Below, one piece after another: positions 1 to 37,158 of a stretch of 37,158 bases of DNA. Origin of the DNA: Minisyncoccota bacterium (GTDB lineage Bacteria; Patescibacteriota; Minisyncoccia; JAHIHE01; JAGLIN01). The notes beneath the pieces were generated by a model. That model was not told the DNA's origin, ran no database searches, and saw only the letters and a program-made list of their open reading frames with translations. How positions within the stretch are numbered: position 1 is the first letter of the stretch; each line of letters begins with the position of its first letter. The stretch lies in the NCBI GenBank assembly GCA_023142595.1, contig JAGLJF010000068.1, positions 1-37,158 of the forward strand. The letters run 5' to 3'. The translations under genes and the position numbers were made by a program.

Positions 1-710
1 TTGCCAGATCTAACTAGGCTATTTGAATTAATGTCCAATGCATTCAACGCCCAGATTACCCAAGCAGTGGAAGATGAATCGGAAGAAGAACCAGGATAAT
101 AAGGAAAGCCACCGTCATCATTTTGTAATGCCTGTAAAAATGATAAAGCGCTTTGAATTTGAGAATCAGAACTTTCAGTTCCAGAAGCAAGGAGCGCTAA
201 GATAGCAGCTGCAGTCATATTCGTATCAGAATTAGATGCAGTTGTGTAACCCCAACCACCATCACTATTTTGATGCGAAACAATAAAGTTTTTTGAATTA
301 ATGATAATTGGGTCAGCGCTTGATTCACCAGCAGATATTAAGGCTAAAATTCCAAAAATGTCATCATTAAGAATCAACGAGTCTCCAATTTGATTTTCTG
401 AATAATAATTTTGAAGAGAAGCCACATAATCAGTTGAAGCAAAAATACGTGGATTCTGGCCGAGAGAAGTTATAGCCAAAATAGGAGCTGCGTAGTCAAT
501 TGCATTTGTTCCATTCACAGAGAGAAGATGATTTGTGACAATGTTGGGACTTTCAAGCGCAGAGAGAGCCATTGTACTCCATGGATTATTACCATGTGCA
601 ATTAAATATGCTTGAGCATCGCTCGCATTATATGTCGCATTTGTTTCCAGAGGAGGAAGCATGGGAAATAATAACAAGGCAATGAGCATCGCGGATAATA
701 TTTTTTTCAT
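1..710 (-). CDS. Secreted prenyltransferase/squalene-oxidase-repeat (alpha/alpha toroid) protein, C-terminus cut off by window
   Basis: I read this frame directly from the complement; 236 residues are visible and the gene runs off the left edge. It starts at ATG 710-708, with an AAAGGA-type ribosome binding site about 8 bases upstream. Residues 1 to about 28 form a signal peptide (MKKILSAM, then a Leu-rich core ending near ETNA), so the product is exported. The rest is built of helical repeats with two QNxDGG-type motifs (SHQNSDGGWGY near residue 155 and LQNDDGGFPYY near 203), the hallmark of the terpenoid-cyclase/prenyltransferase toroid fold. Family knowledge: the same barrel forms the N-terminal domain of animal intrinsic factor and transcobalamin, and bacterial versions often carry a C-terminal DUF4430 domain. 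The cobalamin riboswitch just upstream suggests a surface or secreted corrinoid-binding protein. That function is inference, and the diagnostic C-terminal half lies outside the window. Confidence 0.85.
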   Translation of the reverse strand, partial: MKKILSAMLIALLLFPMLPPLETNATYNASDAQAYLIAHGNNPWSTMALSALESPNIVTNHLLSVNGTNAIDYAAPILAITSLGQNPRIFASTDYVASLQNYYSENQIGDSLILNDDIFGILALISAGESSADPIIINSKNFIVSHQNSDGGWGYTTASNSDTNMTAAAILALLASGTESSDSQIQSALSFLQALQNDDGGFPYYPGSSSDSSSTAWVIWALNALDINSNSLVRSG

Positions 711-735
711 ATGATTTCCTTTCTAAGGGTCTATA

Positions 736-772
736 AATAAAACAAGAACATCTCCACTTACAGAGGATGTTC
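736..772 (-). terminator. Terminator hairpin in the riboswitch expression platform
   Basis: Read on the minus strand, GAACATC (772-766) pairs with GATGTTC (752-746) and is followed by TTGTTTTATT. The hairpin lies between the cobalamin aptamer and the start codon at 710, where a transcriptional OFF switch is expected. Which upstream bases form the antiterminator is not clear by eye. Confidence 0.7.
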
Positions 773-844
773 ATTTTATCGTAACAAAAACAAAACGAAG
801 CCCCTCTTTAGCTCGAAGATAGGATCTTATTTATAGAATTGATA

Positions 845-960
845 GTTAGTTAGCATTCTGGCTTACTTTGTCTTTTAAGAGAACAAAGATTACAGTTGCG
901 GCACAGCACCGGATTTTTTCCAAACACTTTTTGAAATTCACCGGATTTTCCTAACCGACC
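845..960 (-). promoter_or_regulatory. Cobalamin (B12) riboswitch aptamer, compact form
   Basis: On the minus strand the order of conserved blocks is that of the cobalamin aptamer. GGTTAG opens stem P1 (956-951), followed by GGAAAATCCGGTGAA. After an insert comes AATCCGGTGCTGTGCCGCAA, then CTGTAA. A small TTTGT/ACAAA hairpin follows, and finally the B12 box AAGCCAGAATGC. CTAAC (853-849 or 849-845) closes P1. The peripheral P8-P12 domain of large aptamers is missing, which resembles the short class II forms; ligand preference (methyl/aquo- versus adenosylcobalamin) cannot be decided here. It controls the secreted toroid protein ending at 710. Confidence 0.9.
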
Positions 961-1047
961 TTTTTTACATTATGCTTTCTTAAAATATTTTTAAAAAAGT
1001 ATAAGTCAAAAAGAACTACCCTTGAATTAATTTGTTAAAGTAAGTTA

Positions 1048-1076
1048 ATATTAACTTTTGTTTCTGGTTATGTCAA
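1048..1076 (-). promoter_or_regulatory. Promoter for the B12-riboswitch transcript
   Basis: On the minus strand TTGACA (1076-1071) and TAATAT (1053-1048) are separated by 17 bases, close to the sigma-70 consensus. Transcription would start near 1041, about 80 bases before the aptamer. A second, weaker -10 (TATACT, 1003-998) lies nearer the aptamer. Confidence 0.65.
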
Positions 1077-1088
1077 TATTATATTTCC

Positions 1089-1199
1089 ATGAAAAAAAAG
1101 ATTTTCAAAAACGACTCTTTGTTCCAGAGCATACGCAATTTAACCCTGGAGGTCCAGACCAGTACTGCTAGAATGCTTAAAAAGCAAGATGATACTTAA
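1089..1199 (+). CDS. Possible small protein, 36 residues
   Basis: An open frame from ATG 1089 to TAA 1197-1199 encodes a 36-residue peptide beginning MKKKIFKNDSLF and ending KKQDDT. It is charged and has no membrane segment. Its base composition is visibly less AT-rich than the flanks, which is the main reason to list it. There is no clear Shine-Dalgarno site and no strong promoter. It lies in the gap divergent from the riboswitch gene. I do not recognise it and it may not be expressed. Confidence 0.3.
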   Translation: MKKKIFKNDSLFQSIRNLTLEVQTSTARMLKKQDDT

Positions 1200-1273
1200 G
1201 AATAAAGAAATATATTTAGGTTAACTTTTTTATTGTCTGAAAAATTCGTTTTTTGCTTTGATATTTTTTAAAA

Positions 1274-1837
1274 TTATTTTTCAAAATTTTCCTCATGAAA
1301 AAATTCATGAATATCGCCGAAACAAACGATTAGACAAGCAAGATTTTGTTTCATTATTTCTTCATTTTTATTCCAGTCAAAATCTTTCATTTTCACAGGT
1401 GATTCTATTAAAAAATATTGAAAGAAAATTTCAGAAGGAATAATATTTTTTTCATATAAATCTTGATTTGTCATCTTCTCAAAATCGTCACGGGCTTCCA
1501 AATTTGCAAACTCAGCTAAACTACGAAACATTATATTAAAAAATAATTCATATAACTTTTCATATTCTTTTTTACTATAAAATTCTTTTGATAATTTACC
1601 CAATCTTTGCAACCTTTTTTTATTAGCAGATTTCTTTTCTGATTTCCCCGCTCTTTCCCACATAAGAAAAAAATTACTCACATCATTTTTTTCACTTAAT
1701 AATTCGTCAAAAACATATTTCAGGTCAACTTTTTTTAATAAATTTTGAATTGCTTTTTTATGTAAAATTGGATTTTTCTCTGAAAAATATCCATCAAAAG
1801 CAGCATCAAAATCTTTTGTCAGTTTATCTTTTTTCAT
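1274..1837 (-). CDS. Hypothetical protein, 187 residues
   Basis: An unrecognised, soluble, Lys/Glu/Phe-rich, mostly helical protein (MKKDKLTKDFDAAFDG...). It has no signal peptide, membrane segment or known catalytic motif. A basic stretch KSEKKSANKKRLQRLGK lies near residues 65-81 and an acidic, aromatic C-terminus ends in HEFFHEENFEK. No Shine-Dalgarno site precedes the ATG. It follows purM on the same strand after about 150 bases and could be read through from the purL-purM transcript, but nothing in it suggests a purine role. Confidence 0.6.
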   Translation of the reverse strand: MKKDKLTKDFDAAFDGYFSEKNPILHKKAIQNLLKKVDLKYVFDELLSEKNDVSNFFLMWERAGKSEKKSANKKRLQRLGKLSKEFYSKKEYEKLYELFFNIMFRSLAEFANLEARDDFEKMTNQDLYEKNIIPSEIFFQYFLIESPVKMKDFDWNKNEEIMKQNLACLIVCFGDIHEFFHEENFEK

Positions 1838-1988
1838 AAAAATATTTTATTTATTATTTATTTTTATAAATTTAATAATACTACTGATGATTTTTTTTGA
1901 TTATTTTCCCAACTTCTCATTATTTCTAATATTTCATTTTCGAAATCAGGTAAATAGATAATTTCAATCTGTCTATTATTTTCTTTAT

Positions 1989-3005
1989 TTATTTTATAAA
2001 TGTTTTATTTTCACCATACACAATTTCTCCAATCAAAAAAGCGTTTTCAACAGTATCATTAGTAATTACCACAAGACCAATTCCATAATTAAAAGTTTTC
2101 ATCATTTCCAACTTTGAAATATTACCCTTTCTTTCAATTAATTTAAAAATTGCTGGCACTTCCCAAGAACCCTTATTTATTAAAGCTGAGCAATTTTCAG
2201 GTAATATTCTTGGAATATTTTCAATTAAACCACCTCCTGTGATATGCGCCAAACCAGCAATATCATAATTACTTATCATTTTCTTTATTTCTTTAACATA
2301 AATCTTAGTTGGTTCCATTAATTCCTCTCCTAAAGTTCTGTCAAGCTCGGGATAATTTGTATTAAGTATTTTTTTTGTCTCATCTGTTTTTTTCAAATCA
2401 ATTTCGAAAGTTTTTCGTGCCAAGCTATATCCGTTTGAATGAACTCCGCTTGATGGTAATCCATAAATCTTCATACCAACTTTGATTTTGTTTCCCGTAA
2501 TCAAATCTTCTTTTGAATTAGCAAATCCTACAGCAAAACCAGCTAGGTCATAGTCTTGCTCGCTGTACATATCTGGCATTTCAGCCATTTCACCACCCAA
2601 TAAAGCACATTCAGCTTGATGACAGCCTTCTATTATACCGTTCACGATTTTTTGGGTTCTTTGTGGTATTTGTTTTCCCATTGCAATATAGTCCAAAAAG
2701 GCAGCAGGTGTCAGACCAGCCACAGCAAGATCATTAACACACATTGCGACCAAGTCTATACCAACGGTCTCATGTCTATCCAAAACAATGCTCAATACTA
2801 ATTTCGTACCAACGCCATCAGTTGCCAGTCCCATAACCTTTCGATCAGAAAGTTCAACAATTCCACTAAATCCACCAATACCTGATAGAATTTTTCCAGG
2901 AAAATGTTTTAAAGTTTTTTCAGCTTGTTCTTTAATTAAATTTACAGCTTTATTACCTGCATTTATATCTACACCACTTTTCGCATAGTCCAGTGATTGA
3001 GTCAT
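1989..3005 (-). CDS. purM: Phosphoribosylformylglycinamidine cyclo-ligase (AIR synthetase)
   Basis: This enzyme closes the imidazole ring, converting FGAM plus ATP to AIR (5-aminoimidazole ribonucleotide) in the cytosol. The 338 residues match the usual length of about 345. Family motifs are visible: the ATDGVGTK nucleotide-binding segment (residues 61-68), the VNDLAVAGLTP block near 90-100, GGEMAEMPDMY near 138-148 and the Gly-rich HITGGGLIENIPR segment near 255-267. The C-terminal linker before IGEIVYGE is slightly shorter than usual. It starts 15 bases after the purL stop, with no Shine-Dalgarno site, so the two are almost certainly co-transcribed and carry out consecutive steps. Confidence 0.97.
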   Translation of the reverse strand: MTQSLDYAKSGVDINAGNKAVNLIKEQAEKTLKHFPGKILSGIGGFSGIVELSDRKVMGLATDGVGTKLVLSIVLDRHETVGIDLVAMCVNDLAVAGLTPAAFLDYIAMGKQIPQRTQKIVNGIIEGCHQAECALLGGEMAEMPDMYSEQDYDLAGFAVGFANSKEDLITGNKIKVGMKIYGLPSSGVHSNGYSLARKTFEIDLKKTDETKKILNTNYPELDRTLGEELMEPTKIYVKEIKKMISNYDIAGLAHITGGGLIENIPRILPENCSALINKGSWEVPAIFKLIERKGNISKLEMMKTFNYGIGLVVITNDTVENAFLIGEIVYGENKTFIK

Positions 3006-3020
3006 ATATTTAAATTTAAA

Positions 3021-6000
3021 TTAATTATTGCTAACCCAATTATAAGCATTTTGAAACATGGTAAGCCAAGGAGATGCTTCTATATCCTTGTTTAATTCTT
3101 TTGGCATCCATGGCCATTGCCATTTTAAAAATATTCTTTCGGGATGAGGCATCATTGCCAAGTGACGACCGTCAGGAGAACAGAGCGAAGCAATACCACC
3201 TACAGAGCCATTTGGATTAAATGGGTATTCTTCCGTTTCTTTTCCTTCATTATCAGCATAAACTAAAGGATTCAATTTTTGAGCAATCACTTTATTATAA
3301 ATTTCTGAATCAGAAAAGTGCAACCTTCCCTCTCCATGAGCAACCCAAATCCCAAGTATAGAACCTTCCATCCTCTTGAGCATTATAGATGGACTTTCTT
3401 TGATATTGACATTTACCCAGCGTGACTCAAATCTATTTGATTCATTGGTCATAAATCTAGGCTGTTTTTCAATATTAATATTTTTCCAAGGCAACCATCC
3501 AATTAATGACATTAATTGACAACCATTACATACCCCTAAGGAAAAAGTATTTTTCCTGTCATAGAATTCATCAAATATTTCTTTTAGTTTTTGATTAAAT
3601 TTAATTCCTCCAGCCCAGCCCTTCGCCGAACCAAGAGCGTCTGCATAAGAAAAACCTCCCACAAATGCCAAACCTCTAAATTTATCAAGTGCTATATTAC
3701 CATCAATTAAATCAGACATTTTAACATCCCACGCTTCAAAACCGGCGAGATGAAATGCACTTGCCATTTCTCTGTCGCCATTACTTCCCTCTTCACGAAT
3801 AATAGCAACTTTCGGTTTGTCTCTTTTGGCTAATATACTAGCAGATGTGTTAGCTGGTTTAAAAGTGACTTTATAAAATGGATTCTTTTGCTTATAAATA
3901 TTTTCCTTTTCACAAATTGCACTTTTTGAATTTGTTTGCAAGAGATTCAGCTGATGACTTGTTTCTTCCCATGTTTGTCTAAGACTAATCATCTCTGAGT
4001 TCAATATTTCTTTTCCATTATGAGAAATTTTTATTATGTCTTCTTTTGATGAAATTCCCAATTTAAAAATTACATTTTCTAAATTATATTTTTTAATTAT
4101 TTTCAAAAACTCATCTATTTTCAACTGATCAATTTCCATTGCATAACCAAGCTCTTCGTTAAAATAATAAGAAAGTTCGTCTGCTTTTGCTTCACTGTTA
4201 ATTTCCAACCCACAATTTCCTGCAAAAGTCATTTCTAATAAAGTTGTCACTAAACCACCGTCCGAACGATCATGTCCTGATAACACTAGATTTTTCTGGA
4301 TTAATTCTTGAACAGCTAAAAATAAATTTTTCAGCTGTTGGGTGTCATCTACATCTGGGGATTCATTTCCAATTTGAGACAATGTTTGAGCTAATGCTGA
4401 CCCACCTAATCTATTTTTTGAATTACCAAGGTCTATCAACCAAATTTCACTATTACCTGGCTCTTTTAAATCAGGGGTAATCGCTTTTTCAATGTCACTC
4501 ATTGGAGCATAAGCAGAAACAGTAAGTTCTCCTGGAGATTTTACAATTTCCTCGCCTACCCTATTGGCCATAGAGATGCTGTCCTTTCCTCCATCAATAG
4601 CAATACCAAGTTCAACCATAATGTCTCTCATCGCAATTGCAGCATCATAAATTCGAGATCCCTCACCAGGTAATTTAGCAGGCCACATCCAGTTCCCCGA
4701 ACATTTGATGTCAGAAAGAGAACTAATTTTTGCTGAAACAATATTTGTTATTGCCTCTCCTACAGACATTCTACTTCCTGCTTTTGGATTGACTAATATT
4801 TTGATTGGCTGTTCTCCAATCGAAATTGCCGCTCCACTTTTATCAAAATGAGTTTGTGCAATAATCGCGACATCTGAAACGGGAAGCTGTAGTGGTCCAC
4901 AACATTGCTGTCTTGCAATCAATCCAGTTACACTTCGGTCAACTTTTGTGACCAAAAATCTTTTTGAACATACGGAAGGTAGTTTTAAAACATTATTCAA
5001 CGCATTTTGAAATGTCAGTTGCGAAGGAATTTTAAGTGGACTAAGTTTCAAATTCATCCTCTTATCATGAAATTCTTTTTGTGGCATTTTCCCGAGTATC
5101 TTTGAAAGCTCTAAATTAACAGGAGTTGAATCATCACTACTGTCATGAACCACAATTTTTCTATCCCCCGTCACCTCTCCTAATAGTTCATAATCAGATC
5201 TTTCTCTTTTACAAATTTCTTTAAATAGTTCTAGCTTGGCAGGTTCAATTAAAAGCGCATTTCTTTCCTGAGATTCATTTCCCCAAATTTCCAAAACAGA
5301 CATCGTCTGGTCTCCTAATTGAATATTTCTAATTTCTACTCTGCCGCCAATCGGTTCGATTAATTCAGTAAGAACATTGCATGGTCCCCCAGCCCCCTGA
5401 TCATGAATGCTGATAATTGGATTATCATTCCCCATTTCCACACAAGCCCGAATGACGCGATTCATTTTTTGTTCAATTTCAGCATCTCCTCTTTGTACAG
5501 CATTAAAATCAAGTTCCGCCTTATTTTCCCCCTGAATCATGCTCGATGCTGAACCTCCACCCATGCCAATTCGATATACGGGTCCTCCAACTTGAATAAT
5601 TAGCATACCAACTTGAGGTTTATCTTTTTTAATATGAGCATCATCAATTTGTCCGATTCCACCAGAAAACAAAATCGGCTTAATCCATTCTTGCCTACTG
5701 CCATCAGGTAAATTTACTCCAAAAGAACGATTAAATCCTTGAATCAGAGGTTCTCCAAATTTATTACCATAATCAGAGACTCCATCACTTGCCTCAATTT
5801 GAATCTTCAATGGACTAGCCTTGTCTTCTGGATATTTGAAATCATAATTTTCTCCTGCAATTTTGTAATTCGGAATATTCAAATTACCAACTGCATAGCC
5901 AGTCGTGCCAGCAATCACCAAAGCACCTTTTCCAGTTGCCTGCACATCTCTGATTCGTCCACCTCCGCCAGTGGCAGCACCTGGGAATGGAGACACTCCA

Positions 6001-6836
6001 GTTGGAAAATTATGAGTCTCTGCGGTAAAAATAAAATGATATTTGCACTTTTTATTCTGAAAAGCAGAAGACGCAACTGCACTATCAGGTACAATCGTCT
6101 CAACATCAAATCCTTTTATTGCACTCGAATTATCTTTGAAAGCAATTAGACTATTTGAAATATTTTTTTTCAATGGATATTGCACAGCTTGAAACAAAGT
6201 TTCTTTCATTTCTTGTCCGTCAATTATAATTTTACCTCGAAAAAACCAATGCCTAGAATGTTCACTATTTGCTTGTCCTAATTGAAAACATTCAACACTG
6301 GTTGGATTTCTTTTAATATCATTAAGAAATAAATCATAATAATAATGTTCATCCCAGTCATCCATGCCAAGTCCCATATCTTTGTTGATTTTTTTTAATG
6401 CACCAATTCCACTTTCAATGATTTGTACTTCATAGACAGAGTCTGGCTTTTTATTACTCTTAAAGCTTTCTAACGTTTTATCATATCTGGTTTCTGTCAT
6501 CTTGTCGCAATGCTTGGAAAGAAACTCTTTCTCATTTTCGGTGTTGTTTAAGATAGTTCTCTGAGACTTTTCAATTCTGGTAATTTTATCTAAACCACAA
6601 TTATGGCAAACTGAAACAGCATTCGTTGAAAAAGAAGTGGCAAAACTCAGGTTAGGACCAATTTCAATTATATTTTCAGAATCAAGGTTGGTGTCTTTAC
6701 TTATTTTTTCTTCTTCGAATCCTTCCGCAAGCAATTTGGACAAAATCTCAATCTCACTTTGGTCCAATGGTTCACTGGCTTCTATATTGTAACAAATCTC
6801 ATTTTTTTTATCCTTAGGACTATAGAATTGATACAT
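3021..6836 (-). CDS. purL: Phosphoribosylformylglycinamidine synthase, large single-chain form
   Basis: It makes FGAM from FGAR, glutamine and ATP. At 1271 residues it is the long form found in proteobacteria and eukaryotes, with the N-terminal PurS-like part, the two AIR-synthase-like halves and the glutaminase in one chain; Gram-positive bacteria and archaea use separate PurS, PurL and PurQ. Visible blocks include ETHNFPTGVSPFPGAATGGGGR near 270-295 and HDQGAGGP near 475. The class I glutamine amidotransferase at the C-terminus has its nucleophile in GVCNGCQ near residue 1100 and the His/Glu pair in PHPERIF near 1230. There is no Shine-Dalgarno site. It lies 13 bases after the upstream ATPase gene and 15 before purM, so the three form one unit. 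Confidence 0.97.
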   Translation of the reverse strand: MYQFYSPKDKKNEICYNIEASEPLDQSEIEILSKLLAEGFEEEKISKDTNLDSENIIEIGPNLSFATSFSTNAVSVCHNCGLDKITRIEKSQRTILNNTENEKEFLSKHCDKMTETRYDKTLESFKSNKKPDSVYEVQIIESGIGALKKINKDMGLGMDDWDEHYYYDLFLNDIKRNPTSVECFQLGQANSEHSRHWFFRGKIIIDGQEMKETLFQAVQYPLKKNISNSLIAFKDNSSAIKGFDVETIVPDSAVASSAFQNKKCKYHFIFTAETHNFPTGVSPFPGAATGGGGRIRDVQATGKGALVIAGTTGYAVGNLNIPNYKIAGENYDFKYPEDKASPLKIQIEASDGVSDYGNKFGEPLIQGFNRSFGVNLPDGSRQEWIKPILFSGGIGQIDDAHIKKDKPQVGMLIIQVGGPVYRIGMGGGSASSMIQGENKAELDFNAVQRGDAEIEQKMNRVIRACVEMGNDNPIISIHDQGAGGPCNVLTELIEPIGGRVEIRNIQLGDQTMSVLEIWGNESQERNALLIEPAKLELFKEICKRERSDYELLGEVTGDRKIVVHDSSDDSTPVNLELSKILGKMPQKEFHDKRMNLKLSPLKIPSQLTFQNALNNVLKLPSVCSKRFLVTKVDRSVTGLIARQQCCGPLQLPVSDVAIIAQTHFDKSGAAISIGEQPIKILVNPKAGSRMSVGEAITNIVSAKISSLSDIKCSGNWMWPAKLPGEGSRIYDAAIAMRDIMVELGIAIDGGKDSISMANRVGEEIVKSPGELTVSAYAPMSDIEKAITPDLKEPGNSEIWLIDLGNSKNRLGGSALAQTLSQIGNESPDVDDTQQLKNLFLAVQELIQKNLVLSGHDRSDGGLVTTLLEMTFAGNCGLEINSEAKADELSYYFNEELGYAMEIDQLKIDEFLKIIKKYNLENVIFKLGISSKEDIIKISHNGKEILNSEMISLRQTWEETSHQLNLLQTNSKSAICEKENIYKQKNPFYKVTFKPANTSASILAKRDKPKVAIIREEGSNGDREMASAFHLAGFEAWDVKMSDLIDGNIALDKFRGLAFVGGFSYADALGSAKGWAGGIKFNQKLKEIFDEFYDRKNTFSLGVCNGCQLMSLIGWLPWKNINIEKQPRFMTNESNRFESRWVNVNIKESPSIMLKRMEGSILGIWVAHGEGRLHFSDSEIYNKVIAQKLNPLVYADNEGKETEEYPFNPNGSVGGIASLCSPDGRHLAMMPHPERIFLKWQWPWMPKELNKDIEASPWLTMFQNAYNWVSNN

Positions 6837-6849
6837 AGATTTATAATTA

Positions 6850-7380
6850 TTACAAATTATTTAAAATAAATTTTAGTCTTTCTTCTACTGAATTCATTTT
6901 TGAAACTTCGACCATTGGAATATTTATTTTTTCATAAACATCCTTCAATAATCCATGAAGCTTAATCTGCTCTCCTTTACTTTCAGTGCGTGAATAATCC
7001 TTCTTATATGGCAAGTAGTCAAGCAAAAAGACTTTTTTATACACTGAATTTTCTATAGCTTTTTTTAAATTAACATCTGATGCTATTCCTTGTAATTTAT
7101 AATAAGCATCGCTATCAGGAATGCCTCTGTCCCAAAAAACAATATCTTCTTTAGGTATTTTTCTTTCAAGCTCTATCTTAATTTCTAGAATCTTTTTTTG
7201 AAAGCTAATTTCGTTGTTTCTAATATTTTTTAGCTCTTTTCCTCTTGCTATTTCTTTATCAATATAGATCCTTGCAGCTTCGTCTATGGTTCTATATCCA
7301 TTGCTAGCTAATAATTTGATTAGAGTTGATTTTCCAGAATTTGGAGCTCCTGTTATTATATACCAGTTATTTGAATTCAT
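6850..7380 (-). CDS. Small P-loop ATPase (AAA_28 / NadR-kinase-like)
   Basis: A 176-residue nucleotide-binding protein. The Walker A motif GAPNSGKST is at residues 11-19. An early TIDEAARIYID motif and a central FWDRGIPDSDAYY motif (about 103-115) are typical of the AAA_28 group of small predicted ATPases and kinases. A C-terminal segment supplies the remaining strands and the lid. The substrate is unknown; small-molecule phosphorylation is plausible but not shown. It is the first gene of the purL-purM unit, 13 bases upstream of purL. A -10-like TATAAT at 7396-7391 lies only about 10 bases before the start codon, so the message may be nearly leaderless. Confidence 0.75.
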   Translation of the reverse strand: MNSNNWYIITGAPNSGKSTLIKLLASNGYRTIDEAARIYIDKEIARGKELKNIRNNEISFQKKILEIKIELERKIPKEDIVFWDRGIPDSDAYYKLQGIASDVNLKKAIENSVYKKVFLLDYLPYKKDYSRTESKGEQIKLHGLLKDVYEKINIPMVEVSKMNSVEERLKFILNNL

Positions 7381-7457
7381 ATGTTTGATAATTATAGAAT
7401 TACTTTATCATTTTTTTAAAAATATTTCAAGTTTTTTACTATAAATGCATTAAATAT

Positions 7458-7486
7458 TTGCTTATTTAATTAAAATTGTGTATATT
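7458..7486 (+). promoter_or_regulatory. Promoter for the plus-strand HAD gene
   Basis: TTGCTT (7458-7463) and TATATT (7481-7486) are 17 bases apart. They lie about 40 bases upstream of the AGGAGG ribosome binding site (7510-7515) of the gene starting at 7525. Confidence 0.55.
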
Positions 7487-7524
7487 AATATTAGTTATTT
7501 GAAAATTATAGGAGGAAAATTATA

Positions 7525-8418
7525 ATGATTTCGAATTTTGTTATTGATTTTGACGGAACTATCGCTGATACTTTAACACGAAATCCAAATAGCATTGGAG
7601 TTGATGAAGGGTATGAATATGCGATTAGAATAATTTTTGGAGAAGAAGGTCTAACCGCATATAGAAAAATTGGAGGACTCAAAAATAGAGCTCCGACTGA
7701 ACTGGTTAAAGAACTGCTTAAAGAAGACAACAATTCCTCGCTTTTTGACAAAGCTCGTAATTTTTTTTATGAAATGAAAGGGTTGTTTGAAAATTTAGTT
7801 CCAGAAGAAAAAGGTTTTTTACTGGAATGGCCAACAGAGGCGATAAACCTTGACGAAATTACGCTACGTACGATATCTAAAATGGTTGTTCGCATCAAGC
7901 TTTCGTTTTTAATGAAGGAAATTGGAACTATGCAAAAAAACGGAAAGACTTGGCCTGAGCCGTGTCGAGGATTTATTGACTTTTTTAAATTCATACATAA
8001 AATGAATGAAAAAAAAGAAGGTACTTTCCGTGTAGTCATTTTGTCTTCAGGACACGAGTTTTTTATCAAAAAGGTATTCAGGTCTTGGGGCATTTCGCCA
8101 TTGCCAGACATGCTCACCGATGACGATTTAAGAGATTCAAGCCTTAAAGAAACGGTAGCAAAACCTTCAGCTGCTCTTTTTGATATCTTGAGAAAGAAAA
8201 CAAATGAAAACAAAAGTCAAGAACAACCCTTAAATACAAAAAATACATTATATATTGGAGACGATCTGGAAAAAGATGGAGAACTTGCTAAAAACGCAAG
8301 AATTCCATTTATGTTGTTTTGCGGAAATGATAAAAAGTTTGAAGATAGTCATCAATCCTTTTTTGATGATTGGAAAACAATTATCTCTTTGCTCGAAAAA
8401 CAACAAATATCTGGGTAA
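7525..8418 (+). CDS. HAD-superfamily hydrolase, 297 residues
   Basis: The N-terminal motif I DFDGTIADT (D8 nucleophile, D10 acid/base) is followed by a large helical cap (about 20-165). Motif II is VILSSGHE near 172-179, and motif IV YIGDDLEKDGELA near 243-255 supplies the Mg-binding aspartates. This marks a HAD phosphatase; the substrate is unknown. The start has a perfect AGGAGG Shine-Dalgarno site 9 bases upstream, unlike neighbouring housekeeping genes. It is a stand-alone gene with its own promoter and a shared terminator, lying on the opposite strand between the two purine units. Confidence 0.85.
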   Translation: MISNFVIDFDGTIADTLTRNPNSIGVDEGYEYAIRIIFGEEGLTAYRKIGGLKNRAPTELVKELLKEDNNSSLFDKARNFFYEMKGLFENLVPEEKGFLLEWPTEAINLDEITLRTISKMVVRIKLSFLMKEIGTMQKNGKTWPEPCRGFIDFFKFIHKMNEKKEGTFRVVILSSGHEFFIKKVFRSWGISPLPDMLTDDDLRDSSLKETVAKPSAALFDILRKKTNENKSQEQPLNTKNTLYIGDDLEKDGELAKNARIPFMLFCGNDKKFEDSHQSFFDDWKTIISLLEKQQISG

Positions 8419-8443
8419 TGTTTAACATTACCCTATTTTTTTT
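8413..8443. terminator. Bidirectional terminator between two HAD genes
   Basis: GGGTAATG (8413-8420) and CATTACCC (8426-8433) form a perfect 8-bp stem with loop TTTAA, followed on the plus strand by TATTTTTTTTTG. The stop codons of both convergent genes lie inside the hairpin (TAA 8416-8418 plus strand, TAG 8435-8433 minus strand). The U-tract favours the plus strand; minus-strand function is less certain. Confidence 0.8.
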
Positions 8444-9104
8444 TGTTTTCTTTAATAATTTCAATTAATTCTTCCAAATTATTAATAAGATAATCTGGGT
8501 TTGACTGCTTAATCCTTTTCGTTGAATAATAACCATCTGTAATGGCAACTGTTTCAATTCCAAGCGCTTTCCCAATTTCAATTTCTTCCGAAGTATCACC
8601 AACTATCAAAACCTCATTTAATTTATATTTATGGTTAGCTAGATAATCCCTGATCTTCTCTCTTTTATTACGTTTTTTCATTGAACTATCTAGGAATGAA
8701 TTAGCTAGAACTTTAGCTATATAATCAATCATTTTCAAACGATGTAGTTGGCTGTTTATGCCCTCAATTGTATGATTACTGGAAATTATTGATTTAATTG
8801 AATTTTTTTTGAGCCACCTTAAAAGCAATTTTGAATTTCGTCTTGATCTACATTTATTTGCTCTTAGTTCATAGAAGGAATGGAATGTTAATCCTAATTT
8901 TTTTGGATATTTCTTCAATTTATTTTCACAGCATCCATGTTGGATATAAAAGTTTATTGCTGGAATTATAATTGTGTTCCTGAAAGTACTTAAATTTACA
9001 GGTGTGCCTCCAAATTCCTTGATGACATGATTATCTGCATCCATACAAGCCAGCGTATCTGATAATAAAGTTCCATTCCAATCAAATATAATTAATTTTT
9101 TCAT
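8433..9104 (-). CDS. HAD-superfamily hydrolase, phosphoglycolate-phosphatase-like
   Basis: A 223-residue HAD phosphatase with motif I as FDWNGTLLSD. The nucleophile is D8, but the second aspartate of DxD is Asn10, a variant seen in one branch of the family. Motif II is ISSNHT near 107-112, and motif IV VGDTSEEIEIGKALG (near 167-181) leads into VAITDGYYS. A C-terminal PDYLINNLEELIEII matches the usual end of phosphoglycolate-phosphatase-like proteins. Its real substrate is not known. It starts 26 bases after the purC/purE stop without a Shine-Dalgarno site, so it is probably the last gene of the purB-purCE unit. Confidence 0.85.
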   Translation of the reverse strand: MKKLIIFDWNGTLLSDTLACMDADNHVIKEFGGTPVNLSTFRNTIIIPAINFYIQHGCCENKLKKYPKKLGLTFHSFYELRANKCRSRRNSKLLLRWLKKNSIKSIISSNHTIEGINSQLHRLKMIDYIAKVLANSFLDSSMKKRNKREKIRDYLANHKYKLNEVLIVGDTSEEIEIGKALGIETVAITDGYYSTKRIKQSNPDYLINNLEELIEIIKENKKK

Positions 9105-9130
9105 TGTTTTTATTTCAAAGCGTAATTGTG

Positions 9131-10456
9131 TTATATATCTTGCCTCTCAATTGCAAATTGTCTTTTTTGATATAAGACGGGATTTTTTTGTGCTAAAATT
9201 TCTGAAGCCAAAAGAATTGCATTTGTTTCTGGCCACACTGTTGCCAAAGGCACCTTTGAAGGCATCCTCACGCTACTCCAAATGTCTTCAGGAGATGAAT
9301 CCATCGTAGCAGGAACGGCAATCACGGGCCACGATGTCCGTGCGGCTAAAATTGGACCCAAACCATTGCTTCGTCCAACTTTCGCAATCACAACTCCTCC
9401 ATCAGGATATCTTCCCAATATCTCTTCCAATTTATTTAAACACGATTGCGGTGATTTATGACCAGATATAGTGACTTCTTCAATTGCAATCTCTTTTGAT
9501 TTTTCGAATAATCCTAACTCTGGAAAACTATCACCATCAGAGCCTCTCCATAAAACAAGAACTTGTCTTGGAATTCTCAGATTTTTTGACAAGCCAGCAA
9601 CAAATCCATATTTTTTTTCAACTTCATCTAATTCTTCTCCTTGTCGAAATGCCTCCTTGCTAAGTTCTTTCCAATCTGCATCTTTGAGTCTCCAACTATC
9701 ATTGTCAATGACATCTGCGACCAATAAATTTCCTTTTTGATCAATCCCAAATTCAATTTTTAAATCTATGAACCTATAGCCTAAATTGTTCCAAGCTCCC
9801 TCTAATGTCAAAAATACTTTTCTCAATGTTTTGTCCATATTTTCAATCATTTCTTTTGAATTTTTAGGCAATATTTTATCAGCTTCAATTTCTCTACCTA
9901 AACTTGCGTTCTCATCCCAGTCGGGTTTTTTTGAATGAAAAATTTTCCACTTATCCTCAAATATATTAGAAATAAACGGATCGTCCTCCCCTTTTTGAAG
10001 ATTTGGACCATCAAGCAAATTTTTTCCTTCAGGATTTACCATTTTCCCTTCTGTTGTTTTTAGAAAAAATTCTGTGACTAATTTATGAAATCTATGAGGA
10101 TTATCCTCTTCCTTCATTGTCAATTCTGGGTGTCTTTTTAGGAAACTGCCAACTGCAAATCTTCTGGAAACCGCTTCGAGTGGAATCATAATGCAATTTG
10201 GAGCTGAAAATTCAGTAGATGATAACTGCTTATTATATGCTACTGGAATTCCAGCACTTTTTAATAATTTAAAAACACCGCAAGTGACAGTTGTTGCATA
10301 TTCTGCCTTAGACTTAAATTGTTTTGTAAATGACGAGTCATCAAAAGCTGTAATGTCGTCTTTATTTTCAATTATCACGCTTTCTTTATTACCTTTTACA
10401 CTCCAAACAATTTTGGTTTTTCCTTCAATTATTTTTTTATCTTTTTGATTGTCCAT
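9131..10456 (-). CDS. Bifunctional SAICAR synthetase / class II AIR carboxylase (PAICS-like PurC-PurE fusion)
   Basis: The 441-residue chain has two domains. Residues 1 to about 285 are SAICAR synthetase (PurC), with EGKTKIVW near 12, VSRRFAVGSFLKR near 96-108, DLKIEFG near 232 and DVIDNDSWRL near 249-258. Residues from about 295 are PurE, with GSDGDS near 304, SGHKS near 330 and GRSNGLGP near 362. The HK and GRSNGLGP features match class II PurE of animals and Treponema, which carboxylates AIR directly with CO2 and needs no PurK. The domain order is that of animal PAICS. The two activities are consecutive steps (AIR to CAIR to SAICAR). Its ATG overlaps the end of purB by 28 bases, so translation is coupled; there is no Shine-Dalgarno site. 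Confidence 0.93.
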   Translation of the reverse strand: MDNQKDKKIIEGKTKIVWSVKGNKESVIIENKDDITAFDDSSFTKQFKSKAEYATTVTCGVFKLLKSAGIPVAYNKQLSSTEFSAPNCIMIPLEAVSRRFAVGSFLKRHPELTMKEEDNPHRFHKLVTEFFLKTTEGKMVNPEGKNLLDGPNLQKGEDDPFISNIFEDKWKIFHSKKPDWDENASLGREIEADKILPKNSKEMIENMDKTLRKVFLTLEGAWNNLGYRFIDLKIEFGIDQKGNLLVADVIDNDSWRLKDADWKELSKEAFRQGEELDEVEKKYGFVAGLSKNLRIPRQVLVLWRGSDGDSFPELGLFEKSKEIAIEEVTISGHKSPQSCLNKLEEILGRYPDGGVVIAKVGRSNGLGPILAARTSWPVIAVPATMDSSPEDIWSSVRMPSKVPLATVWPETNAILLASEILAQKNPVLYQKRQFAIERQDI

Positions 10457-11904
10457 GTTTTTTTACTTAGTTTATTTAAGATTAATTTCGCATAATTTAC
10501 AATTTCAAATGACTTTTCCTTCGCATCTCCAATATAATTTTCTGGCTTTTTTAATAATTCCATAATTTCACTTGGAATATTATTAAAAATCGCTTTCAAA
10601 TTTTCATCTTTTTTCGATAAATCGAGCAAAACATCAGTAAGCATTTTGGAACTTTTTTGTGCCTCTGGAACAAGTTGTCTGTTTACAAGCTCATGCGCAT
10701 CACCACAGTAGCCTGCCATTTGTAATGCGATATATAATGGCTCAGCTAAAATAACATTTGAACTTTTTTGAAAATTTATCTGACAGGCTTCTCTGTTAAA
10801 TTTTAATCTCTCTAAAAATGTATTTCCTTCCTTATCTTCTTTTAATAGCGTATTCATTTGTTGCTGCAAGTTTATCAGAATAATAGGATAGTCCCTGGCA
10901 ATAGAACTTCCAACCAGATCTCTTTGATGATCACTTATAAAATTATCAAGAACTTTTCCAAATTCATTTTTATTACGAAGCCACATACCTTCTAGGTTTT
11001 CAAAATTGATAGGATTTCTTTTATGAGCCATGGTCGAAGAACCGACTTGACCGCTTTCGAATGATTCTGTCATCTCTTCGATTTCACTTCTCATCAAGTT
11101 TCGCGAGTCACGACCAAATTGTCCAAAAGAAGACGATAAGTTGATTGCGGAAAAAAGAAAATGTGCCAAATTTTCTGGCGGTAGAATTTGAGTACTAATT
11201 CTTGCTGGCTTTAGATTTAATTTCTGCAAGACCTTTATTTCAAAATTATCATCGTGTCCTTTTTGAGAAAATCCCAAGCCAATTTGAGCATTATGAGCCC
11301 CCACTGCTCCTGAAATCTTTCCTTTTAGGTTGTTGCTATAATAATCTAAACTCTCCCAATTATCAACAATGCGATTTAATATTGTAGCTAACCAAAAACC
11401 CATAGTTATAGGTAAAGCATGCTGACCATGGGTTCTTCCGATTTGAATTTGATTTATATTTTCTTCTACTAACTTAATAAATATAATAATGAGCCGTGAA
11501 ATTGTTGGTTTTAAAGCCTCTTCATAAGCCTGTCGATATTGTAATATTCTGGCAGTGTCAATGACATCATAACTTGTCAAAGGAACATGAACCCATCTTG
11601 CTAGCTTTGGGTCTAATATATCTTGCGCACATCTCACCCACGCCCTAATGTCATGTCTGGTTATTTCTTTTTCAATTTTATCAATGTCTGTAGTCTTTAT
11701 ATTATATAATTTTTTCTTTATCTCTTTGGTTAATTTTTCCAAATCTTCTTTTGGAATAATTCCAATCTCCCCTAATGTTTCCAAAGTAGCAACTTCAACT
11801 TCAGATACTTTTTGATATAAATTATCATATCCAAAAACAGGAAACATTTCCTTAGGTTGATAACGAGGATTGCCAGGTAAAATAAGATTTTCGATATGAG
11901 TCAT
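10429..11904 (-). CDS. purB: Adenylosuccinate lyase
   Basis: It removes fumarate from SAICAR (after PurC) and from adenylosuccinate (AMP synthesis). The 491 residues contain the fumarase/aspartase-superfamily signature GSSTMAHKRNP near residue 290, with the flexible catalytic-serine loop, and GRTHGQHALPITMGFW near 155-170 with a catalytic His. The N-terminal YQPKEM and helical core are typical. It is the first gene of a unit reading purB, purC/purE and HAD, overlapping the next gene by 28 bases. A promoter lies at 11975-12003. No Shine-Dalgarno site precedes the ATG. Confidence 0.96.
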   Translation of the reverse strand: MTHIENLILPGNPRYQPKEMFPVFGYDNLYQKVSEVEVATLETLGEIGIIPKEDLEKLTKEIKKKLYNIKTTDIDKIEKEITRHDIRAWVRCAQDILDPKLARWVHVPLTSYDVIDTARILQYRQAYEEALKPTISRLIIIFIKLVEENINQIQIGRTHGQHALPITMGFWLATILNRIVDNWESLDYYSNNLKGKISGAVGAHNAQIGLGFSQKGHDDNFEIKVLQKLNLKPARISTQILPPENLAHFLFSAINLSSSFGQFGRDSRNLMRSEIEEMTESFESGQVGSSTMAHKRNPINFENLEGMWLRNKNEFGKVLDNFISDHQRDLVGSSIARDYPIILINLQQQMNTLLKEDKEGNTFLERLKFNREACQINFQKSSNVILAEPLYIALQMAGYCGDAHELVNRQLVPEAQKSSKMLTDVLLDLSKKDENLKAIFNNIPSEIMELLKKPENYIGDAKEKSFEIVNYAKLILNKLSKKTWTIKKIKK

Positions 11905-11974
11905 TTTAAATAAAAATTATTAAGAATTTTATATGAGAACTATATATAAGTAAAAAAAATAATAAACTTAATTT

Positions 11975-12003
11975 ATTCTACCACGCTCTATTGGAAAAAT
12001 CAA
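11975..12003 (-). promoter_or_regulatory. Promoter of the purB unit
   Basis: On the minus strand TTGATT (12003-11998) and TAGAAT (11980-11975) are 17 bases apart, about 70 bases upstream of the purB ATG. I see no purine riboswitch or clear operator in the leader. Confidence 0.55.
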
Positions 12004-12052
12004 TAAAATGTGCATCCTGTAAAAAATAGCAAAATTAATTAACTATCTTTCC

Positions 12053-12089
12053 AGGGGTATAAAAATAACCGCTTGTGTAAGCGATTATT
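12053..12089 (-). terminator. Terminator of the tRNA-Asn transcript
   Basis: On the minus strand AATAATCGCTT (12089-12079) pairs with AAGCGGTTATT (12074-12064) around loop ACAC, followed by TTTAT. It begins 7 bases after the tRNA 3' end. Confidence 0.75.
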
Positions 12090-12096
12090 TAACTAG

Positions 12097-12168
12097 CTCC
12101 GCGAGAGGGACTCGAACCCCCGACCAATTGGTTAACAGCCAACTGCTCTACCACTGAGCTATCGCGGA
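12097..12168 (-). tRNA. tRNA-Asn (anticodon GTT)
   Basis: A 72-base cloverleaf. The acceptor stem is TCCGCGA/TCGCGGA with discriminator G, the D arm is GCTC/GAGC and the anticodon loop is CTGTTAA with anticodon GTT. The T arm is GGGGG/CCCTC with TTCGAGT. The 3' CCA is not encoded, so it must be added by a nucleotidyltransferase. It lies between a terminator-like leader hairpin (12171-12238) and its own terminator. Confidence 0.97.
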
Positions 12169-12170
12169 AT

Positions 12171-12238
12171 AAAAAAAGTGATTTTTTGTTGCGTTTCAAC
12201 ACAGGCTTAAACAGGTCTAAGTAATTTAAAATCACTTT
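12171..12238 (-). ncRNA. Three-way-junction leader with terminator-like stem in front of tRNA-Asn
   Basis: On the minus strand AAAGTGATTTT (12238-12228) pairs perfectly with AAAATCACTTT (12185-12175), and a run of seven T follows. Inside are two small hairpins, CTTA/TAAG (loop GACCTGTT) and TGTTG/CAACA (loop AAACG). The promoter at 12242-12270 would start transcription at the edge of the left arm. The element could be an attenuator, the terminator of rpoD read-through, or a short independent RNA. The mature tRNA begins only 3 bases after the T run. Confidence 0.5.
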
Positions 12239-12241
12239 AAT

Positions 12242-12270
12242 AATATACTACTGATTTCACTATTCGTCAA
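12242..12270 (-). promoter_or_regulatory. Promoter upstream of the tRNA-Asn leader
   Basis: On the minus strand TTGACG (12270-12265) and TATATT (12247-12242) are 17 bases apart. It lies just after the rpoD stop codon and points toward tRNA-Asn. Confidence 0.7.
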
Positions 12271-12283
12271 CACTTAAAATAAA

Positions 12284-13687
12284 TTAGTAATCGAGCAATT
12301 TTTTTGACTCTTTATGTTTCTTGATTTTTTCTAGAGCCTTGGCTTCAATTTGACGAATTCTTTCTCTAGTTACGCCAAATTCTTGCCCAATCTCTTCAAG
12401 GGTATGTGTTACGCCATCTTCAAGACCAAAGCGTAATTTCAAAATCTTTTGCTCTCTCGGTGAAAGCTCGACTAGGATTTCTTTAACATATTCTTTAAGC
12501 AATTGTCTTCCAGCAGATTGTGATGGAAGCACTGCATCTGTATCTTCAATGAAATCACGCAATGTACTTTCGTCGTCATCTTCACCAACTGATGTTTCAA
12601 GTGAAACAGTATCTTGAGAAATTTTCATAATGTGTCGAACTTTTTCAACTTCAATTTCCATTTCAGAAGCAATCTCTTCGGGCATAGGTTCGCGACCTAA
12701 ATCTTGAACAAGGCGTCTGGTAATTTGGGAAAATTTGTTAATAGTTTCAACCATATGAACAGGAATTCTGATTGTTCGAGATTGATCGGCTATGGCTCTT
12801 GTGATTGCCTGTCTAATCCACCAGGTTGCATATGTAGAAAATTTATATCCTTTTCGATAATCAAATTTTTCAACTGCTCGAAAAAGCCCAATATTCCCCT
12901 CTTGAATCAAATCTAACAAGGTCAAATTTGCGCTTCTACCAACATATTTTTTTGCTATACTAACAACCAGACGAAGATTAGCTTCTGCTAGGTTTTGTTT
13001 TGCCGCTACTTCCCCTTTTTCTTTCCTTTTTGACAAAGAAACCTCCTCCTCTCCTGTCAAAAGAGGAACTCTTCCAATTTCCCGAAGATACATTTGCACG
13101 GAATCACTGGAAATATTATCAAGAGACAAATTTTTCATTTCCTTCTCAACTTCCTTTTTACTTTTTTTACTTTCATCTTCATTTGTCCCGGAAAGATCAA
13201 TTATGTCAACCGCGTTTTCAATTTTTATGTTTTTTTGTTCAAGTTCGTCATAAAGTGACTCGAGGCGTTCAATATCATTTTCAATGTCAGGAATAATATG
13301 AATGATCTCTTCTTCTGTGACAAACCCTCTTGATTTTCCCCTTTGAATCAAGTCAAGAATTTGACCATCTAAATCAATTTCTTTTTCTGCAAGAGGCTTT
13401 GAAGATTCTTTTGACTCAGGTTTTTTTATCGTTTTCTTTTTTGTTGGTAATTTTTCCTTCACAACTTTTTTACCTTTTACTACTGCGCCAGTTTTCTTTT
13501 TCACATTTTTTTTATCTTTCGTTGCTACTTTAACTTTTTTCGCAACCGCTTTCTTTTTCGCAACTTTTTTACCTTTTACTACCGTACTAGTCTTTTTCTT
13601 CACGGGACTAGTTTTTTTTATAACTTTCTTTTTTACGACAGCTTTTTTTTTCTTAACAATTTTTTTAGTTGTTTTTTTTGTTTTCAT
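12284..13687 (-). CDS. rpoD: RNA polymerase primary sigma factor (sigma-70)
   Basis: The 467-residue protein directs RNA polymerase to TTGACA/TATAAT promoters, which match the promoters seen here. Residues 1 to about 95 are low complexity, dominated by Lys, Val, Thr and Ala with a repeated VVKGKKV unit. A short region 1.1-like segment (about 103-165) follows. Region 1.2 is near 195-225 ([12 protein letters not shown]). Region 2 contains [12 protein letters not shown] and [14 protein letters not shown], the core- and -10-binding helices. Regions 3 and 4 follow, ending in the -35 recognition helix ([18 protein letters not shown]). It lies 41 bases after dnaG in the classic macromolecular-synthesis order. 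No Shine-Dalgarno site is visible. Confidence 0.97.
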
Positions 13688-13728
13688 ATTTTGATTATTT
13701 AAATATTTTATAAAGTTTTTATTATTTG

Positions 13729-15564
13729 TTATTCAATATCTAAGTTGTTTAATTCTTTGTGAAGTTTGTCAAATTTTTCGATATTTTCTTGAGTGGCTTT
13801 ACTTTTCATTTTTATCTCGAGCTCTTTCACTTCTTTTTTCAAAAGTATTCTTTTTAAATTTATAACGCAAGTCTTTGCCTCTTTGTGTGTATCGCTAATT
13901 TCATCTATTTTTTCTTCAACCGAAAGAGCAGCGACATCCCAAGTATGGGATAATGATTTGTTTTGATTCTCAGTATTATTCTGAATTGAAATTTTGTTTT
14001 TCAATTCAAGAAGAACTCTGTTGTTTAGCTTTCCTTCTTTTGTATATAAACTTTTAATCAAATTGTATATATTATTTATTTTTTTATTTGATAAATATTT
14101 TTCTAAATCTAAAAATAAGTCTTGAAAAAATTGAGGATATAAGATTATGAAACCTAGTATTCTTTGTTGAAGTCGATTTTCTCGTGTAGTCGTTTCAATT
14201 TTTTTTGTATCGTTTGTAATATTTTTATTAACGAATCCAGACTTTTCTCTCTTGATTTTGTTTTCATATTCAAAAATGATTTTTTCATCAAGATCTAATT
14301 TATCTGACAACATATTACGATAATATCCTCTGTCTATGTCATTTGAAATATTTCCAATAATTTTCAATAATTCTTCGGCAATCTTTTTCTTGCCATCAAT
14401 ATTATCACTATTATATTTCGAAAATACGCTATCGAAATAAAATTCCATAATCAATTTTGGATTTTGTACAGTCTTTTCCCATAATTCTGGATTATTCTTA
14501 ACACAATCAGCTGGATCTTTGCCTTCGGGAATTGTAATTATGTTGACGCTCATATCTTCTGCTAAAGCCATCTCAATGCCCCTGTTGGCGGCTTTTATTC
14601 CAGCAGAATCCATATCAAAAGAAAATGCAATATTTTTTGTATATCTTTTTATTATTTTGATCTGTTCTGAAGTTAATGCTGTTCCAGATGTTGCCACTAC
14701 ATTTTCAACTTCGGCTTGAAATGAGGCAATTACATCCATATTTCCCTCAACCATAATACATAAATCTTTTTGCCTGATTTGAGTCTTCGCCTTGTCGAGT
14801 CCATATAAAACTCTACTTTTATTATAAATCAAAGTTTCGGGGGTGTTGATATATTTTGCCTGAGATTCATCTGCACCAGGCATTACGCGCGAGCTAAAAC
14901 CAATTGTTTGTCCTCCTATATTATTTATCGGAAACATTATTCTGTTTCGAAATCTGTCATAGTATCCTCCACGATCTTTTTTAACTGTCATTCCAGTTGC
15001 CGCAATATCAACTTTGCTAAACCCCTTCTTTTCTAAAAAATTGCTAAGCAAGTCCCAAGAATCTGGAGCATAACCGAGTTGAAATTTTTCAATTATATCT
15101 TTTGTCAGTCCTCTATCTTGCAAATATTTCAAAGCTAATTTTCCATTTTTAATCTTTAAACATTCTTGAAAAAAGTTTCTGGAAATTTCAATAATCTCAA
15201 ATACATTTTTCTTTTTACTATCATTGGTAGGGTTGTGGCTTTTGATTTGCACCCCAGCCCTTTCGGCAAGTAATTTTAGTGCATCATAAAATTCAATTCC
15301 TTCAATTTTCATAATAAAAGTAAAAATATCCCCGCCTTCATTGCAACCAAAACAATGCCAAGTTTGCCTTTCGGGGCTAATCATAAACGATGGTGTTTTT
15401 TCATTATGAAAAGGACATTTGGCTTTGAAATTTCTTCCCGCTCGTTGCATTTGCATATAACCTGAGAGGACTTCTTCAACGCTTAATTTTGACTTTATTT
15501 CATCAGTCTGAGAGTCCAACATAAAATTAGAGATAAGCCAATTATCTTGATATAAGATTAGCAT
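13729..15564 (-). CDS. dnaG: DNA primase
   Basis: It makes RNA primers for replication. The CHC2 zinc ribbon uses C50, H53, C71 and C74. The catalytic core contains [11 protein letters not shown] and the RNA-polymerase-like domain. The TOPRIM domain is near 265-350, with VEGNMD (catalytic Glu) and SFDMDSAG (the metal-binding DxD). The C-terminal helicase-binding region (about 450-611) is variable and Lys-rich. The 611-residue length is normal. The first ATG is at 15564, but the second Met (15522, before [12 protein letters not shown]) aligns better with the usual N-terminus; neither has a Shine-Dalgarno site. It lies just upstream of rpoD and is probably co-transcribed. Confidence 0.96.
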
Positions 15565-15617
15565 TTAAAACAATTCAGGTCAAATTGATGTTTATTAAAA
15601 AATAAATACCATATATT

Positions 15618-16577
15618 TTATAGAGACATAATCAACTCAACTAATTTTCTTGAATCATAAACTATTGCACCATTATCTTCCAAAAGGTCTCTTCCAATAA
15701 ATTTTCTTTTATCTGTTTTTGTGTCAGATTTTACAACTTCCAAAACAGCTGGTTGTTGTTTTTTATATTCTTCAATTATATTTGTAGAAGGAATTTTGGT
15801 ATTATAAATTACAAAGTCTAATTTTGTCTCAATATATTTTTCCACTTCATTAGAAAAATCTGAAACGGAAAAATCATTTGTTTCGCCAAGTTTTGTCATC
15901 GTATTGCAAACATAAATTTTCTTCGCTTTTGATTTTTGAAAAGCTTGCGTCATTCCTCTTGATAAAAAGCAAGGTATGATTGAAGAATATAAATCTCCAG
16001 GACCCATAATAATTAAATCGGCATTAGTAATCGCATCTATGGAAGGTTTATAGCCTTCCACTTCTGGACTAAGATAAACTTTCTTGATTTTCAAATTTGG
16101 ATTATGAGTTTTTGGAACATCAATTTCATCTTCGCCCTTAATTATTTTGCCATTTTCAAGTTCTGCATAAATCTGAGTTTGTTCAATAGTGGCTGGTAAT
16201 GCATTTCCTTTCACTTCCATAAATTCATACACAAATTCCAAAACTTTTTCGTAATCATCAAGATTTTTTTCAAGCCCTGCCAGAAAGACATTAGCAAAAT
16301 TATGACCCCTATGTCCACCGTCAAAAACCTCTCTGCCAAATCGAAAATTCCACAAATCTTTCTTCCACTGCGGAGCGCTAGACAAAGCCAAAATATGTCG
16401 TCGAATGTCTCCCGAAGGTAAGATTCCAAAGTCTTCGCGAAGCTGACCAGTTGATCCCCCATTATCAACCATTGAAGTTATGGCAGTAATTTTGACAGGA
16501 TAATTAACTAGTGAACTTAAAATTGCTTTTGGCATCGCACTGCCACCTCCAAAACAAACAACATTTTTTTCTTTCAT
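15618..16577 (-). CDS. YvcK/CofD-family protein (gluconeogenesis factor type)
   Basis: A 319-residue cytosolic protein of the YvcK/CofD-like superfamily. The N-terminal Gly-rich loop CFGGGSAMPK (8-17) and the NGGSTGQLREDFG segment near 38-50 bind a nucleotide sugar in the family. The central DLIIMGPGDLYSSIIPC block (near 188-204) is highly typical. Known YvcK proteins bind UDP-sugars and affect cell-wall synthesis and shape. Its place directly before murG (33 bases apart, same strand) fits a cell-wall role, which is inference. No Shine-Dalgarno site. Confidence 0.88.
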   Translation of the reverse strand: MKEKNVVCFGGGSAMPKAILSSLVNYPVKITAITSMVDNGGSTGQLREDFGILPSGDIRRHILALSSAPQWKKDLWNFRFGREVFDGGHRGHNFANVFLAGLEKNLDDYEKVLEFVYEFMEVKGNALPATIEQTQIYAELENGKIIKGEDEIDVPKTHNPNLKIKKVYLSPEVEGYKPSIDAITNADLIIMGPGDLYSSIIPCFLSRGMTQAFQKSKAKKIYVCNTMTKLGETNDFSVSDFSNEVEKYIETKLDFVIYNTKIPSTNIIEEYKKQQPAVLEVVKSDTKTDKRKFIGRDLLEDNGAIVYDSRKLVELIMSL

Positions 16578-16610
16578 AAAAATATAAGTTATTAATTCCT
16601 TAAATTATAA

Positions 16611-17753
16611 TTATTTTTTCTTCTTGTTACAATTTAAATCGCTAAAATCAAAAATTTCTTCAATAATATTATAAACAGGTTTTTGACCTATAAAATTATT
16701 ATATTCATGCATTTTCTCTATCATATTTTTCCTAAGATTGTTTTCCTCAAATAACTCAAATAACTTTTCTGTGAAAATCTCTTTTTTAAAATCTTTTTCT
16801 TTGATATTAATTATCATATTTCTGTCTTGAAAAAATTTTGCATTTTCGGCTTGATGATTATTAGCAGAACTTGGCAATGGAATAATAATACTTGGTTTTT
16901 CTAGGGCAATAATTTCGAAAAGACTACTGGCTCCTGCTCTAGAAATTATAACATCATATAGAGCAAAGGCATCTTTGAGTTCATTTGATAAAAATGGATA
17001 AATTCGATAGCGAGAATTATTTTTTAATTTCATTTTTTCTGTTTTAATTTTCAGTTCCTCATAATTTCTTTTTCCACATAAATGAATTATTTGAAATTTT
17101 TCTAATATTTTCGGTAGTGATTTGACAATTACACTGTTTATTTTTTTAGCTCCTTGAGATCCGCCAAAAACTAAAATTGTGGGAATATTCTCATTTAAGT
17201 TAAAAAATTTTCTCGCACTGTTTTTATTTCCTTGTAAAATTTCTTCTCTAATTGGATTGCCAGTAAGAATTACTTTTTTTTCTGGAAAATATTTTTTTGA
17301 AAAATAAAAAGATACTAATATTTTTTTGGAAAATTTTGCGATTATCCTGTTTGCTAGACCTGGTATCGTATCTGACTCGTGAGTCAAAATTGGAATTTTT
17401 AAAAGCCATGCTGCAACAACTGGTGGAACGCTAGCAAATCCTCCTTTACTAAAAACTATAGTTGGTTTAAATTTATGAATAAAATACAAAGACTGAATTG
17501 TGCCAATAACAATTTTGAAAATGTCTGTAAAATTTTCAAATGAAAAATACCGGCGAAGCTTTCCAGCTTGAATTATTTTGATTTTCATTCCAATATCTGA
17601 AATACTATTATTAAAATCGCTTTTTGGACCAATAAACAAATATTCTGATTTTTTCAGATTTTTTTCTTCTTCCATCTTTTTTATTTCCGAAACTATCGTT
17701 AGAAGAGGGATAATGTGACCGCCTGTTCCTCCTCCTGTAAGCAATATTTTCAT
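16611..17753 (-). CDS. murG: UDP-GlcNAc:undecaprenyl-pyrophosphoryl-MurNAc-pentapeptide GlcNAc transferase
   Basis: It converts lipid I to lipid II on the inner face of the membrane. The N-terminal LLTGGGTGGHIIP (4-16) is the first Gly loop, and FSKGGFASVPPV and LTHESDTIPGLANR (near 105-145) mark the acceptor-side domain. The C-terminal GT-B domain has VFGGSQGAKKIN near 203-214 and the UDP-GlcNAc site SRAGASSLFEI near 278-288 with ALEKPSIIIPLP. The 380 residues are slightly above the usual 355-360. It lies upstream of the yvcK-like gene and divergent from murA, so peptidoglycan genes cluster here. No Shine-Dalgarno site. Confidence 0.95.
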   Translation of the reverse strand: MKILLTGGGTGGHIIPLLTIVSEIKKMEEEKNLKKSEYLFIGPKSDFNNSISDIGMKIKIIQAGKLRRYFSFENFTDIFKIVIGTIQSLYFIHKFKPTIVFSKGGFASVPPVVAAWLLKIPILTHESDTIPGLANRIIAKFSKKILVSFYFSKKYFPEKKVILTGNPIREEILQGNKNSARKFFNLNENIPTILVFGGSQGAKKINSVIVKSLPKILEKFQIIHLCGKRNYEELKIKTEKMKLKNNSRYRIYPFLSNELKDAFALYDVIISRAGASSLFEIIALEKPSIIIPLPSSANNHQAENAKFFQDRNMIINIKEKDFKKEIFTEKLFELFEENNLRKNMIEKMHEYNNFIGQKPVYNIIEEIFDFSDLNCNKKKK

Positions 17754-17826
17754 AAAATATAAAGTAATGAGTTAAAAAAATAAAGTATTGAAATTACGAT
17801 ATTATTGATTAATATACATCAATATT

Positions 17827-17856
17827 TTGTCCTTGCCAATTAGTTAAATATATTAT
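17827..17856 (+). promoter_or_regulatory. Probable murA promoter
   Basis: TTGTCC (17827-17832) and TATTAT (17851-17856) are 18 bases apart, about 38 bases upstream of the murA ATG. The spacing is acceptable but the -35 is imperfect. Confidence 0.45.
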
Positions 17857-17893
17857 AACATTAAATCATAATTAAGCTATAACTTCAAATTTA

Positions 17894-19159
17894 ATGCAAA
17901 AATTTATTATAAATGGTGGCAAATCTCTTAATGGTCAAATTGATGTTATGGGATCAAAAAATGCCGCCACACCAATTCTTTCAGCGTGTCTTCTTACAAA
18001 AGAAGAATGTATTATTGATAATATTCCTTTAATCAACGATGTCTTGAAAATGATTGAACTTCTTGAAAGCATGGGAGTTGAAACTGAATGGATTGAAAAA
18101 AGAAAATTAAGAATTAAAGCTGGGGACAATGTTGATCCTGAAAAAATGAATTTTGATATTGTAGGACATATGAGATCATCGATTCTGCTCCTTGGAAGCA
18201 TGCTTGCTAGGTTTGGAAAATTTAAGATTCAACAGCCGGGTGGATGTATTATTGGAGCGCGACCCGTTGGAGTTCACTTCGAAGCGCTTGAAGCGCTTGG
18301 AGCAAAAATCACATCAGAAAATGGATTTTATTGTTTTGAGTCTGATAAATTAATTGGCAAAAAAATTATTTTGAAAGAATTTTCTGTCACTGCAACAGAA
18401 AATTTAATGATGGCTGCTACGCTTGCACAAGGAACAACAACAATCAAAATTGCCGCCATTGAACCACATGTTCAAGATTTGGCTCGTTTTTTGAATAAAA
18501 TGGGAGCAAGAATTAAAGGTATGGGTGTTCACACAATTGAAATTCAAGGAGTTAAAAAGCTTCATGGAGCTGAGCATAAAATTATTCCTGATCCGATTGA
18601 AGCGGGAACCTTTGCAATTGCCGCTGCTGCCACAAAGGGTACTGTTGAAATAAATAATGTTAATCCTCACGAACTTGATCTGGTCATCGAAAAGCTTAGA
18701 GAAATTGGAACGAATATTGAAGTAAAAAATAATAAATTGCTTATTAAACCATCGTCAAAATTCAACGCAATTAAGAAAATTGAAACTAGAACATATCCTG
18801 GAATTCCAACCGACCTTCAAGCCCCTTTTGCAATTTTGGCAACACAAGCAGAAGGAACAACTCTTATTCACGACACAATGTATGAAGGAAGACTTGCATA
18901 TATAAATGAGCTGAATAAAATGGGTGCAAATGCTATCATCTGCGACCCACATAGAGCACTGATCACTGGGCCAACTCCCCTTTATGGTCAGGATATCACC
19001 AGTTTTGATCTTCGTGCTGGTGCAACACTCATTATCGCCGCCCTACTTGCTGAAGGAAAAAGTACGATTGATAAAATTGAACAAGTTGATCGAGGATATG
19101 AAAACATTGAAGAAAGGTTACAAAAACTCGGCGCTGACATACAGAGGGTTGAGAAATAA
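17894..19159 (+). CDS. murA: UDP-N-acetylglucosamine 1-carboxyvinyltransferase
   Basis: The first committed step of peptidoglycan synthesis: it transfers enolpyruvate from PEP to UDP-GlcNAc. The 421 residues match the family. The substrate-binding GSKNAATP lies at 20-27 (Lys22-Asn23). The catalytic loop QPGGCIIGARP contains Cys118, the residue alkylated by fosfomycin; because Cys rather than Asp is present, sensitivity is expected. DLRAGATLIIAALLAEG near the C-terminus is the other inside-out barrel signature. It is read divergently from murG. No Shine-Dalgarno site is present; a 12-base motif ATAACTTCAAAT (17879-17890) sits just before the start. Confidence 0.96.
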   Translation: MQKFIINGGKSLNGQIDVMGSKNAATPILSACLLTKEECIIDNIPLINDVLKMIELLESMGVETEWIEKRKLRIKAGDNVDPEKMNFDIVGHMRSSILLLGSMLARFGKFKIQQPGGCIIGARPVGVHFEALEALGAKITSENGFYCFESDKLIGKKIILKEFSVTATENLMMAATLAQGTTTIKIAAIEPHVQDLARFLNKMGARIKGMGVHTIEIQGVKKLHGAEHKIIPDPIEAGTFAIAAAATKGTVEINNVNPHELDLVIEKLREIGTNIEVKNNKLLIKPSSKFNAIKKIETRTYPGIPTDLQAPFAILATQAEGTTLIHDTMYEGRLAYINELNKMGANAIICDPHRALITGPTPLYGQDITSFDLRAGATLIIAALLAEGKSTIDKIEQVDRGYENIEERLQKLGADIQRVEK

Positions 19160-19176
19160 AAATTTTAATATTTATA

Positions 19177-19209
19177 AAAAAACAGTCTTTGTATCAAGGA
19201 CTGTTTTTT
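19177..19209. terminator. Bidirectional terminator between murA and the VOC gene
   Basis: CAGTC-TTTG and CAAG-GACTG form the stem core, flanked by A6 on the left and T6 on the right, so U-tracts follow the hairpin on both strands. It serves the convergent murA and VOC genes. Confidence 0.8.
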
Positions 19210-19238
19210 GCTTTATACTATAAAAACAAAATCTATAT

Positions 19239-19556
19239 TTATAAATTCTCAGTTTGGATAAATTCTATTGGAGCTCCATTTTCTTCAATAAATGCAACAA
19301 CATTACCTTCAGACGGACTATTTGGCTTTATAATAACTTTTTTGCCTTTTATAGCTTCGTGTATATCATCAACTTCAAATGCTATGTGAGGAACAGTTTT
19401 TACAATTTCAGGTAAGGGACAATCATTTTCATATCTCATCCATTCAATACCAAATTCACTTTTATCAAATCCAAAATGATAAAGTTTGTAATCTTTTAGA
19501 TACACTTCTCCTGGAATTGATTTTTTAGTCGGAATTCCAATGTGATGATAACGCAT
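19239..19556 (-). CDS. VOC-superfamily (glyoxalase-fold) protein
   Basis: A 105-residue protein with the N-terminal MRYHHIGIPT typical of the vicinal-oxygen-chelate fold, a middle VPHIAFEVDDIHEAIKGK segment and a C-terminal IEENGAPIEFIQ. The metal-ligand positions His5 (HHIGI), His71 (PHIAF) and the C-terminal Glu (APIEF) are retained. Members include glyoxalase I, dioxygenases and resistance proteins; the reaction cannot be assigned. It lies downstream of the candidate structured RNA. No Shine-Dalgarno site precedes the start. Confidence 0.75.
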   Translation of the reverse strand: MRYHHIGIPTKKSIPGEVYLKDYKLYHFGFDKSEFGIEWMRYENDCPLPEIVKTVPHIAFEVDDIHEAIKGKKVIIKPNSPSEGNVVAFIEENGAPIEFIQTENL

Positions 19557-19594
19557 TTTTTTATTTTTAATAATACTTTATAAAAAACTATATA

Positions 19595-19868
19595 TTAAGA
19601 AAACCTCGCTTCATTGTCTTTTAATAAGACTCAACGAGGTTAAAGTAGCACAACGAGGGGCTGTTTTCATCCCGGCAGATTATTTCTTGTTTTGCGCGCA
19701 TTTTAAACAAAAAATTGCTGTTACTTATTCAAAGCAAGTATATAATAAGACCCAATATGCATCTTTTTTTATCTCTGTCTTGTGCTAAAGAAAGAGAAAA
19801 AGAATAACTCCCCAAAATCTTTTTATATACTAGCTAATAAGCAATTAATCAATAAATGATTAACCGAC
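19595..19868 (-). ncRNA. Candidate structured non-coding RNA, partly 6S-like
   Basis: This 388-base gene-free stretch holds a transcription unit without a protein: a promoter (19875-19903), about 270 bases, and a terminator (19602-19641). The 5' part can fold into a hairpin TTAATCA/TGATTAA (19863-19845). Next comes a long rod: CTTATT/AATAAG (19841-19836 with 19729-19724), AGTATATAA/TTATATACT (19831-19823 with 19745-19737), a bubble of about 19 and 16 bases, then TCTTTTT/AAAAAGA (19803-19797 with 19768-19762) and an inner hairpin. A rod with a large central bubble is the plan of 6S RNA. The 3' part has GC-rich pieces and a doubled CCTCGTTG. I find no RNase P, tmRNA or SRP core motif. Identity as 6S is a guess. 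Confidence 0.45.
19602..19641 (-). terminator. Terminator of the candidate ncRNA
   Basis: On the minus strand AACCTCG (19641-19635) pairs with CGAGGTT (19608-19602), enclosing an inner stem GTCTT/AAGAC, and TTTCTTAAT follows. The outer and inner stems are perfect; the U-tract is moderate. Confidence 0.6.
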
Positions 19869-19874
19869 AATAAT

Positions 19875-19903
19875 ACAATATACTAAATAAAAAATCTTGT
19901 CAA
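19875..19903 (-). promoter_or_regulatory. Promoter of the candidate ncRNA
   Basis: On the minus strand TTGACA (19903-19898) and TATTGT (19880-19875) are 17 bases apart, starting about 40 bases after the glmS stop codon. No open frame of note follows before the VOC gene. Confidence 0.65.
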
Positions 19904-19944
19904 TAGAATATATTCTAAAAAATGTTTTATTAATCAATACGCCT

Positions 19945-21786
19945 CTATTCCACCGTCACGCTTTTTGCCAAGTTCCTTGGTTTATCAACATCAAAACCAA
20001 ACTCAATTCCCATATATGCTGCAAAAAGATGTAGTGGGATTGCAGTCAAGATTGGAGTTAACATTTCCAATGTTTTTGGAATATAAATGACATCATCAGC
20101 TAGATCTTTAATATCCTCATTTCCCTCAGTTGCAATTGCGATAATTTTTCCATTTCTTGCTTTTACTTCTTCCATATTACTCCACATTTTTTCATAGACA
20201 CTATCAGATGGAGCGATGAAAAAACAAGGAAAATTTTCATCAATCATTGCAATTGGACCATGCTTCATTTCTCCTCCTGCATAACCCTCAGCATGAATTT
20301 TATAAGCAACTTCTTTAAGTTTTAACGCACCTTCGCAAGCAATTGGATAGTTATATTTTCTTCCTAGATAAAGAAAATTTCTATATTTTGAATATTTTTG
20401 CGCTATTCTTTTTATATCTTCATTAGTGTCTAATACTTGATTCATTAACTTCGGTATTTTTTTTAATTCATCAGTAATTCTTTTTCCTGTCACCAAAGAC
20501 ATTTCACGAGACCTTCCGATATACACAGTTAAAAGCGCAAGTACTGTGATTTGCGACATTAAAGCTTTTGTCGAAGCAACAGAAATTTCAGGACCCGCAT
20601 GATTATAAACTCCTGCATCTGTTTCTCTGGCAATTGTACTTCCAACAGTATTCACAATTCCCAATGATAATGCTCCTTTTCTCTTTGCTTCTTGCAACGA
20701 TGCAATTGTATCTGCAGTTTCTCCTGATTGACTTACAACAAGAACAGCTGTTTTTTCATCAATAATTGGCTTTCGATATCGAAATTCACTGCCAATTTCA
20801 ACTTCAACGGGAATTCCGGCATATTCTTCAAGCATATATTCCCCAATCATTCCAGCATAATTTGCAGTTCCACAAGCAATAATGATAATACGATTTATAT
20901 TTCGTAATTTATCTTGATCAATAACTTCCAAACCACCCAATTTAGTCAAACCTTTTTCAGAAATAATTCTACCTCTAATTGAATTTTCAACAACTTCTGG
21001 TCCTTCAAAAATTTCTTTTAATAGAAAGAACTCGTGACCACATTTTTGAATCTCACAAACATTAGAATCAATTTTGCAATGCTCTTTGTGAATTTGATTG
21101 TTATTAGTAGTGGAAACGATTTTGTATTTATCTTTTTCAATTATGCCCATTTCATCATCATCAAGATAAATAACTCTGTCAGTGTATCCGACAAGAGCCG
21201 ATGCGTCAGATGCTACAAAATATTCACCATCCCCGACACCAATCACAAGAGGACTCCCCTTTTTGGCAACAATAATCTTATCCGGATCACTTTTTGAAAC
21301 AACAGCAATTGCATAAGCTCCTTCAATGTGTCTGAGGCAATTAAACACTGCTTGTTGCAAATTTCCATCAAAATGACTTTCAATTAAATGTGCGATGATT
21401 TCTGTGTCTGTTTCTGATTCAAACTTATGCCCAGATTTTTCAAGACTTTTTTTCAATGATTTGTAATTTTCAATTATTCCATTATGAACAATGAATATAT
21501 CTTTTTTACAATCATGATGAGGGTGTGTATTTTTTTCAGATGGACATCCATGAGTTGCCCATCTTGTGTGAGCAATTCCAACAAAACCAGTTATTTTTTT
21601 TTCATTTCTCATTTTCTTTTCTAAATCACAAATTTTTCCCACAGACCTAACATAACCCAAAGAGCCATCCGAATCTAAGATGGTCATACCCGCTGAATCA
21701 TAACCTCTGTATTCAAGTTTTTTCAAAGCACTTAACAAAAATTCATTTGCTTGATTTTTTCCAATGTAACCTGCAATCCCACACAT
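19945..21786 (-). CDS. glmS: Glutamine--fructose-6-phosphate aminotransferase (isomerizing)
   Basis: It makes glucosamine-6-phosphate, the entry to UDP-GlcNAc and peptidoglycan. The N-terminal glutaminase begins MCGIAGYIG, with Cys2 becoming the N-terminal nucleophile after Met removal; YRGYDSAG (31-38) and the HTRWATHG block (near 73-80) are typical. Two SIS sugar-isomerase domains follow (about 290-425 and 460-600), with SQSGETADT near 352-360. The C-terminus PRNLAKSVTVE is the conserved family end. The 613-residue length is normal. No glmS ribozyme core is visible upstream; a palindromic repeat lies there instead. No Shine-Dalgarno site. Confidence 0.97.
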   Translation of the reverse strand: MCGIAGYIGKNQANEFLLSALKKLEYRGYDSAGMTILDSDGSLGYVRSVGKICDLEKKMRNEKKITGFVGIAHTRWATHGCPSEKNTHPHHDCKKDIFIVHNGIIENYKSLKKSLEKSGHKFESETDTEIIAHLIESHFDGNLQQAVFNCLRHIEGAYAIAVVSKSDPDKIIVAKKGSPLVIGVGDGEYFVASDASALVGYTDRVIYLDDDEMGIIEKDKYKIVSTTNNNQIHKEHCKIDSNVCEIQKCGHEFFLLKEIFEGPEVVENSIRGRIISEKGLTKLGGLEVIDQDKLRNINRIIIIACGTANYAGMIGEYMLEEYAGIPVEVEIGSEFRYRKPIIDEKTAVLVVSQSGETADTIASLQEAKRKGALSLGIVNTVGSTIARETDAGVYNHAGPEISVASTKALMSQITVLALLTVYIGRSREMSLVTGKRITDELKKIPKLMNQVLDTNEDIKRIAQKYSKYRNFLYLGRKYNYPIACEGALKLKEVAYKIHAEGYAGGEMKHGPIAMIDENFPCFFIAPSDSVYEKMWSNMEEVKARNGKIIAIATEGNEDIKDLADDVIYIPKTLEMLTPILTAIPLHLFAAYMGIEFGFDVDKPRNLAKSVTVE

Positions 21787-21866
21787 ATTGTAAATATTAC
21801 TATATTATATAACTTATTAGATTCTCTAGCGTTGTTTATACTTTTGTAATTATTCTTATTAGCAAT

Positions 21867-22026
21867 TGTCATCCTCAGCTTGACTGGGGATCTAAAATAG
21901 ACTGAGATAAATTTTAATTTAGGCTTGATATAGCAAAAAGATACTAATCCTGGATTCCCGTCGGAGTTTATGCTGAATCCATTCGACAAAAGCTCAGGAC
22001 AAGTTTAATTCAGTGCGGGAATGACA
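21867..22026. repeat. Palindromic repeat element with TGTCATYC termini (family A)
   Basis: A 160-base element that begins TGTCATCCTCAGCTTGACTG and ends CAGTGCGGGAATGACA, so its termini are inverted TGTCATYC repeats. Internal pieces GGATTCCCG and CGGGAATGACA are complementary, and other short palindromes occur inside. Similar termini occur at 22830-22858 and inside miaB at 33176-33311. It fills most of the 463-base gap upstream of glmS; apart from this and a terminator at 22137-22183 I see nothing else in the gap. Confidence 0.75.
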
Positions 22027-22136
22027 AACAAGTTTAATATAATGTATATAATTGTTTTTAAAAAGTATAGGAAGCACCGTGAAATCTTACACACAACTTC
22101 TTTCATTTTAGTTTAGGAAAGGGAAATGGTCAAATA

Positions 22137-22183
22137 AAAAAGAAAAAAGAATAGATATTATTGCCCTTATAGGCTATCTATTC
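22137..22183 (-). terminator. Terminator of the orphan gene at 22250-22669
   Basis: On the minus strand GAATAGATA (22183-22175) pairs perfectly with TATCTATTC (22057 offset: 22157-22149), with an inner GCC/GGC, and TTTTTTCTTTTTT follows. This is a strong intrinsic terminator. Confidence 0.85.
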
Positions 22184-22249
22184 ATGAAATTTTTTATTCT
22201 ACGGTTCTGTTGAGATTCCAGATTTTTTAGTATCAAACTGGTTTGGATT

Positions 22250-22669
22250 TTATAGTAGTCCTGCAATTCTATTTGCAGCATCATCTATTTTTTTATAAGT
22301 TCCTCCTATGTTTCTATCTCCACAAAGTAGTCCTGAATAACTTCCTGCAACGATGCTCTTAGATAGAACAATTATATATACTGTCGGACCAGCCCGTTTT
22401 ATTGTAATAAATAAGTTACCTAGATTTCTAATATGTCTTGTCGTTCGCATGTTTACAGCTGCATCTTTTAATAAAACTTTATTTACAGAATCTTCTACAG
22501 AAAGAAACGCTATACTCAATTCACTAGTAATTCGAGATTTATTTAACACACCTTCTGATTCGATGAATATTCCATCTCCTGCAACAACTACATGAATTAT
22601 TTCCTCAGACTGCAATTCATTTAGTATTGCCTCGATTTCTTCTATTCCATCATTAATAGACACTTTCAT
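22250..22669 (-). CDS. Hypothetical protein, 139 residues
   Basis: A small soluble alpha/beta protein that I do not recognise. An N-terminal helix (GIEEIEAILNELQSEE) is followed by strands around IIHVVVAGDGIFIESEG, a helical middle, strands LFITIKRAGP and VYIIVLSKS, and a C-terminal helix. The order loosely recalls roadblock/profilin-like folds, but this is not established. The start is set by a perfect AGGAGG site 8 bases upstream. It is a single-gene unit with its own strong terminator, flanked by family A repeats on both sides, and unlike neighbouring genes it carries a Shine-Dalgarno site. Confidence 0.7.
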   Translation of the reverse strand: MKVSINDGIEEIEAILNELQSEEIIHVVVAGDGIFIESEGVLNKSRITSELSIAFLSVEDSVNKVLLKDAAVNMRTTRHIRNLGNLFITIKRAGPTVYIIVLSKSIVAGSYSGLLCGDRNIGGTYKKIDDAANRIAGLL

Positions 22670-22829
22670 CTTTTTATCCTCCTGTATCCGTCTGGTTTTT
22701 TATAAAATTAAGAACCATTTTTACAACAATCTTTTCAAAAAGAATATCGCGAAAATAATTCTTAATATATTTAGGAGACTCTGATAAACTAATAAATTTC
22801 AATTTTATAATTTATTTTTTGCCTTAAAT

Positions 22830-22858
22830 CCTAGATTCCCGACTTCTCGGGAATGACA
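22830..22858. repeat. Short palindromic repeat (family A type)
   Basis: ATTCCCGA and TCGGGAAT form a perfect 8-bp stem around CTTC, and the element ends GGGAATGACA, matching the end of the repeat at 21867-22026. It lies 41 bases beyond the rnc stop codon. Confidence 0.65.
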
Positions 22859-22899
22859 AAAACTGCGTTTTTCAGATTTATATTTTCAAAGAACACATC

Positions 22900-23586
22900 T
22901 TACCACTCTTTCGCTTCCAAACCATTTTCAGCTGCTTTTCTTTGTGCTGCTTGCTTTGAAATTCCTTCTCCCTCGGCAATTTTTTCTTCGCCAAGAAAAA
23001 CTCCAATCAGAAAATGTTTATCGTGATCAGGCCCCCACTCTCTGATAACTTTGTAAGCAGGAGTAACTCCAACTTTGTCCTGAGCAATTTCTTGAAAAGT
23101 GCTTTTTGGATCTTGATATAATTTTTCCTCCAAAACATCATCCATTTTGCTCAGGAAATACTTTTCGATAAATTTCTTTGATTGGTCATATCCTTGATCA
23201 AGATAAATTGCACCAATAACTGCTTCAAGCGCATTGGCAATGATATATTGTCGAGCTCTTCCAGTGTCTTTCGACTCTCCCTTGCTCATTAATAAATAAT
23301 CTTCCAGACCAATTTCAACTGAAATTTTGGCAAGCATCTTACGATTTACCAGAGCCGCTCGATAATTCGTCAATTCTCCTTCAGGATTTGAAAATGTATT
23401 ATATAAAAATTCTGTCGTAACAAGCTCCAAAACTGCATCGCCCAAAAATTCCAATCTCTCGTTTTGATCAAGTTCAAAATTCTTATGCTCATTTATATAC
23501 GAACGATGAACTAGGGCTTGTTGTAAAAGATCTTTATTTTTAAATTTTACTTCTATTATTTTTTCAAGTTTTTCTAAACTATCCAT
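22900..23586 (-). CDS. rnc: Ribonuclease III
   Basis: It cleaves double-stranded RNA, including rRNA precursors. The signature NERLEFLGDAVLEL (43-56) carries catalytic acidic residues, and a second cluster is near EAVIGAIYLD (about 116-125). A double-stranded RNA-binding domain occupies about 157-226 (DPKSTFQEIAQDK to AAQRKAAENGLE). The 228 residues are normal. It begins 15 bases after nusB, with no Shine-Dalgarno site, so it belongs to the rpmF-nusB-rnc unit of RNA and ribosome genes. Confidence 0.96.
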   Translation of the reverse strand: MDSLEKLEKIIEVKFKNKDLLQQALVHRSYINEHKNFELDQNERLEFLGDAVLELVTTEFLYNTFSNPEGELTNYRAALVNRKMLAKISVEIGLEDYLLMSKGESKDTGRARQYIIANALEAVIGAIYLDQGYDQSKKFIEKYFLSKMDDVLEEKLYQDPKSTFQEIAQDKVGVTPAYKVIREWGPDHDKHFLIGVFLGEEKIAEGEGISKQAAQRKAAENGLEAKEW

Positions 23587-23601
23587 AATTAAATTTAAAT
23601 G

Positions 23602-24078
23602 TTATTTTTTATTTTTATCTGCATTTTCTTTTTTCTCAGTTTTTTCTTTATATAAACTTCCCAGCACTCCATTTATAAATTTCCCACTGGAATTTCCTCC
23701 AAATGATTTGGCAAGTTCAATCGCTTCATTAATCGCAACTCGTGGAGGAACATCCGTTCTTTTACTGAACACTAATTCGTAAATTCCAATACGAAGTATA
23801 TTTCTGTCAATTATTGTTACTTGTTCGATGGGCCATTCTGGAGCTAATCTTTTGATAATTTCATCTATTTTTTTCAAATTATCAAAAACTCCATTTATTA
23901 CATCAAAAACAAAATCATCTTTTTCTGCGTCAACTCCATATTCTTTGATATTATTTTTTACGATAATATCAAGCTTTTCTTTCTTCTTTGTGTCTTCACC
24001 TTCAAGAACGGAGATTTGAAAATCCCATTCATACAAGCTCTGCATTGTTATAGATCTAGACAAGTGTCTGTTAGACAT
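23602..24078 (-). CDS. nusB: Transcription antitermination protein NusB
   Basis: NusB binds boxA RNA with NusE (S10) and promotes rRNA transcription. The 158-residue helical protein starts [19 protein letters not shown], matching the RxxARxxAlQxLY family start. It contains [28 protein letters not shown] (near 112-140), the conserved C-terminal signature. A short Lys-rich tail ([15 protein letters not shown]) extends beyond the family core. It lies between rpmF (24 bases upstream) and rnc. Confidence 0.94.
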
Positions 24079-24102
24079 AATATCTCGTTATTTAAACTGA
24101 TT

Positions 24103-24444
24103 TTATTTGTCGCCGCGAACAACACTTTTCATTCCTTCTTTTTTGTCTTCTTTTTTACTCTCAGTCTTTTTCAGCTTTACAGCTTCTTTTTGAATTTTTT
24201 TCAAGTCTTTATTTTCCTCTTTGGCTTTCTTCTTGATAATTTTTGCTTGTTCTTTTTTTGGAAGTTTTTTTGTAACATCAATCACTTCTCTTTTTTTATA
24301 TTGACCACAAGCTAAGCATACACGATGTGGTTTTATAGGTTTTCCGCAATTTTCACACTTAGACAGATTAATTGCCTTGAGTGCGTGATGTGACCTTCTC
24401 TGACCTTTTGCTGCTTTAGTTAGTTTTTTCTTTGGATGTGGCAT
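24103..24444 (-). CDS. rpmF: 50S ribosomal protein L32 with Lys-rich C-terminal extension
   Basis: Residues 1 to about 53 are typical L32: [20 protein letters not shown], then a zinc ribbon with Cys30, Cys33, Cys43 and Cys46. Normal L32 ends near residue 60; here about 60 further residues, almost only Lys, Glu, Asp and Ala with hydrophobic spacing, follow to residue 113. The tail is predicted helical or disordered and highly charged. The gene leads the rpmF-nusB-rnc unit. There is no Shine-Dalgarno site. Confidence 0.93.
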
Positions 24445-24515
24445 ATAATTTATTCTTATTTAATTTTATTATTTATTCTTATACTACACTAGCTTATTTT
24501 ATTTTGCAAGTATCT

Positions 24516-25166
24516 TTATCTTTTATCTAGGTGCAATTTAAAAAGTAATTTCTCAATAGGACCAAAAGACTTTCTGTGAATTTTGCAAGGACCTTTTTTA
24601 CCGAGCATTTCCATATGAAATTTAGTTCCATAGCCTTTGTGTTTTGCAAATCCATAGCCAGGATATTCTTTATCAAGATTGAGTAATATCCTGTCTCTAG
24701 TTACTTTTGCGATAATTGAAGCGGCGCTGACAGAAAAAATGGTTTGATCTGCCTTTGGAATTGCCATTTGGCTTGCAGGGAAATTATCAAGAACGTTTAT
24801 GCCGTCGATTAATAAAAAATCTGGTTTATTGTTTAACTTTTCAATCGCTCTTTTCATTGCAAGTTTGGTCGCTTCGAGTATATTTATTTTATCAATAGTT
24901 GTTTCTGAAACGATTCCAGCAGACCAATCTAAAGAATTTTCAACTATTATTTCATAGAAGTATTCTCTTTTTTTCTCGGATATAGTTTTGGAATCTCTTA
25001 TCCCTTTGTCGGTTAGTTTTTTGAAAATTTTTGCATCAGGAAAAACAACCGCTGCAGCAACCACAGGACCTGCCAATGGACCACGACCAGCCTCATCAAT
25101 TCCAGCAATATATTTATATCCTTTTTGAAATAATTTTTCTTCTCTTGTAAAATCAGGAATAATCAT
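24516..25166 (-). CDS. rnhB: Ribonuclease HII
   Basis: It removes RNA from RNA-DNA hybrids and single ribonucleotides from DNA. The catalytic start GIDEAGRGPLAGPV (22-35) supplies Asp24 and Glu25; DSKTISEKKRE (near 58-68) and SAASIIAKVTRDRIL (near 147-161) complete the signature. The 216-residue length is normal. The ATG at 25166 has an AAGG 10 bases upstream. A better AGGAGG (25189-25184) fits a 6-codon overlapping frame starting at 25173. A strong promoter at 25285-25312 gives a leader of about 110 bases. Confidence 0.95.
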   Translation of the reverse strand: MIIPDFTREEKLFQKGYKYIAGIDEAGRGPLAGPVVAAAVVFPDAKIFKKLTDKGIRDSKTISEKKREYFYEIIVENSLDWSAGIVSETTIDKINILEATKLAMKRAIEKLNNKPDFLLIDGINVLDNFPASQMAIPKADQTIFSVSAASIIAKVTRDRILLNLDKEYPGYGFAKHKGYGTKFHMEMLGKKGPCKIHRKSFGPIEKLLFKLHLDKR

Positions 25167-25252
25167 TTTTCATCCTTTTCGTTCCTCCTGTTAAAAAATA
25201 AAACAATATAAAAAGCTCCTTTTACTTTATCTATTAGAGCCTCCTACTAAAA

Positions 25253-25270
25253 GCATCTTATACTTGATGC
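25253..25270 (-). promoter_or_regulatory. Hairpin in the rnhB leader
   Basis: On the minus strand GCATC (25270-25266) pairs with GATGC (25257-25253) around an 8-base loop, right at the 5' end of the predicted transcript. It could protect the 5' end; no known regulatory family is evident. Confidence 0.4.
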
Positions 25271-25284
25271 AATTTAGTATATTC

Positions 25285-25312
25285 ATTATAGTTTTTTTAT
25301 ATTTTTTGTCAA
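25285..25312 (-). promoter_or_regulatory. rnhB promoter
   Basis: On the minus strand perfect consensus hexamers TTGACA (25312-25307) and TATAAT (25290-25285) are 16 bases apart. Expected start is near 25278. Confidence 0.7.
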
Positions 25313-25395
25313 TAAAGGTTTGTTATTGAATACTAAATGAAATATGTTAGTAAACACTGTTTTTTTGGTAATAATCTTGAAGCTGTGTGAAAAAA

Positions 25396-25423
25396 TTGCA
25401 ATTTATCAACTATGATATATAAT
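25396..25423 (+). promoter_or_regulatory. Promoter for the membrane protein-dnaE unit
   Basis: TTGCAA (25396-25401) and TATAAT (25418-25423) are 16 bases apart, about 30 bases upstream of the ATG at 25454. Confidence 0.6.
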
Positions 25424-25453
25424 TAAGTCAATAATAATCATAACTTCAAATAT

Positions 25454-26071
25454 ATGGAAGAAGAAAATTTATCAACAAAAAAATATCAAGAATTTTGGGA
25501 TCGAGTTGATGGAAATTTAAGCGAAGGAGGTTATTCGGGATACAAAATGGCGATAATTGAAACTGAAAAAATTTTATTAATGGCTTTGACAGACAAAAAT
25601 TTTCCTGGAAAAGATATCGAGGAAAAAATTGATAGTGCAAAAATCGTACTTAAAAATCCTGAAAAGTTGAAATATTCACGGTCAATGTATAAAAAAATAA
25701 TTCAAGAGCCTGGATTTGATGTTTCTGAAGATGATACGAAAGAAATATTAACTGGTTATTATAATTCTGTTGCAGATCTTGTAAAAACTCAAAAGAAAGA
25801 TGTTTCGAAAAAAGAAAGGCTTGGATTATTTCTGCAAAGATATTTTGGAAATTTTCCTAGAAAAGCCAAAGGAATAATATTATTTGTTGCGTTTTCGTTT
25901 TTATTAATATTATTTTTGACAGACACTTCAACAGGAATCGCAATAACACAAGCACTTACAGATTTTACTAGATTTCTTTTTTATACAGTTATGTTTAGTA
26001 TTTTAAAAATACTAGCTGTTTTAGCTGTTATAATTGGATTGCTATATCTCTGGCAAAGTAGAAAGAAATAA
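25454..26071 (+). CDS. Hypothetical membrane protein, 205 residues
   Basis: A soluble N-terminal part (1 to about 135), rich in Lys, Glu and Tyr and predicted helical, is followed by two membrane segments: about 139-156 (GIILFVAFSFLLILFL) and about 180-200 (SILKILAVLAVIIGLLYLW). A basic SRKK tail follows. There is no signal peptide, so the N-terminal domain is probably cytoplasmic. I do not recognise the family. It begins after its own promoter, lacks a Shine-Dalgarno site, and carries ATAACTTCAAAT (25440-25451) immediately before the start, as murA does. It lies 33 bases before dnaE and is probably co-transcribed with it. Confidence 0.75.
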   Translation: MEEENLSTKKYQEFWDRVDGNLSEGGYSGYKMAIIETEKILLMALTDKNFPGKDIEEKIDSAKIVLKNPEKLKYSRSMYKKIIQEPGFDVSEDDTKEILTGYYNSVADLVKTQKKDVSKKERLGLFLQRYFGNFPRKAKGIILFVAFSFLLILFLTDTSTGIAITQALTDFTRFLFYTVMFSILKILAVLAVIIGLLYLWQSRKK

Positions 26072-26104
26072 ATAACTTAATTTATTACTTCAGAATTAAA
26101 CAAT

Positions 26105-29100
26105 ATGAAATTTACCCATCTTCATACTCATAGCCATTACAGTCTTCTTGATGGTTTAGCAAAGATTGATGACTTGCTAAAGCGCGCGCAAGAATTGGAA
26201 ATGGACTCACTTGCTCTTACTGATCATGGGGTTATGTATGGTGCTGTTGAATTTTACCAAAAAGCAAAAAAAAATAACATTAAACCAATTCTTGGAGTTG
26301 AAGCATATGTTTCAACAGTTTCTAGGCATGACAAAACACTTGGTTCAAACGATCGAAGAAATCATTTAATTCTTCTTGCAAAAAATGAAATTGGTTACAA
26401 AAATTTGATAAAATTGACAACTTCAGCTCATATTGAAGGATTTTATTATAAGCCAAGAATTGATAAAGAACTTCTCAGGGAAAATTCAGAAGGGCTCATT
26501 GGAACAAGCGCATGTATGGGGGGAGAAATTTCACAAGCAATTTTGGCGGATGATCTTGAAAAAGCTGAAAAAGTAATTAACGAGTTTCAAGACATTTTTG
26601 GAAAAGAAAATTTTTATCTTGAACTTCAAGACCATCCGACACTTCAAGGACAAAGCATGATTAACGATGCTTTAATTAAACTTTCTAAAAAAACTCAAGC
26701 TCCTCTTGTAGCGGCAAACGATATTCATTACATCAACAAAGAAGATGATAAGGCTCAGGATATTTTATTATGTATTCAAATGAATAGAACGGTTGATGAA
26801 AAAAACAGAATGACTATGATCGGTGAGGACTATTCTATGAAAAGCACAGAGGAAATGATTCGAAATTTCAAACATGTTCCCGAGGCGATTGATAATACTC
26901 AGAAAATTGTTGCAGAGTGTAATGTAGAACTTGATCTTGGAAAAATTCTACTCCCTCATTATGAAGTTCCTGGTGGACTAAGTCCTGAAAAATATCTTGA
27001 GAAACTTTGTAGAGGTGGAATTGAAAAAAGATATGGAAAGTCAAACGACACAATTGAAGAAAGACTAAGATTCGAATTAGACACGATTACAAAGATGGGA
27101 TTTGCTTCATATTTTCTGATTGTTCAGGATTTTGTAAATTGGTCAAAAAATCAGGGCATTGTTGTTGGTCCTGGAAGAGGGTCAGCGGCTGGATCAATAG
27201 TTTCTTATTTGATTGGAATTACTGATATTGATCCAATTAAATACGATCTTCTTTTCGAAAGATTTCTTAATCCCGACAGAATTAGTATGCCTGATATTGA
27301 TCTTGATTTTGCAGATAATCGCCGAGACGAGGTTTTGAAATATGTTGCCAAACAATATGGACAAGATCATGTGGCGCAAATTATCACTTTTGGAACAATG
27401 GCGGCCAGAGCTGCAATTCGTGACACAGGAAGGGCTCTTGGGCTCCCCTATTCACTTTGTGACAGAGTTTCAAAAGCAATTCCAATGTTCACGAAACTAC
27501 CAGATGCGGTTGAAAATGTGAAAGAATTGAAAGATATGTATAACAACGAATCAGATATAAAAAATCTTGTTGACAATGCTTTGAAGTTGGAAGGAGTTGC
27601 TAGGCATAGCTCAACTCATGCTTGTGGAGTTGTGATTAGCAAGAATGCTCTTGACCAATATACCCCTTGTCAATATCCTCCACAAGGAAATTCAGGATAT
27701 GTAACACAATATGAAATGCATAATATTGAAGACCTTGGACTTTTGAAAATGGATTTTTTGGGATTGAAAAATCTTACTATCATTGAAAATACTTTGAAGA
27801 TTATTTCCAAAACAAAGCGTGATAAAATTGATTTGCCAAATATTCCTCTTGATGATGAAAAAACATTGAAATTATTTCAGCAAGGAAAAACAACTGGGGT
27901 TTTTCAATTTGAATCAAGCGGAATGAAAAGATATCTGAAAAAACTAGCTCCGACTGACTTCGAAGATGTTGTGGCAATGGTTGCAATGTATCGACCAGGA
28001 CCACTTAACTCTGGTATGGTTGATGAATTTATCGACAGAAAGCATGGCAGAAAAGAGGTTGTTTATAAACATCCTGTAATGGAAAATGCTCTCAAAAACA
28101 CTTATGGTGTTATTATTTATCAGGAGCAAGTAATGAGATTGTCTAAAGATATGGCAAATTTTACGGGTGGGCAGGCAGATACTCTTCGAAAAGCTATGGG
28201 AAAGAAAATTGCCGAACTTATGGAAAAAATGAAAGTAGAATTCATCGAAGGATGTATTAAAAACGATATTTCCAAGAAAATTGCCGAAGAAACATTTTCC
28301 GATATGGAAAAATTTGCCGAGTATGGCTTTAACAGATCACACGCAGTTTGTTATGCCTTAATTGGATATCAAACTGCATATCTTAAAGCTCACTATCCAG
28401 CAGAATTTATGGCGTCTCTTCTTACGGCAGATCGAGAAAATATTGACCGCATCGCTATTGAAGTTGATGAATGTAGGCAAATGGGAATTGAAGTACTCCC
28501 TCCTGACGTAAATATGAGCTTTGTGAATTTTGGAGTTATAAATGAAAATGGAAAAGAAGAAATTCGATTTGGACTTTCGGCGATTAAAAATGTCGGACAA
28601 AATATTGTTGAGACTATAGTTGAAGAAAGAAAAGAAAATGGAAAATTCAAGGGAATTGAAGATTTTGTTCTGCGCGTTGAGTCAAAAGATTTGAACAAAA
28701 AGTCAATGGAATCTCTGACTCGTTCTGGTTCATTCGACTCTATGGAAGAAGCAAATAAATTGCTTTTTAATATGGAACGAATTATAAGTTTTGCCAAAGA
28801 GCATCAAAAAGCAAAAAATAGTGGTCAAGTTAGTTTATTTGGTAACGCAGAAGATTCAACAAATAGCACTAATCAACTTCAATTGAATGATGTTTCTCCA
28901 ATTGATAAATCAGAAAAAATGGCTTGGGAGAAAGAGCTGCTTGGGCTTTATGTTTCTGATCATCCCTTGAAAGAATATTCTTCTTATCTGCGAAGTGAGT
29001 TTAAAGGAATTAATGATTTGTCTGGTGAAGATGTCAACCAAATTGTCAAAGTCGGAGGAATTATTACCAAGGTTCAGAAAATTATTACCAAAAGAGGACA

Positions 29101-29560
29101 AACGATGGTTTTTGCTATTTTAGAAGACCTGACTGGAAAAATCGAAGCATTAGTTTTCCCTCGTCTTCTCGATCAAAACCAAGAAATATGGTCCGAAGGA
29201 AATATTGTATCAATTAAAGGAAAATTGTCTGACAAAGATGGGGTTTTCAAAATGCTTGCCGAGGAAATTAAAAATATTAACATGAACGATGCGAAGTCTT
29301 ATTCTCGGAGGCATAAGGAGAAAGAAGAAAAACTCGCCAACTCAATTCAGATCAAAATTCCGCAAAAAGACTCAAAAGAAATTATGCAAAAAATTTCTGA
29401 AATTCTCAAATCTGCCCCAGAGGGAGATAGCCAAGTTTACATCTCAATCCCCTCTGCTGATGGAAATTATAAAAAAATCAAAACTCTGAAAGATATTGAA
29501 GAAAGCGAAGGTATTATTGAAAAAATTAGAGCAATAGTTGGGAAAGATAATTTAAATTAA
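26105..29560 (+). CDS. dnaE: DNA polymerase III alpha subunit (DnaE1 type)
   Basis: The replicative polymerase. The N-terminal PHP domain begins FTHLHTHSHYSLLDG (3-17) and keeps its metal-binding His residues. The polymerase palm has GPGRGSAAGS near 357-366 and the catalytic aspartates in PDIDLDF near 395-401. YRPGPLNSGM near 637 and FNRSHAVCYA near 743 are family blocks in the fingers and helix-hairpin-helix region. An OB-fold lies near 980-1030. The 1151 residues match the DnaE1 class; there is no internal proofreading exonuclease as in PolC. No Shine-Dalgarno site. It follows the membrane protein by 33 bases, and no terminator is visible after it. Confidence 0.97.
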   Translation: MKFTHLHTHSHYSLLDGLAKIDDLLKRAQELEMDSLALTDHGVMYGAVEFYQKAKKNNIKPILGVEAYVSTVSRHDKTLGSNDRRNHLILLAKNEIGYKNLIKLTTSAHIEGFYYKPRIDKELLRENSEGLIGTSACMGGEISQAILADDLEKAEKVINEFQDIFGKENFYLELQDHPTLQGQSMINDALIKLSKKTQAPLVAANDIHYINKEDDKAQDILLCIQMNRTVDEKNRMTMIGEDYSMKSTEEMIRNFKHVPEAIDNTQKIVAECNVELDLGKILLPHYEVPGGLSPEKYLEKLCRGGIEKRYGKSNDTIEERLRFELDTITKMGFASYFLIVQDFVNWSKNQGIVVGPGRGSAAGSIVSYLIGITDIDPIKYDLLFERFLNPDRISMPDIDLDFADNRRDEVLKYVAKQYGQDHVAQIITFGTMAARAAIRDTGRALGLPYSLCDRVSKAIPMFTKLPDAVENVKELKDMYNNESDIKNLVDNALKLEGVARHSSTHACGVVISKNALDQYTPCQYPPQGNSGYVTQYEMHNIEDLGLLKMDFLGLKNLTIIENTLKIISKTKRDKIDLPNIPLDDEKTLKLFQQGKTTGVFQFESSGMKRYLKKLAPTDFEDVVAMVAMYRPGPLNSGMVDEFIDRKHGRKEVVYKHPVMENALKNTYGVIIYQEQVMRLSKDMANFTGGQADTLRKAMGKKIAELMEKMKVEFIEGCIKNDISKKIAEETFSDMEKFAEYGFNRSHAVCYALIGYQTAYLKAHYPAEFMASLLTADRENIDRIAIEVDECRQMGIEVLPPDVNMSFVNFGVINENGKEEIRFGLSAIKNVGQNIVETIVEERKENGKFKGIEDFVLRVESKDLNKKSMESLTRSGSFDSMEEANKLLFNMERIISFAKEHQKAKNSGQVSLFGNAEDSTNSTNQLQLNDVSPIDKSEKMAWEKELLGLYVSDHPLKEYSSYLRSEFKGINDLSGEDVNQIVKVGGIITKVQKIITKRGQTMVFAILEDLTGKIEALVFPRLLDQNQEIWSEGNIVSIKGKLSDKDGVFKMLAEEIKNINMNDAKSYSRRHKEKEEKLANSIQIKIPQKDSKEIMQKISEILKSAPEGDSQVYISIPSADGNYKKIKTLKDIEESEGIIEKIRAIVGKDNLN

Positions 29561-29568
29561 TAAAGCTC

Positions 29569-29597
29569 TTGACGCAATAATTCCTTAATGTTATACA
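29569..29597 (+). promoter_or_regulatory. Promoter with overlapping dyad for the DUF4178-like gene
   Basis: TTGACG (29569-29574) and TATACA (29592-29597) are 17 bases apart. A perfect inverted repeat GTTATAC-AGAA-GTATAAC (29590-29607) covers the -10 and the expected start. This is the usual position of a repressor operator, although it could instead form a hairpin at the transcript's 5' end. Confidence 0.6.
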
Positions 29598-29651
29598 GAA
29601 GTATAACATATGAAATTTGAAATCTGTTGCATATTAAAAAGAGGAAGCAAT

Positions 29652-30089
29652 ATGTTTGAAGTTGGACAAGAAATTGAGGTGAATGGAGAAAAAACGAAGG
29701 TGCTGGGAAGAGTAAAATATTCTGGTCCAGTGCCAGAATACTCCGTTAGAATAGACAACAATAAATGTTGGCTCGAGCCAACGGATAAAGGATGGAAGTT
29801 ATGGAAAGAAGTAAACGACGAAAGGAATCCAGTCGTAGAGATAGTCAGAAATTCTGACCCGGTGACTGATTTGACAAACTCCACATACGAAAATTTTCAT
29901 ATTTCCAGTCATGGCATAGCTATAGCATCAGAATCTATCGGCAACACTTGGGGAGTAAAAGTTGGAGGAAGAGTTGAGCTGTGGAGAGGTAAAAATGTAA
30001 CTGATAATGAATGGCCACTATTCATTGCTGAGCGCAATGATGACGGAATTATATTTTTCTGGGCTGGTCAGTATGTATCAGTAGAATAA
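29652..30089 (+). CDS. DUF4178-like small protein, 145 residues
   Basis: I choose ATG 29652 rather than the in-frame ATG at 29610, because GAGGAAG lies 4 bases before 29652 and the frame then starts MFEVGQEIEVNG. A segment reading VGQEIEVNGEKTKVLGR, followed by an aromatic WLEP...GWKLW (about residues 3-57), resembles the DUF4178 beta-barrel, a domain without a defined reaction. The C-terminal half (SSHGIAIASESIGNTWGVKVG...) is also beta-rich. It is a single-gene unit with its own promoter, a 7-bp dyad over the -10 and a strong terminator. The resemblance is by eye and moderate. Confidence 0.7.
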   Translation: MFEVGQEIEVNGEKTKVLGRVKYSGPVPEYSVRIDNNKCWLEPTDKGWKLWKEVNDERNPVVEIVRNSDPVTDLTNSTYENFHISSHGIAIASESIGNTWGVKVGGRVELWRGKNVTDNEWPLFIAERNDDGIIFFWAGQYVSVE

Positions 30090-30108
30090 TACAACACATC
30101 AAAGCAAC

Positions 30109-30137
30109 TGCTACGCAAAGCGTGGCAATTTTTTTTG
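30109..30137 (+). terminator. Terminator of the DUF4178-like gene
   Basis: TGCTACGC (30109-30116) pairs with GCGTGGCA (30120-30127) around AAA and is followed by an eight-T run. The thrS -35 hexamer begins inside the T-run. Confidence 0.85.
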
Positions 30138-30163
30138 ACAATAGTCTCAAAATCCTCTAAACT
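30135..30163 (+). promoter_or_regulatory. thrS leader promoter
   Basis: TTGACA (30135-30140) and TAAACT (30158-30163) are 17 bases apart. The predicted transcript starts near 30170 and has a leader of about 355 bases. Confidence 0.55.
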
Positions 30164-30212
30164 ATATTCAGAAGTGATTGAAATGGCTACCAACCGTTTT
30201 TGGAAATATTGC

Positions 30213-30268
30213 TGGAGTTCAGGCTTTAGCCTGTAAAGACTATCTTACACTCTAAAGAGTGAACTCCA
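30213..30268 (+). repeat. Cloverleaf-like dispersed repeat, copy 1
   Basis: An outer stem TGGAGTTC/GAACTCCA (30213-30220 with 30261-30268) encloses three short arms: AGGCT/AGCCT (30221-30232), GTAA/TTAC (30233-30248) and ACTCT/AGAGT (30249-30260). It lies inside the presumed stem I of the thrS T-box leader. Its reverse complement shares the first 20 bases with the copy at 35634. Confidence 0.7.
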
Positions 30269-30343
30269 TAACAACTAATTTTTCATTTCGATTTAATCGG
30301 AACTAAACTTCGAAACAATTTGAAAGATGCTGTAAATATATAA

Positions 30344-30415
30344 TTTAGGAATTAACCCTTTAGGGTTTCACTTCGTTTTAAGTACAAAAAACAGCCTGAA
30401 GGCTGAATTCCTAAA
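30344..30415 (+). repeat. Cloverleaf-like dispersed repeat, copy 2
   Basis: An outer 10-bp perfect stem TTTAGGAATT/AATTCCTAAA (30344-30353 with 30406-30415) encloses AACCC/GGGTT (30354-30367), ACTT/AAGT (30370-30383) and CAGCC/GGCTG (30392-30405). The plan is the same as in copy 1, though the primary sequence differs. It lies between the proposed stem I and the T-box core. Confidence 0.65.
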
Positions 30416-30527
30416 ATAAGTGCAACTTTTTACAGAATTTGGGTGGAACCGCCCTTTATTGGGTCCCAAAGCACAAGTTTTCTTGGGCTTTTTTATTTAT
30501 CAAAAATTTAATTATAAAATCAAAAAT

Positions 30528-32282
30528 ATGAAAAAAGAAATAGAGTTAGAAGTTAAAAGACATTCATTTGCTCATATTCTTGCTAGTGCAGTACTAGAAA
30601 TGTTTCCAGAAGCAAAATTTGGAGTTGGTCCAAATATCGAAAATGGATTTTATTACGACTTTGACCTTCCGCGAACTTTGATTCCTGAAGACTTGCCAAT
30701 TTTGCAAAAAAAGATGATAAAAATTATCAACAAAAATTTTGCCTTTGAGAAATCTGTCGTAACTCATGAAAAAGCAATTGAACTTTTTCAAAAAGCAAGA
30801 CAAGAATATAAGATTGAAATTTTAAATGATGAGGCAAAAGATTCTGAAGTCTCACTCTATCGAACTGGAGAATTTGTCGATTTGTGCAAAGGTCCACATA
30901 TTGATTCAACTGGTGAACTTGATGCCACAAGCTTCAAGCTAACAAAAATTGCTGGTGCTTATTGGCGTGGAGATGAAAAAAATAAAATGCTTCAAAGAAT
31001 TTATGGCGTAGCTTTTAATAACAAAAAAGAGCTGAAAGAATATCAACATAAACTTGAAGAAGCAGCAAAAAGAGATCATCGAAAACTCGGTAAAGAGCTT
31101 GATTTATTTTGTTTTTCCGATTTAGTTGGTCCAGGCCTTCCACTGTTTTCTCCAAAAGGAGTTATAATTATTGAGGAACTTAAAAAACATATTGAAAATG
31201 TTTGTAAGGGATATGGATTTCAAAAAGTTATGACACCACATTTGGCAAAAATTGATTTATATGAGAAATCAGGACATGCACAAAAATTCTCAAAAGAACT
31301 CTTTCATGTTTCGTCAGATCAAAAACACGACTTTGTAATGAAGCCTGTTCAATGTCCACACCAAACTCAGATTTATGCTTCAAAAAAACGATCCTATCGA
31401 GATTTACCAATCAGATACATGGAATCAGAAAAACAGTACAGAGCTGAAAAGTCTGGTGAAGTTGGCGGACTGAATAGGGTTTATGCAATTACCGTTGAGG
31501 ATGGTCATTCTTTTTGTCGTGTAGAGCAAGTAAAACAAGAAGTAAAAAATATGGTTGAAATCATTAAAAATTTTTATAGCGCAATTGGTCTTTGGGGTAA
31601 TCATTGGGTTTCACTTTCTGTAAGAGATTATGCTCATCCAGAAAAATATATTGGTGATGAAAAAGATTGGGATAAATGTGAAAAAATGCTCGAGGAAGTG
31701 GCAAAAGAAATGAAGTTAGATGCAAAAAAGATTGAAGGAGAGGCAGCTCTTTATGGTCCAAAACTTGATTTTATGTTCAAAGATTCACTAGGAAAGGAAG
31801 TTCAAATTCCTACTGTTCAACTTGATTTTGCAACTCCAAAACGATTTGATCTAGTTTGTACAAATGAAGAAGGGAAAGATGAATTTGTGGTGATGGTCCA
31901 TCGTGCAATTTTAGGTTCATATGAAAGATTCCTTGCTCTGATGATTGAACATTTTGCTGGTAATTTTCCTCTCTGGCTCTCCCCTGTTCAAGTGAAAATC
32001 TTGCCAGTTTCTTCTGAAAAACATCTTGCTTATGCTCAGAAAATTGAAAAACTACTTCTTGAAAATAACATTCGAGTTGAAATTGATGATAATAATGAAA
32101 GTATTAACAAAAAAATTCGCGAGGCAGAAAAGCAAAAAATTCCATATATGCTCGTTGTTGGTGAAAAAGAATCACAAAGCGATTCAGTCGCTGTCCGCTC
32201 CAAAGGATCAAGAGATATTAAAAACATGGCAATTGATAAATTTATCAAAAAAATAATAAAGGAAATTGAAGAAAAAAAATAA
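30528..32282 (+). CDS. thrS: Threonine--tRNA ligase lacking the TGS domain
   Basis: It charges tRNA-Thr. I start at ATG 30528, because the 108 bases of open frame before it are the T-box and terminator; this gives 584 residues. The usual N-terminal TGS domain is absent, and the protein opens directly with the editing domain (HSFAHILA, two His; CKGPHID near 122). The catalytic class II core has the zinc-binding Cys in MKPVQCPHQTQIY near 272, with motif 2 near 300 and motif 3 near 470. The anticodon-binding domain ends the chain with VSSEKHLAYAQKIEKLLLE and VVGEKE. A T-box leader controls it. No Shine-Dalgarno site. Confidence 0.96.
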   Translation: MKKEIELEVKRHSFAHILASAVLEMFPEAKFGVGPNIENGFYYDFDLPRTLIPEDLPILQKKMIKIINKNFAFEKSVVTHEKAIELFQKARQEYKIEILNDEAKDSEVSLYRTGEFVDLCKGPHIDSTGELDATSFKLTKIAGAYWRGDEKNKMLQRIYGVAFNNKKELKEYQHKLEEAAKRDHRKLGKELDLFCFSDLVGPGLPLFSPKGVIIIEELKKHIENVCKGYGFQKVMTPHLAKIDLYEKSGHAQKFSKELFHVSSDQKHDFVMKPVQCPHQTQIYASKKRSYRDLPIRYMESEKQYRAEKSGEVGGLNRVYAITVEDGHSFCRVEQVKQEVKNMVEIIKNFYSAIGLWGNHWVSLSVRDYAHPEKYIGDEKDWDKCEKMLEEVAKEMKLDAKKIEGEAALYGPKLDFMFKDSLGKEVQIPTVQLDFATPKRFDLVCTNEEGKDEFVVMVHRAILGSYERFLALMIEHFAGNFPLWLSPVQVKILPVSSEKHLAYAQKIEKLLLENNIRVEIDDNNESINKKIREAEKQKIPYMLVVGEKESQSDSVAVRSKGSRDIKNMAIDKFIKKIIKEIEEKK

Positions 32283-32306
32283 ATATTCAATTTCAGATAA
32301 TCATTT

Positions 32307-32335
32307 TTGACAATTTTTAAAATATGTAATATCAT
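32307..32335 (+). promoter_or_regulatory. Promoter of the AUA-start orphan gene
   Basis: TTGACA (32307-32312) and TATCAT (32330-32335) are 17 bases apart, about 24 bases before the AGGAGG site. Confidence 0.6.
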
Positions 32336-32371
32336 AATCTTAACAAATATTACAAGTAAGGAGGAATTTGC

Positions 32372-32746
32372 ATAGAAAACCAAAGTACTGGATTTAGAAC
32401 AATAGCTGAAATTGCAGCTATATACAATGTTGGTAAAAAATTGGAGAGGGAAGGCTTTTTTTGTCTTAATGAAATAATCGTTAGAACAAAACGTGGGAAA
32501 ATATTTGAATTTAGGAGAGGCGAAATTACAATAATTCGAAAGGGAAATAAACCAGGAACTCGCAAACAGCGCGTAAGTACAAATGGAGGGAAAACTCGAA
32601 AAGGTGATGTTATAATAACATCTGCGATGACTGAAAAGACCTTAGAATTAAATCCGCATCTAAATGTAATAGAGAATGAATCTTCCAGAACGAGATCGTT
32701 CGGGCCAGATACGTTAATTTCTATTCCAGGCATGGGCTTACTGTAA
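32372..32746 (+). CDS. Hypothetical basic protein, 124 residues, apparently starting at AUA
   Basis: The frame is open from 32360. A perfect AGGAGG (32359-32364) lies 7 bases before the in-frame ATA at 32372, so AUA is the best-placed start; the first conventional alternative, TTG at 32441, has no ribosome binding site and discards 23 residues that look coding (ENQSTGFRTIAEIAAIYNVG). The product is basic, with Arg/Lys-rich strands (IIVRTKRGKIFEFRRGEITIIRKG) suggesting a small beta domain, and ends in GPDTLISIPGMGLL. I do not recognise it. It has its own promoter and terminator. Confidence 0.6.
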   Translation: MENQSTGFRTIAEIAAIYNVGKKLEREGFFCLNEIIVRTKRGKIFEFRRGEITIIRKGNKPGTRKQRVSTNGGKTRKGDVIITSAMTEKTLELNPHLNVIENESSRTRSFGPDTLISIPGMGLL

Positions 32747-32762
32747 AGCCCTTTCTTTTTTT
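32734..32762 (+). terminator. Terminator of the AUA-start gene
   Basis: GGGCTT (32734-32739) pairs with AAGCCC (32746-32751) around ACTGTA, followed by TTTCTTTTTTT. The stop codon TAA (32744-32746) lies in the hairpin. Confidence 0.85.
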
Positions 32763-32824
32763 AAAATTATTAATCATATTAATATAAATTGAATACGCAA
32801 GCTTATAATGACTAAAGATAACAT

Positions 32825-34360
32825 ATGAAATATTTCATCAAAACATATGGATGTCAGATGAATCATTCTGATTCGGAGAGAATTGCGGGGGTTTTAGAGT
32901 TGGCAAATTACAAAAAATCAGTCGAAGAAATCGACGCTGATTTGGTTGTGATTAATATGTGTAGCGTTAGAGAAGCTGCGGTTAATCGAATTTCAGGAAA
33001 TTTTCATAAATATAAAAAATATAAAATCTCAAATTCAAATTTCAAAACAGTTATAACGGGATGTATATTACCTACTGATAAAAATAAGTTTGATAAATTG
33101 TTTGACTTAGTAATTGATATCAAAGAAATTGAACAGTTGCCAGAGAGATTGAAAAATTGTCACTCTAAAAAAGACTGTCATTCTGAATTTAGTTCAGAAT
33201 CTTCTTTCGATAACGACTTAACTGTTCCTATGTCCCCAGAGCCAGTCATAGATGAAATGAAAAAATACAAAGGTCAAAGTCAAAAGATCCTGAATCAAGT
33301 TCAGGATGACAAAAATTATTGTTATTCTGAATGTAGCGATAGCGAAATGAAGAGTCACGATACTATGCCAAAAAAATCTAAATCCTTCGTAAAAACTCAA
33401 GATAACGACATAAACGACTATTTTAGTATTAATCCTCAATATGAAAGCAAAATAACTGCCTATGTGCCAATTATGACTGGATGTAACAATTTTTGTTCAT
33501 ATTGCGTCGTTCCATATACAAGAGGAAGAGAGAAATCAAGGCCTGTTGATGAAATATTAGATGAGATTACAAATTTAGTGAAAAATGGATATAAGGAAAT
33601 TATTCTTTTGGGACAAAATGTGAACTCATATAAACCAGATGGAAATACAGACTTTCCCAAATTATTACGATTAATAAATAATGTTCCGGGAGATTTTTGG
33701 ATTAGATTTTTGACAAGTCACCCAAAAGACATCTCAGAAGAACTTATCAAAACTGTCGCACAGTGTAAAAAATGCACAGAACATATTCACCTTGCACTTC
33801 AATCTGGAGATGACGAAATTCTCGAAAAAATGAATCGAAAATATAGTGCAAAACATTTTCTCGCTCTTACAAAAATGATTAGAAAAAACATTCTCAATGT
33901 TTCAATTACTACTGATATTATTATTGGTTTTCCAGGAGAAACCGAAAAACAATTTCAAAATACATCAAAAATAATGAAAGAGGTTAAGTTCGATATGGTT
34001 TATATTAACAAATATTCGCCTCGTACGGGCACAGTTTCGGCAAAGATGAATGATGATGTTAGTTGGAAAGAAAAAAAGAGAAGAGAAGATGTCTTAAACA
34101 CAATTTTAGAAAAAACAGCGTTAGAAAATAATCAAGAATATATTGGAAAAACGATTGACGTTTTGATTGAAAAAAAAGATAAAAGTTATGCATATGGCAA
34201 AACTCGAAGTTTTAAGAATGTAAAAATTTCCTACTCCTGTTATCCTGATCTTGTTGAAGGAATTTCTAAAAGAAAAAAAACTGTTAAGGTTGGTAAATTT
34301 TCCAAAATAAAAATAACTCAAGCAAATGCATGGGGACTTGAGGGAAAAGTAAAAAAATAG
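32825..34360 (+). CDS. miaB: tRNA-2-methylthio-N6-dimethylallyladenosine synthase, with repeat-derived insertions
   Basis: A radical-SAM methylthiotransferase that modifies A37 of tRNA after MiaA. The N-terminal UPF0004 domain carries its [4Fe-4S] ligands Cys10, Cys46 and Cys80. The radical-SAM triad is Cys220, Cys224 and Cys227 (CNNFCSYC). A TRAM domain closes the protein (about 438-511). The 511 residues exceed the usual 430-460. The extra residues lie at about 112-200, between the two iron-sulfur domains, where repeats at 33176-33355 are translated in frame; a smaller insertion (SCYPDLVEG) sits in the TRAM domain. All catalytic cysteines are intact, so the enzyme is probably active. No Shine-Dalgarno site; a TATAAT (32804-32809) lies upstream. 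Confidence 0.94.
   Translation: MKYFIKTYGCQMNHSDSERIAGVLELANYKKSVEEIDADLVVINMCSVREAAVNRISGNFHKYKKYKISNSNFKTVITGCILPTDKNKFDKLFDLVIDIKEIEQLPERLKNCHSKKDCHSEFSSESSFDNDLTVPMSPEPVIDEMKKYKGQSQKILNQVQDDKNYCYSECSDSEMKSHDTMPKKSKSFVKTQDNDINDYFSINPQYESKITAYVPIMTGCNNFCSYCVVPYTRGREKSRPVDEILDEITNLVKNGYKEIILLGQNVNSYKPDGNTDFPKLLRLINNVPGDFWIRFLTSHPKDISEELIKTVAQCKKCTEHIHLALQSGDDEILEKMNRKYSAKHFLALTKMIRKNILNVSITTDIIIGFPGETEKQFQNTSKIMKEVKFDMVYINKYSPRTGTVSAKMNDDVSWKEKKRREDVLNTILEKTALENNQEYIGKTIDVLIEKKDKSYAYGKTRSFKNVKISYSCYPDLVEGISKRKKTVKVGKFSKIKITQANAWGLEGKVKK
33176..33311. repeat. Palindromic repeat (family A) in frame inside miaB
   Basis: Two 28-base arms (33176-33203 and 33284-33311) are imperfect inverted copies, each running TGTCATYCTGAA...TTCAGRATCTT when read outward-in. 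The segment is open in the miaB frame and yields CHSEFSSESS and ILNQVQDD. Its ends match the intergenic elements at 21867 and 22858. A related piece (GTTATTCTGAATGTAGCGAT, starting at 33321) follows and ends near 33355. Confidence 0.85.
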
Positions 34361-34600
34361 ACCCTGAGCAAATGATATTGTCCAGGGTTTGAATTTTTTC
34401 TCCAATTCTTTTCTTCCTTTAAATGTGATTTCAATAATCTCTTGACAATTTCGATTTGTTATTTTAACAAAGCCTCTTTTTTCTAACTTCATCAAATAAT
34501 CTTTTCTATCAGAACTGTCAATTTCTCTGGGCACTTTATATTTAATTAGCAATTTTTTTGTTTTGCCTTTTGTTGTTTTTGGTTTCGTTTTTATTCTCAT
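34121..34600 (-). CDS. Small winged-helix-like protein with C-terminal part antisense to miaB
   Basis: The start at ATG 34600 is set by GGAGGTG (34612-34606), with GGAGG 7 bases from the ATG. The first about 75 residues look real: a basic N-terminus (MRIKTKPKTTKGKTKK), then a segment like a winged helix (LMKLEKRGFVKITNRN...IEITFKGRKELEKK) that suggests DNA binding. After residue 77 the frame runs through the hairpin at 34361-34388 and 240 bases into the complement of miaB; this part is hydrophobic and probably not genuine. Either the stop codon has been lost or the message ends without one. A TTGACA/TAGAAT pair (34643-34616) overlaps the miaA start. Confidence 0.5.
   Translation of the reverse strand: MRIKTKPKTTKGKTKKLLIKYKVPREIDSSDRKDYLMKLEKRGFVKITNRNCQEIIEITFKGRKELEKKFKPWTISFAQGLFFYFSLKSPCICLSYFYFGKFTNLNSFFSFRNSFNKIRITGVGNFYILKTSSFAICITFIFFFNQNVNRFSNIFLIIF
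34238..34265. repeat. Short repeat remnant in the miaB TRAM domain
   Basis: The 28 bases from 34238 match the repeat arm of 33284-33311 (reverse complement) at about 21 of 28 positions, starting TGTTATCCTGATCTTG. Translated, it gives SCYPDLVEG, which interrupts the short beta-barrel sequence of the TRAM domain. Confidence 0.55.
34361..34388. terminator. Hairpin terminator after miaB, also facing the antisense gene
   Basis: ACCCTG (34361-34366) pairs with CAGGGT (34383-34388), with an inner GCAA/TTGT. On the minus strand the stem is followed by CTATTTTTTT; on the plus strand by TTGAATTTTTTC. It directly follows the miaB stop. Confidence 0.65.
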
Positions 34601-34615
34601 AAGCACACCTCCATT

Positions 34616-34643
34616 ATTCTAAATCATTCATTAAATATGTCAA
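34616..34643 (-). promoter_or_regulatory. Possible promoter of the antisense winged-helix gene
   Basis: On the minus strand TTGACA (34643-34638) and TAGAAT (34621-34616) are 16 bases apart and overlap the miaA start codon. The predicted transcript start (near 34609) would fall within the ribosome binding site, which weakens the case. Confidence 0.4.
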
Positions 34644-35593
34644 ATCTCAGACCACTAATCGTCATTCTCGGACCTACTTCTTCAGGAAAAACTGAGATGT
34701 CTTTGAAGTTGGCAAAAAAATATAATAGTGAAATTGTTAATGCTGACTCAAGGCAAATTTATCAAGAAATGAACGTTGGAACAGGATCACCAATAATCAG
34801 CCGATGGTTCCATAGTCCCGAAGGGCTGTGGAATCAAAATGCGACACAAAAAGATTCAACCTATTTAATTAAAAGCATCCCCCATCACTTATTTAACATC
34901 AAAAAACCTAATCAAAAATTTTCACTTTCTCAATATAAAAAACTTGCCATAAAAACAATTAATAATATTCATAACAAGAATAAGACTCCTATTCTTGTTG
35001 GCGGAACTGGACTATATATAAGTTCCATTACTGATAATCTTTTAATTCCAAAGGCATCACCGAATAATAGTATTAGAAAAAAACTTGAGAAACACACTGA
35101 AAAATATTTATATAAACGACTTGAAAAAATCGATATAAAATCTGCAGAAACTATCGGACCAACTAATAAAAGAAAATTAATCAGAGCTCTTGAAGTTTTT
35201 GAGTTGACTGGAAAACCTTTTTCATCTCAGAAAACAAAAGGGAAATCACTTTTTAATATTTTGCAAATTGGAATCAAAACTGACAGAGAAGAATTATATA
35301 AAAAAATAGATGATAGAGTTAATGAGATGATAAAACAAGGATTGATAGAAGAAACAAAAAAACTTTCAAGAAAATATAAATCAGATTTGCCAGCTATGAG
35401 CGGAATTGGATATTTTGAAATTGATTCCTATCTTAAAAAAGAAACAAGCCTTGAAGATGCAATACAAAGAATTAAATTCCGCACACATCAATATGCTCGT
35501 CGACAAATAACATGGTTCAAAAGAGATGAGAGAATAGTCTGGGTCAAAAATTATCAAGAGTCGGATAAATTGATTAAGGATTTTTTAGGATAA
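34637..35593 (+). CDS. miaA: tRNA dimethylallyltransferase, with a hairpin-encoded insertion
   Basis: It transfers the isoprenoid from DMAPP to A37 of tRNAs, the step before MiaB. The P-loop is GPTSSGKT (12-19), followed by NADSRQIYQEMNVGTG (35-50). VGGTGLYISSI (about 117-127) and the C-terminal RIKFRTHQYARRQITWFKRD complete the signature. The 318 residues include an extra segment at about 52-78 before IPHHL; its centre (RWFHSPEGLWNQ) is encoded by a near-perfect 32-base hairpin (34805-34836), suggesting a palindromic insertion. No Shine-Dalgarno site precedes the ATG. It follows miaB, separated by the small antisense gene. Confidence 0.95.
   Translation: MSNLRPLIVILGPTSSGKTEMSLKLAKKYNSEIVNADSRQIYQEMNVGTGSPIISRWFHSPEGLWNQNATQKDSTYLIKSIPHHLFNIKKPNQKFSLSQYKKLAIKTINNIHNKNKTPILVGGTGLYISSITDNLLIPKASPNNSIRKKLEKHTEKYLYKRLEKIDIKSAETIGPTNKRKLIRALEVFELTGKPFSSQKTKGKSLFNILQIGIKTDREELYKKIDDRVNEMIKQGLIEETKKLSRKYKSDLPAMSGIGYFEIDSYLKKETSLEDAIQRIKFRTHQYARRQITWFKRDERIVWVKNYQESDKLIKDFLG
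34805..34836. repeat. Palindromic insertion inside miaA
   Basis: TGGTTCCA (34805-34812) pairs with TGGAATCA (34829-34836, one G-U pair), then after one mismatch AGTCC (34814-34818) pairs with GGGCT (34823-34827) around CGAA. The encoded residues lie in a stretch where MiaA proteins normally have a short loop. Confidence 0.6.
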
Positions 35594-35633
35594 TCAAATT
35601 ATTTTTAACACTTTGAATTACAAATACAGCTTC

Positions 35634-35684
35634 TGGAGTTCACTCTTTAGAGTATAAGATATACAGGTTGAAACTCGAACTTCG
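35634..35684. repeat. Cloverleaf-like dispersed repeat, copy 3 (degenerate)
   Basis: It begins TGGAGTTCACTCTTTAGAGT, identical over 20 bases to the reverse complement of copy 1 (30213-30268). The next arm is shortened and the far end has diverged. It lies between miaA and greA. Confidence 0.65.
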
Positions 35685-35730
35685 GTGAAAATTTTATTTA
35701 TATTTCATAATTCAAGATAACTGCAAAAAC

Positions 35731-35754
35731 AGACACTGCAAAGTGTCTATTTTT
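35731..35754. terminator. Bidirectional terminator between miaA and greA
   Basis: AGACACT (35731-35737) pairs with AGTGTCT (35742-35748) around GCAA. ATTTTT follows on the plus strand and GTTTTT on the minus strand, serving both convergent genes. Confidence 0.8.
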
Positions 35755-35777
35755 AACTAAAATTATAAAAAAATATT

Positions 35778-36239
35778 TTAAGAAATTGCCAATATAGTAT
35801 AAGACACTAAGCCTCTTGGAGTTTCAACTTTGACATCGTCATTAACTTTATGACCTAAGAACGAACTTGCTAATGGAGTTTCATTTGAGATTTTCCCCTC
35901 AGAAGGGTTTGCTTCATTTGAGCCAACTATTGTAAAGGTTTTTTCTCCTTTGTCATTCTTAATTTTTATAGTTGATCCAATATTTACTACGCTAGAATTC
36001 AAATGTTTGTTATCAATTGTTTCAGCATTTTTTACCATCTCTTCGATTTCAGCGACTTTTCCTTCGTTAAGAGCTTGTTGCTCTTTGGCTTCAGAGTATT
36101 CTGCATTTTCACTCAAATCTCCAAGCTCTTTTGCGGCTTGAATTCTTCTGGAAATACTTTGTCTTTTTTCTGTTTTCAAAAAGGTTAATTCTTCTTTTAA
36201 TTTTTCTAAACCTTCTGCGGTTATATAATGCTTAGTCAT
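35778..36239 (-). CDS. greA: Transcription elongation factor GreA
   Basis: It rescues backtracked RNA polymerase by stimulating transcript cleavage. Residues 1 to about 75 form the coiled coil, with LGDLSENAEYSEAKEQQ near 41-57 carrying the acidic tip residues. The C-terminal FKBP-like domain contains VNIGSTIKIKND near 84-95 and ends in TPRGLVSYTILAIS. The 153-residue length is normal. A promoter lies at 36301-36328, and its leader contains a small terminator-like hairpin (36261-36284). No Shine-Dalgarno site. Confidence 0.95.
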   Translation of the reverse strand: MTKHYITAEGLEKLKEELTFLKTEKRQSISRRIQAAKELGDLSENAEYSEAKEQQALNEGKVAEIEEMVKNAETIDNKHLNSSVVNIGSTIKIKNDKGEKTFTIVGSNEANPSEGKISNETPLASSFLGHKVNDDVKVETPRGLVSYTILAIS

Positions 36240-36260
36240 TATTTTTATATTTTATCAATT

Positions 36261-36284
36261 AAAAAGGCCCCTATTAAGGTGGGC
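36261..36284 (-). terminator. Attenuator-like hairpin in the greA leader
   Basis: On the minus strand GCCC (36284-36281) pairs with GGGC (36270-36267), followed by CTTTTT. The stem is short. It lies between the promoter and the greA ATG. Confidence 0.4.
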
Positions 36285-36300
36285 AAAATTTATTAGACTC

Positions 36301-36328
36301 ATAATACCACATCATAATTTTATGTCAA
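36301..36328 (-). promoter_or_regulatory. greA promoter
   Basis: On the minus strand TTGACA (36328-36323) and TATTAT (36306-36301) are 16 bases apart; transcription would begin near 36294. Confidence 0.65.
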
Positions 36329-36336
36329 TAGTATGT

Positions 36337-36360
36337 ATAATGGCTAATATTAGCCATTAT
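36337..36360. repeat. Perfect 24-base palindrome upstream of the greA promoter
   Basis: ATAATGGCTAAT is followed by its exact complement, ATTAGCCATTAT. It lies 9 bases upstream of the greA -35 and 35 bases past the stop of the next gene. There is no U-tract on either side, so it fits an operator or processing site as well as a terminator. Confidence 0.55.
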
Positions 36361-36394
36361 CTGTCTATTAATAAATTGTACAACTATTCATTCT

Positions 36395-37158
36395 CTATAA
36401 TTTTTTATTCCTAATTTCTTTCATTTTTTCTAGAGAATCTGAAAACTTATCTACTTTCTCTAATAAATTTTCTTTAGTATATCCTGGCTTCTTTAGGTTC
36501 TCGATTTGAGTTTCCAGTGAAATTATCATTTTATCAAATATTTCAAACTCGATATCAGAAACATTATCCATTGAATTTAAATCCATTCCTGATAAAATTT
36601 TTATAAAATCTTCTTTTGTAATTTGCAATAAGAAAAAAGGAATATCTGTAAGAAGTTTTTGTTCAAGTTTCCCATTTTTAAGAATTAATCCATCCTTTAT
36701 AACTGATCCAATTTTATTTATTTTATCTACTTTAGCAACTTTTTCTAAATGTCGACTACTTTGAAGATTAGTTTCTACTTCGTCAAATGTACAAATTACT
36801 TCTCCTGTTTTTTTATCAACGATAAGAGTATCAAAACCACGATTGTCATCTCTTTTTGAAGAATGAACGATGAGATAATTTTCTCCTAAAATTTTATTAA
36901 AAATAATTGTTATTACCTTTTCCCAAACCATACCATCCCTCTTTTCAGCCCTTAATTCATATTCAATATTAGATTCATCTGGCCTTTTTCTCTCAAACAT
37001 TAACTTATCCTGTTTTTCTCTTTCTTTCGAATCAATTTTTCCTTTTATAGCACAATCTTCATCGATAATATCGGATTCATACTCTTTGTAAATTTTTTCA
37101 TAATATTCTTCTAATAATTTATTAATACCTTTAAATGACGATTCTCTACTTCTTTCAT
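36395..37158 (-). CDS. Hypothetical protein, N-terminus cut off by window end
   Basis: The frame stays open from the stop at 36395 to the right edge (253 full codons visible), so the Met at 37000 is probably internal and the gene begins outside. The upstream 50 residues (ESSFKGINKLLEEYYEKIYK...) look coding and are in the same frame. A central block (GFDTLIVDKKTGEVICTFDEVE) has the alternating strand and acidic pattern of restriction-endonuclease-like nuclease folds, but no PD-(D/E)xK motif is convincing. The C-terminal third is predicted coiled and charged (LEKVDKFSDSLEKMKEIRNKK). I do not recognise the family. Confidence 0.6.
   Translation of the reverse strand, partial: ERSRESSFKGINKLLEEYYEKIYKEYESDIIDEDCAIKGKIDSKEREKQDKLMFERKRPDESNIEYELRAEKRDGMVWEKVITIIFNKILGENYLIVHSSKRDDNRGFDTLIVDKKTGEVICTFDEVETNLQSSRHLEKVAKVDKINKIGSVIKDGLILKNGKLEQKLLTDIPFFLLQITKEDFIKILSGMDLNSMDNVSDIEFEIFDKMIISLETQIENLKKPGYTKENLLEKVDKFSDSLEKMKEIRNKKL

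Follow-up and report, generated by a model that had tools for sequence, protein, structure and literature searches.

A probable riboswitch-controlled vitamin B12 capture gene in an uncultured Parcubacteria bacterium

What would a tiny, uncultured bacterium gain from a gene that encodes an exported, toroid-fold protein and stands behind a leader resembling a cobalamin riboswitch? We addressed this question in a window of 37,158 bases, which is one entire contig (C65) of a 1.04-Mb, 98%-complete genome whose relatives bear the labels Parcubacteria and Paceibacterota. A first-pass annotation made from the letters of this DNA had named a promoter, a B12 aptamer, a terminator and an exported toroid protein. 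All of these elements are present, on the minus strand, in the order promoter (1076-1048), aptamer (962-841), P13 hairpin, terminator (772-746) and toroid open reading frame (ORF; 710-3). Our reading, based on sequence comparison and held at a probability of about 0.85, is that the locus holds a gene for capturing vitamin B12 (a corrinoid) under riboswitch control, with a leader that would act as an off-switch, an exported toroid-DUF4430 product and hand-over of the ligand at the membrane. The bacterium thereby probably scavenges B12 from outside.

Scavenging itself was predicted in 2007, when Burroughs et al. described bacterial transcobalamin-type domains fused to toroids and encoded next to CbiO/CbiQ, and proposed a role in B12 scavenging (PMC1796856). 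Their survey covered Gram-positives, planctomycetes and some archaea, and the word riboswitch is absent from it (PMC1796856). Our literature search, with most subscription papers outside its scope, found no paper joining Patescibacteria or the Candidate Phyla Radiation (CPR) with a cobalamin riboswitch, and none on DUF6580. The novelties here are the occurrence in CPR, the riboswitch, the antiterminator and DUF6580 as probable membrane partner. Together they offer a concrete candidate route to an expensive vitamin that some candidate-phyla bacteria are not expected to make.

The exported toroid protein and its C-terminal half

The ORF at 3..710 (minus strand) encodes the first 236 of about 600 residues of a secreted alpha/alpha-toroid protein and is truncated at the contig end. 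Its N-terminus, MKKILSAMLIALLLFPMLPPLETNA, is signal-peptide-like over about residues 1-25 (judged by eye) and is followed by prenyltransferase/squalene-cyclase toroid repeats, with matches to PF13243 (E 5e-11) and PF00432 (E 8e-8). This agrees with the exported toroid-fold protein that had been proposed. PF01122, the eukaryotic cobalamin-binding protein family, did not match the window protein even with E allowed to reach 1, and matched the Chloroflexi homologue L037 weakly (0.005).

The C-terminal half of the gene lies off the contig, and a search of the same genome found no second toroid-linked DUF4430 elsewhere, so the domain make-up of this half is taken from relatives. Most full-length relatives have a length of about 600 residues, and the nearest (L010, genome G002) is 87% identical across the part present in the window. 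DUF4430 lies C-terminal to the toroid, above cut-off, in all eight relatives scanned. The first-pass annotation had staked its inference of corrinoid binding on this domain; in the relatives it is not of an unrelated class, but a homologue of the transcobalamin beta-domain. The DUF4430 of L010 on its own matched human transcobalamin-2 at E 7.8e-5, and at 8e-6 when a profile was used.

We also compared a predicted full-length structure of a relative (pLDDT 83.9) with the PDB. Its 15 best matches were transcobalamin, intrinsic factor and haptocorrin, with prenyltransferases and cyclases ranking after them, and the best match had an E of 8.8e-12 over more than 400 aligned columns. TM-scores against the B12 carriers were low (0.25-0.45), with an rmsd of about 20 Å, and the matches therefore show homology part by part, with the parts in matching order, not one rigid match. 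Differing domain placement and the extra Ig-like domains of the model probably account for the low TM-score.

Like intrinsic factor, transcobalamin and haptocorrin, the bacterial protein is secreted and has an N-terminal alpha/alpha toroid followed by a DUF4430 of the transcobalamin beta type. It differs from these animal carriers in its length of about 600 residues, its added Ig-like domains, an identity of about 15%, a toroid outside the reach of PF01122, and a gene controlled by a riboswitch; its B12 binding is predicted. As in intrinsic factor, the toroid and the C-terminal DUF4430 would clasp a corrinoid between them. The Ig-like domains, together with the Ig-like, membrane-anchored protein encoded by the next gene, would keep the product at the cell surface.

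The same Ig-like domains suggest attachment to a surface, and a real riboswitch could instead control a protein that binds no corrinoid: a surface adhesion or cell-wall protein whose toroid and DUF4430 serve another small molecule or sugar, with B12 acting only as a cue from the environment or host. The failure to find a B12-dependent enzyme in the genome (see below) would fit such a protein, as would a caution raised by a reviewer of the 2007 paper that DUF4430/SLBB domains possibly serve several ligands (PMC1796856). We nevertheless regard this explanation as unlikely, because the two domains of the B12 carriers occur here in their proper order, the joint model matches B12 carriers first, and homologues are found in ECF operons preceded by this switch and, in other CPR, beside B12 enzymes. 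The B12-capture reading of the first-pass annotation is instead the one supported by the DUF4430 domains and riboswitches of the relatives and by the fold matches to B12 carriers, with corrinoid binding as its predicted element and host attachment as a possible one.

The leader: aptamer, terminator and predicted switch

A sigma-70-type promoter, TTGACA-17-TAATAT, is located at 1048..1076 (minus strand). With 10 of 12 consensus matches it is the good promoter originally described, and a near-consensus promoter also lies 5' of the aptamer in most relatives (L010, L011, L013, L014, L018, L026, L029 and others). At the other end of the leader, the ribosome-binding site and start codon, AGAAAGGAAATCATATG, were assigned from sequence at 708..724 (minus strand). 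The region 5' of the promoter holds a 187-aa ORF (1274-1837, minus strand) with no matches in Pfam or NCBIfam.

The aptamer, at 841..962 (minus strand), is short and class-II-like, with helices P2, P4 (carrying an inserted hairpin), P5 and P6. Its conserved core, CTGTGCCGCAACTGTAA, at 890..906 (minus strand), consists of the P5 loop and the start of P6 and was placed by a pattern scan across loci (alignment A3). The first-pass annotation had looked to RF00174 for confirmation, and the window's own aptamer did not provide it: RF00174 had no matches genome-wide at E <= 0.001, an Rfam scan of the window returned no riboswitches above threshold, and no family of Rfam clan CL00101 reached its gathering threshold. 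For RF01689 the score was 25.8 bits, against a gathering score of 36.5, with an E of 9e-4 over the 501 bases scanned. This shortfall was overturned by relatives and by independent covariance models. The leaders of L011 and L013, which are 69%-identical relatives, passed RF00174 (33.2 against a cut-off of 31.5), as did those of L015, L018, L026, L030, L032 and L033. RF01482 was passed by L016, L017, L024 and L034, RF01689 by L019 and L008, and the non-CPR leaders L037 and L089 also passed Rfam riboswitch thresholds. A covariance model built from 17 relatives with the window left out (R1) scored the window at 76.8 bits (E 3.6e-24), and a second model (R2), from which every member of the window's family was left out, scored it at 63.3 bits (E 8.8e-19), both E-values being rough owing to a short calibration. 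In short, the window copy shares its core, P4-P6 and P13 hairpin with RF00174, RF01482 and RF01689, and differs from them in being short, A+T-rich and sub-threshold, with an extra hairpin in P4.

The core and the P2, P4, P5 and P6 helices are backed by covariation, both in the alignment and through R1 and R2. The share of cells that pair is 92.4% in the 19-row alignment and falls to 30-47% once the partner is shifted by 1-3 columns, a control that favours the structure, which was drawn up after viewing these sequences and the Rfam consensus. Changes on both sides of a pair occupy 83 cells of the same alignment, compared with 29 in shuffles. Compensatory swaps include U-A and A-U exchanged in P5, and CUG/CAG, CGG/CCG and CAG/CUG in P6. 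For the model alignments (A2, A3 and A5) the P4 insert was excised from five rows, or seven including the window and L010; in the MAFFT alignment (A1) the inserted hairpin had pushed the P4 arms out of register. The covariance models were scored on full sequences with the P4 insert included. Figures for P2 are low estimates, because its 5' arm is off by one column in about six rows of A2, A3 and A5. The leader is also more stable than shuffled versions of itself (z -3.1), and its aptamer was the sole cobalamin aptamer found in the genome. Matches of mir-202 and other small Rfam families at 955-1028 were rejected as chance hits to an A+T-rich stem.

A P13-like hairpin region, CCTATCTTCGAGCTAAAGAGGGGCTTCG, at 796..823 (minus strand), is conserved 3' of the aptamer, and its 3' side is complementary to the 5' arm of an intrinsic terminator at 735..772 (minus strand). 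This terminator, which had been claimed from the start, was overlooked by a simple consensus scan, yet it is clear as a stem-loop (772-746) with a T-rich tail and recurs in relatives. Most relatives share the order of aptamer, P13-like hairpin and terminator, at the same position. The ligand-free minimum-energy fold of the window leader is the antiterminator (-61.9 kcal/mol), in which 807-802 pair with 762-767 and 799-789 with 770-780; forcing the terminator gives a fold 7.9 kcal/mol worse. Across 17 leaders, the P13 segments paired with their own terminators at a summed -202.6 kcal/mol, against -148.7 (sd 9.0) with terminators swapped, for segments that were picked by hand once the complementarity had been seen. 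None of 20,000 permutations reached the own-pair energy, and this holds with a single member of the window's family kept; for the window's own P13 segment, the native terminator ranks 5 of 17 by pairing.

From these pairings we infer a transcriptional off-switch, with its direction and ligand predicted from sequence. At low cobalamin, the 3' side of P13 would pair with the 5' arm of the terminator to form the antiterminator, and the gene would be transcribed. With cobalamin bound, the aptamer would hold P13, the terminator would form and transcription would end. The sub-threshold Rfam scores, and a genome with no known use for B12, could also be expected of a degenerate remnant, that is, an aptamer without cobalamin binding that the lineage retains as a constitutive leader. 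We consider this highly improbable, given that the core, P4, P5 and P6 are intact, that compensatory changes (CCAG/CTGG and TCGG/CCGG) occur within the family, and that the terminator arms co-vary between the window and L010.

Gene neighbourhoods and a candidate membrane partner

We then compared the locus with its relatives. The top of the best 80 loci comprises 24 with a toroid-DUF4430 gene (23 CPR-like and one labelled Woesearchaeota, an archaeon), and a riboswitch lies 5' of the gene in 23; L031 starts at a contig edge. Within the window's own family, a riboswitch was found in all six genomes that have the toroid gene and in none of the eight without it, weak hits (E >= 0.009) aside. This association gives independent support to the 2007 prediction of B12 binding, and it extends over candidate-phyla bacteria, Clostridia and Chloroflexi, in all of which a B12 riboswitch controls the two-domain clasp known from animal B12 carriers. 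We rejected as barely credible the reading of the product as an exported enzyme of the terpene cyclase or prenyltransferase-like kind with a riboswitch in front of it by chance: squalene-hopene cyclase profiles are the best matches to the toroid alone, but the protein has a signal-peptide-like N-terminus and, after the toroid, DUF4430, the DxDD cyclase motif is absent from all 21 sequences (the window protein and 20 relatives), the fold search places transcobalamin and intrinsic factor ahead of cyclases, and such riboswitches are almost absent from toroid loci that have neither DUF4430 nor ECF genes (mostly L066-L088, proteobacterial and other).

The capture gene has homologues in settings already linked to B12. 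In Clostridia, the toroid gene has as neighbours a DUF4430 gene and a set of ECF genes (CbiQ-type T component, double ATPase, S component), and the Chloroflexi loci resemble this arrangement. These are operons of exactly the kind described for the 2007 SLBB proteins, which are likewise exported and have the same domain pair (PMC1796856). The CPR copies examined differ: they have no adjoining ECF T and ATPase genes, whose place is taken by the gene of an Ig-like membrane protein and, at some loci, by a DUF4430-DUF6580 pair. At 19 CPR loci, the gene after the toroid gene encodes a small Ig-like protein that is exported and has a membrane helix at its C-terminus (assigned by eye), and at several the DUF4430-DUF6580 pair lies 3' of the toroid gene. 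ABC genes found 3' in L011 and L013 were considered as ECF genes and rejected as GldA-like.

Other neighbours of the CPR toroid copies or DUF4430-DUF6580 pairs are enzymes. NrdJ adjoins them in L014 and L028, an RTPR-like class II ribonucleotide reductase (RNR) in L016 and G033/L134, and an adenosyltransferase, either PduO (L028, L134) or CobA (L026), is also found beside them. In L134 (genome G033, 2970-6900), genes for an RTPR-like class II RNR, PduO adenosyltransferase, DUF4430 and DUF6580 stand side by side, a cluster that ties DUF4430-DUF6580 to the use of adenosylcobalamin. Separately, a 3 kb contig in a CPR genome bin (L211, G017 contig C127) has two cobalamin riboswitch hits 5' of a TonB-receptor-like ORF; this contig is probably contamination.

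The window's own genome encodes one further DUF4430 protein (152 aa), directly followed by a DUF6580 protein (203 aa), inside a ribosomal operon between rplK and rplA (L127:7352-8372, plus strand, G000 contig C20). The pair is found in the same place in further genomes of this family, and the rplK/rplA neighbours also occur in a neighbouring family; no riboswitch was found at this pair. DUF4430 is present in all 11 genomes with an above-cut-off DUF6580 match. A DUF6580 model built from L026, of moderate confidence (pLDDT 65, pTM 0.60), had ECF S components, which have a six-helix fold, or ECF complexes as its eight best PDB matches, with FolT at a probability of 0.99 but an E of 0.33. The Clostridial S component at L049:6422-7321, which belongs to a B12-type operon, matches DUF6580 above cut-off (1.5e-6) as well as PF07155 and PF12822, which suggests that DUF6580 falls in the S-component superfamily.

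DUF6580 would thus be the counterpart of an S component, and a candidate one for B12. The captured ligand would probably be passed on to a membrane unit, for which the DUF4430-DUF6580 pair elsewhere in the genome is the likeliest candidate. Such a unit would recall ECF-CbrT and BtuM (PMC5997447, PMC6072759), in that these involve small S-component-like membrane proteins and the modelled DUF6580 fold resembles S components. Unlike them, DUF6580 has an exported DUF4430 protein as its own partner, and its role in B12 uptake is a prediction; a BtuM-like cysteine is not conserved across all aligned DUF6580 copies.

B12 use in the genome

Capture of B12 raises the question of what purpose the vitamin serves in a genome with no known B12 enzyme among those searched. 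Searches of the window's own genome found none of NrdJ_Z, the RNR barrel PF02867, the L014 RNR or the RTPR-like RNR core, and none of PF02310, PduO or QueG, with positive controls detected in these B12-enzyme family searches. The RTPR-like RNR search matched only the ATP-cone part, inside a class III NrdD, and the ribonucleotide reductase found in the genome is of class III. Class III ribonucleotide reductases do not require B12. That no class II RNR, PF02310, QueG or PduO was found counts against our capture reading, which leaves the use of the vitamin unexplained. The family may import corrinoids by means of the capture protein and a new DUF4430-DUF6580 importer while holding an unrecognised B12-dependent enzyme or other use, a combined proposal that we offer as a tentative and rather doubtful one.

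The class III reductase of the family also looks split. Its NrdD ORFs (577-580 aa; L183:4998-6740, minus strand, G000 contig C7, and L184:2232-3965, minus strand) correspond to positions 2-553 of the 684-position model and end before the glycyl-radical domain, with NrdG2 following them. A 145-aa gene located apart in G013, close to ftsE/ftsX and prfB (L188:6708-7145, minus strand, contig C4), corresponds to NrdD model positions 553-682.
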